A stretch of 64,000 nucleotides of DNA from Luteimonas panaciterrae (GTDB lineage: Bacteria; Pseudomonadota; Gammaproteobacteria; Xanthomonadales; Xanthomonadaceae), in the NCBI RefSeq assembly GCF_020511115.1, contig NZ_JAJAVH010000012.1:62001-126000 (forward strand), written 5' to 3'. A program made the translations under genes and the position numbers. Each line of letters begins with the position of its first letter. The first letter of the stretch is position 1. Shown here in pieces: positions 1-64,000 of the stretch. Under the pieces are notes generated by a model. The model was given only the letters and a program-made list of their open reading frames with translations. It did not search any database and was not told the origin of the DNA.

Positions 1-546
1 ATCGGCAACGACGAGGAGATCGACACGCTCGAGCGCACGATCAGCCACGATGCCATGACGCTCGCCCTGCGCGGGCCGCTGGCGCGCGATCTGCGCGAGA
101 TCCTCTCCACCCTGCGCGTTGTCTCCGACATCGAACGCATCGGCGACTATGCCGCCAACGTCGCCAAGCGCTCGATCGCGCTCAACCTAGCGCCGCCGCT
201 GCCGCACACCCGCGGCCTGCACGCGCTGGGCGCGCTCGCCGCGCAGCAGGTGCGCGACGTGCTGGAAGCCTATCGCGACAACGACGCCGAAGTGGCGGTG
301 AAGATTCGCGAACGCGACGCCGACCTGGACGCGCAGTACACCGGCCTGTTCCGCGAACTGCTCACCTACATGATGGAAGACGCACGCGCCATCACGCCGT
401 GCACGCATCTCCTGTTCATGGCCAAGAACATCGAGCGCATCGGCGACCACGCCACCAACATCGCCGAGAACATCTGGTTCCAGGTGCATGGTGAAGAGCC
501 ATTGCCGCCCCGCGAGAAGCGCGACGAGACCAACACGGCCGCCTGA
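1..546 (+). CDS. phoU: Phosphate signalling regulator PhoU, C-terminal part (cut by window edge)
   Basis: The frame is open from base 1, so the N-terminus lies outside the window; about 181 codons are present. PhoU links the PstSCAB phosphate transporter to the PhoR/PhoB two-component system and keeps the Pho regulon off when phosphate is plentiful. The typical PhoU helical-bundle repeat is visible twice: RVVSDIERIGDYAANVAKR (coded near 115-175) and MAKNIERIGDHATNIAENI (coded near 418-474). These E-R-x-G-D-x-x-x-N motifs are the metal-binding clusters of the family. The acidic/basic tail ends at a TGA at 544-546. The pst genes expected upstream are not in view. Confidence 0.95.
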   Translation: MGNDEEIDTLERTISHDAMTLALRGPLARDLREILSTLRVVSDIERIGDYAANVAKRSIALNLAPPLPHTRGLHALGALAAQQVRDVLEAYRDNDAEVAVKIRERDADLDAQYTGLFRELLTYMMEDARAITPCTHLLFMAKNIERIGDHATNIAENIWFQVHGEEPLPPREKRDETNTAA

Positions 547-722
547 GCGGCCTGATCGAAGCCACCCGACGCGGCAGACGTCTTGCTCCGCGCGGGATCA
601 TGCTGCACTGCAACTTCGATCGCGCGCCCCTGCTTCCGGGGATAAACCAGCGCTGAACCCATTCAGCTCACTTTTGCGGCGGCGCGCAACGCCCGCCGCA
701 CTGCCGGCCTCCTGTATTGCGT

Positions 723-741
723 GCGGATGATCGTCATCCGC
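723..741. promoter_or_regulatory. Perfect 19-bp palindrome ahead of the ECF sigma gene
   Basis: GCGGATGA-TCG-TCATCCGC reads as a perfect 8+3+8 inverted repeat 23 bases before the sigma-factor start codon. A weak promoter-like TATCTT follows at 742-747 and a TTGCGT precedes at 717-722 (19-bp spacing). The position suits an operator or a short 5'-UTR hairpin. No regulator that would bind it is encoded next to it, so the role is inferred from symmetry and position only. The remaining intergenic sequence from 547 shows nothing else I recognise. Confidence 0.4.
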
Positions 742-764
742 TATCTTGCGCACACAGGGAGCCC

Positions 765-1343
765 ATGACCGATCAGTCCGCCGAGTCCAGCAATGCCGGC
801 AGCGCATTCCAGCAGCAGCTCCAGCGCGCGCGCTCGGGCGATCGCGCCGCCCTGGAACGCGTGCTCGCGCATTCGCGCCAGGACTTGCGCCGTTATGCCG
901 AATATCACTGCGAGATCAACGACGTCGAGGACGCCGTGCAGGAAAGCCTGCTGCTGATTTCGCGCAAACTCGGCGGCCTGCGCGCGCTCGAGGCCTACAC
1001 CTCCTGGTTGTTCCGCATCATCAAACGTGAATGCAATCGCCTCAAGCGGGCGCGCCGGCATCTGGTGTTGCTGCCGACCCTCGAGGAGATCGACGGGCCG
1101 TACTACCCCGCCCCCGACGGACTGCTCCGCGACGTGGCCGCGGCGTTGGCGGCGATGCCCGCCCACTACCGTGAGATCGTCCTGCTGCGCGACCTGGAAG
1201 GTTTGACCATCGCCGAGATCGCCACGCAGCTTGACCTCCATCCCGAAGCCGCCAAGGCCCGCTTGCATCGCGCACGCAGCCTGGCGCGACAATACCTGTC
1301 CCCCGCACCCGAGATTCCCGAAGCCTTAACCGTTGCCGGTTAA
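765..1343 (+). CDS. ECF-type RNA polymerase sigma factor
   Basis: A 192-residue group IV (ECF) sigma-70 factor. Region 2 runs over roughly residues 15-85 (DVEDAVQESLLLIS and YTSWLFRIIKREC are typical of regions 2.1-2.4). Region 4 covers about residues 120-180 (AMPAHYREIVLLRDLEG, then the LTIAEIATQLDL helix-turn-helix and KARLHRAR). The ATG at 765 is chosen because AGGGAG lies just ahead; an upstream in-frame start would read through the palindromic leader. No anti-sigma gene is adjacent. It lies 48 bases ahead of the EGKCG precursor gene in the same direction, so it probably controls that metallophore cassette, as ECF factors do for several related clusters. That link is an inference. The last 18 bases form TTAACC-N6-GGTTAA. 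Confidence 0.88.
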   Translation: MTDQSAESSNAGSAFQQQLQRARSGDRAALERVLAHSRQDLRRYAEYHCEINDVEDAVQESLLLISRKLGGLRALEAYTSWLFRIIKRECNRLKRARRHLVLLPTLEEIDGPYYPAPDGLLRDVAAALAAMPAHYREIVLLRDLEGLTIAEIATQLDLHPEAAKARLHRARSLARQYLSPAPEIPEALTVAG

Positions 1344-1372
1344 CATCACCACCCCTTGCGGGCCCAGCCCGC
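1326..1372 (+). promoter_or_regulatory. Inverted repeats between sigma gene and metallophore precursor
   Basis: Two small symmetric elements lie just ahead of the precursor gene. TTAACC (1326-1331) and GGTTAA (1338-1343) overlap the end and stop codon of the sigma gene. GCGGGC (1358-1363) and GCCCGC (1367-1372) make a 6-bp hairpin with a three-base loop directly before the ribosome-binding site AGGAGAG (1379-1385). They could be an operator plus an mRNA-stabilising hairpin. No clear promoter fits into the 48-base gap, so the precursor is probably transcribed with the sigma gene or from a promoter inside it. Confidence 0.3.
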
Positions 1373-1391
1373 ACCAATAGGAGAGAGCATC

Positions 1392-1883
1392 ATGTCCAAC
1401 ACGAAGAAGCCCGTCGCACTCGCCATCGGCGCCACCCTTGCCGGCGGCTTGATGCTGTCCGGCTCCGCTTTCGCGTCCACGCAGCTGGCACAGGGTTACC
1501 TGCTGGGCGCAGCACAGGACACCCCCACCGCCGAGAAGGCGAAGGAAGGTTCCTGCGGCGGCGACAAAACGAAGAAGGAAGGCAGCTGCGGCGGCGAGAA
1601 AAAGGCCGAGGGCAAGTGCGGTGAAGGCAAGTGTGGCGAGGGCAAATGCGGTATCGCCAAGGCCGACACCGACAAAGACGGCAAGGTTTCGCGCGCCGAA
1701 TTCACCACCGCCCATCCCGGTAAAGATGCCAAGTTCGACAGCATCGACACCAACAAGGATGGCTTCATCGACGAAGCCGAGGCAAAAGCACATCACGAAG
1801 GCAAGTGCGGCGCCGACAAGAAGGCCGGCGAAAAGGGTGCCGAGGGCAAGTGCGGTGAAGGCAAGTGCGGTGGTTCCGTCTGA
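1392..1883 (+). CDS. HvfA/bufferin-type RiPP metallophore precursor carrying two EF-hands
   Basis: A 163-residue exported precursor peptide. Residues 1-29 look like a signal peptide (hydrophobic core about 8-24, AFA-S cleavage). All eight cysteines (55, 66, 76, 81, 86, 139, 154, 159) sit in EGSCG or EGKCG motifs. In HvfA/bufferin families these motifs are modified by a DUF692 iron oxygenase into metal-binding heterocycles, and copper binding or buffering has been reported for relatives. Between the Cys clusters are two complete EF-hand loops, residues 92-103 (D92, D94, D96, G97, E103) and 119-130 (D119, N121, D123, G124, E130), predicted to bind calcium. The start has AGGAGAG six bases ahead. 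The DUF692 and DUF2063 genes follow at once. The EF-hand insert is the unusual part; the product chemistry is inferred from the family. Confidence 0.85.
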   Translation: MSNTKKPVALAIGATLAGGLMLSGSAFASTQLAQGYLLGAAQDTPTAEKAKEGSCGGDKTKKEGSCGGEKKAEGKCGEGKCGEGKCGIAKADTDKDGKVSRAEFTTAHPGKDAKFDSIDTNKDGFIDEAEAKAHHEGKCGADKKAGEKGAEGKCGEGKCGGSV

Positions 1884-1893
1884 TATGAGTCAT

Positions 1894-1924
1894 CGAACCT
1901 CCCCCTCTCGCAGGGGGAGGTTCG
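1894..1924 (+). terminator. Strong intercistronic stem-loop between precursor and enzyme genes
   Basis: A perfect 13-bp stem (1894-1906 with 1912-1924, core AACCTCCCCCT/AGGGGGAGGTT) with loop CTCGC lies 10 bases after the precursor stop codon. No T-tract follows, so it is more likely a partial attenuator or an mRNA-stabilising hairpin than a full terminator. It would give more precursor than enzyme, which suits a RiPP operon. The core resembles short palindromic repeats elsewhere in this window, so it may be a recruited repeat. Confidence 0.6.
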
Positions 1925-1975
1925 TCACAAGCGGCATGCGTTGCATGCCTTCTCCCTGAAGTTACTCTCGACTCC

Positions 1976-2899
1976 ATGAGTCCTCAGCCTCTCGCTCCCG
2001 ACGCCGCCGGACTGGGGCTGCGCAGATCCCTGCTCGATCCGCTGCAGGCGGCCATGCCCGGCACCTTCGATTTCCTCGAAGCCGCGCCCGAGAACTGGAT
2101 CAGCGTCGGCGGCGTGCTCGGCGATCGTTTCGCCGAACTGATTTCCCGCTATCCCCTCGTCTGCCACGGCCTCTCGCTTTCCGTGGGCGGCCCCGCGCCG
2201 CTCGACGAAACGTTCCTGCGCAAGGTGCGCCGCTTCATGGACAAGCACTCGGTCTCGATCTACAGCGAACACCTGAGTGCCTGCGGCGACAGCCACGGCC
2301 AGCTCTACGATCTGCTGCCGCTGCCGTTCACCGAGGAAGCCGTCGCGCACGTGTCCGCGCGCATCCGCCGCACCCAGGACATCCTCGGCCAGCGCATCGC
2401 GGTGGAGAACATTTCCTACTACGCCGCGCCGTTCCAGGCGATGCCGGAGATCGATTTCGTCAATGCGGTGCTGAGCGAGGCCGATTGCCAACTACTGCTG
2501 GACGTCAACAACATCATCGTCAACGCGACCAACCATCGCTACGACCCCTACGAATTCCTGCACGCGCTTCCGGGCGAACGCGTGGCCTACATCCACGTCG
2601 CCGGCCATTACGACGAGGCCGAGGACCTGAAGGTCGACACCCACGGCGCCAGCGTCAGCGACCCGGTCTGGGATTTGCTGGCCGAGGCCTATCGCGTACA
2701 TGGACGCAAACCGACGCTGCTCGAACGCGACTTCAACTTCCCGCCTTTCGAGGAACTGGTGGACGAACTCGGCACCGTGCGTCGGCAACTGGCGGAATTT
2801 GCGGATCCCTCCGCAAGAGCCTCTCGCCGCGCTGACGGCACGGCTCGGTCCGTGGCCGGACTTTCCAATGCAAAATCACGAAACTCATCCGCCGTATGA
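1976..2899 (+). CDS. DUF692 multinuclear non-haem iron oxygenase (HvfB/BufB/MbnB-like)
   Basis: A 307-residue TIM-barrel enzyme of the DUF692 (MNIO) family. These enzymes use a two- or three-iron centre and oxygen to rebuild cysteine residues of a precursor peptide. Expected ligand motifs are in order: CHG (H64), SEH (E98, H99), VEN (E144, N145), DVNN (D176, N179), IHVAGH (H207, H211), DTHG (D221, H223) and LLERD (E250). The substrate is very probably the EGKCG peptide encoded 93 bases upstream. The next gene, its DUF2063 partner, overlaps the stop by four bases (ATGA). After the barrel comes an unusual arginine/serine-rich tail of about 30 residues (from about 277), which may be linker or partner-binding. 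Start at the first ATG; no strong Shine-Dalgarno is visible. Confidence 0.9.
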
Positions 2900-3669
2900 G
2901 CAGCCTGCAACAGCAACAGGATGCGCTCGCCGCCTACATTCGCGATCCGGATAACATCGCGCCGCCGCCCGGCATCGAGCCGCGCCGGCTGAAGATCTAT
3001 CGCGAACTGTTCTTCAACAACGTCTCGGGATTGCTCGCCGGCAATTTCCCGGTCCTGCACCGCATCTACGGCGATGCGGGATGGCAGACGCTGATCCGCG
3101 ACTTCTACCGCGACCACGAATGCCGCACACCGCTGTTCCCGGAGCTGCCGCGCGAATTCCTGCGCTATCTGGAAGCGCGGCTCATCGAGCCCTATGGCCA
3201 GCGCGGCGGCATCGCAGATCCCGTCTGGCTGTACGAACTCGCCCATTACGAATGGGTGGAGCTGGCGCTTCAGATCAGCGAAGCCTCCATCCACGACATT
3301 CCTCACGACTCCGACGGCGACCTGCTGGCAGGCAGCCCGGTCCTCTCCCCCCTGGCATGGCCGCTGGCCTACGCCTGGCCGGTCAACCGGATCGGCCCCG
3401 ATTACAGGCCCGAAACGCCGCCATTGCAGCCCACGCTGTTGCTGCTTCGGCGCGAGAGCAACGGCAAGGTGAGTTTCCATGCACTGAGCCCGCTGACCTA
3501 CCGCCTGCTGCAACGCCTCGACCTCGAACCGGAGCTGTCCGGCCACCAGCAGCTGCTGGCGCTTGCCGAAGAAGCGGCCGCCCAGGACCTCGACGCCTTT
3601 CTGCACGAGGGCCGGTCGATGCTGGCGCGGCTTCAGGAAGAAGGCACGGTGCTGGGGACACGCGCGTAA
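2896..3669 (+). CDS. DUF2063 partner protein of the DUF692 enzyme (HvfC/BufC-like)
   Basis: A 257-residue protein of the DUF2063 family, which accompanies DUF692 enzymes and is thought to recognise the precursor leader and present it to the enzyme. The N-terminal DUF2063 domain (about 1-100) has the usual [14 protein letters not shown] opening, [17 protein letters not shown] and the [14 protein letters not shown] stretch. A C-terminal domain (about 140-250) resembles the HvfC C-terminal region. It is translationally coupled to the enzyme gene by an ATGA overlap, so the two are likely made in equal amounts. Nothing resembling a DoxX or anti-sigma gene follows, unlike several related clusters. 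Confidence 0.88.
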
Positions 3670-3727
3670 TTCCCGGTTCCGGAACCGCGACTGCCGTCCC
3701 TGCCGCCAGCTTTGATAGGCTTGCGGC

Positions 3728-4366
3728 ATGACGCAAGCCGATCCGAGCGCCGCCTTCCCCACATTCCGCAAGATGTCCGAGCGCTTCCGCGGCTTCCTTC
3801 CCGTCGTCGTGGACGTCGAGACCGGCGGCTTCGACTGGAATCGCCACGCCCTGCTGGAAATCGCCGTGCTGCCGATCGACCTCGACGAGGAAGGCCGGCT
3901 CATCCCCGGCGAAGGCGCGAGCGCGCACGTCATCCCGGCGCCTGGGACGCAAATCGATCCGAAGTCGCTGGAAGTCACCGGCATCGTCATCGATCACCCG
4001 TTCCGCTTCGCCAAGCCCGAGCGCGAGGCACTCGACCACGTCTTCGCAACGGTGCGCGCCGCCGTGCGCAAGTACGATTGCCAGCGCGCGATCCTGGTCG
4101 GCCACAACGCGCACTTCGACCTCAATTTCCTCAATGCGGCGATCGCGCGCACCGGCCACAAGCGCAGCCCGTTCCATCCCTTCAGCGTGTTCGACACCGT
4201 GACGCTGGCGGGCGTGGCCTACGGCCAGACCGTGCTCGCCCGCGCGGTGCAGGCGGCCGGCATGGAATGGAGTAGCGAGGATGCGCACTCGGCGGTCTAC
4301 GACACCGAGCGCACCGCGCAGCTATTCTGCAGGATCGCCAACCAATGGAGCCGCGAGCGCGCCTAG
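3728..4366 (+). CDS. rnt: Ribonuclease T-like DEDDh 3'-5' exonuclease
   Basis: A 212-residue exonuclease of the RNase T family, which trims the 3' CCA-proximal end of tRNAs and matures other stable RNAs. The DEDDh catalytic set is visible: DVETGG (D29, E31) in Exo [12 protein letters not shown] in Exo II, and the Exo III helix with [14 protein letters not shown] (His and Asp). Length matches the family (about 200-215). A second Met at residue 16 is a less likely start, because the first one gives the usual N-terminal extension. It converges on the CDF exporter gene, and the two genes share a palindromic CTAG (4363-4366) as both stop codons. It is not obviously part of the metallophore cassette. 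Confidence 0.88.
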
Positions 4367-5271
4367 GCGTGCAGGTCACCCGGTGCCGTCTCGTTCCCGC
4401 TGCAATCCTCCTGTTCGATCTGCAGCGTCGAATGTTCGATGCCGAAGCGGGTTTCCAGCATCTCGACTAGTGCGGCGCGTATCCGATCCGGTGACGCCTC
4501 CATATCGATGACGACGTGCGCGCTCAGCACCGGTTCGCGCGAACCCAAGGCCCAGGCATGCAGATCATGGAGCGAAGCCACGCCGGGTTGCGCCAGCAGC
4601 GTCTTGCGTATTTCGTCCAGGGACAATCCTTCCGGCACGCCCTGCATCAGCACGTTGCCGGCCTGACGCAGCAGCATCCAGGTGCGTGGCAGCACCCACA
4701 GGCCGATCAGGACGGCGACGATCGGATCGACTGGCGTCCATCCCGTAAGCTTGATCACGATCGCGCCCGCGATCACGCCGATCGATCCGAGCATGTCGGC
4801 CCAGACTTCGAGATACGCACCCTTGACGTTGAGGCTCTCGCCGCTTCCCGCGCGCAATAGGCGCATCGAGATCAGATTCACCACGAGTCCCAGCACCGCG
4901 ATCACCAGCATGCCCGTGGAGGCGACTTCCGGCGGTTGCCGGAAGCGCCCGACCGCTTCCCAGAGGATGTAGATCGCGACCACGAACAGCAGGCCACCGT
5001 TGACCATCGCGCCGAGCGCTTCCATGCGCGCGTAGCCGTAGCTGCGCTTCGCGTCCGGCGGACGCCGGCTCAGCCGCACCGAGAACAACGAGATCGCCAG
5101 CGCGATCACGTCGGTCCCCATATGCGCCGCGTCGGACAGCAGCGCGAGGCTGTTGGTGACGATGCCACCCACCACCTCCGCCACCAGGAAGGCCGCGGTC
5201 AGGCCGAAGGCCCACCACAACGGTGTCTCGTGGCGGATTTCGCCCGTACCGTGATCGTGCCCCGCGCTCAT
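4363..5271 (-). CDS. czcD: Cation diffusion facilitator metal exporter (CzcD-like)
   Basis: A 302-residue CDF transporter exchanging cytoplasmic Zn/Co/Cd ions for protons across the inner membrane. The N-terminus starts with a short His-rich stretch (HDHG). Six membrane helices occupy about residues 18-210, with the metal site in helix II ([14 protein letters not shown]) and helix V ([11 protein letters not shown]). The cytoplasmic domain follows with HDLHAWALG and ends with [11 protein letters not shown]. The start codon overlaps the czcA stop by four bases (ATGA), so it is the last gene of the czcI-C-B-A operon. A second, differently placed CDF gene lies at 58.2 kb. Confidence 0.92.
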
Positions 5272-8200
5272 GCGACATTCTCCTCATGCTCGCCACCGAC
5301 ATGCCTGCCTTCGGCACGCTTGCTTTCGACGCGATCCTCCAGCCACTCGTACAGCACCGGCAGCAGGATCAGCGTCAACAGCGTCGAACTGATCAATCCG
5401 CCGACCACCACCGTGGCCAGAGGCCGCTGGGTTTCCGCGCCGACGCCGCTCGACAGCAGCATCGGCACCAGGCCCAGAATCGCCACACTGGCGGTCATCA
5501 GCACCGGACGCAAGCGCAAGGCCGTGCCTTGCCGCACCGCTTCGCGCGGCGACAACCCCTTGCCTCGCAGTTCGTTGAGGAAGCTCACCAGCACGATGCC
5601 GTTGAGCATCGCCACTCCGAACACGGCGATGAAACCGATCGCCGAAGGCACCGACAGGTACTGCCCCGTCGCGAACAATGCCACCAGTCCGCCGATCGTG
5701 GCGAACGGTACGTTGGCGAGGATCAAGGCGGCGTATTTCACCGAATTGAACGCCGTGTAGAGCAGGACGAAGATGAAGAAGATCGTCACCGGCACGATCA
5801 CCGCCAGCTTCGACAGCGCGCGCTGCTGGTTCTCGAACGCACCACCCCACTCGATCCAGTAACCGGGCGGCAGCTTCACCTGCTGTCCGATCGCGGCATT
5901 GGCCTCCTTGACGAAACCGTCGATGTCGCGGCCGCGCACGTCCATCTGGATCACGGCATAACGCTGCAGTTGCTCGCGACGCACGAAGGAGTATCCCTCC
6001 GCGATTTCAATCTGCGCCACTTCCGACAAAGGCACCACGGCGCCAGCCGATGTGCGCAGCGGAATCCGCCGCAACGCCTCCACCGAACCGCGAGTCGCCT
6101 CATCCAGCCGCACCGCGATATCGAAGCGCCTGACACCGTCCAACAACACACTGACCGGCTCGCCGCCCAGCCCGTTGCGGACGATCGTCAGCACATCCTC
6201 GGCATTCATGCCATGACGCGCCAGCTCCTGACGATCGACCTTGATGCGGATCTGCGGCTTGCCGACATTGGCCTCCAGCGACAGATCGGCCACGCCCGGC
6301 ACTTTCCCGAGCACGCCCTTGATCTGCCCGCTCAAGCGATCGAGCTGCCCGAGATCGGTACCGTAAAGCTTCAACGCCAGCGTGGCGCGGACGCCGGAGA
6401 TCAATTCCTCCACGCGCATCTGGATCGGCTGGGTATACCCGGGAACAACGTTGGGCACCTCCTTCTCCAGTGTTTCCTGCATCGCTTCTTCCAGTTGCTT
6501 GATGCTGCGGCCGCTGGTCCACTCCTTTTCCGGCTTGAGGGCGGTGTAGATCTCCATGTAATTGACGTCCGCGGTTTCGCCTTTCTCGGCGCGACCGATC
6601 ATCGCCAGTGTGGTCTCGACCTCCGGGAATTTCTTGAACGCCTTGGCGATGATGTTGCTGGTCCGGATCGACTCGTTCAACGACGTCGATGGAATCCCGG
6701 TGACGCGCCACATGATCGAACCCTCCTGCAACTGCGGCATGAATTCCTTGCCGAGGAACGGGAACAGCGCCAGGCTCGCCAGCAACGCCGCCAGCGCGAT
6801 ACCCACCACCGCCTTCTTGCGGGCAAGCGCCCATTCCAGCAGCGGCTGGTAGCGGCGCTTCAGCCAGGCGACCAGCCATGTGTCCTTCTCTTCCTTGGGC
6901 TTGAGGATCATCGAGGCCAGCACCGGAATCAGCGTCAGGCTGAGCACCAGCGAACCCGCCATCGCGAAGGCGATGTTGAAGGCCATCGGCTTGAACATCT
7001 TCCCTTCCAGCCCTTCCAGCGAGAACAGCGGCAGGAACACGACGATGATGATCAGGATGGCGAAGGCGATCGGATTGGCGACTTCCTGCGCCGCCGCGAG
7101 CACCGCGGAAACACGGTTCACATGTTCACCGTGCGCACGACGCTCGGCCATGATGCGGAAGGCGTTCTCCACCATCACCACGGCGCCGTCCACCATCATG
7201 CCGATGCCGATGGCCAGACCCGCCAGCGACATCAGATTGGCCGACAGGCCGAACTGTCCCATGCCGATGAACGCGATCAGCATCGCCAGCGGCAGTGTCA
7301 CGATCACCACCAGCGCGGATCTCAATTCACCGAGGAACAGGAACAGGATCACCGCCACGAGCAGCGAGCCTTCGATCAGCGCGCGCGTCGCCGTGCTGAC
7401 CGCCTTGTTGACCAGATCGGTGCGCTCGTAGATCGGCTTCAACACGATGCCCTTGGGCAGGGCCGCGCGCACGACGTCCAGCTTGTCCTTCACCGCGGCG
7501 ACGACGTTGCGCGCGTTCTCGCCGATGCGGGACAGCGCCATGCCGAGCACCACCTCTTCCCCGTCACGCGTGACCGCGCCGAAGCGTGGTGCCGGCGCTT
7601 CCACCACCTCGGCGACATCGCGTAAATAGATCGGCGCGCCATCCACGGCCTTGAGCACGATCGCGCCGATGTCCTCGGTCGACTTGAGCAGGCCGAGGCC
7701 ACGCACCAGGAACTGCTCGCGCCCGACATCCATGACATTGCCGCCGACCTGGCCGTTGTTGGCGGGCAAGGCATTGATCACGTCGGCGAAGCCGAGCCCG
7801 CGCGCGTACAGTTTCTGCGGATCGATCCGCACCTGGAACTGGCGCTCGCCACCGCCCCAGGAACTGACATCGTCGACACCGGGAGCGGTCCGCAGGATCA
7901 GCCGCACCGTCCACTCCTGCCAGGTGCGCAGATCCATGTCGCTGACCTGCTGCTTGCTCACACCCGGCGCGCGCTCGATGGTGTACCAGTACACCTGCCC
8001 GAGACCGGACGTGTTCGGCCCCATGGATGGTTTACCGTAACCTTCCGGCAGGCGATCGCCGATTTCCTGCAGGCGTTCGTTGACCAGCTGCCGCGCGAAG
8101 AAGATGTCGGTGTCGTCGCTGAAGTACACCGAGACGTAGGACAGCCCGAACAGGCTGACCGAGCGGATTTCCTGCACTTTCGGCAGACCCGCCAGCGCGG

Positions 8201-8411
8201 ATTCCACCGGCGTGGTGAGCAATTCCTCGACATCCTCCGCCGCCAGTCCAGGCGATTCGGTGTAGACGTTCACCTGCACCGGCGTGACGTCCGGGAACGC
8301 ATCGATGGGTACGCTGCGCACCGCGCTGATGCCGAGAAAGGCAACGACCGCGAAGACGATCAGCACCAGGAATCGGTAACGCAGGGAAAGTTCGACAAGG
8401 CGGTTCAACAT
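5268..8411 (-). CDS. czcA: Heavy-metal efflux RND transporter CzcA/CusA type
   Basis: A 1047-residue inner-membrane proton/metal antiporter of the HME-RND family, the pump of a tripartite Czc system. It has the usual order: TM1 (about 9-30), periplasmic loop, TM2-6 with the proton-relay helix IGIGMMVDGAVVMVEN, second periplasmic loop, then TM7-12 with the conserved GVAMLNGIVLVSF. The start at 8411 is preferred over 8429 because GGGAGG lies seven bases ahead and inside the longer reading frame. The relay motif suggests the Co/Zn/Cd (Czc) rather than Cu/Ag branch, but substrate cannot be fixed from sequence. It is followed by the overlapping CDF exporter. Confidence 0.94.
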   Translation of the reverse strand: MLNRLVELSLRYRFLVLIVFAVVAFLGISAVRSVPIDAFPDVTPVQVNVYTESPGLAAEDVEELLTTPVESALAGLPKVQEIRSVSLFGLSYVSVYFSDDTDIFFARQLVNERLQEIGDRLPEGYGKPSMGPNTSGLGQVYWYTIERAPGVSKQQVSDMDLRTWQEWTVRLILRTAPGVDDVSSWGGGERQFQVRIDPQKLYARGLGFADVINALPANNGQVGGNVMDVGREQFLVRGLGLLKSTEDIGAIVLKAVDGAPIYLRDVAEVVEAPAPRFGAVTRDGEEVVLGMALSRIGENARNVVAAVKDKLDVVRAALPKGIVLKPIYERTDLVNKAVSTATRALIEGSLLVAVILFLFLGELRSALVVIVTLPLAMLIAFIGMGQFGLSANLMSLAGLAIGIGMMVDGAVVMVENAFRIMAERRAHGEHVNRVSAVLAAAQEVANPIAFAILIIIVVFLPLFSLEGLEGKMFKPMAFNIAFAMAGSLVLSLTLIPVLASMILKPKEEKDTWLVAWLKRRYQPLLEWALARKKAVVGIALAALLASLALFPFLGKEFMPQLQEGSIMWRVTGIPSTSLNESIRTSNIIAKAFKKFPEVETTLAMIGRAEKGETADVNYMEIYTALKPEKEWTSGRSIKQLEEAMQETLEKEVPNVVPGYTQPIQMRVEELISGVRATLALKLYGTDLGQLDRLSGQIKGVLGKVPGVADLSLEANVGKPQIRIKVDRQELARHGMNAEDVLTIVRNGLGGEPVSVLLDGVRRFDIAVRLDEATRGSVEALRRIPLRTSAGAVVPLSEVAQIEIAEGYSFVRREQLQRYAVIQMDVRGRDIDGFVKEANAAIGQQVKLPPGYWIEWGGAFENQQRALSKLAVIVPVTIFFIFVLLYTAFNSVKYAALILANVPFATIGGLVALFATGQYLSVPSAIGFIAVFGVAMLNGIVLVSFLNELRGKGLSPREAVRQGTALRLRPVLMTASVAILGLVPMLLSSGVGAETQRPLATVVVGGLISSTLLTLILLPVLYEWLEDRVESKRAEGRHVGGEHEENVA

Positions 8412-8504
8412 GACTCGCCTCCCGAACATTGAGCAGTGCGCACATCGCAGCAGCGCCGTCCGCGCGGCGAGGCATGCGCGCTCTTGCGGGAGATTCGCAT
8501 GTCA

Positions 8505-9725
8505 TCAGTGCCCATGCCCTTCTCCCAACTGCGATTTGAGCATGCTCGCCTTGACGGCGAAGGCGCCTTCGACCACGACGCGATCGCCCGGTTTCAACCC
8601 CTCCTCGATCGTCGTCACGTCGCCGACGACCGCGCCGGTACGTACCGACACCGCCTCGAGCGCGCTCGCGGTGTTCTGACGGAACACCACGGTATCGCCT
8701 TGCATCTGCACCAGTGCCGTGGTCGGGACGCTCAGTCTCGACGTATCGCCGCTGCCGGCATCGAGATAGACGTCGACGAAATCGCCGCCGTGCAGACGAT
8801 CGTTTTCGTTCGGCACCTCGATCCGCACCACGGCATTTCTTGTGCTCTCGGAAGTGCGATGCGAGGTGCGCAGCACCTTGCCCGTGATGCGCTCGCCGCC
8901 AGCGACAATGGTCGCCTCGGCACCGGGTTTCAGGTCCGGCACTCTGCCTGGAGGCAGACGCGCGTCGACCCAGACCGTGCTTTCGTCGACCAGACGATAG
9001 AGCGCCCGCCCTGGTTCGATGCGTTCGCCGACGACGAAATCGTCCTCGGTGATGCGCCCCGCATGCGGCGCGCTGAGGGTGAACTGACCGTTGACGCTGC
9101 CACTCGACGTTCCGGGCAATCCATACGCCTGCGATTTCGCGCGCGCGCGGTCGACGGCGATCCTAGCCTCACCTATGCGCCGCCCCGAAACCGCTTCCGT
9201 GCCCAGCGCCGATACGCGGCGCCATTCCTGTTCGGCGATGCGCAGCTCGGCCTGCGCGTCGGAGACCTCGACACTGGCCAATGTCGCCAGCGGCGCTCCG
9301 CCGCGCACCTCGTCGCCGAGTTTCGCATGCCGCCGCACCACCAACGCCGCCACGCGCGGCGTGATCAGCGTGGTGCCGTAGGCGTTGTCGAGCACTTCGC
9401 CCGGCGCGCGCAGCTGTCCGCCGATCGCGGAAGGCGCGAGCGCCTGCACACGGATGCCGGCCGCTTGCATCGCGGCCGCATCCATCGAAACCGTGGTGGC
9501 TACACCTTCGCTTTCTTCGTGATCCTCTCCATCCTCTTGATGATCGGCCTCCGCCGCTTCCTCTTTCGGCTTGATGTCGGTCGCGGTCCGCTGTTTGTCG
9601 GTTTCCGCGGATGCCGATGCTTTCGACGGGGCTTCCTTGGAGCAGCCGGCAAGCGCGATCAGCAGCGATGCCGCGAGCGGCGTCAGGATCGTTCGCATCG
9701 ATGCCATGGCTCGCGTTCTCATCAT
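8505..9725 (-). CDS. czcB: Periplasmic adaptor of Czc efflux system (membrane fusion lipoprotein)
   Basis: A 406-residue membrane-fusion protein joining CzcA to the outer-membrane channel. A lipobox (IALAGC, Cys about 23) marks a lipoprotein anchored to the inner membrane. A low-complexity charged linker (about 25-75, with DHQEDGEDHEESEG) may gather metal ions. The barrel-sandwich hairpin and beta-barrel domains follow (GEVLDNAYGTTLITPRVAALV; GYVERIEP-like GERIEPG). AGGAG sits six bases before the ATG at 9725 and overlaps the czcC stop, so this start is chosen; an in-frame ATG at 9740 overlaps czcC by ATGA and would add five residues. A 93-base gap separates it from czcA. Confidence 0.9.
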   Translation of the reverse strand: MMRTRAMASMRTILTPLAASLLIALAGCSKEAPSKASASAETDKQRTATDIKPKEEAAEADHQEDGEDHEESEGVATTVSMDAAAMQAAGIRVQALAPSAIGGQLRAPGEVLDNAYGTTLITPRVAALVVRRHAKLGDEVRGGAPLATLASVEVSDAQAELRIAEQEWRRVSALGTEAVSGRRIGEARIAVDRARAKSQAYGLPGTSSGSVNGQFTLSAPHAGRITEDDFVVGERIEPGRALYRLVDESTVWVDARLPPGRVPDLKPGAEATIVAGGERITGKVLRTSHRTSESTRNAVVRIEVPNENDRLHGGDFVDVYLDAGSGDTSRLSVPTTALVQMQGDTVVFRQNTASALEAVSVRTGAVVGDVTTIEEGLKPGDRVVVEGAFAVKASMLKSQLGEGHGH

Positions 9726-9736
9726 GATGTTCTCCT

Positions 9737-11050
9737 TCATTGCGCTTCCTCCAAACCGGCCCAGCGTTCGATGCGGCCAGTGGCGGCGAGATAGTCGGTG
9801 TAGGTCTGCCACAGACGCGCTTCGAGTTCGGCGCCAGCCAGGGCGGTGTCGAGCGACTGCTTCAGCTGCAGCAGATATTCGGATGTGGAGATCTCGCCTT
9901 CGCGCCAGGTGCGCTCCAGCAGCTCGGCGCGTCGCTCGACGTCGGTGGCGCGGCTGAGGCGCCATTGCTTCCATGCCGCCAATGCGGATGCATAGCTGTC
10001 GATCGATCGTTGCCGCTCAGCGGCGAGCTCCGCGGCGATGCGTTGCCGCTCCGCGTTCGCCGCATCCGCCTCCGCGTTCGCCGCGACCACTTCGGCACGA
10101 TAGGAATTGCGCACGAACAGTGGGATGCTGAGCGAAACACCGAACACGTTGTCGCTGGCGCCGCCCATGCGGATGCGTCCGGCGTTGAATCCCACGGTCG
10201 GATCTGGAATCCGATTGCGGCGCGCCACCGCGATTTCCCGGTCGGCCGCGCGCGCCGCCGCATCGGCCACTTGCCATTCGGGCAGGCCTTCGACATCGGC
10301 ATCGCTTACGACGGCTTCCGGAAGTGGCAGTCCATCGCTCGGCAACGCCAACGATGCGAGTGCGCGCTCATCGCCGCCGATCGAACGGAACGCCGCCTCG
10401 GCTTGCGCACGCTCGGCCACCAGCGTCGCTTGCTGTGCCTGCGCCTCGTCGTGGGCGAGTTGCGCGAGATCGCGTTCGGCGCCGGAAATATCGCCGGCCG
10501 CAAACTGCCTGCCACCGATCTCCGCGAAACGGCGTGTCAGTGCAAGCCGACGCTCGCCGACCACGACGCGTTGCTGCGCGCTCTGCAACGCGGACCAGCC
10601 CGCGAACCATTGCCTGACGAAATCACGTCGCCGCAGTCGCGCGTCGGCCATGCTCTGGTCGACGCGAGCATCAGCGGCATCACGGCGCGTGCGCCGCTTG
10701 CCGCTCAGATCGAGCGTCAGCGACGCACCCCCAGTGGTGGTGACATCCGTGCCTTCGTCGTCGCGGGCGAATACGAGTTCGGGGTTGTAGAGCGGTTGTG
10801 CCGCCGCATCACGGCGCGCTTTTGATGCCGCGAGCTGGGCCTCGGCAACACGCTGGCCCGGATAGCGCAGCCATGCTTCACGCACCGCGGCGCGAAGATC
10901 GGCGGGTGCTTGCGCCGTGTCTGGAACCGTTTTGGAGTATGAAGTTCCGGAGCGCGAAGTTTCGAAACTGGGTGGATCGGTCGCCCGCGCCGGCAACGCC
11001 AGCGCGCACGCGACGACCCAGGCGGCCACGGCCGCGAGTCGCACGAACAT
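9737..11050 (-). CDS. czcC: Outer-membrane efflux channel of Czc system (TolC family)
   Basis: A 437-residue outer-membrane factor. Residues 1-23 form a signal peptide (ALPARA-T). Two OEP repeats follow (about 50-230 and 255-430) with long Ala/Glu/Arg-rich helices typical of TolC-type tunnels (for example DIGGRQFAAGDISGAERDLA and FVRNSYRAEVVAANAEADAA). It completes the trans-envelope path with CzcB and CzcA. Its stop codon overlaps a possible czcB start. The sequence between the signal peptide and first repeat (about 25-45) is Ser/Thr-rich and variable, as usual. Confidence 0.9.
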   Translation of the reverse strand: MFVRLAAVAAWVVACALALPARATDPPSFETSRSGTSYSKTVPDTAQAPADLRAAVREAWLRYPGQRVAEAQLAASKARRDAAAQPLYNPELVFARDDEGTDVTTTGGASLTLDLSGKRRTRRDAADARVDQSMADARLRRRDFVRQWFAGWSALQSAQQRVVVGERRLALTRRFAEIGGRQFAAGDISGAERDLAQLAHDEAQAQQATLVAERAQAEAAFRSIGGDERALASLALPSDGLPLPEAVVSDADVEGLPEWQVADAAARAADREIAVARRNRIPDPTVGFNAGRIRMGGASDNVFGVSLSIPLFVRNSYRAEVVAANAEADAANAERQRIAAELAAERQRSIDSYASALAAWKQWRLSRATDVERRAELLERTWREGEISTSEYLLQLKQSLDTALAGAELEARLWQTYTDYLAATGRIERWAGLEEAQ

Positions 11051-11111
11051 GAAGAATCCCTCGATGTGATTGCAAGAGTGAACATCGGCCGCTCAGCGGC
11101 CGGTCATGCAC

Positions 11112-11522
11112 TCAAGCAACGATCGGGGGACGGAATGGAATGAAGGCACGCGCCTGCAACGGCAATTGCGGCTCGGCTTGCGGCGGATCAGCGATGACGG
11201 GGAAAACGGTGGCCGACGCGGCCGTAGGCCATGCCGACAACGGCATCTGCCCGCAGCAGTGTGCGTATTCGAGGAGCAAGTGCAGACTGGATGGATCGCT
11301 CTTCTCGCCCGCATCTTTCGCGGAGTCGTCCTTCGCGGAGCCGTCTTTTGCGACGTCGCCGCCATCCAGGACGGCATGCGTGCCGGTGGGATCGTGCGCC
11401 AGCTCGTGCAACTCGCCCACCGCCGCGAGCAGCGGCTGCAACACCAAGCCGAGCGACAGCAACGCCAGCAGACACAGGCGCAGCAGGGAAATCGGTCGGC
11501 GGTGGCGCTTTCGGCGAACCAT
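11112..11522 (-). CDS. CzcI-like small histidine/cysteine-rich exported protein
   Basis: A 136-residue protein at the head of the czc operon. A basic N-terminus and hydrophobic segment (about 11-35) give a signal peptide or anchor. The mature part has H39-E-L-A-H43, H49, a D/K-rich low-complexity linker (55-76), then H81 and H88-C89-C90, a pattern shared by CzcI-like and DUF2946-like proteins upstream of metal efflux genes. These are thought to sense or buffer periplasmic metal. It is separated from czcC by only 61 bases on the same strand. The homology is weak in exact residues, so the name is by pattern and context. Confidence 0.6.
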   Translation of the reverse strand: MVRRKRHRRPISLLRLCLLALLSLGLVLQPLLAAVGELHELAHDPTGTHAVLDGGDVAKDGSAKDDSAKDAGEKSDPSSLHLLLEYAHCCGQMPLSAWPTAASATVFPVIADPPQAEPQLPLQARAFIPFRPPIVA

Positions 11523-11604
11523 GGGTGCAAGCCTAGCGAGAGGCGCGGGAGTTACACAATTTCACTTCAGGCCCGATGACCGGAAACATCCAGCCATGTC
11601 GCGA

Positions 11605-11925
11605 TCACGCAGCGGACGCCAGTTTCAGGCCGATGATGCCGGCGACGATCAATCCCAGACTGGCCAGCCGCCCCGCATTCGCCGGCTCCCCGAGCAATAC
11701 GATGCCGAGGATCGCCGTTCCCACCGCGCCCACGCCCACCCACACCGCGTAGGCCGTGCCGACCGGCAACGATTTCATGGCGACGCCAAGCAGGCCGAGG
11801 CTGATCGCCATCGCAGCGATCGTTCCGACGCTGGGCCAGAGCCGCGTGAAACCTTCGGTGTATTTCAGGCCGATCGCCCAGCCGATCTCGAACAAACCGG
11901 CGAGCACGAGAATGATCCAGGGCAT
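11605..11925 (-). CDS. sugE: Guanidinium exporter of the SMR family (Gdx/SugE)
   Basis: A 106-residue four-helix membrane protein of the small multidrug resistance family. The conserved membrane glutamate is in [16 protein letters not shown] (E13), and the [19 protein letters not shown] and GxLLGEP patterns match the SugE branch. That branch exports guanidinium in exchange for protons as an antiparallel dimer. The assignment is strengthened by a guanidine-II riboswitch directly upstream. GGAGG lies seven bases before the ATG. The gene lies in front of the czc operon on the same strand, with an 82-base gap; co-transcription is possible but unproven. Confidence 0.93.
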
Positions 11926-11943
11926 GAGATCGCCTCCAATCGA

Positions 11944-11988
11944 TGGGGCCGTCCCGGGATGCGTTGGAGAGGCGGGGCCGTCCCCGCT
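11944..11988 (-). promoter_or_regulatory. Guanidine-II (mini-ykkC) riboswitch upstream of sugE
   Basis: Read on the minus strand, two short hairpins each carry an ACGG loop. P1 is GCGGGG-ACGG-CCCCGC (11987-11972) and P2 is GGG-ACGG-CCC (11955-11946), joined by a 16-base linker and followed at once by the GGAGG of sugE. Two stems with ACGR loops just before the ribosome-binding site is the defining architecture of the guanidine-II class, in which guanidine pairs the two loops and exposes the Shine-Dalgarno region. P2 is short (three bp). The downstream gene is exactly the expected exporter. Confidence 0.88.
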
Positions 11989-12060
11989 TCCTGTGTGGCG
12001 GTCACTTTCGCACGCGCGGAGCAGGCTAAGTTGACCGCCATGTAACCACGCGGCGAATGA

Positions 12061-12330
12061 CTAAGGCGTTGGTGTTTTCGGCGCCCCGCCGCCTTTCAAG
12101 GTCCGCGCCAGGCCGTACACGCTGATCACCAGCCAGACCACCATCAGCAGGCACACCGCGATATTGAACTTGCCGTACAACGAAGCCAGCACGCCGGCCG
12201 CACCGAACAAATTGAGCAACTGATACAGCAATCCGTTGCCGTGCAAACGGCCCGCCTGCAGCAGGTAGTAGGCGAACAGCACCATCAACGTGCCAACGAT
12301 GCCGACCCAGTCATACCACTGGATATTCAT
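12061..12330 (-). CDS. Small four-helix membrane protein, CBU_0592-like
   Basis: An 89-residue integral membrane protein starting MNIQWYDWVGIVGT. About three or four hydrophobic segments are visible (about 7-25, 32-50, 53-75) before a Gly/Pro-rich tail. The pattern W-x-G-x-x-G with YYLLQAG, LLYQLLNLFGA and conserved NLFG fits the CBU_0592-type conserved membrane family, whose function is unknown. The ATG at 12330 is chosen over a longer frame because GGAGGG precedes it; the extra upstream residues read like the end of rlmB in the wrong frame. It lies 34 bases after the rlmB stop on the same strand. Confidence 0.75.
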   Translation of the reverse strand: MNIQWYDWVGIVGTLMVLFAYYLLQAGRLHGNGLLYQLLNLFGAAGVLASLYGKFNIAVCLLMVVWLVISVYGLARTLKGGGAPKTPTP

Positions 12331-12364
12331 ATCGATGTTCCCTCCGGAGTTGCTTTGATCTGAT

Positions 12365-13123
12365 TCATTGTTGCCGCTGGCGCACGGCCTCGAACAGGGT
12401 GACGCCGGCCGCGACCGAAACGTTGAGGCTTTCCACGGCCGCCGAGGCAAGCCCCGGCATCGGGATTGTCACCAACTGATCGCAATGTTCGCGTGTAAGC
12501 CGGCGCAGACCGTCCGCCTCGCCGCCGAGCACGAAGGCGACGTTGCCGCGCAGGTCCAGCGCATATAGGGAACTCTGTGCTTCGCCGGCCAGGCCGTAGA
12601 TCCACACGCCCTGCTTCTGCAGATCACGCAAGGTGCGCGAGAGATTGGTGACGCGCACCACAGGAATGCTGTCGGCCGCGCCGGCGGAGGTCTTGCGCAC
12701 CGTGGCGTTGACCTGCACCGCCTTGTCCTTCGGAATCACCACCGCGGTGACGCCGGCCGCCGCCGCGCTGCGCAGACAGGCGCCGAGATTGTGCGGATCC
12801 TGCACGCCGTCGAGCACCAGCAGCAGCGCCCTGCCCTCGGCCGCTTCGACCAGCGCGGAGAGTTCGTGCTCGTCCCAGGTTTTCGCCGCGGCGTATCGCG
12901 CGGCCGCGCCTTGGTGGCGCAGGCCACCGGCTACGCCATCGAGCGCCTGCTGCGCGACACGGCGCACGTCGATGCCCATGCGTCGCGCGGCGCCTTCGAT
13001 CTCGACGATGCGCGGATTCTTCGCGCCCGCTTCCAGCAGCACTTCACGGACGTGTTCCGCGTCGTGTTCCAAGGCGGCGGCGACGGCATTGATGCCGACG
13101 ATCCATTGGTTGTCTTTGCTCAT
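12365..13123 (-). CDS. rlmB: 23S rRNA (guanosine-2251-2'-O)-methyltransferase RlmB
   Basis: A 252-residue SPOUT methyltransferase that methylates the ribose of G2251 in the 23S rRNA P-loop using S-adenosylmethionine. The N-terminal substrate-binding domain (about 1-80) opens with WIVGINAVAAALEHD. The trefoil-knot domain carries the three SpoU motifs: DPHNLGACLRSAAAAGV, FVLGGEADGLRR and TIPMPGLASAAVESLNVSVA. Length and order match RlmB. It lies downstream of rnr on the same strand, the common arrangement in gammaproteobacteria, separated by a palindromic repeat. Confidence 0.95.
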   Translation of the reverse strand: MSKDNQWIVGINAVAAALEHDAEHVREVLLEAGAKNPRIVEIEGAARRMGIDVRRVAQQALDGVAGGLRHQGAAARYAAAKTWDEHELSALVEAAEGRALLLVLDGVQDPHNLGACLRSAAAAGVTAVVIPKDKAVQVNATVRKTSAGAADSIPVVRVTNLSRTLRDLQKQGVWIYGLAGEAQSSLYALDLRGNVAFVLGGEADGLRRLTREHCDQLVTIPMPGLASAAVESLNVSVAAGVTLFEAVRQRQQ

Positions 13124-13141
13124 GCCTTGCCCTTGCCCCGA

Positions 13142-13172
13142 CTTTTCCTTCTCCGAGCTGGAGAAGGAAAAG
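13142..13172. repeat. Palindromic intergenic repeat between rnr and rlmB
   Basis: A 13-bp perfect stem (CTTTTCCTTCTCC at 13142-13154 with its complement at 13160-13172) with loop GAGCT. The right half GGAGAAGGAAAAGC is repeated almost exactly near 28443-28457, so this is one member of a short repeat family. It could moderate transcription from rnr into rlmB. Confidence 0.6.
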
Positions 13173-13177
13173 CAAAC

Positions 13178-15670
13178 TCAGTATTTCTGCTTCGCCCGCT
13201 TCGCCGGCTGTCCACGCGGCGGCAGCGGTTTCGCGCCACGCTCCTCGACGAGACGGAAATCGATCTTCCGCTCCTCCAGACTCGCCTTCAGCACCACCAC
13301 CCGCACGCGATCGCCGAGGCGGAAGCTGCGGCTGGTCCGCTCGCCGGACAGCGTCTTCCGCACCGGATCGAAATGGTAATAGTCGTTCGGCAGCTGGGTC
13401 ACGTGGACGAGGCCGTTGACCTTGGATTGGTCCAGCTCGACGAACAGCCCGAAGCTGGTCACGCCGCTGATCACGCCGTCGAATTCGCCGCCGACGTGCT
13501 GCTCCATCCAGGCGGCGCGGTAACGCTCGTCGACTTCGCGCTCGGCCTCGTCGGCGCGGCGCTCGCGCTCGGAACACTGCAGGGCCAGCGCCGCCATCTC
13601 GCGCGGCGAATACAGGTAGCCGCTCGCCTTCTTCCCGGACAGCGCGTACTTGATCGCGCGATGCACCAGCAGGTCCGGATAGCGCCGGATCGGCGAGGTG
13701 AAGTGCGCGTAGGCCGCCAGCGCCAGGCCGAAATGACCCAGATTGTCGGGTGTGTACACCGCCATGCTCTGGCTGCGCAGCAGCACCGATTCGATCAGCG
13801 CGGCATCCGGACGCTCGCGCACCTTCTTCAACAGCTGGGTGAAATCGCGCGGCTGCAGCTTCGCCCACGGCGGCATGCGCAAGCTGAACTCCTTGAGGAA
13901 TTCCAGCAGGTCTTCGTATTTCGATTCCGGCGGCTTGTCATGGACGCGGAACGGCGCCGGCACCTGTTTGTCGAGCAGGAATTTCGCCGCCTCGACGTTC
14001 GCAGCGATCATGCATTCCTCGATCAGCTTGTGCGCGTCGTTGCGCACCAGCATGCCGGCTTGCGTCACCTCGCCCTTGTTGTCGAGGACGAAGCGCGTTT
14101 CCGACGATTCGAACTCGATCGCGCCGCGCTTCTCACGTGCCTTCGCCAGGATCGCGTAGAGCTGGTGCAGGCGTTGCACGTCGGGCAGCAGCGCGCCGAC
14201 CTGTGCCTTCGCTTCGGCATCGTCCTCGCCCACCGCTTTCCAGACCTGGGTGTAGGTCAGGCGGGCGTGCGAGTTCATCACCGCTTCGTAGAACTGCGAT
14301 TTGGTCACCTCGCCATCGCGTCCGATTTGCATGTCGCAGACGAAGCACAGGCGATCGACCCTCGGATTCAGCGAACAGATGCCGTTGGACAGCGTCTCCG
14401 GCAGCATCGGTACGACGAAGCCTGGGAAATACACCGACGTGGCGCGCTTCTGCGCCTCATCATCAAGCGGGGTTCCGGGCTGCACGTAGTGCGAGACGTC
14501 GGCGATGGCGACGACGAGGCGAAACCCATTCCGGTTGGCCTCGCAATACACCGCGTCGTCGAAATCCTTGGCGTCCTCGCCGTCGATGGTGACCAGCGGC
14601 ATCTTGCGCAGATCGACGCGGGCCGCGGCAGTGGCGGCATCGACGGCGAGCGGCACCGCGGTCGCTTCGTCGAGCACCGCCTGCGGGAATTCATGCGGCA
14701 GTTCATGGCCGTGGATCGCGGCCTCCACCACCAGCGACGGCGTGAGCTTGTCGCCCAGCACCGCGAGCACGCGACCGATCGGCGGACGTTGCGCGGTCGG
14801 CGGCTGCGTGATCTCGCAGACCACCAGCTGGCCGTGGCGCGCGCCCTCGCGCGCGTCGGCGGGAATCTGCACGTTGCGCTGGATGCGGCGGTCGTCAGGC
14901 ACCACGTAGCTGACGCCGGATTCGAGTTCGAACCGTCCGATCAGCCGATTCAGGCGGCGTTCCAGCACTTCCACGATCGCGCCTTCGCGACGGCCGCGCC
15001 GATCCACGCCGGTGATGCTGGCAAGCACGCGGTCGCCATGCATGACCTTGCGCATCTCGTAGGGTGGCAGGAACAGGTCGTCGCCGGCGCCGGGAGTGCC
15101 GGGTTCGGGGCGCAGGAATCCGAATCCTTCCGGATTGGCGATCACCGTGCCCGGGATCAGGTCCAATCGCTGCGCCGGGACATAGCCGCCGCGCCGGTTC
15201 TGCAGCAGCTGGCCGTCGCGGAGCATCGCCGCCAGGCGTTTGCCCAGGGCGTCGAAACGGTCCGGCTCGGTGAGTTGCAGCTGCTCGGCCAGCGCTTCGG
15301 CCGTCTGCGGCCCGCCGGCATCGGCCAGCAGTTGCAGGATCGCCTCGCGGCTGGCGATGGGGCACTCGTAGCGCTCGGCCTCGCGCGCGGCGTGCGGGTC
15401 CTGGGGAGTGCCGCTCCTGCCCGATCCGCCATGCTGCGCTGACGGCTTCGCCTTGCCGGCCGGGGTGGGATGATCACGCTTGCCGGAATGCTTGCCTGGT
15501 CGCGGCTCGGGTTTTCCGGCCGATGCGGACATCGCCGATTCAGGCATCCATCCGGGGAGTTTGCGGGCCTTGCCCGACGCCTTCGCCCCGCCGCCGCGCT
15601 TCGGCGCGGCCGTCTTGTTGCCAGGGGGCTTGCCGCGGCTGCCGCCGCGCTTGCTGGGAGTTTTTGCCAT
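13178..15670 (-). CDS. rnr: Ribonuclease R
   Basis: An 830-residue processive 3'-5' exoribonuclease that degrades structured RNA and defective rRNA/tRNA. The N-terminus (1-100) is a long Lys/Arg/Gly/Pro-rich tail, then a winged-helix domain (about 100-165), two cold-shock OB folds, the RNB catalytic domain (VTIDGEDAKDFDDAVYCE with the catalytic aspartates, later HFTSPIRRYPDLLVHRAIK) and an S1 domain near the C-terminus (FDGVISGVTSFGLFVELD). A second basic tail ends the protein. Both basic tails are long but within the family's range. It is divergent from the tRNA-Leu gene. Confidence 0.95.
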   Translation of the reverse strand: MAKTPSKRGGSRGKPPGNKTAAPKRGGGAKASGKARKLPGWMPESAMSASAGKPEPRPGKHSGKRDHPTPAGKAKPSAQHGGSGRSGTPQDPHAAREAERYECPIASREAILQLLADAGGPQTAEALAEQLQLTEPDRFDALGKRLAAMLRDGQLLQNRRGGYVPAQRLDLIPGTVIANPEGFGFLRPEPGTPGAGDDLFLPPYEMRKVMHGDRVLASITGVDRRGRREGAIVEVLERRLNRLIGRFELESGVSYVVPDDRRIQRNVQIPADAREGARHGQLVVCEITQPPTAQRPPIGRVLAVLGDKLTPSLVVEAAIHGHELPHEFPQAVLDEATAVPLAVDAATAAARVDLRKMPLVTIDGEDAKDFDDAVYCEANRNGFRLVVAIADVSHYVQPGTPLDDEAQKRATSVYFPGFVVPMLPETLSNGICSLNPRVDRLCFVCDMQIGRDGEVTKSQFYEAVMNSHARLTYTQVWKAVGEDDAEAKAQVGALLPDVQRLHQLYAILAKAREKRGAIEFESSETRFVLDNKGEVTQAGMLVRNDAHKLIEECMIAANVEAAKFLLDKQVPAPFRVHDKPPESKYEDLLEFLKEFSLRMPPWAKLQPRDFTQLLKKVRERPDAALIESVLLRSQSMAVYTPDNLGHFGLALAAYAHFTSPIRRYPDLLVHRAIKYALSGKKASGYLYSPREMAALALQCSERERRADEAEREVDERYRAAWMEQHVGGEFDGVISGVTSFGLFVELDQSKVNGLVHVTQLPNDYYHFDPVRKTLSGERTSRSFRLGDRVRVVVLKASLEERKIDFRLVEERGAKPLPPRGQPAKRAKQKY

Positions 15671-15724
15671 TGCCGTGATGTTACACGTCCGGGCGCCCGG
15701 AACCCGCCCTCGCAGGTAACTCCG

Positions 15725-15753
15725 TTGACAACGGACGTCTCGCGCAGCAACAT
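15725..15753 (+). promoter_or_regulatory. Promoter of tRNA-Leu
   Basis: A perfect -35 TTGACA at 15725-15730 and a weak -10 CAACAT at 15748-15753 with 17-bp spacing point at a start about 7 bases before the mature tRNA end at 15767. The strong -35 with a G/C-rich discriminator suits a stable-RNA promoter. Confidence 0.6.
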
Positions 15754-15766
15754 ACGCGGCTCACCT

Positions 15767-15851
<85 letters not shown>

Positions 15852-15897
15852 GACTCCTGACTTCGAGCCACTTCGCTCGTCGTCGGCTCTAAACAGA

Positions 15898-15924
15898 AAC
15901 CCCCGCCGAAAGCGGGGGTTTTTT
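15898..15924 (+). terminator. Intrinsic terminator after tRNA-Leu
   Basis: A 9-bp GC-rich stem (AACCCCCGC 15898-15906 with GCGGGGGTT 15912-15920), loop CGAAA, runs into TTTTTT (15919-15924). It ends the tRNA transcript and may also serve the converging lipoprotein gene. Confidence 0.85.
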
Positions 15925-15930
15925 GTTGGG

Positions 15931-16242
15931 TCACCCGCCGGCCTGCGGCTTGCCGGGCGGATTCTTGCAGTAGCTGTCGAAAGCTTCCGGCGTTAGTTCG
16001 AAGCCCTTCTCCTTGGCCAGTTCCCACGACCGCTCGCACTTGTTGGTACTGGCGCACCAGGCGTAGCCGGCCGAGGGAATGCATCCATGCGCGTCGCGGT
16101 CGGAACCGGGCGCGGGAACGGGTTCTGTCGCCGCCGATGGTTCGGTCTTTTGCTGCGGTGCCGATGTGTTGCTGGCGCAGGCCGCCAGGCCCGCGACGAT
16201 CAGAACGATGACTGCTGCCGCATATGGTCGATATGGTCGCAT
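15931..16242 (-). CDS. Small Cys-rich lipoprotein, function unknown
   Basis: A 103-residue predicted lipoprotein. The signal segment AAAVIVLIVAGLAAC places the lipidated Cys near residue 21, followed by a Ser/Thr/Pro/Glu linker and a compact domain with four cysteines in HGCIPSAGYAWC and NKCERSWELAKEKGF...YC. The C-x10-W-C ... C-x-x-x-W-E-L-A pattern is a conserved small domain I recognise only as unnamed. The start at 16242 is chosen because GGGAGAG lies five bases ahead and it directly begins the signal peptide; a longer frame exists but reads into unlikely sequence. Confidence 0.65.
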   Translation of the reverse strand: MRPYRPYAAAVIVLIVAGLAACASNTSAPQQKTEPSAATEPVPAPGSDRDAHGCIPSAGYAWCASTNKCERSWELAKEKGFELTPEAFDSYCKNPPGKPQAGG

Positions 16243-16425
16243 CGGAACTCTCCCTCTCGTCGCCCCTGCTTCGGCCTGAGCCGGCATGGCGGGCATGTTC
16301 CGCGACTCTATCCAGCGGGTCGGTGTTTGACAAACGCTCCCGCTCACATTCCGCGCAACAAAGAACGGCAGTGGCCACCCTCGCAACCACTGCCGTTCCC
16401 GTCACCTGTCGTCAGCGGCTTTTGC

Positions 16426-16686
16426 TCAGGCCGCGCACTTGGTGAACTTGCCCGCCGCATCGCGGCAGCGCTTGGCCTTGGTTTGCGTTTGCGCCTGCGG
16501 GCATTTCTCGAACTTGCCCTTGGCATCGCGGCAGACCTGCTTGGCCTGGCCCGCGGCGGCGAGCTTGGTGTGCTTGACAGTCGTCGCCGCGGCGACGGGC
16601 TTGGTCGCGGCATGCGCGGGCGTCCATGCGCCGCCGGCCAGGCCGATGGCAACGGCGGCGGCGATCGGAAGCAGTAAACGGGTCAT
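16426..16686 (-). CDS. Small exported protein with a duplicated Cys motif
   Basis: An 86-residue secreted protein. Signal peptide 1-26 (AHA-A). The mature chain is Lys/Ala-rich and ends with two copies of an 11-residue unit C-R-D-A-x-G-K-F-x-K-C at 52-62 and 74-84, each of which could close a disulfide loop. I do not recognise a functional family. The unit resembles repeats in other small envelope proteins of this bacterial group. The gene stands alone between the lipoprotein gene and parC; the 166 bases to parC hold no feature I can name with confidence. Confidence 0.65.
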   Translation of the reverse strand: MTRLLLPIAAAVAIGLAGGAWTPAHAATKPVAAATTVKHTKLAAAGQAKQVCRDAKGKFEKCPQAQTQTKAKRCRDAAGKFTKCAA

Positions 16687-16852
16687 GGCGTTTCTCCGGA
16701 GGTATGCGGATGGTTTGCGGGATTGCGATGCGCAAGCTATGCGCGCGGACCATGCCGGCGGCTTTCCGCAGGATGAAAAAACGTTAATCCGACCCGGAGC
16801 GGCCGGTTAAACTGTGGGCTTGTCCACGCAACACCCGAGAACACACCCGCCA

Positions 16853-19096
16853 ATGGCCGACCCCGTCCGCCCCGTCTTCCACGGCTTCGAACAAATCCCG
16901 CTGCGCGAATACGCCGAGCGCGCCTACCTCGACTATTCGATGTACGTGGTGCTCGACCGCGCCCTGCCCTTCCTCGGCGACGGGCTCAAGCCGGTACAGC
17001 GCCGCATCATCTATTCGATGAGCGAGCTGGGCTTGAACGCGGCGGCCAAGCCGAAGAAGTCTGCGCGCACCGTCGGCGACGTGATCGGCAAATACCATCC
17101 GCACGGCGACTCGGCCTGCTACGAGGCGCTGGTGCTGATGGCACAGCCGTTCTCGTACCGCTATCCGCTGATCGATGGCCAAGGCAACTTCGGCTCATCG
17201 GACGATCCGAAATCGTTCGCGGCGATGCGCTACACCGAATCCAAGCTGACACCAATCGCGGAAGTGCTGCTGGGCGAACTCGGCCAGGGCACGGTCGACT
17301 GGACGCCCAACTTCGACGGCACCCTGGAAGAACCGACCTGGCTGCCGGCACGCCTGCCGCACCTGCTGCTCAACGGCACCACCGGCATCGCGGTGGGCAT
17401 GGCCACCGACGTGCCGCCGCACAACTTGAACGAAATCGTCAGCGCCTGCGTGCGCCTGCTCGACGATCCCGACGCCAGCGTGCGCGATCTGTGCGAGCAC
17501 GTCCGCGGCCCCGACTATCCGACCACCGCCGAGATCATCACGCCGGCCGCCGATCTGCTGGCGATGTACGAAACCGGCAACGGCGGCGTGCGCGCCCGCG
17601 GCACCTACGTGAAGGAAGGCCAGAACATCGTCATCACCGCGCTGCCCTACCAGGTGTCGCCGTCGAAGGTGATCGAGCAGATCGCCGCGCAGATGCGGGC
17701 CAAGAAGCTGCCGTGGCTGGAAGACCTGCGCGACGAATCCGACCACGCCAATCCCGTGCGCGTGGTGCTGGTGCCGCGCAGCAACCGCGTCGACGTCGAA
17801 CAACTGATGGGACATCTGTTCGCCACCACCGATCTGGAGAGGAGCTATCGCGTCAACCTCAACGTGATCGGTCTCGACGGCCGTCCGCAGGTGAAGAACC
17901 TGAAGATGCTGCTGTCGGAATGGCTGGTGTTCCGCACCGACACGGTGACCAAGCGCCTCACCCATCGCCTCGAAAAGGTCGAGCGCCGCCTGCACCTGCT
18001 GGAAGGCCTGCTGGTGGCCTTCCTCAACCTCGATGAAGTGATCCGCATCATCCGCACCGAGGACGAACCCAAGGCGGCCTTGATCAAGCGCTTCAAGCTC
18101 AGCGAGGAGCAGGCCGACTACATCCTCGACACCAAGCTGAAGCAGCTCGCCCGCCTGGAGGAAATGAAGATCCGCGGCGAGCAGGACGAACTGGACAGCG
18201 AGCGCGATCGACTGATCGCCATCCTCGGCAGCAAGGCCAAGCTGAAGAAGCTGATCAAGGAAGAGTTGCTGGCCGACGCCAAGAAATTCGGCGATGCGCG
18301 CCGCTCGCCGCTAGTCTCGCGCGAAGCCGCGCAGGCGCTGGACGAAACCGAACTGGTCGCCAGCGAGCCGATGACTGTCGTGCTCAGCGAGAAGGGTTGG
18401 ATCCGCGCGGCCAAGGGTCACGATATCGATGCCGCGTCGCTGTCGTATCGCGAAGGCGACGGATTGCTGGCGGCGGTCAAGGGCCGCAGCACGCAGCAGG
18501 TCGCCTTCCTCGACTCCACCGGGCGCAGCTATTCCACGCTGGCACATACGCTGCCGTCGGCGCGCGGCAATGGCGAGCCGCTCACCGGACGCTTCTCGCC
18601 GGCGGCCGGCGCCTCGTTCCAGGCATTGGTGACGGGCGACAACGACACGCGCTTCGTGCTGGCGTCCTCGCACGGCTACGGCTTCGTCACGCGTTTCGAG
18701 AATCTCACGGGACGGCAGAAGGCCGGCAAGTCGATGCTGTCGCTGACGCCGGGCTCGGTCGTGGTGCAGCCCGTGGCGGTGACCGATGCAGCCAAGGATC
18801 GCATCGTCGCCGTCACCAGCGCCGGGCATCTGCTCGCCTTCCCCGTCGCGGAACTGCCGGAACTGGACAAGGGCAAGGGCAACAAGCTGATCGAGATTCC
18901 CAAGGCCAAGCGCGGCACCGAACGCGTGGTGGCGATCGCGGTGGTGTCGCCCGGCGGCACGCTGCAGGTGAAATCCGGCAGCCGCACCATGTCGCTGTCG
19001 TTCAAGGACCTCGACGAATACCTCGGCGCGCGCGCCTCGCGTGGCGGCCTGCTGCCGCGCGGATGGCAGAAAGTGGACGCGCTGTCGGTGGAATGA
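16853..19096 (+). CDS. parC: DNA topoisomerase IV subunit A
   Basis: A 747-residue type IIA topoisomerase subunit that cuts and rejoins DNA to decatenate daughter chromosomes, working with ParE. The breakage-reunion domain has the catalytic tyrosine in AMRYTE (Tyr127). The quinolone-resistance region reads [11 protein letters not shown], with Ser87 and Glu91 at the positions of E. coli Ser80/Glu84, i.e. the susceptible form. A coiled coil (about 380-450) and a C-terminal beta-pinwheel follow. MADPVRPVF is chosen as the start; a longer frame opens at 16814 but has no support. The stop overlaps the tpm start (ATGA). Confidence 0.95.
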
Positions 19097-19764
19097 TGGA
19101 AGCCGGGTTCTGGCAGCAACGCTGGCGCGACAACCAGATCGGTTTCCATCAGGCGCGCGTGTCGCCCCTGCTGGAGCAGCACTGGGATGCGCTGTCGCTG
19201 CCGCCGGACAGCCGTGTGTTCGTGCCGCTGTGCGGGAAGACACTGGACATGCCGTGGCTCGCCGCGCGCGGACACCGCATTCTGGGCGTGGAGCTTTCCG
19301 AACTGGCGGTGCGGCAGTTCTTCGACGAGAACGGGCTGTCGCCAGCGACGCATGCCTCGCGTTACGGCACGCACTACGTCGCCGGCCCTTACGAACTGAT
19401 CTGCGGCGATGCCTTCGCGCTCGATACCGAAGTGCTGGCCGATTGCGCCGCCGTCCACGATCGCGCCGCCCTGATCGCATTGCCGGCCGATCTGCGCCGG
19501 CGTTATCTCGCCACCTCGTATGCCAGCCTTCCGGCCGGGTGCCGCGGTCTGCTGATCACGCTGGAATATCCGCAGCACGAGAAGGCCGGCCCGCCGTTCT
19601 CGGTCGATGACACCGAAGTGCGCGCCTTGTTCGCGGACGGCTGGACCATCGAGCCGATCGAGCGTCGCGACATCCTCGCGCAGGAACCCAGTTTCGCCGC
19701 CGCGGGCGTGACCGCGCTGCACACGGCCGCCTATCGCCTGCGTCGTAATACGCCTGCAACCTGA
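19093..19764 (+). CDS. tpm: Thiopurine S-methyltransferase family protein
   Basis: A 223-residue SAM-dependent methyltransferase of the TPMT family. The hallmarks are [15 protein letters not shown] near the N-terminus, the SAM-binding [33 protein letters not shown] and CGDAFAL, and the late [19 protein letters not shown]. Bacterial members methylate thiopurines and selenium or tellurium oxyanions; the natural role here is unknown. The ATG at 19093 overlaps the parC stop; a second ATG at 19096 directly follows, so the exact first residue is uncertain. Confidence 0.9.
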
Positions 19765-19840
19765 TCACGGTTGGCGCACCCGGCACTCAGCCCGCGACCG
19801 GGCTATGCCTACAATGGCGGAAACCGAATCGGGGGATCTC

Positions 19841-22249
19841 ATGGCCAAGTGGCTGAAGCGCGTCGTCGTCCTGTTGCTGGTCCTCGTGCTGGTCGCGGTC
19901 GGGACGGGTTGGTGGTTGTTGCGCGGCAGTCTGGCGACGCTGGATGGCGAGGTCGCGCTATCGGGATTGGCCGCTCCGGTGACGATCCAGCGGGACAACC
20001 TTGGCGTCGTCACCATCGATGCCGCCAACGCCGACGATGCCGTGCGCGCGCTCGGCTACGTGCACGCGCAGGAGCGCTACTTCGAGATGGACCTGCTGCG
20101 GCGCGCGGCCGCCGGCGAGTTGTCGGAACTGGTGGGCGCACGCGCGGTGGATCTCGACAAGCGACATCGCACGCATCGCCTGCGCGCGCGCGTCAACGAA
20201 CATCTCGACGCATTCGCCAATGGCAAGCTGCAACAGCTGCGCGCCTACAGCGACGGCGTCAACGCCGGACTCGCCGATCTCAAGGTGCGCCCCTGGCCTT
20301 ATCTGCTGCTGCGGCAATCACCGCAAACATGGACGCCGGCCGATTCCGCCCTCACCGGCTATGCGATGTATTTCGATCTGCAGGATTCCACGGACGAACG
20401 CGAATTCGCCCTGTGGAAGATCCGGCAGCACGTGCCGCCCGCGCTGTACGCGCTGCTCTCCCTCGACGGCACGCCCTGGGACGCGCCGTTGTTCGGAGAG
20501 CCCCGCGCGGATGCGACGCTGCCCGGCCCCGATGTGCTCGACCTGCGCAAGCTGCCGGTGCCTGCGGAACCGAAACCGTTCACGTCGAAGGAAGGTCCCG
20601 CATCGGGCAGCAACAACTTCGCCGTTGCCGGCGCGCTCACCGGCGACGGGCGCGCGATCATCGCCGACGACATGCATCTGGGCCTGCGTGCGCCCAACAT
20701 CTGGTTCCGCGTGCGTTTGCGCTACCCCGATCCGCGCGCGCCCGGAGGCAAAGTCGACGTGCAAGGTTTCAGCCTGCCGGGCCTGCCCGCGATCGTGGTC
20801 GGCAGCAACGGCCACATCGCCTGGGCCTTCACCAACAGCTATGCCGACACGACCGACTGGAAGCAGGTCACGCCCTGCAAGCCGGGCGCGGCGGCGACAT
20901 CCTGCGACGCGATCACCACGCATCGCGAAGCGATCCGGGTCGCGGGTGGTGCGCCAGTCGATTTCGACGTCAAGGAAACCGCGTGGGGGCCGATCCTGCA
21001 CGAACAATCGGACGGCAAGGCGCTCGCGCTGCGCTGGACGGCGCATCTGCCCGGTTCGCTCAACTTCGGCGTTTCCGATTTCGCCACGGCGGGCAATCTC
21101 GATCAGGCACTCACGGTCGCCGAACACGCCGCGATTCCGACCCAGAACCTGCTCGTGGCCGACGCGCAAGGACGGATCGCCTGGCGCCTGCTCGGACCAT
21201 TGCCGCAACGCACGCCCGGATGCTCCACACAACATCTGGTCGAAGGCACCGAACCGCCGGTCCAACCGCAGCCCCCCGAAACAGCCACTGAGGCGCCGCA
21301 GCCTGGTCACTGCTCGGATTGGAATATCTCGACCATCGACAATCCCCGCCTGATCGATCCTGCCAACGCGCGCCTGTGGACGGCCAACGCTCGCACGCTC
21401 GATGGCGAGGCGCTGCAACAGGTGGGCGACGGCGGCTACGATCTCGGCGCCCGCGCGCAGCAGATTCGCGACGATCTTCTGGCCAAAGGCAAGTTCACCG
21501 AACGCGACCTGCTGGCGATCCAGCTCGACGATCGCGCCGTGTTCCTGCAGCGCTGGTGGGAACTGCTGCGCAGCGAATCGACACGCGCACGCACGCCGGC
21601 CTTGCAAGCGCTCGCCGAGGCGTCGAAGACCTGGGAAGGCCGCGCCGTCGCCAACTCGGTGAGCTACCGCCTCGTGCGCGCATGGCGGCTGGCGGTGGTC
21701 GCACGCATCGCCGATGGCCTCACCGCGCCCGCGCAAGCCGCGCTCGGCGACGATTTCGTGATGCCCAAGCGCGCGCAGCTGGAAGGCGTGGTGTGGCCGC
21801 TGGTCACGCAGCGTCCCGCGCATCTGTTGCCGCGTCGTTATGACTCCTGGGATGCCTTGCTGGAAGACGCGGCCAAGGAAGTAAGCGATGAGCTGTCCGC
21901 GAAGGGACCGCTCGCCAGCCGCACCTGGGGTGAAGCCAACACCGCGCGAATCTGTCATCCACTGGCCAAGGCGATCCCGCTGATCGGCACGCGCTTCCTG
22001 TGCATGCCCTCCGATCCGCTGGATGGCGACCACAACATGCCGCGCGTGGTCGCGCCCGATTTCGGCGCGTCGGAACGCATGGTGGTCTCGCCCGGGCACG
22101 AAGCCGACGGCATCATCCACATGCCCGGCGGGCAGAGCGGAAATCCGCTGTCGCCGTTCTGGGGCGCCGGGCACGAGGATTGGGTGCATGGGCGGCCGAC
22201 GCCGTTTTTGCCGGGCGAGACCGAGTACAAGTTGACGCTGAAGCCCTAG
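19841..22249 (+). CDS. Penicillin acylase family (Ntn-hydrolase) protein, membrane-anchored
   Basis: An 802-residue member of the penicillin amidase family, N-terminal-nucleophile hydrolases that cut acyl side chains from amides such as beta-lactams or acyl-homoserine lactones. A hydrophobic N-terminus (about 6-25) exports or anchors it. The alpha chain precedes the self-cleavage site EGPASG-SNNFAVAG; Ser257 would become the N-terminal nucleophile of the beta chain, with the expected DDMHLG and the later Asn in GSNGHIAWAFTNSYAD. The start at 19841 has GGGGG six bases before; an upstream frame from 19805 is less likely. Substrate cannot be told from sequence. Confidence 0.88.
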   Translation: MAKWLKRVVVLLLVLVLVAVGTGWWLLRGSLATLDGEVALSGLAAPVTIQRDNLGVVTIDAANADDAVRALGYVHAQERYFEMDLLRRAAAGELSELVGARAVDLDKRHRTHRLRARVNEHLDAFANGKLQQLRAYSDGVNAGLADLKVRPWPYLLLRQSPQTWTPADSALTGYAMYFDLQDSTDEREFALWKIRQHVPPALYALLSLDGTPWDAPLFGEPRADATLPGPDVLDLRKLPVPAEPKPFTSKEGPASGSNNFAVAGALTGDGRAIIADDMHLGLRAPNIWFRVRLRYPDPRAPGGKVDVQGFSLPGLPAIVVGSNGHIAWAFTNSYADTTDWKQVTPCKPGAAATSCDAITTHREAIRVAGGAPVDFDVKETAWGPILHEQSDGKALALRWTAHLPGSLNFGVSDFATAGNLDQALTVAEHAAIPTQNLLVADAQGRIAWRLLGPLPQRTPGCSTQHLVEGTEPPVQPQPPETATEAPQPGHCSDWNISTIDNPRLIDPANARLWTANARTLDGEALQQVGDGGYDLGARAQQIRDDLLAKGKFTERDLLAIQLDDRAVFLQRWWELLRSESTRARTPALQALAEASKTWEGRAVANSVSYRLVRAWRLAVVARIADGLTAPAQAALGDDFVMPKRAQLEGVVWPLVTQRPAHLLPRRYDSWDALLEDAAKEVSDELSAKGPLASRTWGEANTARICHPLAKAIPLIGTRFLCMPSDPLDGDHNMPRVVAPDFGASERMVVSPGHEADGIIHMPGGQSGNPLSPFWGAGHEDWVHGRPTPFLPGETEYKLTLKP

Positions 22250-22260
22250 TTTCAAACCTC

Positions 22261-22280
22261 AAGAGCACAAAGCTCTTTTT
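22261..22280 (+). terminator. Short hairpin with T-run after the acylase gene
   Basis: AAGAGC (22261-22266) pairs with GCTCTT (22272-22277), loop of five, followed by TTT. It lies 11 bases after the acylase stop codon and is a plausible but weak intrinsic terminator. Confidence 0.5.
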
Positions 22281-22281
22281 G

Positions 22282-22315
22282 GCTCGTCATTCCCGCGAAG
22301 GCGGGAATGACGAGC
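22282..22315. repeat. REP-like palindrome
   Basis: A perfect 15-bp stem, GCTCGTCATTCCCGC at 22282-22296 with its complement at 22301-22315, loop GAAG. This CATTCCCGC-GAAG-GCGGGAATG type is a widespread extragenic palindrome in proteobacteria. A decayed relative (CGCCGGGATGACGAGA) lies at about 39078-39093. It sits between convergent genes. Confidence 0.75.
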
Positions 22316-22347
22316 AGCAGCTAAAGCGCTCCCAGCGTATCAGCGCT

Positions 22348-24042
22348 CTACAGCGCCGCGTTATGCACACCCGCCACCGCGCGCCCCGACGGATCGGCCG
22401 CATTCGCGAAACTCGCGTCCCAGGCAATCGCCGCCGGCGACGAACAGGCGATCGACTTGCCACCGGGCACAGTCTCGGCCGCAGCCGGTGACGGGAACGC
22501 CTGCTCGAACAAGCTGCGATAGAAATACGCTTCCTTGGTCAGCGGCGGATTGATCGGGAAGCGTTTGTCGGCGGCGGCGAGTTCGCGGTCGCTGACCTGC
22601 TTCTCCGCATGCGCCTTGAGTCCGTCGATCCAGCCGTAGCCGACACCGTCGCTGAACTGCTCCTTCTGCCGCCACAGGATCGACTCAGGCAGATAGCCGT
22701 CGAAGGCCTCGCGCAACACCGCTTTCTCGATGCGGCCGCTGGGCTTGTCGACCATCTTGGCCTGCGCGTCCATCTTCATCGCCACGTCGAGGAATTCGAC
22801 GTCGAGGAACGGTACGCGTGGCTCCACGCCCCAGGCCATCATCGATTTGTTGGCGCGCAGGCAATCGTAGTTGTAGAGCGCGTCGAGCTTGCGCACCAGC
22901 TCCTCGTGGAACTCGCGCGCGTTCGGCGCCTTGTGGAAGTAGAGATAGCCGCCGAAGATCTCGTCGCTGCCCTCGCCCGAGAGCACCATCTTCACGCCCA
23001 TCGCCTTGATGCGACGCGCCAGCAGGTACATCGGCGTGGACGCGCGGATGGTGGTGACATCGTAGGTCTCGATGTGGCGGATCACGTCCGGCAACGCGTC
23101 CAGGCCTTCCTCGAAGGTGTACTTGAAGCCGTGATGCACCGTGCCGAGCGCATCGGCGGCGATTTGCGCGGCGGCGAGATCGGGCGAGCCTTCCAGGCCG
23201 ATGGCGAAGGAATGCAGACGCGGCCACCAGGCTTCGGAGACGTCGTCGTCCTCCACGCGCTTGCGTGCGAAGCGGGCGGCGCAGGCGGCGACCAACGAGG
23301 AATCCAGTCCACCCGACAACAACACGCCGTAAGGCACGTCGGTCATCAGCTGGCGATGCACGGCACGCTCGAAAGCCTCGCGCAGCTCCTGCGCCGAAAC
23401 CTGCACACCCTCCGTCACTGCGTAATCGCGCCACGGCTTCTCGTAATACTTGACCAGCGAGCGCGTGGCACTGTCGTAGTAGTGGCCCGGCGGAAACTGC
23501 GCGACGTCCGCGCACAGGCCGGCGATCGCCTTCATCTCGGAAGCCACGCACAGGCGCCCTTCGCGATCATGGCCCCAGTACAGCGGGCACACGCCAATCG
23601 GGTCGCGGGCGATCAGGACGCGCTGCTGGTCGCGATCCCAGAGCGCGAAGGCGAAGATGCCGTTCAAACGGTTGAGGAAGTTTTCCGGCCCGCCCTGGTC
23701 GAGCACGTCTTCCAGATACAACGCGTTGATGACCTCGCAATCGGAGCCGGTCTGGAAGTCGTAGGCGTGCCGCAGTTCCTTCTTCAGCTCGCGATGGTTG
23801 TAGATCTCGCCGTTGACCGCGAGCACCAGCCGGCCGTCGGACGATTTCAGCGGCTGCGAGCCGCCGGCCGGATCGACGATGGCCAGGCGTTCATGGACCA
23901 GGATCGCGCCCTCGTCGGCATGCACCCCGCTCCAGTCCGGGCCGCGATGACGCTGGCGTTGCGAGAGTTCCAGCGCCTGTCGCCGCAGAGCGGGCAGATC
24001 GTCGCCCGTCTGCAGGCCGAAGATTCCGAGGATCGAACACAT
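22348..24042 (-). CDS. asnB: Asparagine synthetase B (glutamine-hydrolysing)
   Basis: A 564-residue enzyme making asparagine from aspartate, ATP and glutamine. Cys2 after the initiator Met (MCSILGIFG) is the glutaminase nucleophile of the N-terminal class II domain, with RLAIVDPAGG, NGEIYNH and DCEVI typical of it. The C-terminal synthetase domain has the PP-loop GVLLSGGLDSSLVAA and later SGEGSDEIFGGY. GGAG lies eight bases before the ATG. Upstream is an Asn-codon-rich short frame followed by an intrinsic terminator pointing into this gene, which suggests transcription attenuation by charged tRNA-Asn. Confidence 0.96.
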   Translation of the reverse strand: MCSILGIFGLQTGDDLPALRRQALELSQRQRHRGPDWSGVHADEGAILVHERLAIVDPAGGSQPLKSSDGRLVLAVNGEIYNHRELKKELRHAYDFQTGSDCEVINALYLEDVLDQGGPENFLNRLNGIFAFALWDRDQQRVLIARDPIGVCPLYWGHDREGRLCVASEMKAIAGLCADVAQFPPGHYYDSATRSLVKYYEKPWRDYAVTEGVQVSAQELREAFERAVHRQLMTDVPYGVLLSGGLDSSLVAACAARFARKRVEDDDVSEAWWPRLHSFAIGLEGSPDLAAAQIAADALGTVHHGFKYTFEEGLDALPDVIRHIETYDVTTIRASTPMYLLARRIKAMGVKMVLSGEGSDEIFGGYLYFHKAPNAREFHEELVRKLDALYNYDCLRANKSMMAWGVEPRVPFLDVEFLDVAMKMDAQAKMVDKPSGRIEKAVLREAFDGYLPESILWRQKEQFSDGVGYGWIDGLKAHAEKQVSDRELAAADKRFPINPPLTKEAYFYRSLFEQAFPSPAAAETVPGGKSIACSSPAAIAWDASFANAADPSGRAVAGVHNAAL

Positions 24043-24149
24043 CGCGATGTCTCCAATTGGATTGCTTTATTTGGAAAGTCCGCACATCGAACCGTGCCGT
24101 CAGCGCGGTGAGGTGTGCGGGCTCTTGCGGAGGGCCCCGCATACGCCTA

Positions 24150-24180
24150 AAAACAAAAAACCCGCGCTGGGCGCGGGTTT
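24150..24180 (-). terminator. Attenuator terminator in the asnB leader
   Basis: On the minus strand a 10-bp stem (AAACCCGCGC from 24180 to 24171, GCGCGGGTTT from 24167 to 24158, loop of three) runs into TTTTTTGTTT (24160-24151). It points towards asnB, 108 bases ahead of its start, so full termination here would block asnB. The 5' arm also contains ACCCGC (24178-24173), which can instead pair with GCGGGT (24222-24217) at the end of the leader-peptide frame, giving a candidate antiterminator. Confidence 0.75.
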
Positions 24181-24206
24181 CGGGGATGCTGGATGCTCGC
24201 TCGCAC

Positions 24207-24296
24207 CTAGCCGCCGACCCGCCTTGTGGGCGCGCGGTTATTGGAACGGTTATTGACGTTCCGCTGGGCGTTGGCGATGGAGGTGACAAACGGCAT
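24207..24296 (-). CDS. Asn-rich leader peptide of asnB (attenuation peptide)
   Basis: A 29-codon frame, MPFVTSIAN then AQRNVNNRSNN, ends at TAG (24207-24209). Asparagine fills positions 9, 13, 15, 16, 19 and 20: six of 29 residues, and five of the eight from 13 to 20. The gene downstream makes asparagine and an intrinsic terminator stands between, the classic layout of a trp/his-type attenuator. No Shine-Dalgarno precedes the ATG, and an in-frame stop lies two codons upstream. A promoter candidate puts the transcript start at or within a few bases of the ATG, so translation may be leaderless. Function is inferred. Confidence 0.65.
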   Translation of the reverse strand: MPFVTSIANAQRNVNNRSNNRAPTRRVGG

Positions 24297-24303
24297 GGGT
24301 CAG

Positions 24304-24333
24304 ACGCTAACCGGTCCGCCGTGGGTTTGGCAA
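24304..24333 (-). promoter_or_regulatory. Promoter of the asnB leader
   Basis: On the minus strand TTGCCA (24333-24328) and TAGCGT (24309-24304) are separated by 18 bp. The -35 matches consensus at five of six, the -10 at three including the key first A and last T. The predicted start falls at or next to the leader-peptide ATG at 24296. Confidence 0.55.
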
Positions 24334-24340
24334 GCGCTTT

Positions 24341-24485
24341 CTGCCCTCTCCCTCCGGGAATCGAAGCCACCTCAAGCGGCCGAGGGTTGGGGTGAGGGTG
24401 CGGCGAAGTCCAGAGGGTTCAAACATCCGAACTTCGCCGCACCCTCATCCGCCCTCCGGGCACCTTCTCCCAAACGGAGAAGGAT
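24341..24485. repeat. Palindromic repeat cluster upstream of asnB
   Basis: Two degenerate units in opposite orientation. The left has CCCTCTCCCTCCGGGA and later GGGGTGAGGGTGCGGCG; the right has GCCGCACCCTCATCCG then CTCCGGGCACCTTCTCCC and GGAGAAGG. They can pair as one large imperfect hairpin. The same unit occurs at 28318-28457. A 34-bp stretch from about 24361 (ATCGAAGCCACCTCAAGCGG...) also recurs at 31221-31256 across the tesB stop codon. Confidence 0.65.
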
Positions 24486-25345
24486 TAGAACTTGCCTTCC
24501 TGGAAATCGACGAAAGCTTGCATCACTTCCTGTTTGGTATTCATCACGAACGGGCCGTAGCGGGCGACCGGTTCGCGCAGTGGATGACCGCCGACCAGGA
24601 TCAGCCGGGCACTTTCGCCGCCCGCCTCCATCCTGAGCAGATCACCGCCGCCAAGAACGCCGAGTTCGTGGGTCGCAAGCACGCGCACATCCTCGCCCTC
24701 GCCGAGCTTCGCCTCGCCCTCGAACACGTAGGCGAATGCGTTGTGGCCTTCCGGCAAGACATATTCCCAGGTGGCGCCGCGCTCGAGCGCGACGTCGAGA
24801 TAGACCGGATCGGTCGCCGGCTGCGTGATCGGCCCGCGCACGTCGCCGACGGTACCGGCGATGACCTTCACGGTCACGCCGTTGGCAGGCGTCACCACCG
24901 GAATGCGCTCGGCGGCGAATTCCTGGTATTTCGGCACGGCCATCTTGTCCTTCGCCGGCAGGTTCACCCACAGCTGGAAGCCGCGCATGCGGCCTGCCTG
25001 CTGCTCGGGCATTTCCGAGTGCACCAGGCCGCGTCCTGCGGTCATCCACTGCACGCTGCCGGGCCCCAGCAAACCTTCGTTGCCGTGGTTGTCGCGGTGG
25101 CGCATGCGGCCATCGAGCATGTAGGTCACGGTTTCGAAGCCGCGGTGCGGGTGGTCGGGGAAGCCGGCCAGATAATCCTCGGGCTTGTCCGTGCCGAATT
25201 CGTCGAGCAGCAGGAACGGATCGAGGTCGGGAAGCTCGGCGCCGCCGATCACGCGGGTCAGCTTGACGCCGGCACCGTCCGAGGCGGCGGTGCCACGGAT
25301 CTTGCGGGTCACGCGGGAGGCATGGAATCGAGTGGTGGCGTTCAT
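24485..25345 (-). CDS. Pirin family bicupin protein
   Basis: A 286-residue pirin-like protein. The N-terminal cupin has the metal-site pattern HPHRGFETVTYMLDG (two His) and HSEMPEQQ (His, Glu), the residues that hold iron in pirins and quercetin 2,3-dioxygenase (YhhW-like) enzymes. The C-terminal pirin domain (about 175-285) includes HNAFAYVFEGEAKLG. Enzymes of this group may act as quercetinases, but many have unknown substrates. The ATG at 25345 (MNATTRF) is chosen; a longer open frame upstream overlaps the neighbouring gene. A shared promoter region with the PmtA-like gene is possible. Confidence 0.9.
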   Translation of the reverse strand: MNATTRFHASRVTRKIRGTAASDGAGVKLTRVIGGAELPDLDPFLLLDEFGTDKPEDYLAGFPDHPHRGFETVTYMLDGRMRHRDNHGNEGLLGPGSVQWMTAGRGLVHSEMPEQQAGRMRGFQLWVNLPAKDKMAVPKYQEFAAERIPVVTPANGVTVKVIAGTVGDVRGPITQPATDPVYLDVALERGATWEYVLPEGHNAFAYVFEGEAKLGEGEDVRVLATHELGVLGGGDLLRMEAGGESARLILVGGHPLREPVARYGPFVMNTKQEVMQAFVDFQEGKF

Positions 25346-25427
25346 GGCGATCTCTCGTCGGGGTCTAGATGCCCCAACTCTGCGGCCATGCCCGCACCGC
25401 CAACAGGGCGGCTGGTGGAACGGAGGG

Positions 25428-26039
25428 TTACATCGGCGCGGCGCCGACCTTCCGGTACACGTAAACGGTCGCCGGCGGGATGTTGCGCAGCACGAACGCG
25501 CCCCGCTCCGCCTCCAGACCCAGCGCCTCCGCCACCCCGGAAGCCAGCGGCGCCTGCGGGCCGTAAGTGAACTGCACCAGCCGTCCATCCTCGCGCAGGC
25601 AGGCGAATGCCGCGGCGTAGATGTCGTGCTGCACCCGTCGCGGCATCGACAGCACGCCCAATCCGGAGACCACCGCATCGGCCTTGTCCTCGCCCGTGAA
25701 GCCGTGCGCGGCCGCGATCGCTTCGAGTTCGCGCGCGTCGCCGTGGACGATGTGCACCTGCGGAAATCTCCGTTGCAGGCGGGTGTGCATGGCCGGATTC
25801 AGCTCGACGGACAGCAGATCCTGCGGCGCGATGCCATGGGCCAACAGACGTTCGGTGAAGACGCCCGTACCCGCGCCGAGTTCGATCACCCGGCGCGTCC
25901 CCAGCGGCAACTCGGCCAACATCGCCGAGGCCAGCTCCCGCCCCGACGGCACGATCGCGGCGGTGCGGCGGGGGTGCTTCAGCCATTGCCGCAGCAGAAA
26001 CATCCAGTGGGGCATGGCGTTTTCGAACGTGTTGGTCAT
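25428..26039 (-). CDS. Class I SAM methyltransferase, phospholipid N-methyltransferase (PmtA)-like
   Basis: A 203-residue methyltransferase. The opening FLLRQWLKHPRRTAAIVPSG is characteristic of PmtA-like enzymes, where the helix and IVPSG precede the SAM fold. Motif I is VIELGAGTGVFTERLL, then VELNPAMHTRL and a DAVVSGLGVLSMP loop. PmtA members methylate phosphatidylethanolamine towards phosphatidylcholine; whether this one does is not proven. ATG 26039 (MTNTFEN) is used; a TTG at 26069 would add ten residues. No clear ribosome-binding site helps to decide. Confidence 0.8.
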   Translation of the reverse strand: MTNTFENAMPHWMFLLRQWLKHPRRTAAIVPSGRELASAMLAELPLGTRRVIELGAGTGVFTERLLAHGIAPQDLLSVELNPAMHTRLQRRFPQVHIVHGDARELEAIAAAHGFTGEDKADAVVSGLGVLSMPRRVQHDIYAAAFACLREDGRLVQFTYGPQAPLASGVAEALGLEAERGAFVLRNIPPATVYVYRKVGAAPM

Positions 26040-26163
26040 GCGGCCATCATGACCATGGAAGGATTCCAACTTTGTTAACCGGGCCTGTCCGTATCGGGCG
26101 CGCCGCTTCCTCTATTGATGCCATGGCGCTGTGACGATTCCGTGTTCGGCGCCGCCCCGACAG

Positions 26164-28299
26164 TCAGGCGCGGCGCAGCGCCCAAGTCCTGTGGATGCGT
26201 GGATTGCGAGCGAAATCCTGCGGAATGGTCTGCGCGCTGATGTCCTCGCACACGGCGAATTCGGCGACGGCATCGGCATCGAGCCGGAAACGGCGGAAGT
26301 TGTTGGAGAAATAAAGCACGCCTCCCGGCGACAACCGCGCCACCGCGGCGCGCAACAGGCGCACGTGTTCACGCTGCACGTCGAAATCGTCGGCGCGCGC
26401 GGAATTCGAGAACGTGGGCGGATCGCAGAAGATCAGGTCGTAGCGGCCACGGTCGGCTTCCAGCCAGCTCAGCGCATCCGCCTGCGCCAGGCGATGCGCG
26501 GAACCGCCGAAATCGTTTTCTTGCAGATTGTCGGCCAGCCATTCCAGATAGGTCGCCGACAGGTCGACGCTCGTCGTGGAAATCGCGCCCCCCACCACAG
26601 CCTGCACCGTCGCCACGCCCGTGTAGCAGAACAGGTTGAGGAAGCTCTTGCCGCGCGCTTCCTGGGAAATCCGCTTGCGCAACGGGCGATGATCGAGGAA
26701 CAGACCGGTGTCGAGATAATCGAACAGGTTCACGCGTAGGCGCGCGGCGCCTTCGCGCACGACCAGCATCTCGCCTTTTCGATCGAAACGTCCGTACTTA
26801 CTTCCGCCCTTGCCTCGCGAACGCGTTTTGGTGGCGATACGCTCGCGCGGCAGACCAAACACCTCGCGCGCGGCCGCCAACACTTCGCCGAAGCGGCGCC
26901 GCGTATCGGCTTCCGGAATGGAGGCCGGAGCGGCGTATTCCTGCACGTGCAGCCAGAGTGCCTCGGGATCATCGGCCTCCGTATAGACATCGATGGCCGC
27001 CGCGTATTCCGGCAGATCGGCGTCGTAGACGCGATAGCAATCGATCGCCTCGCGCGCGCGCCAGGACTTCAACGCGCGCAGGTTCTTGCGCAGGCGATTG
27101 GCGAGCATCTGCGCGCCTTCCGACAAGGCACGCGGCTCGGCGGACTCGCGCAATGCCGGCTTGATCGGATCACAAATGATCAGGCTGCATTCGAGGGCGC
27201 CGTTGAACAGCTGGTATTTCTTCTGCGCGCGCAAACCGGTGGCATGCGCGAGTTCCGCATCGCCGCAGAGGAGACTCGCGCGCCAATTCGGGACGGCCTG
27301 CCTCAGGCCATCGCCCAGGGCGCGGTAGAGCTCCGGATCGGCGGCGAGACGGGCGTCGTAGGGCGGATTGCACACGATCAGGCCGCGTGGATTCGATTGC
27401 ACGGGCAGCACGGCGACATCGCGCACATCGAAACGGATCGCATCGCGCAATCCCGCGGCGGTGGCGTTCTCGCGCGCGATGGCGATGGCGCGCGGGTCGA
27501 GATCGCCACCGTCGAAGACATCGCGCAAGGCCGCGCGTCCGGCGCGCTCGCGCAGTTGGGCCTCCTCGACCAGCTTCGTCCATGTCGCGATGTCGAAGCC
27601 GTGCCAGCGCGTGGGCAATTCACCCGCGTATCTCAACAGGCCGGGCGCGACGTCCGCCGCCATCAGCGCGCCTTCGATCAGCAGCGTTCCGCTGCCGCAC
27701 ATCGGATCGAGCAGGCCGCCGCCTTCCGCGTAGAGCTTCGGCCAGCCACCGCGCAGCAGCACGGCGGCAGCGAGGTTTTCCTTCAGCGGCGCCTCGCCCT
27801 GCGCGCGACGCCAGCCATGACGATGCAGCGGACCACCACCCAAATCCACCGACAGGATCGCCCGGCCCTTGCGCACGACGAGATTCAGGCGCAGATCCGG
27901 CGCATCGACGTCCACGCTCGGCCGTGCGCCGCTTTGCGCGCGCATCGCGTCGACCACGCCGTCCTTCACCCGCTGCGCGGCGTAGCGTGCGTGCGTGATG
28001 GCCTCGCCCGCCACGTGCGCGTCCACCGCCAGTGTCATCGTGGCGTCGAGATGCTCGTGCCACGGCAACGCCGCCACGCCTTGGTACAGGGCCTGCTCGT
28101 CCGGACAGTCGAACTCCGTCAACGGCCACAGCACGCGGCTGGCCAGGCGCGACCACAACACCGCACGCTGCGCATCGACCTCCTCGCCTTCCACGTTGAC
28201 ACCGGCGATCGCGGCGCTGGCGCGCGCGCACCCCAGCGCCTGCAACTCGTCGACGAGCAGGTATTCGAGGCCTTTGGCGCAGGAGACGAAGAATTTCAT
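26164..28299 (-). CDS. rlmL: Bifunctional 23S rRNA methyltransferase RlmKL
   Basis: A 711-residue fusion that makes m2G2445 (RlmL part) and m7G2069 (RlmK part) in 23S rRNA. The N-terminal THUMP domain (about 45-155) is followed by the first Rossmann methyltransferase ([18 protein letters not shown]; catalytic NPPYDAR). The second methyltransferase (about 480-711) has [20 protein letters not shown] and catalytic [12 protein letters not shown]. Order and length match gammaproteobacterial RlmKL. The gene stands among other minus-strand genes with a repeat cluster just upstream. Confidence 0.94.
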
Positions 28300-28317
28300 G
28301 GAATTGCTTTCTGCTTT

Positions 28318-28457
28318 CCCTTCTCCCTCCGGGAGAAGGTGGCGCGAAGCGCCGGATGAGGGAGGGAAATCACTTTCCTGGGAGCGTATCTCGGCGAGTC
28401 AGTTCCTGCCCTCATCCGCCCCTCGGGCACCTTCTCCCGGAAGGAGAAGGAAAAGCA
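28318..28457. repeat. Inverted pair of palindromic repeats upstream of rlmKL
   Basis: Two copies of a roughly 43-bp unit face each other: one at about 28318-28366 (CCTTCTCCCTCCGGGAGAAGG, then GGCGCGAAGCGCCGGATGAGGG) and one at about 28408-28457 (CCCTCATCCGCC then CACCTTCTCCCGGAAGGAGAAGG). Each has its own hairpin and together they can form a long imperfect stem. Relatives lie at 24341-24485 and 13142-13172. Confidence 0.75.
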
Positions 28458-28459
28458 AA

Positions 28460-28984
28460 TCAAAAGCGCCGCAACAACTCCGCGAACGCCTCGGCGGAAG
28501 CGGCGACGTGCGCCGACAGACGATGGCTGTCATCCACCATCAGCACGCGCGCGCGGCGCGGGTGTGCCCAGTCGATCACCTGCTGCGCGGGAATCAGCTC
28601 GTCGTCCCAGCCGTGGATGATCGACACCGGCACACGCGCGGCATCGAGCGTTGGCGCCGGCCCCATCGACACCGGCGGCGCCATCAGGAACAGGCCGACG
28701 ACCGGCACCTGCAGCGATACCTGGCCCGAGATCCAGGCACCGAGGCTCGATCCCGCCAGCACGAGCGGACCACGCGCCGCCGCCTCGCGCGCCAGTGCAT
28801 GTAGGCGCTGCAGGCGCGTGGGCACGTCGCCGAGTTCGCTGACCACGCGCCTGGCGTCCAGGTCGGTGTAATCGGGACGCTCGTGCGTCCAGCCCAGTTG
28901 TTCGGCGACCTCGGCCAGCGCCGTCACCTTCGTGGCGTCCGGTCCGCTTTCGAAGCCGTGCGAGAGGATGCAATGGCCGCGCAT
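28460..28984 (-). CDS. Small alpha/beta-hydrolase (YcfP/YqiA-type)
   Basis: A 174-residue hydrolase with a minimal alpha/beta fold. The visible elements are LSHGFESGPDATKV (oxyanion region), LVLAGSSLGAWISG (nucleophile elbow, Ser in G-S-S-L-G), IIHGWDDELIPAQQV (acid Asp) and LMVDDSHRLSAH (catalytic His). It matches small esterase-like proteins of the UPF0227 kind; substrate unknown. The ATG at 28984 is used because the upstream frame reads the neighbouring gene out of phase. It starts two bases after the MOSC gene stop, so they are likely co-transcribed. Confidence 0.82.
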   Translation of the reverse strand: MRGHCILSHGFESGPDATKVTALAEVAEQLGWTHERPDYTDLDARRVVSELGDVPTRLQRLHALAREAAARGPLVLAGSSLGAWISGQVSLQVPVVGLFLMAPPVSMGPAPTLDAARVPVSIIHGWDDELIPAQQVIDWAHPRRARVLMVDDSHRLSAHVAASAEAFAELLRRF

Positions 28985-28986
28985 GC

Positions 28987-29487
28987 TCAGGCTTCCACCC
29001 AGGTCACGGCATCGCCGACACGGAACTTGCCGCCTTCGAGAATGCGCGCGCACAACCCGCCATGCCCGCGCATCGCGTTGTAGCCGCCAGGACCGAGCGC
29101 CGCCTCCATGCGCGAGCACGGATCGCAGGCATCCACGCCCTCAAGCAACACATCGCCGATGCGAAAGCGCCGATCCCTCAACGCAATCAGCGGAATGCCG
29201 GAGACGACGACGTTGCGGCGCAGGAGCGCGGGCGGCACGCTGGCGTGGCCGCTCAGCGCGGCGATCGTCGGCAAGTGCTCGGCCTGGATCAGCGTGATGC
29301 CGCGATTGCCGCTACCGCCGGCATACCGGTCTCCCGCCAGCCCGCCGCCGGCCTGGGCATCGACTTCGTCGACCTCGCGCATCGGCACGTCGCGCGCCGG
29401 GCGCAGGCCGATCCATTCGACCCGGCCCCCTCGCGGGAATTGCGACATCAGGCGATACAGTTCGGAATTCGGGGACGGGAGCGACAT
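28987..29487 (-). CDS. MOSC domain protein
   Basis: A 166-residue protein consisting of one MOSC domain, the fold shared with molybdenum cofactor sulfurases and YiiM/YuaD-type enzymes. The features are GLAGDRYAGGSGNRGITLIQ, RRNVVVSGIPL, and the conserved cysteines in EGVDACDPCSRMEAALGPGGYNAMRGHGGLCARIL that in relatives bind sulfur or the molybdenum ligand. The physiological role of stand-alone MOSC proteins is mostly unknown. Its promoter must lie inside or beside the 207-bp palindromic element that starts 22 bases upstream. Confidence 0.88.
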   Translation of the reverse strand: MSLPSPNSELYRLMSQFPRGGRVEWIGLRPARDVPMREVDEVDAQAGGGLAGDRYAGGSGNRGITLIQAEHLPTIAALSGHASVPPALLRRNVVVSGIPLIALRDRRFRIGDVLLEGVDACDPCSRMEAALGPGGYNAMRGHGGLCARILEGGKFRVGDAVTWVEA

Positions 29488-29508
29488 GCGCGAATGCTAG
29501 CATCGCCA

Positions 29509-29715
29509 AGAGCCTATCTCGGCAGGGAACATAGGTCGCGTTGTTCCGCTGCAGCCGCCGGGCGGCTACAGCGGAACAACCCTCCGGGCTGGGACTGTGT
29601 GCCCGCAGCGCAGCGTCATCGCTCAGTTGCGTATCGGCATACGCGCCCTCACTCTTCCTTGCGCTGCGGGCACACAGTCCCAGCGCAACCTATGTTCCCT
29701 GCCGAGATAGGCTCT
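29509..29715. mobile_element. 207-bp nested palindromic element (MITE-like) between MOSC gene and ampD
   Basis: The ends are perfect 28-bp inverted repeats (29509-29536 and 29688-29715, starting AGAGCCTATCTCGGCAGGG). Inside are a 20-bp hairpin with one mismatch (29540-29559 with 29561-29580, GTTGTTCCGCTG.../...CAGCGGAACAAC) and a second perfect 25-bp inverted repeat (29588-29612 with 29660-29684). A single strand could fold into a three-way junction. There is no coding capacity and no clear target-site duplication (flanks CCA and ATGACC). The right end touches the ampD ATG and supplies its ribosome-binding region. It may be a non-autonomous element or a structured regulatory RNA. Confidence 0.7.
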
Positions 29716-30306
29716 ATGACCACTGCTCGGATCGACCCGCTCCCCTACGTCGAAAAACTCGACCCGCGCCCGCTTTCGCAAATCGATCTGGTCGTCATTC
29801 ACTGCACCGAACTCCCCGACCTGGCGACGGCGCGCGACTATGGCGAACGTGTGCTGTACCCGGCCAGTGGCACCGGCAACAGCGGCCACTGGTACCTCGA
29901 TCGCGACGGCAGCGCCGTGCAGTACGTGCCGCACGAGCGCATCGCCCATCACGTGCGCGGCTACAACCCGCGCTCGATCGGCATCGAACTGGTCAACACC
30001 GGCCGCTATCCACACTGGCTGGATTCCCAGCACCAGGCGATGCAGGAACCCTATCCGCAGGCGCAGATCGCCGCGCTGCTGTTGCTGCTGGAGCGCTTGA
30101 GCGAAACCCTGCCGTCGCTGCGCTGGATCGCCGGCCACGAGGAGCTCGACACGACGACCGAGCCGGCCAGTGACGACCCGGCGCTGGAAGTCCGGCGCAA
30201 ACTCGATCCCGGACCGCTGTTCCCCTGGCCGCAGGTGCTGGCGACGACGACGCTGCAACGCCTGCAACCGTCCGAACCGGAGGCCGGTCGCGGGGGGCCC
30301 GTATAA
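29716..30306 (+). CDS. ampD: N-acetylmuramoyl-L-alanine amidase, AmpD-like (amidase_2)
   Basis: A 196-residue zinc amidase that cuts the bond between N-acetylmuramic acid and L-alanine, in recycling or remodelling of peptidoglycan fragments. Zinc ligands and catalytic residues fit the family: VVIHCTE (His), HVRGYNPRSIGIELVN (His near IAHHVRG), AGHEELD and KLDPGPLFPW (Asp). No signal peptide is present, so it is cytosolic like AmpD. The start codon lies directly after the palindromic element, and the only upstream Shine-Dalgarno-like sequence (GAGATAGG) is inside that element's right arm. A weak -10-like TATAAT for the next gene follows its stop. Confidence 0.88.
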   Translation: MTTARIDPLPYVEKLDPRPLSQIDLVVIHCTELPDLATARDYGERVLYPASGTGNSGHWYLDRDGSAVQYVPHERIAHHVRGYNPRSIGIELVNTGRYPHWLDSQHQAMQEPYPQAQIAALLLLLERLSETLPSLRWIAGHEELDTTTEPASDDPALEVRRKLDPGPLFPWPQVLATTTLQRLQPSEPEAGRGGPV

Positions 30307-30307
30307 T
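30302..30307 (+). promoter_or_regulatory. Possible -10 box of tesB
   Basis: A perfect TATAAT overlaps the last codons of ampD, 28 bases before the tesB ATG. No matching -35 hexamer is visible at the usual distance, so it may be a weak or activator-dependent promoter. Confidence 0.35.
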
Positions 30308-30334
30308 CCGGGTCTGCCCACGATACCGGCGCCC

Positions 30335-31252
30335 ATGACCTCCCCCGTCTCCGAACTGATCGAACTGCTCTCGCTGGAACGGCTGGAGAACAACCTGTTC
30401 CGCGGCCAGAGCCGCGACATCGGCACCAAGTACGTGTTCGGCGGCCAGGTGCTGGGACAGGCGCTGTCGGCGGCGCAGGCGACGATGACGGCGCCGCGCG
30501 ACGCGCATTCGCTGCACGCCTACTTCCTGCGCGCCGGCGACATCGAACACCCCATCGTCTACGACGTCGACCGTACCCGCGACGGCGGTTCGTTCTCGGT
30601 GCGGCGCGTCACCGCGATCCAGCACGGCCAGGTGATCTTCTTCTGCGCGGCTTCGTTCCAGGAACGCGAGGAAGGCGTCGAGCATCAGCTGTCGATGCCG
30701 GAAGTGCCCAAGCCCGAGGACATCGACCCCGCGCACGCGGTGCCGCAGGAAGTGCTGGCCAAGCTGCCGATCAAGATCCAGCGCTGGCTCGACCGCACCG
30801 GCCCGTTCGAATTCCGCCACGTCTATCCGCGCGACGAACTCAAGCCGCCGAAGCGGCCGCCGTTCCAGCAGGTCTGGTTCCGCCTCAGCGAGCCGGTCGG
30901 CGACGCGCCCGAACTGCATCGCGCCCTGCTCGCCTACGCGTCGGATTTCCAGCTGCTCGGCACCGCCACCTTCCCGCACGGCATCAGCTACTACCAGCCG
31001 AACGTGCAGATGGCCTCGCTCGATCATGCGCTGTGGTTCCACCGCCCGTTCCGCGCCGACGAGTGGCTGCTGTATTCGATCGACAGCCCCAGCGCGCAGG
31101 GCGCGCGTGGGCTGGCACGCGGCCAGATCTTCGATCGCGACGGCAAGCTGGTGGCGAGCACGGCGCAGGAAGGCATGATCCGCGTCACGACGGCTACCGA
31201 CGCGACGACGCACGTCCCGGCATCGAAGCCGCCTCAAGCGGCTGAGGGTTGA
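30335..31252 (+). CDS. tesB: Acyl-CoA thioesterase II
   Basis: A 305-residue double-hotdog thioesterase that hydrolyses medium- and long-chain acyl-CoAs to free acids. Family marks are LENNLFRGQS, VFGGQVLGQALSAA, HSLHAYFLRAGD, then in the second domain LLAYASDFQLLGTA (catalytic Asp), SLDHALWFHRPFRADEWLLY (His) and AQGARGLARGQIFDRDGKLVAS. The start at 30335 gives the usual N-terminus. The last codons (ASKPPQAAEG) lie in a copy of a repeat also found near 24361, so the C-terminal tail may have been rewritten by repeat insertion. The next gene starts one base after the stop. Confidence 0.93.
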   Translation: MTSPVSELIELLSLERLENNLFRGQSRDIGTKYVFGGQVLGQALSAAQATMTAPRDAHSLHAYFLRAGDIEHPIVYDVDRTRDGGSFSVRRVTAIQHGQVIFFCAASFQEREEGVEHQLSMPEVPKPEDIDPAHAVPQEVLAKLPIKIQRWLDRTGPFEFRHVYPRDELKPPKRPPFQQVWFRLSEPVGDAPELHRALLAYASDFQLLGTATFPHGISYYQPNVQMASLDHALWFHRPFRADEWLLYSIDSPSAQGARGLARGQIFDRDGKLVASTAQEGMIRVTTATDATTHVPASKPPQAAEG

Positions 31253-31253
31253 G

Positions 31254-32072
31254 ATGAGACAGGTCTTCTCCAGCGCTCGATTGGAAAACGTCGAGGCGGT
31301 CGCGAAGCTGCTCGAAGAAGCCGGCATCGAAACGCGCGTGACCAACGGACGCTCATACAAGAGCGCGATCCGTGGCAATTTCAGTTATCGCGACGACGGC
31401 AAGCAGCAGATGCCGGCGGTGTGGATCGTCAAATCCGAGGACCAGCCGCGTGCGCGCGAGATGCTGCGCGAAGCCGGACTGATGGATTCCTCGCGCAACG
31501 CGCCGGACAGTTATCTCGCGATGAGCTTCCGCAACGAACTGCCCGATCGTGGCGGCCGGAGTGCAAGCGAGCGTCGCGCCTTCCGCATCAAGCTCGGCCT
31601 GATCGCGGTGATCGCCGTCGTGATCGCGCTGACCTTCATGTCGTGGCGCTCGAATCGCACGCCGGTGCCGGCAACCGCGCCCAAGCCCGTGGCGATGGTC
31701 AGCACTGCGGAATTGCCGCGCGGCAAGACGCCGGTGCCGGACAGCCTCGCGCTGGCGGTGCTGCGCGGCGATATCCCGAAGGAAGCCGGCAGCCATGTCT
31801 GCATCGCCGTCGACGCGCGCGATCCCTCGCCCGCGCTGCTGGCCGCGCTGCCTCAGACCCAGGCCACGGTGCTGCCGGTCTCGCGCTGCCCGGCGCAGGG
31901 CAACGGCGACGCGCTGCCGCTGGTGCTGGCGGTGGGCCGCTACGAGAGCGGCGTGCCTTCGGGTTCCGGCATCGTCTATTTCGTGCGCCGTCGCGGCAAC
32001 GGGCCGGTGGTGCCGCGCTGGTTCGAGGTGCGGCCGGAAGGTGACAGTTGGCGTGTGATCCAGCCGTTGTAA
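31254..32072 (+). CDS. DUF2007 domain membrane protein, unknown function
   Basis: A 272-residue protein. The N-terminal 80 residues form a DUF2007 fold (VFSSARLENVEAVAKLLEEAGIETRV, then AVWIVKSEDQPRAREML), a small ferredoxin-like domain of unknown function. One membrane helix lies at about 113-130 (IKLGLIAVIAVVIALTFMSW) followed by a C-terminal domain with two cysteines (HVCIAV and SRCPAQG) predicted outside the cytoplasm. Related proteins occur in xanthomonads. The ATG follows the tesB stop after one base, within the shared repeat, so the two are probably one transcript. Confidence 0.75.
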   Translation: MRQVFSSARLENVEAVAKLLEEAGIETRVTNGRSYKSAIRGNFSYRDDGKQQMPAVWIVKSEDQPRAREMLREAGLMDSSRNAPDSYLAMSFRNELPDRGGRSASERRAFRIKLGLIAVIAVVIALTFMSWRSNRTPVPATAPKPVAMVSTAELPRGKTPVPDSLALAVLRGDIPKEAGSHVCIAVDARDPSPALLAALPQTQATVLPVSRCPAQGNGDALPLVLAVGRYESGVPSGSGIVYFVRRRGNGPVVPRWFEVRPEGDSWRVIQPL

Positions 32073-32080
32073 GAAGCTGA

Positions 32081-32110
32081 CGGCCGCCGCGTGGTTGCAC
32101 GCGGCGGCCG
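32081..32110. terminator. Strong GC-rich hairpin between convergent genes
   Basis: A perfect 13-bp stem, CGGCCGCCGCGTG (32081-32093) with CACGCGGCGGCCG (32098-32110), loop GTTG. There is no T-run, but the position between the DUF2007 gene and the converging EF-hand gene suits a two-way transcription barrier. Confidence 0.55.
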
Positions 32111-32154
32111 GTTCAACGTTGCACTCGTCGCAACAACTTTCCGAAACTTTCCGA

Positions 32155-32727
32155 TCAGGACTTCGGCGCCTGCGCTGGCGCGGCCAGCATCTTCCCGCGC
32201 GGCCCATGACAGACCTCGCGGACACCGGCGAATTCTTCCGCGCTCAACTTGCCGTCCTTGTCCGTATCGGCCTTGACGAAGCATTCGGCCTGACGCTGTT
32301 CGGCGCGGGCCTGGAAATCCGCGCGATCGAGATAGCCGTTCTTGTCGGCGTCGAGTTCGGCGAAGCGTTCGGCCAGCTTCGGATCCGCGGCGGCTTCGGC
32401 GCGGCTGACGCGGCCGTCCTTGTCGTTATCGAGCGCTTTCCACTTACCCTGGCGCTCGTGGTGGCGCATGCCGCTGCGCGCCTGCGTGCGTTCGTCGGCG
32501 CTGAGCTTGCCGTCCTTGTTGGTGTCGATCTCGTCGAAGTGCTCGGAGAGCCGCGGGGCCGCCGCCGCTTCGCTGCGATCGATCACGCCGTCGCCGTTCT
32601 TGTCGAGCTGGGCCAGATGGCCGCGCGACGCGGCCGCGGTGCCGGTGCTATCGGACTGCGCGGCGAGCGCTACGCCGGAGGGCAGCAGGGTCAGCAGCGA
32701 AACGGCGAGTAGGGTCTTGCGGGTCAT
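32155..32727 (-). CDS. Exported EF-hand calcium-binding protein with five loops
   Basis: A 190-residue secreted or periplasmic protein. Signal peptide 1-22 (ALAA). Five EF-hand loops follow at residues 42-53, 68-79, 100-111, 126-137 and 154-165, each with the D-x-[DN]-x-[DN]-G pattern; the fourth ends with Asp instead of Glu. Two late cysteines (about 149 and 173) could form a disulfide. No enzyme domain is attached, so a calcium-buffering or signalling role is likely but unspecified. The same loop type is fused into the metallophore precursor at 1.4 kb. GGAGA precedes the ATG at 32727. Confidence 0.85.
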   Translation of the reverse strand: MTRKTLLAVSLLTLLPSGVALAAQSDSTGTAAASRGHLAQLDKNGDGVIDRSEAAAAPRLSEHFDEIDTNKDGKLSADERTQARSGMRHHERQGKWKALDNDKDGRVSRAEAAADPKLAERFAELDADKNGYLDRADFQARAEQRQAECFVKADTDKDGKLSAEEFAGVREVCHGPRGKMLAAPAQAPKS

Positions 32728-32873
32728 GTCGGGAATCTCCTGGTCGAGGCACGGCCGTGCCATGCCTCGATCAACGCGCGATCCCGGCAGCGGTTGACCG
32801 CCGCCCGCGGGCAACCTGAAGACCATGGACAGGAATCGCAGCCGTTGCGAGACGCCAGCGGTATGCTCCTCCC

Positions 32874-33458
32874 ATGTCCACCGCCCTCGCCCGCACCGTC
32901 TCGATCCTCGGCCATCCCCTGGCCGTGCTGTCGCTGGCGTTGCTGGCCACGCAGGCGGGCCGCGGCTCCGTGGCGCAGGCGTGGCAGCTCGCCGCCGGCC
33001 TCGGCGCGGCCGCTGTGCTGGTGATGGCGTATTCATGGTGGCAGGTCCGCCGCGAGCGCTGGGGGCACGTCGATGCCAGCCATCACAGCGAACGCGGCAG
33101 CCTGAACCGTTTCCTGCTGATCGTCCTGAGCGCCGGCGCGGCCGTCGCCTGGATGGCCGGCGCCACGCGCGGCGTGCCGGCCGCGCTCGCGTTCTCGGCA
33201 GTCATCATCCTCGTCGCGCTGCTCACCGCGCGCTGGTGCAAGCTGTCGCTGCATCTGGCCTTCGCGGTGTTCGCCGCCTGCCTGCTGGCGCCGCTGGCGT
33301 GGTGGGCCACGCTCGCCGGTCTCGTCTTCGCCGCCTGCATCGCCTGGTCGCGTCTGTCGCTGTCGCGGCACGTGCCGCGCGACCTGGTCGCCGGCGCGGC
33401 GACGGGCGCCATCGCCGGTATCTCGTTCCTGCTGCTCCTGCGCGCGGGACAGGTCTAG
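32874..33458 (+). CDS. PAP2-like membrane phosphatase
   Basis: A 194-residue protein with about five membrane helices. The C-terminal signature SRLSLSRHVPRDLVAGAATG fits the PAP2 motif S-R-x5-H-x3-D, and KLSLHLAFA matches the central S-x-H element; the first basic motif is degenerate (RRERWGHVD). PAP2 enzymes remove phosphate from lipids such as phosphatidic acid or undecaprenyl diphosphate. It ends nine bases before bpt on the same strand. Function is given at family level because motif 1 is weak. Confidence 0.7.
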   Translation: MSTALARTVSILGHPLAVLSLALLATQAGRGSVAQAWQLAAGLGAAAVLVMAYSWWQVRRERWGHVDASHHSERGSLNRFLLIVLSAGAAVAWMAGATRGVPAALAFSAVIILVALLTARWCKLSLHLAFAVFAACLLAPLAWWATLAGLVFAACIAWSRLSLSRHVPRDLVAGAATGAIAGISFLLLLRAGQV

Positions 33459-33467
33459 GACGCCCCC

Positions 33468-34178
33468 ATGCGCGACGTCGACGACCTGCGACTGTTTCAC
33501 ACCGGCGAGCACATCTGCGGCTACTGGCCGGAGCGCATCGCGCGCGATCTGGTGCTCGATCCGCGCGATCCACGCCTGCTGCAGGTGTACCCGCGCGCGC
33601 TCGGCTGGGGTTTCCGCCGTTCCGGCGACATCGTCTATCGGCCGCACTGCCCGAACTGCCAGGCCTGCGTGGCGGTGCGGATTCCCGTCGACGAATTCAC
33701 GCCCAACCGCAGCCAGCGCCGCTGCCTCGCACGCAATGCCGACGTCGAGGAACGCGTGCTGCCGGCCAAGCGCAACGACGAGCGCTTCGCCTTGTACCGC
33801 CGCTATCTCGGTGCGCGCCATATCGGCGGCGGCATGGACGATCACGGCGCGACCGAGTTCGACCAGTTCCTGATCGGCAGCTGGTCGCAGGGGCGCTTCC
33901 TCGAATTGCGCCTGCATGGTCGCCTGATCGCCGTCGCGGTGACCGACCTGGCCGACGCCGCGCTGTCCGCCGTCTACACCTTCTACGATCCGGACGAAGC
34001 GGCGCGCAGCCTCGGCACGCTGGCGATCCTGCGCCAGATCGAATGGGCGCGTCGCGACGGCCGGCGTCATCTGTATCTCGGCTACTGGATCGATGGCCAC
34101 GCCAAGATGGATTACAAGCGGAACTTCCATCCGCTCGAATCGTTCGATGGCAGGAAGTGGGTAAGGGATCGCGCTTAG
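33468..34178 (+). CDS. bpt: Leucyl-Asp/Glu-tRNA-protein transferase Bpt
   Basis: A 236-residue aminoacyltransferase that adds leucine from Leu-tRNA to proteins beginning with Asp or Glu, marking them for ClpS/ClpAP degradation. The N-terminal cysteine cluster [17 protein letters not shown] is the family hallmark, followed by the GNAT-like core with [24 protein letters not shown] and [22 protein letters not shown]. The length matches Bpt/Ate enzymes. It probably forms an operon with the PAP2-like gene. The 248 bases after its stop hold no feature I can support. Confidence 0.93.
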
Positions 34179-34426
34179 GCGATACCTTCAGGGCTTCGAC
34201 GCTTCAACGCACGCTCCATTGAAATCGTCTTCGTTTCCGGCGCACGCACGCTGTTCGTCGTCATGCACGTGCTGTTCGCATGGCGTCCCGATTTCGTGGC
34301 ATCGCATCAAACTCTTTTGCGTCGCAACATGCCTCCGATCAACGCGCACGCGATCACGGATCGGATGCGATCCTCCTTGACGGCGGGAATGGCGGTTCGC
34401 AAAGTGCGCAGGCCTCAACCGGCCTG

Positions 34427-35029
34427 ATGCGGACGACACAGATGCGCCGAATTCCCTGGCTATTGATTGGACTGCTGCTTTCCGCGACGCTCGTGCTCGT
34501 TCTCGCCTGGCAGAACCGCGAATTGCGGCAGCAGAAGGACGCACTCGAGAAGCGCGCCTTCGAGCCCTACGTCGGCATGTGGGTACCGGAGATTCCGGCC
34601 AAATCACTCGACGGTGCTGCCGTCGTGATCGGCACCGCGCCGAAGCAGTTCCAGGTGCTGTATTTCTTCACGTCCACCTGCCCGTATTGCAAGCAGTCCG
34701 CGCCGCTGGTGCGCAAGCTGGCCGAACAACTGGCCTCGGACTCGACCCGCGTCCAGATGCTGGGCGTGGCGGACGGCGAATCCGAAGCGGTGCGTCGCTA
34801 CGTCAACGAACACGGATTCGGATTTCCGGTCACAACGCTGTCGGATCGCCGCAAGCTGGCCTTGTTCAAGGCCCAGGCCGTGCCGTTGCTCGTCGTCGTC
34901 GATGCGCAAGGACGCGTCAGGCATTCGCACCTCGGCGTCTTCGACCGGCAGGACGAGATGGATGCGATCCTGAAAGCGGTCACACCGTCGCAGGAAGCGA
35001 AAGCAGCGAAGGCTGCTGGTCCAGGATGA
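34427..35029 (+). CDS. TlpA-like membrane-anchored thioredoxin
   Basis: A 200-residue membrane-anchored thiol-disulfide protein. An N-terminal helix (about 9-28) anchors it, and a coiled linker (NRELRQQKDALEKRAFEPY) precedes a thioredoxin/AhpC-TSA domain (about 55-190). The active site is TSTCPYCKQSAP, a CPYC motif, with the cis-proline in QAVPLLVVVD. It likely reduces periplasmic disulfides or works in cytochrome c or antioxidant pathways. The start may also be 34442 (MRRIPWLL). A longer open frame upstream has no ribosome-binding site. The Cys pair is intact. Confidence 0.78.
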   Translation: MRTTQMRRIPWLLIGLLLSATLVLVLAWQNRELRQQKDALEKRAFEPYVGMWVPEIPAKSLDGAAVVIGTAPKQFQVLYFFTSTCPYCKQSAPLVRKLAEQLASDSTRVQMLGVADGESEAVRRYVNEHGFGFPVTTLSDRRKLALFKAQAVPLLVVVDAQGRVRHSHLGVFDRQDEMDAILKAVTPSQEAKAAKAAGPG

Positions 35030-35059
35030 GGTCGACGCCGTCCCGACTGGAAGCACGCG

Positions 35060-36154
35060 TCAGTCCGCCGACAACCCCAGCAGTTTCCTGCGCGCGGCGC
35101 TTGGTGTCGTTCCGCTCCAGCGCCGGAAGGCGCGCGTGAACGAAGGCGGATCCTTGTAACCCAGCGCGGTGGCGATGTGCTGGATGCTGATATCGGGATC
35201 GGCCAGCATGCGCATGGCATCGCGGCGGCGCGCTTCGTCGAGCAGTTCCTGGAAGCCGGTGCCGAGTTCGCTCAACTTGCGCTTCAGCGTGCGGCTGGAC
35301 ATGTACAGCTGCGACGCGACTTCCGCCAGCGGCGGATAGTTGCCGCGCTCGCTCAGGCGAATCTTGGCGCGGATGCGTTCCAGCAGCGTCAACGACGGGA
35401 CGCTGGAGATCGCCGCCTCGCGCTCGATCTGCTCCAGCGCATGCTGTGCGGCGCTGCGATCGGCGGTGATCAGCGGGCGATCGAGATATGCCTGCGGAAA
35501 GCGCACCTGCACCGACGGCATAGAGAAGCGCACCGTCGGCAGGCGTGACTTGTACTGGGCGAAGTAGTCCGGCTCCGGCCAGTCGAACCAGAGCTCACAC
35601 CATGGATGCGCCTCGCCGATCAGGAAACCGAACATGCGGTATACACCGACCAGGATGCCTTCCAGGAAAAGCTGTCGCCACGAACCGAGATTGTGCGTCT
35701 CGTGCGCTTCGAGAATGGCCAGATCGCCATCGAATTGCAGAGTCAGCGTGACATCGCGCTGGCGCAAATGCTCGTAGCGGATCATCAGATCGATCGACTC
35801 GCGCAGGTTGCGCGCGCTCATCGCGGCGTAGCCGAGGTAGCCGTGCGCGGTCGGGATCGAACGCAGGCCGAATTCGATGCCGAAACCGACTTCGCGGCTC
35901 GCCGCCACCACACGGCGCATCACATCCGCAGCATCGCGCGCCATCACCCGCATGTCGGGGCTGTTCAGCATGTCCATCGTCAGTCGGCTGCCGACGAGGG
36001 CCGCTTCGACATCGACGCCCCGCTCCGCCGCCGCATCCAGCAGGATGCGCAGGTAGGCCGCTGGCAGCGAATTGCGCAGGGCCGGACGAGGGCGCGAATC
36101 GCCCGATGCGGTCGTTGGAGCGTGCAAGCGATGAGTTCCGGAGGTCGTCGGCAT
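35060..36154 (-). CDS. AraC-family transcriptional regulator with arabinose-binding-like N-domain
   Basis: A 364-residue regulator. The N-terminal part (about 30-220) is the Arabinose_bd-type sensor common in AraC regulators of lipid and cholesterol-like metabolism. The C-terminal AraC DNA-binding domain (about 260-355) has two helix-turn-helix units: YPPLAEVASQLYMSSRTLKRKL and SIQHIATALGYKDPPSFTRAFRRWSG. It is transcribed away from the CaiB-led lipid operon through a 243-bp gap, so it very likely controls that operon. Two copies of an AAATGCTAAKCAT motif upstream of the operon genes are candidate binding sites. Start at the first ATG. Confidence 0.9.
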   Translation of the reverse strand: MPTTSGTHRLHAPTTASGDSRPRPALRNSLPAAYLRILLDAAAERGVDVEAALVGSRLTMDMLNSPDMRVMARDAADVMRRVVAASREVGFGIEFGLRSIPTAHGYLGYAAMSARNLRESIDLMIRYEHLRQRDVTLTLQFDGDLAILEAHETHNLGSWRQLFLEGILVGVYRMFGFLIGEAHPWCELWFDWPEPDYFAQYKSRLPTVRFSMPSVQVRFPQAYLDRPLITADRSAAQHALEQIEREAAISSVPSLTLLERIRAKIRLSERGNYPPLAEVASQLYMSSRTLKRKLSELGTGFQELLDEARRRDAMRMLADPDISIQHIATALGYKDPPSFTRAFRRWSGTTPSAARRKLLGLSAD

Positions 36155-36181
36155 GAAGAGCGGAACGGGTCGGACGGCCTT

Positions 36182-36194
36182 AAATGCTAATCAT
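36182..36194. promoter_or_regulatory. Candidate AraC operator, copy 1
   Basis: AAATGCTAATCAT in the divergent gap between the araC-type gene and the CaiB gene. The same 13-mer with one change occurs at 37788-37800. After it, TG, C, CGAT and CT are also kept at the same spacing, so similarity reaches about 31 bp. An AT-rich exact repeat is notable in such GC-rich DNA. A TTGACA follows at 36196-36201. Confidence 0.5.
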
Positions 36195-36397
36195 GTTGAC
36201 ACGATGCCCACTGATTGCAAACGGCCCGCAGCGACGAAACTGCACGTTGCCTGATGTTGCACTTGCACATGCGACGCGCCTGCGCAGCGGCGACATTCGG
36301 CATCCGGCGCGCGAACGATCGACGATTCGATCTTGCGCCGTCGGCGATTTCGAGAGAAAAGCCCTGACATTCCGTTCCCTTCTGCCCGCGAGTCGAG

Positions 36398-37639
36398 ATG
36401 AGCAACCCTTTGTTGTCCGGTATCCGCATCCTGGATCTGACACGCCTGCTGCCCGGACCGTTCTGCACCCTCTACCTGGCGCAGCTTGGCGCGGAGGTCG
36501 TGAAGATCGAGCATTCCGGCGGCGGCGATTACACGCGCGAGCTGTCGCCGGAACTGTTCGCCCTCGTCAATCGCGGCAAGCAGTCGGTGGTGTTGGACAT
36601 GAACAGCGCCACCGGCGTGGCCGCCTTCCATCGCCTGGTGGAACAAGCCGACGTGGTGGTCGAGTCCTTCCGTCCCGGCGTGATGGACAAGCTCGGCTGC
36701 GGCTACGAGACGTTGAAGCGGATCAATCCGAAGCTGGTCTATGCCGCCATCACCGGCTACGGCCAGACCGGCCCATACCGCGATCTCGCCGGGCACGACA
36801 TGAATTACTGCAGCTACGCCGGCGTCCTCGATCAGATCGGCCGCGCCGGCGACGCGCCGGCGCTGGCCAACGTACAGATCGCCGACGTCGCCGGCGGCTC
36901 GCTCACCGGCGCGATCGGCATCCTCGCCGCGGTGCTGGGCGCGCGCGCGTCCGGAGAAGGCTGCATGGTCGACGTCGCCATGCTCGATGGCACGCTCGCG
37001 CTGCAGCAGATCGCCCTGTCCACGATCCGCAGCGAAGGCAGTCTGCCGCCGCGCGGACGCGACGTGCTGACCGGGTCCCTGCCCAATTACCGGATCTACC
37101 GCTGTCGCGATGGCCGCTATCTGGCGGTCGGGGCGCTGGAGGCGAAATTCTTCCTGCGATTGCTGCGCGCGCTGAAAGCCTCGCTCCCGGCGCCGCTGCA
37201 ATTCCTGTTCGCCTGGGTCGGCGATGGCAAACCGAAAACGAATGCCTCCGGCGGCGAAGCCGCTCCGCGCGATGGCGGTCTCGACCGCTGGACGGCACTG
37301 CAGCGCGAGCCGGAAAAACTCAAGAAGCGTCTCGCGCCGCTGCATTGGTTGCTGGCGCCGATATTCCGGCTGCGCACGCTCGAACAATGGCAGCGGGTGT
37401 TCGCCGAGGCGGATTGCTGCACTTCGCCCGTGCTCACGCTGGAGGAAGCCCTGCGCAACGAGCAGGTCCGCGCTCGCGAAATGGTTGAGGATTTCCGCGG
37501 CAAGCCGGCCCTGGCCTGCCCGATCCGCTTCGAGAATGCCGCGACCATCAAAGGCGATACGCCCGCGCTGGGTGCGGATACCTTGGCCGTTCTGCGTCGT
37601 TATGGAGTGAGTGAGTCCGAGATCGAGGCCTTGGGGTAA
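36398..37639 (+). CDS. CaiB/BaiF family CoA-transferase or alpha-methylacyl-CoA racemase
   Basis: A 413-residue family III CoA-transferase/racemase. The fold is seen in SGIRILDLTRLLPGPFCTLYLAQLGAEVVKIE, GKQSVVLDMNSATG, ESFRPGVMDKLG and ITGYGQTGPYRDLAGHDMNY, which holds the catalytic Asp. Human AMACR belongs here and inverts 2-methylacyl-CoA centres before beta-oxidation. Context supports a racemase role: the next genes are an acyl-CoA dehydrogenase, an MFE-2-like protein and an SCPx-like thiolase. The region 255-320 has a Lys/Arg-rich insert. A GC hairpin lies just after the stop (37651-37677). The distinction between racemase and CoA-transferase is unproven. Confidence 0.85.
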   Translation: MSNPLLSGIRILDLTRLLPGPFCTLYLAQLGAEVVKIEHSGGGDYTRELSPELFALVNRGKQSVVLDMNSATGVAAFHRLVEQADVVVESFRPGVMDKLGCGYETLKRINPKLVYAAITGYGQTGPYRDLAGHDMNYCSYAGVLDQIGRAGDAPALANVQIADVAGGSLTGAIGILAAVLGARASGEGCMVDVAMLDGTLALQQIALSTIRSEGSLPPRGRDVLTGSLPNYRIYRCRDGRYLAVGALEAKFFLRLLRALKASLPAPLQFLFAWVGDGKPKTNASGGEAAPRDGGLDRWTALQREPEKLKKRLAPLHWLLAPIFRLRTLEQWQRVFAEADCCTSPVLTLEEALRNEQVRAREMVEDFRGKPALACPIRFENAATIKGDTPALGADTLAVLRRYGVSESEIEALG

Positions 37640-37650
37640 ACAGCCGCGCT

Positions 37651-37677
37651 CGGCCGATGCCTTATCGGCATCGGCCG
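37651..37677 (+). terminator. Hairpin after the CaiB gene
   Basis: An 11-bp stem (core GGCCGATGCC with GGCATCGGCC), loop TTATC, lies 11 bases after the CaiB stop. No T-run follows. It may reduce read-through into the acyl-CoA dehydrogenase gene or protect the first message. Confidence 0.5.
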
Positions 37678-37787
37678 CGGCTCCAATCCTGGCCGGAGTT
37701 CGAACGACGCCGTCAGGCGGGGCACGTCCGAAAGCGGCGGAATGCCGCCAAGAGCGGCCCCGGTCACATCCGCCAATTCGTGGCCCA

Positions 37788-37800
37788 AAATGCTAAGCAT
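37788..37800. promoter_or_regulatory. Candidate AraC operator, copy 2
   Basis: AAATGCTAAGCAT, 104 bases before the acyl-CoA dehydrogenase ATG, differs by one base from the copy at 36182-36194. It also forms a small palindrome AATGCT-A-AGCATT. Further on, TTCAA (37834-37838) and TTGAA (37847-37851) make an 18-bp inverted repeat. Together they suggest a second regulated promoter in the lipid cluster. Confidence 0.45.
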
Positions 37801-37903
37801 TCTGGCGCGATATCGCCTCACCCGCGTGATTCATTCAAACGCATGATTGAAACCACGGGTCCGTCACGATGACGGGCCACGCACGCCACCGACGAGATTC
37901 CAA

Positions 37904-39052
37904 ATGCTGCCCAGAACCCTGTTCGACGCCGGCCACGACGAATTCCGCCGCACCGCGAAGCGGTTCTTCGCCGAAGAGATCATCCCCAGGCACGAAGCCT
38001 GGGAAGAACAGGGACAGATCGATCGCGCCGTCTGGAACCGCGCCGGCGAACTCGGCCTGCTCTGCTGCGCGATCCCGGAGGAATACGGCGGCCAGGGCGG
38101 CGACCGCCTGTACAGCGTGATCATGATGGAAGAGCAAATGATGGCCGGCGCCAGCGGCGTCGGCTTCGCGCTGCACTCGGACATCGTCGCCAACTACCTG
38201 CTCCATTACGGCACCGAGGAACAGAAGCGCACCTGGCTGCCGCGCATGGCCAGCGGCGAGACCGTCGGCGCCATCGCCATGACCGAGCCCGGCACCGGTT
38301 CGGACCTGCAGAGCATCAAGACCACCGCCGTCGAGGACGGCGATGAGTACGTCATCAACGGCTCGAAGATGTTCATCACCAACGGCCTGCAAAGCGATCT
38401 GGTGATCGTCGCCGTGCGCATGGATGGTGGCGAGGGCGGCGCGAAAAGCATCAGCCTCGTGCTGGTCGAGGCCGATCGTCCCGGCTTCACCAAGGGCAAG
38501 CCGCTGAAGAAGGTCGGCATGAAGGCGCAGGACACCGCGCCGCTGTTCTTCGACAACGTGCGCATCCCCAAGAGCAACGTGCTCGGCGGCGAGGACGGGC
38601 TCAACATGGGGTTCATGATGCTGATGCAGGAGCTCGCCTGGGAGCGCCTGATCATCGCCATCACCTCGATCTCGGGCGCCGAAGCCTGTTTCGAGCTCAC
38701 CAAGAACTATGTGCAGGATCGCAAGGCCTTCGGCAAGCCGGTGGCGAGCTTCCAGAACACGCGCTTCAAGCTGGCCGAGATGAAGTCGGAAATCACCATG
38801 GCGCGCGTGTTCGTCGACCGCTGCATCGAACTGGTGCTGAAGAACGAACTGCCGATCGACGCCGCGGCCGCGTCGAAATACCTGTGCTCCGACCTGCTGT
38901 GCAAGGTCGTGGACGAGTGCGTGCAGCTGCATGGCGGCTACGGCTACATGCTGGAGTATCCGATCGCCCGCGCCTTCGTCGATGCGCGGGCGCAGCGCAT
39001 CTATGGCGGCACCAACGAGATCATGAAGGAAATCATCGCGCGGACGCTTTGA
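37904..39052 (+). CDS. Acyl-CoA dehydrogenase
   Basis: A 382-residue flavoprotein that introduces the 2,3-double bond into acyl-CoAs and passes electrons to ETF. The N-terminal helical domain, the FAD-contacting AMTEPGTGSDLQSIKT and FITNGLQSDLVIV, and the C-terminal ERLIIAITSISGAEAC, RKAFGKPVASFQNTRFKLAEM, QLHGGYGYMLEYPIARAF and YGGTNEIMKEIIAR are all canonical. MLPRTLF at 37904 is chosen because it gives the standard N-terminus; a longer frame opens at 37847. In this cluster it takes the place of the acyl-CoA oxidase of peroxisomes. Confidence 0.93.
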   Translation: MLPRTLFDAGHDEFRRTAKRFFAEEIIPRHEAWEEQGQIDRAVWNRAGELGLLCCAIPEEYGGQGGDRLYSVIMMEEQMMAGASGVGFALHSDIVANYLLHYGTEEQKRTWLPRMASGETVGAIAMTEPGTGSDLQSIKTTAVEDGDEYVINGSKMFITNGLQSDLVIVAVRMDGGEGGAKSISLVLVEADRPGFTKGKPLKKVGMKAQDTAPLFFDNVRIPKSNVLGGEDGLNMGFMMLMQELAWERLIIAITSISGAEACFELTKNYVQDRKAFGKPVASFQNTRFKLAEMKSEITMARVFVDRCIELVLKNELPIDAAAASKYLCSDLLCKVVDECVQLHGGYGYMLEYPIARAFVDARAQRIYGGTNEIMKEIIARTL

Positions 39053-39135
39053 TGCCCTCCTCCTTCATCTCGGTTTTCGCCGGGATGACGAGAAAAAAAG
39101 ACAACAGCAAGACATCACTTAGAGACGAACACGAC

Positions 39136-42100
39136 ATGACAGACCAACTTCGCTTCGACGGAAAAGTCGCCATCATCACCGGCGCCGGCGCCGGTCTCGG
39201 GCGCTCGCACGCGCTCGCCCTCGCATCGCGCGGCGCGCGCGTGGTGGTCAACGACCTCGGCGGCAGCGCGCACGGCGACGGCAAATCCTCCTCGGCCGCG
39301 GATACCGTGGTCGCCGAGATCAAGGCGGCGGGCGGCGAAGCCGTGGCCAACTACGATTCGGTGGAGGACGGCGCCAAGATCGTGCAGACCGCGCTCGACA
39401 CCTTCGGCACCGTCGACATCGTCATCAACAACGCCGGCATCCTGCGCGACGTCAGCTTCCAGAAGATGACCGAGCAGGACTGGGACCTGATCTATCGCGT
39501 GCATCTGCTCGGCACGATGCGCGTCACCCAGGCGGCCTGGCCGATCCTGCGCGAGAAAAACTACGGCCGCATCGTCGTGACCGCCTCGTCCGCCGGCATC
39601 TACGGCAACTTCGGCCAGGCCAACTACAGCGCCGCCAAGATCGGCCTGGTCGGCTTCGCGCAGACACTCGCCGAGGAAGGCCGGGCCAAGAACATCCACG
39701 TCAATGCGATCGCCCCGGTGGCCGCCTCACGCCTGACCGAAACGGTCATGCCGCAGGAAATCCTCCAGTTGCTGAAACCCGAAGCGGTCACGCCGCTGGT
39801 GGCCTGGCTGTGCCATGAGGACTGCGAGGAAACCAAGGGCATCTTCGAAGTCGGTGCCGGCTTCATCGGCAAGCTTCGCTGGGAGCGCAGCGAAGGCGTT
39901 TACTTCCCAAGCAATCGCCCCTTCACCCTCGACGATGTCGCGGCGAAGTGGAGCAAGGTCATCGACTTCTCCGGCAACAACAGCCATATCAGTACGCCGG
40001 CGGAATCGGTCAGCACCATCCTCGAAGGCGCCGCGCAGCCGCGCCTGGGCGGCAACGAGTTCATCGATCTGGACGAAGCCTCGAAGGACGTGATCGAAGC
40101 CGAGTCGTCATATGACGAACGCGATCTGTCGCTGTACGCGCTCGGTGTCGGCGCGGCACGTGATGCGCTCGATCCGAAGGAGCTGCCCTTCGTCTACGAA
40201 CTCGGCGACGGTTTCCAGGCCCTGCCGACCTATGCGGTGATGCCCGCGGTCAACACCTACCTCAACCTCGCCCGCGACGGCCGCACGATCAAGGGGCTGA
40301 ACTACGGCCTGGATCGCCTGCTGCACGGCGAGCAGTACACCGAACTGCTGCGTCCGCTGCCGCCGCACGCCAAGCTCAAGCACGTGGTGCGGTTCAAGAC
40401 CGCCTACGACAAGGATCCGAACGCGGTGGTGATCCTCGCCGTGGACACGCTGGACGAGAACGGCGAGAAACTGGCCTACAACGAGATCACTAATTTCGTG
40501 CGCGGTGCCGGCGGCTGGGGTGGTGATCGCGGTCCGTCGAGCGAAGCGAACACGCCGCCCACGCGCGAGCCCGACGCGGTGATCGAGGAACAGATCGATC
40601 CCAACCAGACCCTGCTCTACCGCCTCTCCGGCGACTGGAATCCGCTGCACGCCGACCCCAACTTCGCCAAGGCCTTCGGTTTCGACAAGCCAATCCTGCA
40701 CGGCCTGTGTACCTACGGCTTCGTCGGTCGCCATGTGCTCAAGGCCTTCGCCAACAACGATGGCCGCAAGTTCAAGAGCATCAAGGTGCGCTTCGCCAAA
40801 TCCGTGTTCCCCGGCGAGACGCTGGTGACGCGGATGTGGAAGGAATCCGATCAGCGCATCGTGTTCGAAACCCGTATCAAGGAGCGCGACGAGCTGGCGA
40901 TCAGCCATGCCGCGGTCGAGTTCTACGCCGAGATTCCGCAGACGAAGGCCAAGCCGGCCGCGATCGCAGCGGCCGTGCAGCCTACTGCCGTGGCGGCCGC
41001 TCCCGCCGCCGCGTCGCGCCTGACCGCGACCGATGCCTTCGAAGTGATCACCGCCTACGTCAACGCGCATCCGGAACTGGCGTCGCAGGTGAAGACGGTG
41101 TTCCAGTTCAAGGTGAAGAATCCGGATTCGGACTGGGTGCTCGATCTCAAGAACGGCAATGGCGAAGTCCGCCCCGGCACCATCGACAAACCGGATTGCA
41201 CGCTCGAACTCGACGAAGAACACGTCGAGACCGTGGTGACCAAGCCGCTCGCCGACGTGCAGAAGCTCTACTTCGCCAACAAGCTGAAGATCGGCGGCAA
41301 CATCATGGCCTCGCAGAAGCTGACCGCGCTGCAGGCGATCGGCGCCGAGCCTTACGCGCAGGCGAAGACCAAGCGCGCCGGTGCGGCCGCGACCGCCGCA
41401 CACGCTGCTGCGCCAGCGCCGGCTGCAGCTCCCGCCGCACCGATCACACCGACCGCCGCCGACATCTTCGCCGTGATCGAGAAGCACCTCGCCTCGCATC
41501 CAGGCACCGGCGATCAGGTCAAGACGCTGTTCCAGTTCGAACTGAAGAACCCGGACGCGAGCTGGACACTCGATCTGAAATCCGGCAACGGCAAGGTCAG
41601 CCAGGGCGTCGCCGAGAAACCCGACGCCACGCTGGAACTGAGCAGTGACGATTGGCTGGCGATGAGCACCGGCCAGGTCGATCCGACCAAGCTGTACTTC
41701 GGCGGCAAGCTGAAGATCACCGGCAACATCATGGCCTCGCAGAAGCTCACCTTCCTGCAGAAGATCGATCCGAAGCTGCTGGAGGAAGTGCTCGCCGCGC
41801 GCGCAGGCAATGCAGCCCCAGCGGCCACCGCCGCCGCACCGGCCGCCGCGCCCGCGCAGCCGGCCGGCCCGACCACGGCCGACATCTTCAAGGTGATCGA
41901 AAAACACTTCGCGGCGAACAAGGGCCTGGGCGATCAGGTCAAGACCGTGTTCCAGTTCAAGCTCAAGAACCCCGATTCGGATTGGGTGATCGACCTGAAG
42001 TCCGGCGATGGTTCGATCAAATCCGGCACCACCGACAAGCCCGACGCGACGCTCGAACTGAGCGACGACGACTGGCTGGCGATGAGCACCGGGCAGGCCG

Positions 42101-42657
42101 ACCCGACCAAGCTCTACTTCGGCGGCAAGCTCAAGATCACCGGCAACATCATGGCCACGCAGAAGCTCACCTTCCTGCAGAAGATCGATCCCAAGCTGCT
42201 GCAAGCGGTGCTGGCCGAACGCGCCTCCGCACCTGCTCCCGCGCCGGCCGCGGCACCGGCCGCAGCTGCACCGGCGGCCTCCGCGACGGCGGGTCGCGCA
42301 TCCTCGATCTTCTCCTCGCTCCAGGCGCGCTTCGCCGCCGACGCCAAGGCCGCCAGCGGATTGGCGGGACGCATCGTGCAGTTCCATCTGCGCGAGCCCG
42401 CGGCCGACTGGGTGCTGGATTTCAGCGGTGCCAAGCCGAGCGTCGAATCCGGACGCGCGCCGAAGGCGGATGCCACGTTCACGCTCGACGATGCCGATCT
42501 CGCCGATCTCACCGGCGGCAAGGCACAAGCGCACGACCTGTATCAGCGCGGTCGTCTGCGCGTCGATGGCGATGTGCTGCTGGCGCGCGAGCTCGACCGC
42601 TTCCACACCTTGCTGTCATCCAACTCGAAGCCTCGCGCAGTCGAGGCTCTGACCTAA
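39136..42657 (+). CDS. MFE-2-like multifunctional enzyme: SDR dehydrogenase, MaoC hydratase and four SCP2 domains
   Basis: A 1173-residue fusion. Residues 1-300 are a short-chain dehydrogenase of the HSD17B4 type ([11 protein letters not shown]; Ser..Tyr164..Lys168). Residues about 320-610 are a MaoC-like 2-enoyl-CoA hydratase with the hydratase motif D500-W-N-P-L-H505 and [12 protein letters not shown]. Then come four SCP2 sterol-carrier domains at about 627-736, 770-885, 912-1025 and 1056-1162, joined by Ala/Pro linkers. Domains two and three are nearly identical in protein and DNA, a recent duplication; domain four is more distant. Animal MFE-2 has one SCP2 domain. Likely role: hydration and (3R)-dehydrogenation of branched or sterol-side-chain enoyl-CoAs. 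Start at ATG 39136; a decayed REP sequence lies just before. Confidence 0.9.
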
Positions 42658-42680
42658 TCAAGTTCGTCAAGGAGTCCCCC

Positions 42681-43862
42681 ATGAGCAACCGCGTCAACGT
42701 CATCGGCGTCGGCATGACCAAGTTCACCAAGCCTGGCGCCAGCCCCGAGTATTACGAGATGGCCCGCGAGGCCGGACAGATCGCGTTGAAGGATGCCGGC
42801 ATCCCATACGAGAAGATCCAGCACGCCTACGTCGGTTACGTCTATGGCGATTCCACCTGCGGACAGCGCGCCGTGTACGAGCTCGGCCTCACCGGCATTC
42901 CGGTGATCAACGTCAACAACAACTGCTCCACCGGATCGACCGCGCTGTGGCTGGCGCGGCAGGCGATCGAAAGCGGCGCCGCCGAATGCGTGCTCGCGCT
43001 CGGTTTCGAAAAGATGGAAAAGGGCGCGCTCGGCTCCAAGTTCGAGGACCGCGAAACCCCGCTCGGCCAGCACGCGCAGGTGATGGCCGATATCCAGGGC
43101 TTCAATTCCGCGCCGGCCGCCGCGCAGATGTTCGGAGGTGCCGGTCGCGAATACCGCTGGCAGCACGGCACCAAGAAGGAAACCTTCGCCAAGATTTCCG
43201 AGAAGGCGCGCGTCCACGCCAGCAACAATCCGTATGCGCTGTTCAACGAGAAGCTCAGCCTCGAGCAGATCCTCGCCTCGGACGACGTCTTCGACCCCCT
43301 CACCCGCTTCCAGTGCTGCCCGCCCACCTGCGGTGCCGGCGCGGCGGTGTTGTGCTCCGACGCGTTCGCCAAGAAGCACGGCATCAGCAACGCGGTCTAC
43401 ATCGCCGGCCAGAGCATGACCACCGATTACGCCTCCAGCTTCGAGCCGAAGAGCATGATCAAGATGGTCGGCTACGACATGAGCAAGCAGGCGGCGAACC
43501 AGGTCTACGAACAGGCCGGCATCGGCCCGTCCGACATCGACGTGGTCGAGCTGCACGATTGCTTCACCGCCAATGAGCTACTCACCTACGAAGCGCTCGG
43601 TTTGTGCGAGGAAGGCGGTGCCGAGAAATTCATCTGGGATGGCGACAACACCTATGGCGGCAAGTTCGTCACCAATCCTTCCGGCGGCCTGCTGTCGAAG
43701 GGCCATCCGCTCGGCGCCACCGGCTTGGCGCAATGCACCGAACTGGTCTGGCAATTGCGCGGCAACGCCGACAAGCGCCAGGTGAACGGGGCGCGCATCG
43801 CCCTGCAACACAACCTCGGCCTGGGCGGCGCTTGCGTCGTGACGATGTACAGGCGCGACTGA
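42681..43862 (+). CDS. SCPx-like lipid-transfer thiolase
   Basis: A 393-residue thiolase of the sterol-carrier-protein-X class, which cleaves 3-oxoacyl-CoAs with bulky or 2-methyl branches. The nucleophile is in [15 protein letters not shown] (Cys about 93), with the SCPx-type [21 protein letters not shown] and [21 protein letters not shown]. It lacks a C-terminal SCP2 domain, which in this cluster is supplied four times by the preceding gene. The two genes are 23 bases apart. GGAG lies six bases before the ATG. Together they mirror the mammalian split between MFE-2 and SCPx. Confidence 0.92.
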
Positions 43863-43881
43863 CGGGGGAGAACGTCGACCG

Positions 43882-45570
43882 ATGAAAGACACCGTGGGAG
43901 AGACGGCGGCCAGCATGCAGGAGCTGCCGGTCGAAATCCTGTTGCGGCTGGCGCGCGAGAAAGCGCACCAGCCGTGGCTGTTCCAACCGGTTGACGGACA
44001 GATCCTGCAATACACCTGGAGCGAGGCCGCCGAACAGGTCGGCCGTATGACGGCAGCCTTGCGCGCGCAAGGCTGGCCACCGGGCAGCCGCATCGCGATC
44101 TCCGGCTTCAACACCGCGCATTGGTTCCTGGCCGATCTCGCCATCCAGATGGCGGGCTACGTGCCGGTCGGCCTGTATCCGAAGCAGGCGCAGAAGATCA
44201 CCACCTACGTGCTCGAACACTGCGACGCCAAGGCAGTGTTCCTCGGCCCGATGATGGATGGTCCGCAGTTCCTGGAAGCGATCCCGGACAGCGTCCTGAA
44301 GATCCGCATGCCGTACCCCACGGCGCCGCGCGGCGATACCGACTGGGACACGTTCAGCACCGGCTTCGAACCCGTGCGCGACTACACCGCGCCCGATCCG
44401 GATGCGCTGTATGTGCTGATCTACACCTCAGGCACCACCGGCCATCCCAAGGGCGTGATGCTCAGCGCCAGCAACATGCGTTGGCTGCGCGCGGCCTTCA
44501 ACAACGTCGCACCGCAACTGTGCGAGAACGAACGCCTGTTCTCCTACCTGCCACTGGCGCACTTCCTGGAGCGTTTGGCGGTGGAAAGCGGCAGCCTGCT
44601 GTGGGGCGCGGAAGTGCATTTCCTCGAATCCATGGACAAGCTGGCGCAGCAGCTGCCGCAAGTCGCGCCGACGCGGTTCATCGCCGTGCCTCTGGTGTGG
44701 ATGCGCCTGCAGGCCGGCATCCTGCAGAAGGTTCCGCAGAAGCGCCTGGATTTTCTGTTGTCGCTGCCCGTCGTCGGCCGCATCGTGCGTCGCAAGCTGC
44801 GCCGCGCCATCGGCCTCGACAACGCGCGCTTCTGCCTGACCGGCGCCGCGCCGATTCCGGTGACGACGCTGGAATGGTTCCGCGACAAGCTCGGCATCCT
44901 GATCCAGGAAGGCTGTGCTCCGACCGAGTCCGGCGCCTACGGCGCGGTGAACACCGCCGAGCACACCCGATTCGGATCGGTCGGCAAACCGATGTCCGAT
45001 AGCGGCTTCCGCCTGTCCGAGGAAGGCGAGATCCAGCTCAAGCATCCCGGCGTCATGCTCGGCTACTACCGCGATCCCGAGCACACGCAGGAAGTCTTCA
45101 CCGAGGACGGCTGGCTCAAGACCGGCGACAAGGGCCGCCTCGACGAGGACGGTTATCTGTACGTCATCGGCCGCGTCAAGGACATCTTCAAGACACAGAA
45201 GGGCAAGTACGTCGCGCCCGCTCCGATCGAAAGCGCGATGGCGCGCAACATCAGCATCGATCAGCTCTGCCTGATCGGCACCCAGCTCACGCAGCCGATC
45301 ATGATCCTCACGCTGACGCCACACGCGCAGCTGCAGGACCGGCAGTCGCTGGAACGGGAATTGCTGGCCGACATGGAAGCGGTCAACCAGTCGCTGGAAG
45401 ATCACGAGAAGATCGCCAAGCTCTATATCGTGAGCGAGACCTGGAACATCGACAGCGGCGTCATGACGCCGACCATGAAAGTGAAGCGCGACGTGATCGA
45501 GAACCGCTACGGCGCGCGAGTGCGCGAACATGCGCACAATCGCGGGCAGCTGATCGTTTGGAGTGAGTGA
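43882..45570 (+). CDS. AMP-forming long-chain acyl-CoA ligase
   Basis: A 562-residue adenylate-forming enzyme that activates a carboxylic acid to its CoA thioester. The ATP loop is LIYTSGTTGHPKGVMLS, the second motif QEGCAPTESGAYGAVN replaces the usual GYGLTE-type, and the late TGDKGRLDEDGYLYVIGRVKDIFKTQKGKYVAP provides the hinge and catalytic Lys region. It resembles the FACL15/ACSBG-type long-chain ligases. As the last gene of the cluster it would load the substrate for the racemase, dehydrogenase, MFE-2 and thiolase. GGGGGAG lies before the ATG. Confidence 0.9.
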   Translation: MKDTVGETAASMQELPVEILLRLAREKAHQPWLFQPVDGQILQYTWSEAAEQVGRMTAALRAQGWPPGSRIAISGFNTAHWFLADLAIQMAGYVPVGLYPKQAQKITTYVLEHCDAKAVFLGPMMDGPQFLEAIPDSVLKIRMPYPTAPRGDTDWDTFSTGFEPVRDYTAPDPDALYVLIYTSGTTGHPKGVMLSASNMRWLRAAFNNVAPQLCENERLFSYLPLAHFLERLAVESGSLLWGAEVHFLESMDKLAQQLPQVAPTRFIAVPLVWMRLQAGILQKVPQKRLDFLLSLPVVGRIVRRKLRRAIGLDNARFCLTGAAPIPVTTLEWFRDKLGILIQEGCAPTESGAYGAVNTAEHTRFGSVGKPMSDSGFRLSEEGEIQLKHPGVMLGYYRDPEHTQEVFTEDGWLKTGDKGRLDEDGYLYVIGRVKDIFKTQKGKYVAPAPIESAMARNISIDQLCLIGTQLTQPIMILTLTPHAQLQDRQSLERELLADMEAVNQSLEDHEKIAKLYIVSETWNIDSGVMTPTMKVKRDVIENRYGARVREHAHNRGQLIVWSE

Positions 45571-45648
45571 GCCTGGCGAGCCATAGGTTCACGTGCTCAC
45601 GAATGTCCAAGCACTACGCGCCTGGACCGGGATGAGCAGCAAGGGCTG

Positions 45649-46014
45649 TCAGCCCGCGGGTTTCGTTTTCTCGCTCGATGCTTCCACGGCTTGCGCGGCT
45701 TTCGGCGCGGAAACCGTCGCCGTGGACGCGGCCGCCTCCGCCATCCGTGGCGTGAACCCGAACAGGCCATCGCTGTGCGTGGACACCACCATCCGCACCA
45801 TTCCGGTCGGCACCATCAGTTCCAACGCCAATTCGCGGCCTTCCGATGAGCGCCCGTGCAAGGTCATCTCGATCAGCGCGCCGCCGGTGTCGATCTCGTT
45901 GCACACCACGTGCGGACCGGCCGGGCTGTCCTGCAGGTAGGGTTTGATCGCCTCCCCCAGGGCCTCGAGCGCCTGCGGGAAGAAGAACACGGCGTAGCCG
46001 TTGCTGTCGTTCAT
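45649..46014 (-). CDS. Conserved small protein of unknown function
   Basis: A 121-residue soluble protein starting MNDSNGYAVFFFPQALEALGEAIKPYL. About 90 residues look like a compact alpha/beta domain (HVVCNEIDTGGALIEMTL, then LALELMVPTGMVRMVVSTH), followed by an Ala/Ser/Lys-rich tail. I do not recognise the family. It is 37 bases downstream of purT on the same strand and may share its transcript. It converges with the acyl-CoA ligase gene. Confidence 0.6.
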   Translation of the reverse strand: MNDSNGYAVFFFPQALEALGEAIKPYLQDSPAGPHVVCNEIDTGGALIEMTLHGRSSEGRELALELMVPTGMVRMVVSTHSDGLFGFTPRMAEAAASTATVSAPKAAQAVEASSEKTKPAG

Positions 46015-46051
46015 GCCTGTCTGCTCCGGGAAGATTCGATTCTAGGGTCGG

Positions 46052-47275
46052 TTACCGCAATTCCACGATCAGCGCCGCCGCGGCTTCGCGCGCCACGCCT
46101 CGCGCCTCGTCGACATCCGCGCCACGCGCCAGGGTGACGGCGACACGCCGCTGTCCTTCCACGCGCGGCTTGCCGAACAGGCGCAGCGCGGTGTGTGGCG
46201 CATGCAAGGCCGCCTCGACAGCGCTGAACACCGGCACGCCATGCCCCTGCGCCAGCACCGCGCACGATGCCGACGGGCCGATCTGCGCGATCCAGCCTTC
46301 GCTGTCGGCAGGGATCGGCAAACCGAGGATCGCGCGCGCATGCAGCGCGAATTCGCTCAGCTCCTGCGACACCAGTGTCACCAGGCCGGTGTCGTGCGGA
46401 CGCGGCGAGACTTCGCTGAACCACACCTGGTCGCCCTTCACGAACAACTCCACGCCGAACAGGCCCCAGCCACCGAGATCGTCGGTGATTGTCTTGGCGA
46501 TCTCCTGCGCGCGTGCCAGCGCCTGCTGTGACATCGGTTGCGGCTGCCAGCTTTCGCGGTAATCGCCGTCGCGCTGCAAGTGTCCGACCGGCGCGCAGAA
46601 TGCGGTACCGCCGGCATGACGCACCGTCAGCAGCGTGATCTCGTAATCGAAGTCAACGAATCCTTCGACGATCACACGTCCAGCGCCGGCGCGGCCGCCG
46701 GTTTGCGCGTAATCCCAGGCATGATCGATCTCCTCCGCCGTACGCACCAGGCTTTGCCCCTTGCCGGAAGACGACATCACCGGCTTGATCACGCACGGCA
46801 GGCCGAGCGCTCGCACGGCCTCGTGATAATCCTCGCGCGTATCGACGAAGCGATAAGGCGAGGTCGGCAATCCCAGCGTTTCGGCCGCGAGCCGGCGGAT
46901 GCCTTCGCGATCCATGGTCAGGCGCGCGGCGCGCGCCGTCGGAATGATGCGCGTCGCCGCGCCGGTGCGCGCGAACTCCTGTTCCAGCTGCACCAGCGTT
47001 TCGGTGTGGATCGCCTCGATCTCCGGCACCACCAGATGCGGCTTTTCCAGTTCGATCAGCGCGCGGATCGCGGCGCCGTCGAGCATGTCGAGCACATGAC
47101 TGCGGTGCGCGACCTGCATCGCGGGTGCGTCGGCATAACGATCGGCCGCGATCACCTCGACGCCGAAACGTTGCAACTCGATGACGACTTCCTTGCCGAG
47201 TTCGCCGGAGCCCAGCAGCAGCACGCGCAGCGCGTGTTCGGAATACGGCGTGCCGATGACGACGGAGGAGGACAT
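46052..47275 (-). CDS. purT: Formate-dependent phosphoribosylglycinamide formyltransferase (PurT)
   Basis: A 407-residue ATP-grasp enzyme that uses formate and ATP to make N-formyl-GAR in purine synthesis. The N-terminal Rossmann part has [19 protein letters not shown] and [15 protein letters not shown]; the ATP-grasp core has [17 protein letters not shown] and [23 protein letters not shown] 47275 (MSSSVVIG) is used, with AAGG six bases ahead; an ATG at 47305 would add ten residues without a ribosome-binding site. It is divergent from the lipoprotein gene at 47.5 kb. Confidence 0.93.
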
Positions 47276-47458
47276 GCGGGGCCTTGCAGGTGCGGAAACC
47301 GGCATTTTAAACGCGTGGGCGCCGCCACGGCGGTTTCCTCGCGCCGTCGCGGTCGAAACCTTCTCCGCAACGCAGCGTCCCGCGAGGAGTATCCCGCGAG
47401 CAGTGCAAGTGCCTCACGGCCGCTTCCGCGAACGATTCCGCGATGCCATGCTGCATGC

Positions 47459-48397
47459 ATGCCGAGGCCGCTTCGCGATCCGTTACGCCAGTTGCTGATG
47501 CCACTCGCGGTATTCGCCGCGCTGGCGCTGCTGGCGGCCTGCAGCGTGCAGAAGCCGCCGTTCGCGCAGCTGTCGGGCATGCTGATGGACGAGCGGCTCG
47601 ACGAAGTGAGCGGTCTCGCCGCCTCGCGCACGCACGAGGACGTGCTGTGGATGCTCGACGACGGCGGTAACACGCCGCAATTGTTCGCGATCGGCACGCG
47701 CGGGCAATTGCTGGCGACCTTCCGCGTCGATGGCGCCGCGAACACCGATTGGGAGGATCTGGCGGCCTTCGATCTCGATGGCCGTCATTACCTCATGATC
47801 GCCGACACCGGCGACAACGGCGGCTTGCGGCGTAGTCTGCAATTGCACGTGATCGAGGAACCGGCGGCGCTCGACGTGCCGGCATCGAAGCGCGTATTGC
47901 GCCCGGCCTGGTCGATCGCGTTCCGCTGGCCGGACGGCGCGCGCGACTGCGAAGCGATCGCGGTCGATCCCGTGCTCGGACAGGTCTTGCTGATCTCGAA
48001 GAAGCGCACACCGCCGGAGTTGTTCGCGGTGCCGCTGCGCCCGCGCGACGATGCGGTGCAGACCGCCGCGAAACTGGGCACCCTCGCCGGCGTCCCCTTG
48101 CCCACGGAAGAAGAACTGCAGGCCAATCCGCGCATGGCCCGCATCCGTCATCAGGTCACCTCCTCCGACATCGCCCCCGATCGCAATCGCATCGCGGTGA
48201 TGACCTACAGCGAAGTGTTGCTGTACCGGCGCCGCGACCGGCAAGGCTGGGCCGAAGCGCTCGCGGGCAAACCCGTCGTACATGAACTGCCCTGGCTGCC
48301 GCAGGCCGAGGCGATCGGCTGGGCCGAGGGGGGGCGCGGCCTGTTCGCCACCGGCGAATTCGCGCCGGCACCGCTGCTCTACCTCAACACCGATTGA
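47459..48397 (+). CDS. Predicted beta-propeller-like lipoprotein, unknown function
   Basis: A 312-residue predicted lipoprotein: signal LAVFAALALLAAC with lipidated Cys near residue 27. The mature part holds repeated beta-strand units rich in D-D-G (LDEVSGLAASRTHEDVLWMLDDGG, FDLDGRHYLMIADTGDNGG, CEAIAVDPVLGQVLLISKK, QAEAIGWAEGGRGLFATGE), reminiscent of SdiA-regulated/esterase-like propellers. I cannot name a substrate. The start could also be the Met at 47498. The frame is continuous with antisense sequence over purT, which is not part of the gene. Confidence 0.65.
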   Translation: MPRPLRDPLRQLLMPLAVFAALALLAACSVQKPPFAQLSGMLMDERLDEVSGLAASRTHEDVLWMLDDGGNTPQLFAIGTRGQLLATFRVDGAANTDWEDLAAFDLDGRHYLMIADTGDNGGLRRSLQLHVIEEPAALDVPASKRVLRPAWSIAFRWPDGARDCEAIAVDPVLGQVLLISKKRTPPELFAVPLRPRDDAVQTAAKLGTLAGVPLPTEEELQANPRMARIRHQVTSSDIAPDRNRIAVMTYSEVLLYRRRDRQGWAEALAGKPVVHELPWLPQAEAIGWAEGGRGLFATGEFAPAPLLYLNTD

Positions 48398-48475
48398 GCC
48401 GGCGGCCCGCCCTCGAACTCAACATCATGAAAATCAATTGCTTACCAAAGCGATGAGTCGATCGCACCCGTTCGA

Positions 48476-48504
48476 TTGACAATGTGATATCAAATTGATA
48501 TCAA
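48476..48504 (+). promoter_or_regulatory. Promoter with embedded 17-bp palindromic operator ahead of the SPFH operon
   Basis: A perfect -35 TTGACA (48476-48481) and a -10 TATCAA (48499-48504) flank the exact palindrome GATATCAA-A-TTGATATC at 48486-48502. An operator in the spacer points to a repressor. The operon's third gene encodes a ribbon-helix-helix protein that could be that repressor. Confidence 0.65.
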
Positions 48505-48538
48505 TAATTCATCCACTCAGGGGATGAGGAGACACCCA

Positions 48539-49402
48539 ATGAAAGAGAACCCGACCCGCTCGCTGCCCGGCATACCCGTCCTGTTGGTGCTGGCCGTCGT
48601 CATCTTGGTCACCGGCTATCTGTGCTTGAACGGCGCCGCCACCGAGCGCTGGGGAATGATCGCCGTGGCTCTGCCGATCAATGTGCTCGCCGTGTTCTGC
48701 CTGTTCGGCGTCTACATGGTCGAACCCAACCAGGCCGCGGTGCTGAGCCTGTTCGGCAAGTACGTCGGCACGGTGAAGGACAATGGCCTGCGCTGGAACA
48801 ACCCCTTCTACTCGAAGAGAAAGGTCAGCCAGCGCGTACGCAATTTCGAAAGCGGCAAGCTCAAGGTCAACGAACTCGACGGCAGCCCGATCGAGATCGC
48901 CGCCGTGATCGTCTGGCAGGTGGTGGATTCCGCCGAGGCGGTTTACAACGTCGACGACTACGAGAGCTTCGTGCACATCCAGACCGAATCCGCGCTGCGC
49001 ACGATGGCGACGAGTTATCCATACGATCAGCACGAGGATGGGCAAATCGCGCTGCGCAGCCATGCCACCGAGATTTCGAAGCACCTGAAGGACGAGCTCG
49101 GCGACCGCCTCGCCGACGCCGGCGTGCAGGTGCTGGATGCACGCATCAGTCACCTCGCCTACGCCCCGGAGATCGCGCAAGCGATGCTGCAGCGTCAGCA
49201 GGCCAACGCGATCATCGCCGCGCGCACGCGCATCGTCGCCGGCGCCGTCGGCATGGTCGAGATGGCGCTGGCCGAACTGCAGAAGAACGGCGTGGTGCAG
49301 CTGGACGAGGAGCGCAAGGCCAACATGGTCAGCAATCTGCTCGTGGTGCTGTGCGGCGATCGCGCCACGCAGCCGATCGTCAACGCCGGTACGCTGTACT
49401 GA
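48539..49402 (+). CDS. SPFH (band 7/stomatin-like) membrane protein
   Basis: A 287-residue SPFH-domain protein. Two N-terminal membrane helices (about 14-32 and 41-60) are followed by the band 7 domain: [53 protein letters not shown] and a long helical region with [29 protein letters not shown]. Such proteins assemble ring-like scaffolds in lipid microdomains. GAGGAG lies seven bases before the ATG. It heads an operon with a small membrane protein, an Arc-type DNA-binding protein and a membrane PH-like protein. Confidence 0.88.
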
Positions 49403-49445
49403 GCCACAGCGCAATGACAACTCTCTTCATCGGAGAATAATCATC

Positions 49446-49631
49446 ATGGATACCACGCATTACAGCGGAATAGCCGTCCTGATCGCGTTGCTGCCGATTC
49501 TGCCGCTGGCGATGTACTTGCGTCGCCGCGGCCAGCGCAAATGGCGGCGCGGGCTCGTCGCGGCGGGGATTTCCTCCCTCGCCCTGCTCGTCACGGGCAT
49601 CGCGATCGCGACCACGCACGGCGCGCTCTAG
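49446..49631 (+). CDS. Small two-helix membrane protein
   Basis: A 61-residue protein with two hydrophobic segments (about 8-23 and 37-56) split by a very basic loop ([13 protein letters not shown]), so both ends are probably outside. GGAG precedes the ATG. The family is not recognised. Its constant place between the SPFH and RHH genes suggests a partner of the SPFH protein. Confidence 0.6.
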
Positions 49632-49654
49632 CCCGGCCCCGGCACGCGAGATCG

Positions 49655-49840
49655 ATGAGCGAGAAGAAAGCCTATCCGCTACGCATCAGCGCCGAAGTGC
49701 TGGCCGCGGCGCAACGCTGGGCCGACGACGAGTTGCGCAGCCTCAACGCGCAAATCGAATACGTGCTTCGGGATGCGCTGCGCAAAGCCGGGCGGCTGCC
49801 GCTCCGCAATGAAGATCAGCCGGATCAGGACGAGCCATGA
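49655..49840 (+). CDS. Arc-type ribbon-helix-helix DNA-binding protein
   Basis: A 61-residue RHH protein. The beta-strand [23 protein letters not shown] and helices [19 protein letters not shown] match Arc/MetJ-type repressors, which bind palindromes as dimers through an N-terminal strand. It likely autoregulates through the GATATCAA-A-TTGATATC operator in the operon promoter. No toxin gene is adjacent, so it is not a typical antitoxin. The stop overlaps the next gene's start (ATGA). Confidence 0.78.
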
Positions 49841-50436
49841 GCACCCCCCTATCGGACAGGCGCATCAAGACGACGAAGACCACTCGCGACTTCCCGCTCG
49901 CCCCTTTGCATCGTCTCTCGTGGGGATTGCTGGTCGCGGTGTGGGGACTGCTCGTGGTCATCGCGTACATGCAGCCGCACCAGCAGTCACCAACGAATCC
50001 CGTGCCGTGGTGGCTAGTCGTGCCGTTCGCCATCGCGCTGGTGGTGATCGGTCCTTTGATCATGCTCCTGCACCGCCAGATCCACCTCAAGGACCGCACC
50101 CTCGTCGTCGCAGCTGCGGTGTTCTACACGCGCCGCATCGCGCTCGACGATCTGCTGCTGGACCGCGCTCGGATTCTCTCGCTCGACGAGCACATCGAAT
50201 TCAAGCCGATCCTGCCACTGTTCGCCTTCGGCCTGCCGGGTTTCAAGGCCGGTCATTACCTGCTGCGCAATCGCCGCCGCGCGTTCTGTCTGCTGACCGA
50301 CCGGAAACACGTGCTGATGCTGCAACAGCGCGACGGCAAGCTGCTCCTGCTCAGTCCGGACAAACCGCAAGCGCTGCTCGACGAACTGCGGAGCATCACG
50401 CGATCCGACGCGCCGCCGGCCCCTCGTCGCCCGTAA
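49837..50436 (+). CDS. Membrane protein with PH-like C-terminal domain
   Basis: A 199-residue protein: basic N-terminus, two membrane helices (about 28-45 and 60-80), then a cytoplasmic domain ([66 protein letters not shown]) that resembles bacterial PH domains of the YdbT/DUF304 kind. It is coupled to the RHH gene by a four-base overlap, closing the SPFH operon. Confidence 0.65.
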
Positions 50437-50515
50437 AGCGGACCACGGCAACTCGCCTCGCCCCGAACCTCCGAGGACGTGGCCAAAAGCACGTCACACG
50501 CCCTATGCTGCCGTC

Positions 50516-51319
50516 ATGCACGCCCGTCCCCTGCACCTGATCAACACCCCGGACATCGAGCTGTGGCCCGCGCACCTGCTGCGCGCGCGCAGCAACCGCG
50601 ACGCGCGCGCGCTCGCCCGCGCACGACACGTGCTGCGCCGCAAGCGCGATGGCCGCTATCTCGCCGCGGAACTGCCCGAGGGCCTCCTGCCCCTGGTGCA
50701 ACGTTGGGCGCACGAACCTGGCGTCGACGAAGCGCTCGATGCGCTGGATCGCATCTCCGAACACCAACGCTTCGGCATCGACACCGTCGCCGAACTGCCC
50801 CTGCACCGCCTGCATGATCGTCTCGACACCCTCGACATCGACGCCGAAGGCTATGCCGCGCGCACCGGCCTCGCGCTGGTCGCCGAGCCGGCATGGCTCG
50901 CCTTCGCGGGATTCGACCGCTACCGGCGTCCGCTCTGGTTGCACGTCGACGCGGCGCGCGCATGGCGGAACATGCAGTCCGCCGCGCTACTCGAAGGCGT
51001 GCTGCTGGAATCGATCTCCGGATATCGCAGCCACGATTACCAGCTCGGCATTTTCGAACGCAAGCTCGCGCGCGGACTCAACGTCGACGACATCCTCGCC
51101 GTGAATGCCGCGCCTGGCTATTCGGAGCACCACTCCGGACTCGCGCTCGACATCGGCACACCAGGTGAACCGCCGGCGGAGGAATCCTTCGAACGGACAG
51201 ACGCCTTCGCCTGGCTCGAACGCAACGCGGCCGCCTATGGTTTCGCCATGAGCTATCCGCGCGGCAATCCGCACGGCATTGTCTACGAACCATGGCATTG
51301 GGCATTGGTCCGCGCCTGA
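50516..51319 (+). CDS. M15 family D-alanyl-D-alanine carboxypeptidase-like protein (VanY type)
   Basis: A 267-residue peptidase. The C-terminal M15B domain (about 150-260) has the zinc motifs PGYSEHHSGLALDIG (His and Asp) and EPWHWA (His), plus GYRSHDYQLGIFERKL. Such enzymes trim D-Ala from cell-wall peptides. No signal peptide is visible and the first 130 residues form an unfamiliar helical Arg-rich domain, so its location is unclear. Probable own promoter in the 79-base gap. Confidence 0.85.
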   Translation: MHARPLHLINTPDIELWPAHLLRARSNRDARALARARHVLRRKRDGRYLAAELPEGLLPLVQRWAHEPGVDEALDALDRISEHQRFGIDTVAELPLHRLHDRLDTLDIDAEGYAARTGLALVAEPAWLAFAGFDRYRRPLWLHVDAARAWRNMQSAALLEGVLLESISGYRSHDYQLGIFERKLARGLNVDDILAVNAAPGYSEHHSGLALDIGTPGEPPAEESFERTDAFAWLERNAAAYGFAMSYPRGNPHGIVYEPWHWALVRA

Positions 51320-51469
51320 TCGATGTCCTGTCGATATCGCCTGCGGACCAATGCCAGCCGGGAATTCAGAACCACGCCGTCAGCGCGGCGATGAAGAGGA
51401 ATCTCCGAGGCCGGTGAAGCGGCGCCATCGAAAGCCTCGCCGCTTTATCCGACATCGATCGACAGCCAA

Positions 51470-52165
51470 TCACTCTTTGGCTTGAAACGCGACTTCCTCG
51501 TAAGGCTGCACCACCACCCAGCCTTCGCCGGCAAACCTGAGCTGCATGCTTTCGCCAGAGCCGCGTCCGAACAGCGTTCCGAGCGAAATATCGGTGACGA
51601 TCTCCGGCGTCAAGCCACCCGACCATGCAACGGTGGCATTGGGATCGGTGAACACCGGGCCGGTCGTCGCATTCACCGGCAAGGTGAGCGGCTCGTAGTG
51701 TGAGGTGATCGCAACGATGCCGTGACCGCTGAGACGCACATTGAACAAGCCGCCGGACAACATGCCCGCGACCTTGCGCATCATCGTGATCTGATTGTCG
51801 ATGGTGGACTCGATGGCGAGCACGTCGTTGCCGTTGACGAAGATGGCTTCGCCCGCCAGTCGCAACAGCGTGATCTTCTTGCCGGCATCGGCGAGATAGA
51901 CACGGCCATTGCCTTCCATCTTCATCAGCTGCATGCCCTCGCCGGTCATCGCCTTCTTCAGCAGATTGCCGAGCCCCTGCTCCAGCAGTCCCTGGCGGGT
52001 GAACTTCACGCTGCCCTTGCGCGCCACCATCGAGCCGGCCTTGGCCCAGACCAGGCCGTCGAGCCGCACTTCCAGAAGATGCGAGCTTTCGAGTTCGAAC
52101 GCGTCGCCGCTGGCGTCCTTTTCCTTCGAGTGGGAAAGAAATTCCTGCAGGGTTTGCACAGCCAT
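51470..52165 (-). CDS. AIM24 family protein (TIGR00266-like)
   Basis: A 231-residue beta-rich protein of the AIM24 family, trimeric tryptophan-like barrels related to yeast Aim24. Typical pieces are SSHLLEVRLDGLVWAKAGSMVARKGSVKF, EGMQLMKMEGNGRVYLAD, GGLFNVRLSGHGIVAITSHYEP and TGPVFTDPNATVAWSGGLTPE. Function in bacteria is unknown. AAGGAG lies ten bases before ATG 52165. It follows the TonB receptor gene's 3' end by 65 bases, on the same strand. Confidence 0.88.
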   Translation of the reverse strand: MAVQTLQEFLSHSKEKDASGDAFELESSHLLEVRLDGLVWAKAGSMVARKGSVKFTRQGLLEQGLGNLLKKAMTGEGMQLMKMEGNGRVYLADAGKKITLLRLAGEAIFVNGNDVLAIESTIDNQITMMRKVAGMLSGGLFNVRLSGHGIVAITSHYEPLTLPVNATTGPVFTDPNATVAWSGGLTPEIVTDISLGTLFGRGSGESMQLRFAGEGWVVVQPYEEVAFQAKE

Positions 52166-52230
52166 GATGATCCAGCTCCTTGTGAATGGTGGCGCGATCC
52201 TAGCGCAGATGCACGGTGCCCGTGCGCGTG

Positions 52231-55080
52231 TCAGAAGTGATACGTCGCACTGAGCAGGTAGTAGCGTCCGCGCGGATCGTCGTAGTTGGCCGAATAGCCG
52301 CCATCCTCGATCTGGTAACTGACCGGCTCGTGATCGGTCAGGTTCTGTACGTTCAAGGCGAAGCGCCAGTGCGGAATCCCGGACCAGGCCAGATCGAAAT
52401 CGAGCGTCGTCGAGCTTGGCGTGGTGCAGCGATGTGCCGCCGCGTTCTCCGCGGGACAACTGGCCTGAAGCTCATCGGTCACCTTGCGCGTGCCGAACCA
52501 GCGCAGCCAGAGCGCGGCATTCCAGTCGTCGATGTTCCATTGCATCGATGCCAGCAGGCTCTTCCTGGGAGCGCCGTATCCCGCGTAATCGATCTCGGGC
52601 GCGCCGGCATGCGCGCGACGACGCAGTTCCTGCAGCCAGTCGCCGGAGATCCGCCACACGAATCGCCCGTGACGTTCCGTTTCAAGCCGGTACTGCGTGT
52701 CGAGCTGCCAACCACTCGACTCCGTCCTGCCGACGTTGCCGTAGTACTCGTAGATGTCGCTGATCCCGCCCGTCGCATCCAGCCTCACGCTGTCCTTGAA
52801 CAAGGCGGAATCATCCTGCGGTGACACGACGCGAGCGATTTCGTTGCGGCGCTGGATGCGATAATGATCGAGGCTGATGCTCCAACGCGACGATGGCGAC
52901 CAGACGAAGCCGAACACGGCGCTGCGGGATGTTTCTGGACGCAGATCGGGGTTCTCGATGGAGCTGCGGCCCACGAGGCAGCGGGTTTCGTCGATGGGGA
53001 AAGCGCATGGACCGGGCACATCGCTGCGCGGAACGGGACCGAAGCTCTCCTCGACATTGGGGCGTCGCAATTCGAACAGACTCGGTGCGCGATAGCCGGT
53101 GGCGAACGTCCCGCGCAGCGTGAGACTGTCGCTCACGCTCCACTTCAACCCGAGTTTCGGCGATAGCCTGTGACCATAACCTTCGCGATAGTCGACGCGC
53201 GCGGCGAGATCGGCCTGCAGGCGCTGCCATAGCGGCAGATTCACTTCGGCATACACAGCGGCATTGTCGCGACGGTCGTCGATCGCGATCTTCTCCTCCG
53301 CCGAAGCCACATCGTCGGCCAGCAGCAGGGCGTCGGGACGATGGCGCAGAGACTCGCGCCCGTATTCGATGCCGGCCGCGACACGAGCGACACCGCCAGG
53401 CAGCGGAAACCACGGGCCTCCGACGTTGAACGACGCCTGCTGCAGCACCGACTTGCCGCGCGTGGTGATGCGTGGCGAGATCGTGGCCAGCAATTCCGGC
53501 GAGTTCGGTCCCGAGAAACGGTATTGGTTCGGATCAAAGGCGCTGTTGCGCACCAGGCCATCGGTTCGGCTGACGACGCGGTTCTGGTGATGCCCCACGG
53601 TCAGATCCCATCCCCAATCGCCCCACATGCCACGGGCACCGGCGGTCACATCGAGCGTGTCTTCCTCGGTCTTGTTGCGGACCGGACCGAGATCGTCGAA
53701 GGCATAGTACAAAGGCATGCCGTCCGGGCTGTCGGGATGACCGAACCACGGCTGCACCTTGAAATGGACAGGAGCGTTGTGCAGCCATTGCGTGAGGCTG
53801 CCGGCACGCACTTCCGCATGCAGTTCGCCACGCTCGCCGACCGGCTGATGCGCATGCAGATAGAGGGTCGCGCGCCGCATCTCCGGCTGCAGGCTGGCGC
53901 CGCGCGGCGGATCGAACAGACAGCCGGCAGTCGTCGTCGGCGCGGCGCCGCGGCAATACGAACGCAGCAGACTGCCGTCGAAATCGTCGACGTAACCCAG
54001 CCGATAGCGCTCGTCGGGAAGACCATCGCCGCGCCGGTCCAGCGTGCGCCAATCACGATCGGCACCGAGCAGTTCCTCGCGCCGGAAATATTCGCCGCCG
54101 ACGAAAACACCGCCGCCGCCACGCGTCTCCTGTCCCACGCCGAAGGACAGTCGCCGCTCCGCCGCGTCGCCGCGTTCGGACAGGCCGTAACGCATCGTCA
54201 CCTCGCCGCCCTGCTGCGACGTGCGCAGGATGATGTTGACCACGCCAGCCATCGCGTCGGCGCCGTAGATGGCCGAGGCGCCGCCGCGAAGAATCTCGAT
54301 GTGATCGACGATGCTGAGCGGGATGCTGTCGAGATCGACCAGGCCACCGAGATCGGATGAAACGAGGCCGTAGTTCGCCACGCGCTGGCCGTCGACCAGG
54401 AACAGCGTCGCACGCGGGCCGAGCGCGCCGAGACTGGTGGTGGCCGCGACCGCGAACGGCTGCTGCGCGTCATCGGCGCCGTCGGTGGACACGGAGATCG
54501 GGTGATGCGCCGCCATGCCGGGTTGGGCGCGCAGCAGTTCGAACAAGGTCTGCTTGCCGCTGGTCTCGATTTCCTCGCGCGAGATCACCGTCAGCGGGAA
54601 GGCCGAGACCATGTCGATGTCGCTGCGCGGAATGCGGCTGCCGGTCACCTGCACCGAGGTCATCTCGGTGGTCAGCGCCGGCCGCTCCGGTTTCGGCGCG
54701 TCGATCGCCACGCGCGGCCGCTGCGCCGGCACCGGCAGCGCCTTGAGGAGATAGGTGTCGGCATTCACGGGCACCGCGTGCAGGCCGCTGCCGCGCAGAA
54801 GGCGTTCAAGGGCGACGGCGGGGCTGAGTTCGAGCCGAAGACCCGCGCTACGACGTCCGGCCACCAGCGAAGGCGAGTACAGCAACTGCACGCGTCCCTG
54901 GCGCGCCAGGGTCTCCAGCGCGCCTTCGAGGGTGCCGGATGCGATATCGAAACGAACCGTGGTGCCGGGATCGGCGGCCAGCGCACGCGACGAGGGCCAG
55001 ACCGCCCCCGCGATCAGGGCCGCCCACAGCCAGAGCGTGCAATGGAGCAAGCTGCGCGTACTGTTTGAGAATCGGGCCAT
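52231..55080 (-). CDS. TonB-dependent receptor with N-terminal STN signalling domain
   Basis: A 949-residue outer-membrane receptor. After a signal peptide (about 12-36) comes the STN domain (about 40-95: FDIASGTLEGALETLARQGRVQLLYS), then the plug (about 140-250, VSAFPLTVISREEIETSG; DGQRVANYG; EILRGGASAIYGADAMAGVVNIIL) and the 22-strand barrel ending in aromatic YHF. The STN domain passes a ligand signal to FecR and FecI, encoded just upstream. Substrate may be an iron chelate, a glycan or another nutrient and cannot be told here. ATG 55080 is used; an upstream frame from 55137 is doubtful. Confidence 0.92.
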   Translation of the reverse strand: MARFSNSTRSLLHCTLWLWAALIAGAVWPSSRALAADPGTTVRFDIASGTLEGALETLARQGRVQLLYSPSLVAGRRSAGLRLELSPAVALERLLRGSGLHAVPVNADTYLLKALPVPAQRPRVAIDAPKPERPALTTEMTSVQVTGSRIPRSDIDMVSAFPLTVISREEIETSGKQTLFELLRAQPGMAAHHPISVSTDGADDAQQPFAVAATTSLGALGPRATLFLVDGQRVANYGLVSSDLGGLVDLDSIPLSIVDHIEILRGGASAIYGADAMAGVVNIILRTSQQGGEVTMRYGLSERGDAAERRLSFGVGQETRGGGGVFVGGEYFRREELLGADRDWRTLDRRGDGLPDERYRLGYVDDFDGSLLRSYCRGAAPTTTAGCLFDPPRGASLQPEMRRATLYLHAHQPVGERGELHAEVRAGSLTQWLHNAPVHFKVQPWFGHPDSPDGMPLYYAFDDLGPVRNKTEEDTLDVTAGARGMWGDWGWDLTVGHHQNRVVSRTDGLVRNSAFDPNQYRFSGPNSPELLATISPRITTRGKSVLQQASFNVGGPWFPLPGGVARVAAGIEYGRESLRHRPDALLLADDVASAEEKIAIDDRRDNAAVYAEVNLPLWQRLQADLAARVDYREGYGHRLSPKLGLKWSVSDSLTLRGTFATGYRAPSLFELRRPNVEESFGPVPRSDVPGPCAFPIDETRCLVGRSSIENPDLRPETSRSAVFGFVWSPSSRWSISLDHYRIQRRNEIARVVSPQDDSALFKDSVRLDATGGISDIYEYYGNVGRTESSGWQLDTQYRLETERHGRFVWRISGDWLQELRRRAHAGAPEIDYAGYGAPRKSLLASMQWNIDDWNAALWLRWFGTRKVTDELQASCPAENAAAHRCTTPSSTTLDFDLAWSGIPHWRFALNVQNLTDHEPVSYQIEDGGYSANYDDPRGRYYLLSATYHF

Positions 55081-55323
55081 GCAGTCCCGCGTCGTGGGGC
55101 GGCGCACAGCCGCAGCAATCCCCCGAGCGGTGGACACGTCCCCCTGCCACGCGGGCTGGGGCTATTCTGCCACGGGGGTCGCGTTTCGCGAGACGCCGTC
55201 GACGCGGCGGAGACGGCCGCTCATCCGTGAATGCGCGGGGCGTCCGCCCCGCCCGCCAGCCCGGGGCGATTCAGGACGAGATCGAGCCAGAATCAGACCG
55301 ATCGTCGCCGATTCGGACGCGAT

Positions 55324-56349
55324 CTACTTCGAACCAGCTTGCCGCTGCAACACGACCTCGTGCTCGTTGGTGCGTTCGGCCCGCAGCCCCCACCCCTGTT
55401 CCAGCGCCTTGGTCAGCGCGGCCTGGTCGCCGGCGTGGAACACGCCGCTGATGCGGATGCCGGCCAGCGACGGGTCGCCGAGCCGCAACTGGGTGGTCGA
55501 GTAGCGATTGGCCTCTTCCAGCAGCTGACCCAGCGGACGCTCGCGGAAAATCAGGTCGCCGCGCGGCCAGGCCTGCGCGGTTTCCAGGTCGAGCCCGCGC
55601 TTGTCTCCGAGCTTGCCGGCGACGTCGACGGCCACCTGCTCTCCCGGCGCCAGGGTCCGACGCGGCGCATCGGTGCCCTCGCCGAGCGAGACCTGCACGA
55701 CGCCTTCGATCAAACCGACCTGCACGGCCGCGCCGGTGCCACGGCTCACCTGGAACGTCGTGCCGATGTCGCGCACGACGGTCTGGCCAGCCCGCACCAG
55801 GAACGGTCGCTGGTCCTTGCCGACTTCAATCTGCACACGCCCGCGCCGCACCTCGACCAGGCGCTCGCTCGCGCCGAAGCGGACGTCGATCGCCGAATCG
55901 GTATCGAGCAGCAAACGGGTGCCGTCGGGCAGCACCTGATCGCGCTGCTCGCCGATCGCGGTCGCGTAAGTCGTGGCGGGCACGTCCACCGGCTGCATCC
56001 GCCAGATCGCGGCACCGACGGCGACGGCGGCCACGGTGGCGGCGATCGACGCCATCGGCATCCAGCGACGCCATCCGCCCTGCGGCGGCATGCGTCGCGC
56101 GCCACGGGCGGCGGCGCGGATGAACTCGTCGTCCGCCAGTTGCGCGGCCAGCGCGTGGACGCGCTCGGCTTCCAGATAGGCATCGATGTTGCGGGGCGAC
56201 TCGGCCAGCCAGTCCTCGAATTCCCGGTGCTCGGCGTCGCTGCAATCCGGCGCCATCAGACGCGCCACCCAGGCTTCGGCGCGGCCATCGCGCGAGGGCA
56301 TGGGGGTAGTCGTGCTGTGGGAAGCCGTGCCCTGGGAAGTCACGTTCAT
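55324..56349 (-). CDS. FecR-family anti-sigma/transmembrane signal protein
   Basis: A 341-residue single-pass protein that couples the TonB receptor to the ECF sigma factor. The cytoplasmic domain (about 10-90: AWVARLMAPDCSDAEHREFEDWLAESPRN) is followed by a membrane helix (about 103-123), the FecR domain (YATAIGEQRDQVLPDGTRLLLDTDSAIDV, GRVQIEVGKD) and a C-terminal STN-binding region (LIFRERPLGQLLEEANRYS). Its ATG overlaps the sigma stop (ATGA). The 243-base gap to the receptor gene holds a GCGGGGCG/CGCCCCGC hairpin at 55235-55252 that might lower receptor expression. Confidence 0.92.
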   Translation of the reverse strand: MNVTSQGTASHSTTTPMPSRDGRAEAWVARLMAPDCSDAEHREFEDWLAESPRNIDAYLEAERVHALAAQLADDEFIRAAARGARRMPPQGGWRRWMPMASIAATVAAVAVGAAIWRMQPVDVPATTYATAIGEQRDQVLPDGTRLLLDTDSAIDVRFGASERLVEVRRGRVQIEVGKDQRPFLVRAGQTVVRDIGTTFQVSRGTGAAVQVGLIEGVVQVSLGEGTDAPRRTLAPGEQVAVDVAGKLGDKRGLDLETAQAWPRGDLIFRERPLGQLLEEANRYSTTQLRLGDPSLAGIRISGVFHAGDQAALTKALEQGWGLRAERTNEHEVVLQRQAGSK

Positions 56350-56939
56350 CGCAGCCCCCCGTTGCCACCCGCGTCCTGCGGCAGGCAATCGCGCAGTACC
56401 TGCAGCGCCTTGCCGATGTGCTTCTCCACCGCCTTGACGGAAATGCCGCAATGCCGCGCCACTTCGGCGTAGCGCATGCCCTCGATCCGGTTCAGCAGGT
56501 AGACCTGCCGGCAACGCGGCGGCAGACGCAGGATGGCGTCGCGCACGCGCGCGAGCGTCTGTTCGTTGTCGATGCGCTCGTCGTGCGCCAGTTCCGTGGA
56601 CGGCAAGGTGAGCATGTCGTCGTCGAAGCTGACATGCACGGCGACATGGTGCGACTGCCCGCGGCGACCGCGATCGTTGAAGACGTTCAGCGCGATGCGG
56701 TACATCAGCGCGCGCAGCTGGGCATGCGGCTGGTTGCGATAGCGCATCAGCCGCACCATCGCTTCCTGGGCCATGTCCCTGGCATCTTCCTCGTTCGCCC
56801 GCTTGCGCAGGAAGGCGATCAGCGCTTCCTGGTGGTCGCGCACGAAGGCGACGAATCCGGGAGAGGTTTCGTACTCGTCGGTCGTCTCGATTTCCTGCAG
56901 CGATCCGGGATCGCGCGCGTTCGGTGCCACCGAGCTCAT
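56346..56939 (-). CDS. FecI-like ECF sigma factor
   Basis: A 197-residue ECF sigma factor of the FecI group. Region 2 covers VAFVRDHQEALIAFLRKRANEEDARDMAQEAMVRL and LRALMYRIALNVFNDRGRR; region 4 covers LPPRCRQVYLLNRIEGMRYAEVARHCGISVKAVEKHIGKAL. With FecR and the STN receptor it makes a full cell-surface signalling set. ATG 56939 (MSSVAPN) is taken as start; a longer frame runs upstream to 57290 but lacks typical sequence and covers a promoter candidate. Confidence 0.92.
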   Translation of the reverse strand: MSSVAPNARDPGSLQEIETTDEYETSPGFVAFVRDHQEALIAFLRKRANEEDARDMAQEAMVRLMRYRNQPHAQLRALMYRIALNVFNDRGRRGQSHHVAVHVSFDDDMLTLPSTELAHDERIDNEQTLARVRDAILRLPPRCRQVYLLNRIEGMRYAEVARHCGISVKAVEKHIGKALQVLRDCLPQDAGGNGGLR

Positions 56940-57376
56940 GCGCCTGCGTCGCCACCCCGGCCGCGACGCCAGGGCATGAAGGTGGAAGGTGGCCGAACGC
57001 GGGCCGGGCACGCGGAAGGCGGGAACGGCGGTTGCGATCGTGACTGGGTCGGCATGGTTGCAGTTGTAACACGTTGCCAGAGGCACCTGTGTCAAGCCGC
57101 GCGGCGCTCCTGTCCGCAGCCTTGCTCCCTCGTTTTTTCGCAGCGTGACAAGTCTGTCCATGCCTACGGAAACGCGGATCGCGGCGTTTTCCCTACCCGC
57201 TTTCGCGCACGCCGCGCGATGCTTCGGATACGCGACGCGCAAGGAAGGCATCGCACACTGCTGAAAACACGCTTCCCGCGCGCTTTTCAAGTCACGAATT
57301 CGGTACAGGTCCGGAGTCGTTCCCGATGGCAGCCTGCTAGAATCTACGTGCTCATCGCCCCCCCACGAGACCGCCC
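56940..57376. promoter_or_regulatory. 437-bp divergent region between fecI-like gene and pyrH
   Basis: Two promoter candidates lie here. For the minus strand, TTGACA (57095-57090) and TGTTAC (57071-57066) are 18 bp apart, about 130 bases before the sigma start. For the plus strand, TAGAAT at 57338-57343 lies 34 bases before the pyrH ATG, with no good -35. No repeat or RNA gene is evident in the rest. The usual rpsB-tsf neighbours of pyrH are not here. Confidence 0.45.
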
Positions 57377-58099
57377 ATGACCCAACTCGCCTATCGCCGC
57401 GTCCTGTTGAAACTGTCCGGCGAGGCCTTGATGGGCGAGGAGGATTACGGCATCGATCCCAAGGTGATCGGCCGCCTGGCGCGCGAGGTCATCGAGGCGC
57501 AGCAGGCCGGGGCCGAGGTCGGCGTGGTGATCGGCGGCGGCAACATCTTCCGCGGCGCCGGCCTGGCGGCCGGCGGCATGGACCGCGTCACCGGCGACCA
57601 GATGGGCATGCTGGCCACCGTCATCAACGCCCTGGCCATGCAGGATTCGCTGGAGAAGCTCGGCGCGCGCGTGCGCGTGATGAGCGCGATCAAGATCAAC
57701 GACGTGTGCGAGGACTACATCCGCCGCCGCGCCATCCGCCATCTGGAAAAGGGCCGCATCGCGATCTTCGCGGCCGGCACCGGCAATCCCTTCTTCACCA
57801 CCGACTCGGGCGCCGCGCTGCGCGCGATCGAGATCGGCGCCGACCTGCTGCTCAAGGCCACCAAGGTCGACGGCGTCTACGATGCCGATCCGAAGAAGAA
57901 CCCGGATGCCAAGCGCTTCGACACCCTGACCTACGACGAAGTGATCGCCCGCAACCTCAACGTCATGGACACCGCCGCGTTCGCGCTGTGCCGCGACAGC
58001 AATCTGCCGCTGCGCATCTTCGACATGGCGCAGCCGGGGCAGCTGCTGCGCATCCTGCGCGGCGAGCCGATCGGGACGCTGGTGCGCAATCGCGCCTGA
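57377..58099 (+). CDS. pyrH: UMP kinase
   Basis: A 240-residue bacterial UMP kinase of the amino-acid-kinase fold, making UDP for nucleic acid and envelope precursors. Family marks: [79 protein letters not shown] and [24 protein letters not shown]. Length is standard. It begins a plus-strand block of essential genes that is interrupted by a CDF exporter before frr. Confidence 0.97.
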
Positions 58100-58181
58100 T
58101 CCCCTGGTTCAGCGCCGGGTTCACGCGCGGGTTCCGCGTTTGAAATAGTGTCCGCATCCGCGGCATGACAGCATCGCGGCC

Positions 58182-59102
58182 ATGCACAGTCACAACCACG
58201 CCGATGCCCACGGCCATGCGCACGTCTCCTCGACGCGCGCGTTCGCCGCGATCACGCTGATCAACCTCGCCTACACCGTGCTGGAAGCCGGCTACGGCTT
58301 CCTGACCGATTCGCTGGCACTGCTCTCCGACGCCGTGCACAACCTCGGCGACGTGATGGGTCTTGGCCTGGCCTGGGCGGCGGCGGTACTGGCGCGACGC
58401 CAGCCGACCGATCGCCACACCTACGGCTGGCGCCGCGCGACGCTGCTTTCGCCGCTCGCCAACGCCCTGCTGGTGGTTGCGTTTTCCGGCGCGCTGGCCT
58501 GGGAAGCGGTGAGCCGGCTCAATGCGCCGCCGACAATTCCCGCCCTGCCGGTGATCGTGGTCGCGGCCATCGGCATCTTCGTCAACCTCGCGGCCGCGTG
58601 GTTCGTACGCGACGGTCATGCCCACGATCTGAATCGCCGCGGCGCGTACATGCATCTGGTCGCCGATGCGGCGGTGTCGCTCGCCGCCGTCCTCGCCGGT
58701 ATCGGCATGTATGTGTTCGGATGGAGCTGGCTCGATCCGGTGACCGCGCTGCTGATCGGCGTGGTGATCGCCGCGGGTGCGTTCGGGCTGTTGCGCGACA
58801 GCTTCAACGCGGCGATGGACGCGGTGCCGACCAGCATCGATCAGGCCAAGGTGCTGGAATTCCTCGGCGCGCAACCCGGCGTGGCGGCGGTACACCATCT
58901 GCACATCTGGTCGCTGGGCGCGGGCGAGATCGCGATGACCGCGCATCTGGTGCGCCCCGAGAACAACGACCACGACGCCTTCATCGACCGCCTCGCGCAC
59001 GACCTCGACCATCGCTTCGGCATCAACCACCCCACCTTGCAGATCGAACACGGCAAGGCCTGCGAGCACGATCGCCACGACCGGGCGCCTCACGCGCACT
59101 GA
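58182..59102 (+). CDS. Cation diffusion facilitator exporter (ZitB-like)
   Basis: A 306-residue CDF transporter for Zn or similar ions. His-rich ends (HSHNHADAHGHAH at the start, HGKACEHDRHDRAPHAH at the end) surround six membrane helices, with the metal site in [18 protein letters not shown] and YMHLVADAAVSL, and a C-terminal domain with AVHHLHIWSLG. It sits between pyrH and frr, genes that usually adjoin, which suggests a lineage-specific insertion. It is unlike the CzcD-like protein at 4.4 kb in its termini. Confidence 0.92.
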   Translation: MHSHNHADAHGHAHVSSTRAFAAITLINLAYTVLEAGYGFLTDSLALLSDAVHNLGDVMGLGLAWAAAVLARRQPTDRHTYGWRRATLLSPLANALLVVAFSGALAWEAVSRLNAPPTIPALPVIVVAAIGIFVNLAAAWFVRDGHAHDLNRRGAYMHLVADAAVSLAAVLAGIGMYVFGWSWLDPVTALLIGVVIAAGAFGLLRDSFNAAMDAVPTSIDQAKVLEFLGAQPGVAAVHHLHIWSLGAGEIAMTAHLVRPENNDHDAFIDRLAHDLDHRFGINHPTLQIEHGKACEHDRHDRAPHAH

Positions 59103-59263
59103 CCAGGGAAGGACGGAATCGGGATGGCATTCAGACGCGATCCGGCCAGGTCGCGCGGCAATGCAGCATGAGTTTCCCGCCTCGTCGCGCCTGAAAAGGA
59201 GAGTCTGAGTTCGCGCTACGGCTATAATCCTTCGGTTACGTATTCGAAACCCGGAGCCAGTCG

Positions 59264-59824
59264 ATGACGCCGAACGACATCAAGAAGGACGCGCAGACGC
59301 GCATGCAGAAGAGCGTGGAAGCCTTGCGCCACGACCTTGGCAAGATCCGCACAGGCCGCGCCTCGACGTCGCTGGTCGAGCACCTGAAAGTGAATTACTA
59401 CGGCTCCGACATGCCGCTCTCGCAGGTGGCCAGCATCGCCATCACCGACGCCCGCTCGCTGACCATCACCCCCTGGGAGAAGCAGATGGTGGCCCCGGTG
59501 GAGAAAGCGATCCTCGCCTCCGACCTCGGACTGACGCCGAACACAGCCGGAACCGTGATCCGCATCAACCTTCCGGCCCTCACCGAGGAACGCCGCAAGG
59601 AACTCTCGAAGGTGGTGCACGGCGAGGGCGAGAATGCCAAGGTCGCAATCCGCAACATTCGCCGCGACGCCAACCAGCACGTCAAGGACCTGCTCAAGGA
59701 CAAGGCCATCACCGAGGACGACGAGCGCCGCAGCGAGGACGAGATCCAGAAGCTCACCGACAAGGCGATCAAGGACGTCGACGAGGTGGTCAAGGCCAAG
59801 GAACAGGAACTGATGGCGGTCTGA
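59264..59824 (+). CDS. frr: Ribosome recycling factor
   Basis: A 186-residue protein that with EF-G splits the post-termination ribosome. The three-helix-bundle and beta/alpha/beta domains are typical: [26 protein letters not shown], then [24 protein letters not shown], and [32 protein letters not shown]. The length is standard (185-186). It is followed 14 bases later by uppS. Confidence 0.97.
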
Positions 59825-59838
59825 GAGACCTGACCCGG

Positions 59839-60603
59839 ATGAGCGAGTCCCCGCCCGCGCAGGCAATCGCCCGCGTTCCGCGCCATATCGCCGTCATCAT
59901 GGACGGCAACGGACGCTGGGCCGCGCAGCGCAAGCGTCCGCGGGTGATCGGTCACCGCGCCGGCGCGCGGGCGGTGAATCTGTGCATCGATTTCTGCCTG
60001 GAGCGCGGCATCGAGGCATTGACGCTGTTCGCCTTCTCCAGCGAGAACTGGGGACGGCCCGAGGAAGAAGTCGGCGCGCTGATGAAGCTGTTCCTGGGCG
60101 CGCTCGAACGCGAGGTGGCGGAACTCGACCGACGCCAGGTGCGCATCCGCTTCATCGGCGAACGCGAACGCTTCGGCGAGGCCATCCGCGAGCGCATGGA
60201 AGCGGCCGAGGCCCAGACCCGTGCCAACACACGCCTTACCCTCACCATCGCCGCCAGCTATGGCGGCCGCCAGGACATCGCGCAGGCGGCACGCGCGCTG
60301 GCCGAGGACGTGGCCGCCGGCCGCCTGCGGCCGGAACAGATCGACGAATCGTTGCTGGCCACGCGCATGGCCCTGGCCGACCTGCCGGCGCCGGACCTGT
60401 TCATCCGCACCGGCGGCGACCTGCGCATCAGCAATTTCCTGCTCTGGCAGCTGGCGTACACCGAATTGTGGTTCACCGAGACCCTGTGGCCTGAATTCGA
60501 CGCCGCCCTCCTGCAACGCGCCATCGACGACTATGCCGGGCGCGAACGCCGCTTCGGCCTGACAGGCGCGCAGATCGCCGCCATGGAAGAATCCGCGCCA
60601 TGA
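59839..60603 (+). CDS. uppS: Undecaprenyl diphosphate synthase
   Basis: A 254-residue cis-prenyltransferase making the C55 lipid carrier for cell-wall synthesis. The catalytic Asp is in HIAVIMDGNGRWA, with GHRAGARAVN, TLFAFSSENWGRPEEEV and RTGGDLRISNFLLWQLAYTELWF. Start ATG 59839 follows GACC-CGG without a strong Shine-Dalgarno, and the short N-terminal stretch before the core is normal. cdsA follows after 76 bases. Confidence 0.97.
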   Translation: MSESPPAQAIARVPRHIAVIMDGNGRWAAQRKRPRVIGHRAGARAVNLCIDFCLERGIEALTLFAFSSENWGRPEEEVGALMKLFLGALEREVAELDRRQVRIRFIGERERFGEAIRERMEAAEAQTRANTRLTLTIAASYGGRQDIAQAARALAEDVAAGRLRPEQIDESLLATRMALADLPAPDLFIRTGGDLRISNFLLWQLAYTELWFTETLWPEFDAALLQRAIDDYAGRERRFGLTGAQIAAMEESAP

Positions 60604-60679
60604 GTCCCTCCCGTCCGGCCGCCTCGGCAGGCAACCCGTCCCGTGCTTCCCTCCGGCTTCCCTTCCCGGAGTCGGACGC

Positions 60680-61504
60680 ATGACCAAGACCCGCGTGCTC
60701 GCGGCGCTCTTGATGGCGCCGTTGGCGATCCTTGCGATCCTGTTCCTGCCGACGCCGTGGATGGCGGCGCTGGCGGCGATCCTGTTCCTGCTCGGCCTGT
60801 GGGAATGGCTGAAGCTGGCCGAGATCGACGACACGCTGCAGCGCACCGTCCTGCTCGTTCTCAATCTGCTGCTCATGGTGCTGCTGCTGTGGGCCTCGGG
60901 CCGGCCGCTGGTGTTGCTGCAAATCGCGGCGCTGGTCGGCGTGGGCTGGTGGGTCGTATCGCTGTTGTGGCTGCGCTTCTACAACTTCGCCTCCGATCAC
61001 GACACCCATGCGCGCGTGTTCAAGCTCGCCGCCGGCACGCTGGCGACCCTGCCCGCCTGGTGCGCCCTGGTCCTGATCCACAGCGATCAGCCTTACGGCC
61101 ATCGCTGGCTGCTGACGGCGCTGATGATCGTGTGGGCGGCCGATTCCGGCGCCTATTTCGCCGGCCGCCAGTTCGGCCGGATGAAACTGGCACCGCGGAT
61201 CAGCCCCAACAAGACGGTCGAAGGCCTGGCCGGCGGCCTGCTGGCCGGCATCGTGGTCGGCCTCGTCATGGGCTGGTACGCGGGCGCGACGGTCGTGCAG
61301 CTGCCGGCGCTGATGCTGCTGTGCGCGGTCACCGTGCTGTTCTCGGTGGTCGGCGACCTGTTCGAGAGCCTGCTCAAACGACATGTCGGGGCCAAGGATT
61401 CCGGCACCCTGATCCCGGGACACGGCGGCATTCTCGACCGCATCGACGGCGTCCTCGCGGCGTTGCCGGTGTTCCTCATCGGCAAGGAAATGCTGGGGCT
61501 TTGA
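60680..61504 (+). CDS. cdsA: Phosphatidate cytidylyltransferase
   Basis: A 274-residue membrane enzyme making CDP-diacylglycerol, the branch point of phospholipid synthesis. About eight helices cover the chain; the C-terminal signature [20 protein letters not shown] then GILDRIDG matches the CdsA pattern exactly. The Mg-binding aspartates are in it. It ends two bases before the dxr GTG start, so the two are coupled. Confidence 0.96.
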
Positions 61505-61506
61505 CC

Positions 61507-62730
61507 GTGCAGAACGTTGCCGTTCTCGGCGCTACAGGATCGATTGGCGCCTCCGCGCTGGACGTGATTTCGCGCCATCCGGACGCGCTGCGCGCTTCCG
61601 TGCTCGCCGCCGGCAGCAACGTCGAGGCGCTGCTGGCGCTGTGCGGCCGCCACCGCCCCGACCATGCCGTGATCGCCGACGAAGCCGGCTTCGCCGCGTT
61701 GCGCGACGGTCTTCACGATGCCGGCCTGCCGACGCAAGCACACGCGGGCGCGGACGCGCTCGCGACGCTGGCGGCCGATGCCGGCTGCGACACGGTGGTC
61801 GCCGCGATCGTCGGCGCCGCCGGGCTGGATTCCACCCTGGCCGCGGCCGCCGCCGGCAAGCGCCTGCTGCTCGCCAACAAGGAATCGCTGGTGCTGGCGG
61901 GCGAACTGCTGATGGCCGCCGCCGACGCCAACGGCGCCACCATCGTGCCGATCGACAGCGAGCACAACGCGATCTTCCAATGCTTGCCGGCCGCGCACGC
62001 ACAGACCGGGCACCTGGCTGGCACCCACGGCCGCTGCCTGCCGGCCGCCCGCGAGGACGTGCGCCGGATCGTGCTGACCGCCTCCGGCGGCCCGTTCCGC
62101 GGCTGGACGCGCGAGCGCCTGACGGCGGTGACGCCCGCGCAGGCGGTGGCGCATCCCAAGTGGTCGATGGGGCCGAAGATCTCGGTCGACTCGGCCACCC
62201 TGATGAACAAGGGCCTGGAAGTGATCGAGGCCCACCACCTGTTCGGCCTGCCCGGCACGCAGATCGACGTGTTGGTGCATCCGCAGAGCCTGGTGCATTC
62301 GCTGGTGGAATTCGTCGACGGCTCCACCCTGGCCCAGCTCGGCCTGCCCGACATGCGCACCGCGCTCGCCATCGGTTTCGCCTGGCCGCAGCGGATCGCG
62401 TCCGGCGTCGGCGGACTCGACCTGCTGGCTCACGGCCGCCTCGATTTCGAAGCCCCCGATCTCGATGCTTTCCCCTGCCTGCGGCTGGCCTACGCCGCGC
62501 TGGAAACGGGTGGCACGGCCCCCGCGATCCTCAATGCGGCCAACGAAATCGCGGTTTCAGCCTTTCTTCAGGGCCAGATCGGTTTCCTGTCCATTCCGGC
62601 CCTGGTCGAAGACGCGTTGACGGCGCTACCGTCGGCGCCCGCAGACTCGCTGAACGCCCTGCGCGAGGCCGATCTGCGCGCACGGCAACACGCTACTTCC
62701 GCCCTGCCCCACCACGCCCAGCGAGTCTGA
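61507..62730 (+). CDS. dxr: 1-deoxy-D-xylulose 5-phosphate reductoisomerase
   Basis: A 407-residue NADPH enzyme, second step of the MEP isoprenoid pathway. The N-terminal NADPH site is [18 protein letters not shown]; the core has [36 protein letters not shown]-like [10 protein letters not shown] and the metal site [21 protein letters not shown]. The start is taken as GTG 61507, two bases after the cdsA stop; TTG 61501 is possible and would overlap it. It supplies precursors that uppS uses three genes upstream. Confidence 0.95.
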
Positions 62731-62745
62731 GAACAGGTTCTCCGC

Positions 62746-64000
62746 ATGCTCGAAATCATCGGCTCCGTGTGGTGGTACATCGTCGGCCTCGGCCTGCTGA
62801 TCACCTTCCACGAATTCGGCCACTTCTGGGTGGCGCGCCGCAACGGCGTCAAAGTGCTGCGCTTCTCGATCGGCTTCGGCAAGCCGCTGTGGACGCGCAT
62901 CGGCAAGGACGGCGTCGAATACGTCATCGCGGCGATTCCACTTGGCGGCTACGTCAAGATGCTCGACGAGCGTGAAACCGACGTCGCCCCGGCCGATGCC
63001 GACAAGGCTTTCAACAACAAATCGGTCTGGCGCCGCATCGCGATCGTCGCCGCCGGCCCGATCGCCAATCTGATCCTCTGCGTCGTGCTGTTCTGGGCGA
63101 TGTTCGTGGTCGGGCGTCCCGATTACGCGCCGGTGATCGGCCAGGTGTCCGCCATCGCCGCGGAATCCGGATTGCAGCGCGGCGACACCGTGCTCGAAGT
63201 CGACGGCCGCGCCACGCCGATCTGGCGCGAAGTGCTGATGGCGCTGCTGCCGGACGCGCTCGATCGCAAGGACGCCACCTTGCGCGTGCTCGACGCGCAC
63301 GGCAACGAGCGCACGCGCACGCTGAAGCTGTCGCGCATCCCCGAGGGTCGCGACGAACGCGCCGCGTTGTCCTCCATAGGAATGCTGGCGCGTTACGAAC
63401 TACAGCCGCCTGTCGTCGGCCACATCGAACAAAAGAGCGCGGCCTGGGGTGTCCTGGCGGAAGGCGATCGCATCACCGCCATCGACGGCGAGCCCGTCCA
63501 GGTCTTCGAGGACATCGGCCCGTTGGTGCAGAAGCTTGGCGCGCGCGACATCGAGGCCATGGTGGAAGTCGAACGCGACGGAGATCGTCTTGCGCTCCCG
63601 ATGAAGCCGCGTCTCGTGCCCGGCAAGGACGGAAATTCGAGCTTCTGGGCTTTCGGGATCAAACCGGCCAAATTCGAATTCCCTCCCAAGGACGCGGTCC
63701 AGCGTTACGGCCCGATCGAAGCGGTTCCCGCCGCCTTCCGCGAGATGCGCTACCAGACCAAGCAGCTGTTCGAAATGGCCGCCCGCGTCTTCAGCGGCCG
63801 CGTTTCGGTGCAGAACAGCATCGCCGGCCCGATCACCATCGCGCGCGTCGCCAATGCCTCGGCGCAGCAGGGCCTGGCCTGGTATCTGACCGTGCTGGCG
63901 CTGCTCTCGCTCAGCCTCGGCATCCTCAACCTGTTGCCGATCCCGCTCTTGGACGGGGGTCACCTCCTGTATTACCTTATTGAGTTGGTCAAGGGCAGCC
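62746..64000 (+). CDS. rseP: RseP site-2 intramembrane metalloprotease (cut by window end)
   Basis: At least 418 residues; the 3' end lies outside the window. RseP cuts RseA within the membrane after DegS, freeing sigma-E. The zinc motif HEFGH is at 22-26 (H22, E23, H26), and the third ligand is in LLPIPLLDGGHLLYYLIELVKG near the visible end. Two PDZ domains lie about 110-210 and 220-310 (RGDTVLEVDGRATPIW; EGDRITAIDGEPVQ). It follows dxr by 15 bases in the conserved dxr-rseP order. Confidence 0.95.
   Translation, partial: MLEIIGSVWWYIVGLGLLITFHEFGHFWVARRNGVKVLRFSIGFGKPLWTRIGKDGVEYVIAAIPLGGYVKMLDERETDVAPADADKAFNNKSVWRRIAIVAAGPIANLILCVVLFWAMFVVGRPDYAPVIGQVSAIAAESGLQRGDTVLEVDGRATPIWREVLMALLPDALDRKDATLRVLDAHGNERTRTLKLSRIPEGRDERAALSSIGMLARYELQPPVVGHIEQKSAAWGVLAEGDRITAIDGEPVQVFEDIGPLVQKLGARDIEAMVEVERDGDRLALPMKPRLVPGKDGNSSFWAFGIKPAKFEFPPKDAVQRYGPIEAVPAAFREMRYQTKQLFEMAARVFSGRVSVQNSIAGPITIARVANASAQQGLAWYLTVLALLSLSLGILNLLPIPLLDGGHLLYYLIELVKGS

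What the first reader, a model, noticed from the sequence alone, without database searches (positions are those of the whole stretch)
24150..24333. asnB appears to be controlled by an asparagine-codon leader-peptide attenuator
Seen directly: a 29-codon frame with six Asn codons, five of them in positions 13-20; then a 10-bp intrinsic terminator with a T-run, both pointing into asnB; a TTGCCA/TAGCGT promoter ahead; and a 6-bp alternative pairing GCGGGT (24222-24217) with ACCCGC (24178-24173) that would break the terminator. The Asn run lies just before the segment able to mask that pairing. This is the logic of trp/his attenuation, applied to asparagine synthetase. Known proteobacterial attenuators I can name concern trp, his, ilv, leu, thr and phe; I know of no established Asn leader, so it may be undescribed. 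The peptide may be translated from a leaderless message.
Basis: partly seen in the sequence, partly recalled or inferred. Interest (0 to 1): 0.92.

Follow-up and report, generated by a model that had tools for sequence, protein, structure and literature searches.

The report
Asparagine-sensing attenuator upstream of asnB
A short reading frame packed with asparagine codons, followed by a transcription stop signal, sits before the asparagine-making gene in most of the related bacteria examined and very probably switches that gene on when asparagine runs short, a use of a classic mechanism that our limited searches did not find described.

Summary
Upstream of asnB (24042..22348, minus strand) lie a promoter, a 29-codon frame with six Asn codons (24296..24207), a 10-bp intrinsic terminator (24180..24155) and an antiterminator segment inside the frame. 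Relatives make the case. In the window's family 90 of 91 readable upstreams of the same asnB clade carry an Asn-rich leader; 0 of 14 of a more distant asnB clade do. Over 122 leaders, Asn codons fill 18.6% of the frame but 0.1-0.3% of the other two forward frames; all 122 have a terminator 19-36 nt after the leader stop. Antiterminator and terminator arms covary. In a stalled-ribosome folding model the antiterminator forms at the Asn codons and is lost about three codons later. The family has AsnRS and no detected GatB, so Asn-tRNA charging should need free asparagine. The leader message is probably leaderless. The trp-style protector hairpin is predicted in the window but not conserved. No description was found in a limited library. 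Nothing here measures transcription.

The parts
24328..24333 (-). -35 element TTGCCA
   Evidence: the same TTGC.. box at the same place before the leader ATG in relatives
24304..24309 (-). -10 element TAGCGT, 18 nt from the -35 and 7 nt from the leader ATG; predicted start of transcription at or next to 24296
   Evidence: predicted, no transcript data
24207..24296 (-). leader peptide frame (29 codons and stop), six Asn codons, no Shine-Dalgarno sequence, probably translated from a leaderless message
24237..24260 (-). control codons: codons 13-20, with Asn at 13, 15, 16, 19, 20
24228..24237 (-). segment 1, can pair with segment 2 (protector hairpin); predicted in the window, not conserved in relatives
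24214..24222 (-). segment 2 (GCGGGTCGG), antiterminator arm inside the leader frame
24171..24180 (-). segment 3, shared arm: pairs with segment 2 (antiterminator) or segment 4 (terminator)
24155..24167 (-). segment 4 and T-run: second arm of the intrinsic terminator
22348..24042 (-). asnB, glutamine-dependent asparagine synthetase, the controlled gene (GATase_7 and Asn_synthase domains)
   Evidence: only hit of its kind in the genome

Best explanation
This is a ribosome-mediated transcription attenuator that senses charged tRNA-Asn and controls asparagine synthetase. RNA polymerase starts at or next to the leader ATG; a ribosome loads on the 5' AUG and follows it. If Asn-tRNA is plentiful the ribosome passes the Asn run, sits on segment 2 or the stop codon, segment 3 pairs with segment 4 and transcription stops before asnB. 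If Asn-tRNA is scarce the ribosome stalls on the Asn codons, segment 2 is free and pairs with segment 3, the terminator cannot form, and asnB is transcribed. Shown by sequence comparison: the Asn-rich frame, the terminator, the alternative helix with covariation, the promoter position, AsnRS present and GatB not detected. Modelled: the effect of ribosome position. Inferred: leaderless translation, stalling, and the response to asparagine in the cell.
For: Conservation: 90 of 91 readable upstreams of the same asnB clade in the family (71-100% identity; 92 genomes, one cut by a contig end whose leader was found on another contig), in 39 of 40 genera, against 0 of 14 of the 62-66% clade; also 41 of 80 named loci, 16 of 17 loci fetched of family f12 and 3 of 3 of f2. 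Codon level: Asn codons 741 of 3986 in frame, 4 of 3866 and 10 of 3866 in the other forward frames, 24-50 per reverse frame. Terminator: 122 of 122 leaders, 0 of 1220 shuffles scored as well. Helix 2:3: where segment 3 has U, segment 2 has A in 13 of 13; where it has C, segment 2 has G in 102 of 105; in 9 of the 13 segment 4 stays G, so the partner that changed is segment 2. On the 66-row alignment 94.4% of 2:3 cells pair against 26-44% when slid, 18 double changes against 7.2 shuffled, 0/500; 3:4 likewise. Placement: 667 of 680 Asn codons lie where a stalled ribosome leaves 2:3 possible; the last such codon is 1 or 2 codons after the last Asn in 93 of 111 leaders. Logic: asnB is the only clear asparagine synthetase of the genome; AsnRS over cut-off in 115 of 119, GatB in 0 of 119; in 160 genomes of the order asnB (97) and GatB (49) never occur together. 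A covariance model of the element hits asnB upstreams alone above 44 bits: 44 hits in 43 of 60 genomes.
Against: No transcript, reporter or starvation data. The protector (1:2) hairpin is not conserved: without a ribosome the model gives antiterminator 0.58 on average over 68 representatives (0.0006 in the window), so the trp scheme is not fully matched. 4 of 122 leaders gave no segment 2 by the rule used, and 7 of 118 never reach 0.5 antiterminator in the model. 10 of 122 have few T in the tail. Only 41 of 71 representatives pair 2:3 better than 95% of shuffles of their own stretch. Relatedness inflates the permutation and shuffle controls. The leader set was chosen by Asn density, so enrichment inside it is partly by selection; the 90 of 91 count is not.
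Confidence: 0.93

Rival explanations
1. The hairpin is only the terminator of the upstream gene (pirin in the window), and the Asn-rich frame is incidental.
For: Pirin and its own repeats lie upstream on the same strand.
Against: Pirin-like gene upstream in 2 of 41 loci, yet leader and terminator remain; a promoter at fixed distance lies between; segment 2 inside the frame covaries with the terminator arm.
Confidence: 0.01
2. The leader encodes a small protein with a function of its own; the Asn run belongs to the protein.
For: The part after the last Asn is well kept between relatives (597 of 747 aligned positions within genera).
Against: The part before the Asn run varies in length and sequence; the kept tail is the part that forms segment 2 and changes with segment 3; no NCBIfam family found for six leader peptides beyond one sub-cut-off chance match.
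Confidence: 0.03
3. The leader senses general translation (initiation or any stall) rather than asparagine; Asn codons are merely slow codons.
For: In the folding model ribosomes anywhere before or at the Asn codons allow the antiterminator, and in most relatives so does the absence of a ribosome. AAT is enriched in leaders (97 of 217) over asnB genes (39 of 264).
Against: The amino acid is always Asn, matches the product of the gene, and both Asn codons are used (396 AAC, 345 AAT); branched-chain codons fill the corresponding frames before ilvC and ilvD in relatives.
Confidence: 0.03

Closest known systems
trp, his, ilv, leu, thr and phe leader attenuators of proteobacteria (recalled; PMC1183508 passages describe the scheme)
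   Same: Leader frame rich in codons of the product, control codons just ahead of the antiterminator segment, shared arm, intrinsic terminator before the gene.
   Different: Amino acid is Asn; probably leaderless; protector hairpin not conserved.
ilvC and ilvD leaders in the same family (found here)
   Same: Short frame with a run of Ile, Leu and Val codons, then terminator, then the gene; similar enough to be second-tier hits of the Asn model.
   Different: Branched-chain codons and other genes.
Leaderless leader peptides: trpL of Sinorhizobium meliloti (PMC7298713, passages), leuL1, leuL2, trpL1, trpL2 of Streptomyces lividans (PMC8079986, section 14 part 1)
   Same: Leader frame reported to begin at the 5' end of the transcript.
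   Different: Other amino acids and phyla or classes; the eight S. lividans leaders listed are for Leu, Trp, Ala, Ile, Met and Thr.
T-box RNAs for Asn in Firmicutes, and AsnC in E. coli (recalled)
   Same: Control of asparagine supply; T-boxes read tRNA charging directly.
   Different: No T-box found here; AsnC is a protein regulator.

Membership tests
ribosome-mediated transcription attenuator | short leader frame with clustered codons for the product of the controlled gene | tested here: met
ribosome-mediated transcription attenuator | intrinsic terminator between leader frame and gene | tested here: met
   window; 122 of 122 leaders, 0 of 1220 shuffles as good; 10 have a weak T-run
ribosome-mediated transcription attenuator | alternative helix that shares an arm with the terminator | tested here: met
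   covariation; 4 of 122 leaders failed the rule used
ribosome-mediated transcription attenuator | control codons placed so that a stalled ribosome leaves the antiterminator free and a finishing one does not | tested here: met
   folding model with a 13-nt footprint from the A site
ribosome-mediated transcription attenuator (trp-type layout) | protector 1:2 hairpin that gives termination without translation | tested here: inconclusive
   window: segment 2 paired upstream 0.88; mean of 68 representatives 0.31
ribosome-mediated transcription attenuator | the tRNA that is sensed is charged from the free amino acid | tested here: met
   AsnRS over cut-off in 115 of 119, GatB 0 of 119
ribosome-mediated transcription attenuator | transcription of the gene rises when the amino acid is limiting, through leader translation | not testable with these tools
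   needs experiment
T-box riboswitch | match to the T-box covariance model | tested here: not met
   no T-box match at E up to 5
Rfam amino acid operon leaders (Trp_leader, Leu_leader) | gathering score | tested here: not met
   18.3 against 41 and 21.0 against 50

The most novel reading that the evidence does not exclude
An asparagine attenuator that spans two or three families of an order, works on a leaderless message, and in most species has no protector hairpin, so that it is on by default: termination needs a ribosome that loads on the bare 5' AUG and finishes the peptide. asnB would then answer both to Asn-tRNA charging and to the efficiency of leaderless initiation.
Probability: 0.35. 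Interest if true: 0.75.

Novelty: new variant of a known kind. Interest (0 to 1): 0.66.

Why it matters
It adds asparagine to the amino acids whose synthesis is governed by ribosome-mediated attenuation, at a single-gene pathway end where the sensed tRNA, its synthetase and the enzyme form a closed loop. It is present in Xanthomonas, Stenotrophomonas, Lysobacter, Luteimonas, Pseudoxanthomonas, Thermomonas, Rhodanobacter, Dyella and relatives (named loci), which gives a large natural set for testing which parts of an attenuator are essential, notably whether a protector hairpin is needed and how leaderless translation couples to transcription. It also explains short unannotated frames before asnB and gives a test for tRNA-Asn charging.

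Tried and rejected
Pirin terminator: rejected, pirin-like upstream in 2 of 41 loci. T-box or known Rfam leader: no match. Known leader peptide family: six leader peptides against NCBIfam, no family over cut-off. Asn leaders outside the order: among named loci that are not Lysobacterales some short ORFs reach 3-5 Asn in 10 codons, the highest being Photobacterium iliopiscarium L095 (5 in 10), but none had a terminator placed as in the leaders; they lie in AT-richer genomes and I set them aside. In a class-wide sample of 185 genomes only one genome outside the family had this asnB at the threshold, and its upstream shows no leader. Other asnB clades of the order: f9 0 of 13 fetched, f5, f4, f10 0 of 1 each, f7 1 of 22. 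Other genes with the same element: none above 44 bits in 60 genomes; of 14 weaker hits fetched, eight are ilvC or ilvD leaders and six look like ordinary terminators after genes.

Rows dropped before counts: 11 of 186 upstreams as exact duplicates over the last 300 nt; from the leader set, by hand, nine non-Lysobacterales loci (L062, L063, L072, L074, L086, L089, L091, L092, L095) and L163 of the family, which reach 3 or more Asn in 10 but have no leader-like layout; L014 because its contig ends before the leader. For the alignment A1, 65 of 71 representatives and the window were used; six were left out (L166, L026, L043, L050, L055, L058). The leader start of L166 was wrong and was mended, together with the GTG start of L058, so rest on 121 leaders. 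Order loci with 3 Asn in 10 but no fitting layout (L223, L231, L233) were judged by eye as not leaders; L210 (3 Asn in 10) was judged a leader.

Literature: ten searches of an open-licence library gave no Asn attenuator. PMC2965389, PMC1262725, PMC1183508 and PMC3771888 were searched for terms and seen in passages only; PMC7298713 likewise, plus the start of its abstract; PMC8079986 in passages and section 14 part 1. The main comparative paper (Vitreschak 2004) and a Xanthomonas transcriptome paper are not held, so absence from print is not established.

Full report
What is there. On the minus strand, between the pirin gene (24485 and above) and asnB (24042..22348), the sequence holds a promoter (TTGCCA 24333..24328, TAGCGT 24309..24304, spacer 18), a frame from ATG 24296 to TAG 24207 encoding MPFVTSIANAQRNVNNRSNNRAPTRRVGG, and a 10-bp terminator hairpin with T-run, 24180..24155. 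GCGGGT 24222..24217, inside the frame, is complementary to ACCCGC 24178..24173, the first arm of the terminator. The downstream gene has glutamine amidotransferase and asparagine synthase domains. The whole 79-nt stretch folds into a 1:2 hairpin, a middle hairpin and the terminator (-40.3 kcal/mol, 2 of 200 shuffles as good); cut before segment 4, it folds into the 2:3 antiterminator.

Relatives. asnB was found in 106 of 119 family genomes. I took the upstream of all 106. In 92 the gene is 71-100% identical to the window's; 91 have readable upstream sequence and 90 carry an Asn-rich leader, in 39 of 40 genera; 84 of the 91 have at least 4 Asn in 10 codons. In the other 14 (62-66% identity) none does, the highest density being 2 in 10. 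The exception is L163. The one unreadable case (L014, contig end) has its leader on another contig. Of 80 named asnB loci, 41 have a leader, from Xanthomonas, Stenotrophomonas, Pseudoxanthomonas, Luteimonas, Lysobacter, Thermomonas, Arenimonas, Rhodanobacter, Dyella, Fulvimonas and Frateuria among others. Across the order, 16 of 17 loci fetched from family f12 (21 had asnB) and 3 of 3 from f2 have it; 0 of 13 from f9, 1 of 22 from f7, and 0 of 1 each from f4, f5 and f10. In a protein tree of 91 rows the 51 with a leader fall in one branch of 54 with support 99; the three without are contigs titled Rhodococcus, Holophagales and Deltaproteobacteria. The label needs four changes on the tree.

Asn codons are the conserved feature. 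Over 121 leaders the frame has 741 Asn codons in 3986; the other forward frames have 4 and 10 in 3866 each, the reverse frames 24 to 50. AAC (396) and AAT (345) interchange. In 70 representatives 68 reach 4 or more Asn in 10 within 300 nt of asnB; 6 of 1400 dinucleotide shuffles do. The representatives were chosen from leaders, so this shows strength, not frequency. In 84 within-genus pairs Asn positions are kept in 414 of 584, other codons before the last Asn in 599 of 1238, and codons after it in 597 of 747; pairs are not independent.

Promoter and leaderless start. Taking the farthest upstream in-frame ATG without looking at the promoter, 120 leaders show fixed promoter columns: T at -35 relative to the ATG in 90, A at -11 in 70, C at -1 in 103. 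With the best-scoring promoter chosen, the -10 lies 6 or 7 nt before the ATG in 114 of 121 and the spacer is 17 or 18 in 118 of 121 (this second count is biased by the choice). The start of transcription should fall on or next to the A of the ATG. This is prediction; no transcript was seen.

RNA. All 122 leaders have a hairpin 19-36 nt after the stop, each with CC[CT]GC in its first arm; none of 1220 shuffles of the same stretches scores as high as its own original. Ten have fewer than six T in the tail window. Segment 2 was located in 118 of 122 by best complement to the core, which favours pairing; the informative point is what changes together: in 13 leaders of seven genera segment 3 has U in place of C and segment 2 has A in all 13, while of 105 with C 102 have G. 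In 9 of the 13 segment 4 keeps G and forms a G-U pair. On a MAFFT alignment of 66 sequences the 2:3 helix forms standard pairs in 94.4% of cells against 26-44% when slid by 1-3 columns, with 18 double changes against 7.2 in shuffles; the number of pairs with double changes (2) and of pair types (4) does not exceed shuffles. The 3:4 helix pairs in 98.9% with 58 double changes against 20.6. Own segment pairs are better than swapped ones (-18.7 against -16.1 kcal/mol, 0 of 5000 permutations; 71 representatives), but against shuffles of the same stretch only 41 of 71 pass 95%. Relatedness inflates these controls.

Ribosome position. I folded the nascent RNA up to segment 3, with the part from the A-site codon to 13 nt downstream hidden. 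Means over 68 representatives: ribosome on the last Asn codon, 2:3 probability 0.73; second last 0.87; three codons past the last Asn 0.05; on the stop 0.00; no ribosome 0.58. For the window: last Asn 0.998, stop 0.00, no ribosome 0.0006 because segment 2 pairs upstream (0.88). The last codon that permits 2:3 lies one or two codons after the last Asn in 93 of 111 leaders, and 667 of 680 Asn codons are at permissive places; with Asn positions shuffled 9% of cases fall within 0 to 3 codons against 86% observed. So control codons sit at the edge of the antiterminator, as the mechanism requires. Without a ribosome most relatives are predicted to read through, unlike the trp leader; the window's species is predicted to terminate.

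Metabolic logic. The genome has no AsnA and one asnB, besides a weak short hit of the synthase domain elsewhere. AsnRS is over the curated cut-off in 115 of 119 family genomes and GatB is found in none of 119, while the control genomes ring as expected for GatB in 12 of 14. In 160 genomes of the order 97 have this asnB and 49 have GatB; no genome has both, 14 have neither. Asn-tRNA in these bacteria should therefore depend on free asparagine, which asnB makes.

Only asnB, and a built-in comparison. A covariance model of the element gave 44 hits of 44 bits or more in 43 of 60 family genomes, each upstream of asnB; two that were on other contigs were checked and also precede asnB. The model was built partly from these genomes. 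Weaker hits that I fetched include eight leaders with runs of Ile, Leu and Val codons before ilvC or ilvD (domains confirmed for one of each; the others recognised by eye), so the same lineage uses the same build for branched-chain amino acids.

Known or new. Ten searches of an open-licence full-text library found no asparagine leader attenuator. A survey of premature terminators (PMC2965389, passages) does not mention asparagine in the text searched. Leaderless leader peptides are known for other amino acids (PMC7298713 passages; PMC8079986 section 14 part 1). The 2004 survey of proteobacterial attenuators could not be read. I rate it a new variant of a known kind: new amino acid, leaderless, protector hairpin mostly absent.

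What is not shown. No transcript end, no termination, no translation of the leader and no response to asparagine has been measured. The attenuation reading rests on comparison and folding.

Noticed in passing
24071..24148 (minus strand): A stretch of about 75 nt between the terminator and asnB has many similar copies in the genome, 92-96% at best; it ends in GTGCGGACTTTCCAA and five matches to part of it lie at 95-base spacing on contig C1. It may be a repetitive extragenic element.
   Followed up: partly
24390..24450: A 30-nt inverted repeat (83%) after the pirin gene; parts of this region also recur in the genome.
   Followed up: no
L258, L259, L263, L264 and L262, L265, L270, L271: Leader frames with runs of Ile, Leu and Val codons and a terminator before ilvC (four) and ilvD (four) in relatives, of the same build as the Asn leader.
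   Followed up: partly
L230 (family f7, genus g94): An isolated Asn-rich frame MFAIYNTINTTNNRLLRSAGSF with a terminator and a complementary segment before asnB, in a family where the 21 other loci fetched lack one; ancient trait, transfer or chance cannot be told.
   Followed up: partly
32 named leader loci: AAT is 97 of 217 Asn codons in leaders but 39 of 264 in the asnB genes they precede; structure avoidance or tuning of decoding are possible reasons.
   Followed up: no
L028, L044, L059: asnB genes 75-84% identical to the window's, without a leader, on contigs titled Holophagales, Rhodococcus and Deltaproteobacteria; gene transfer or misplaced contigs.
   Followed up: no
order-wide sample of 160 genomes: This asnB and GatB never occur in the same genome (97 and 49 genomes, 14 with neither).
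   Followed up: partly
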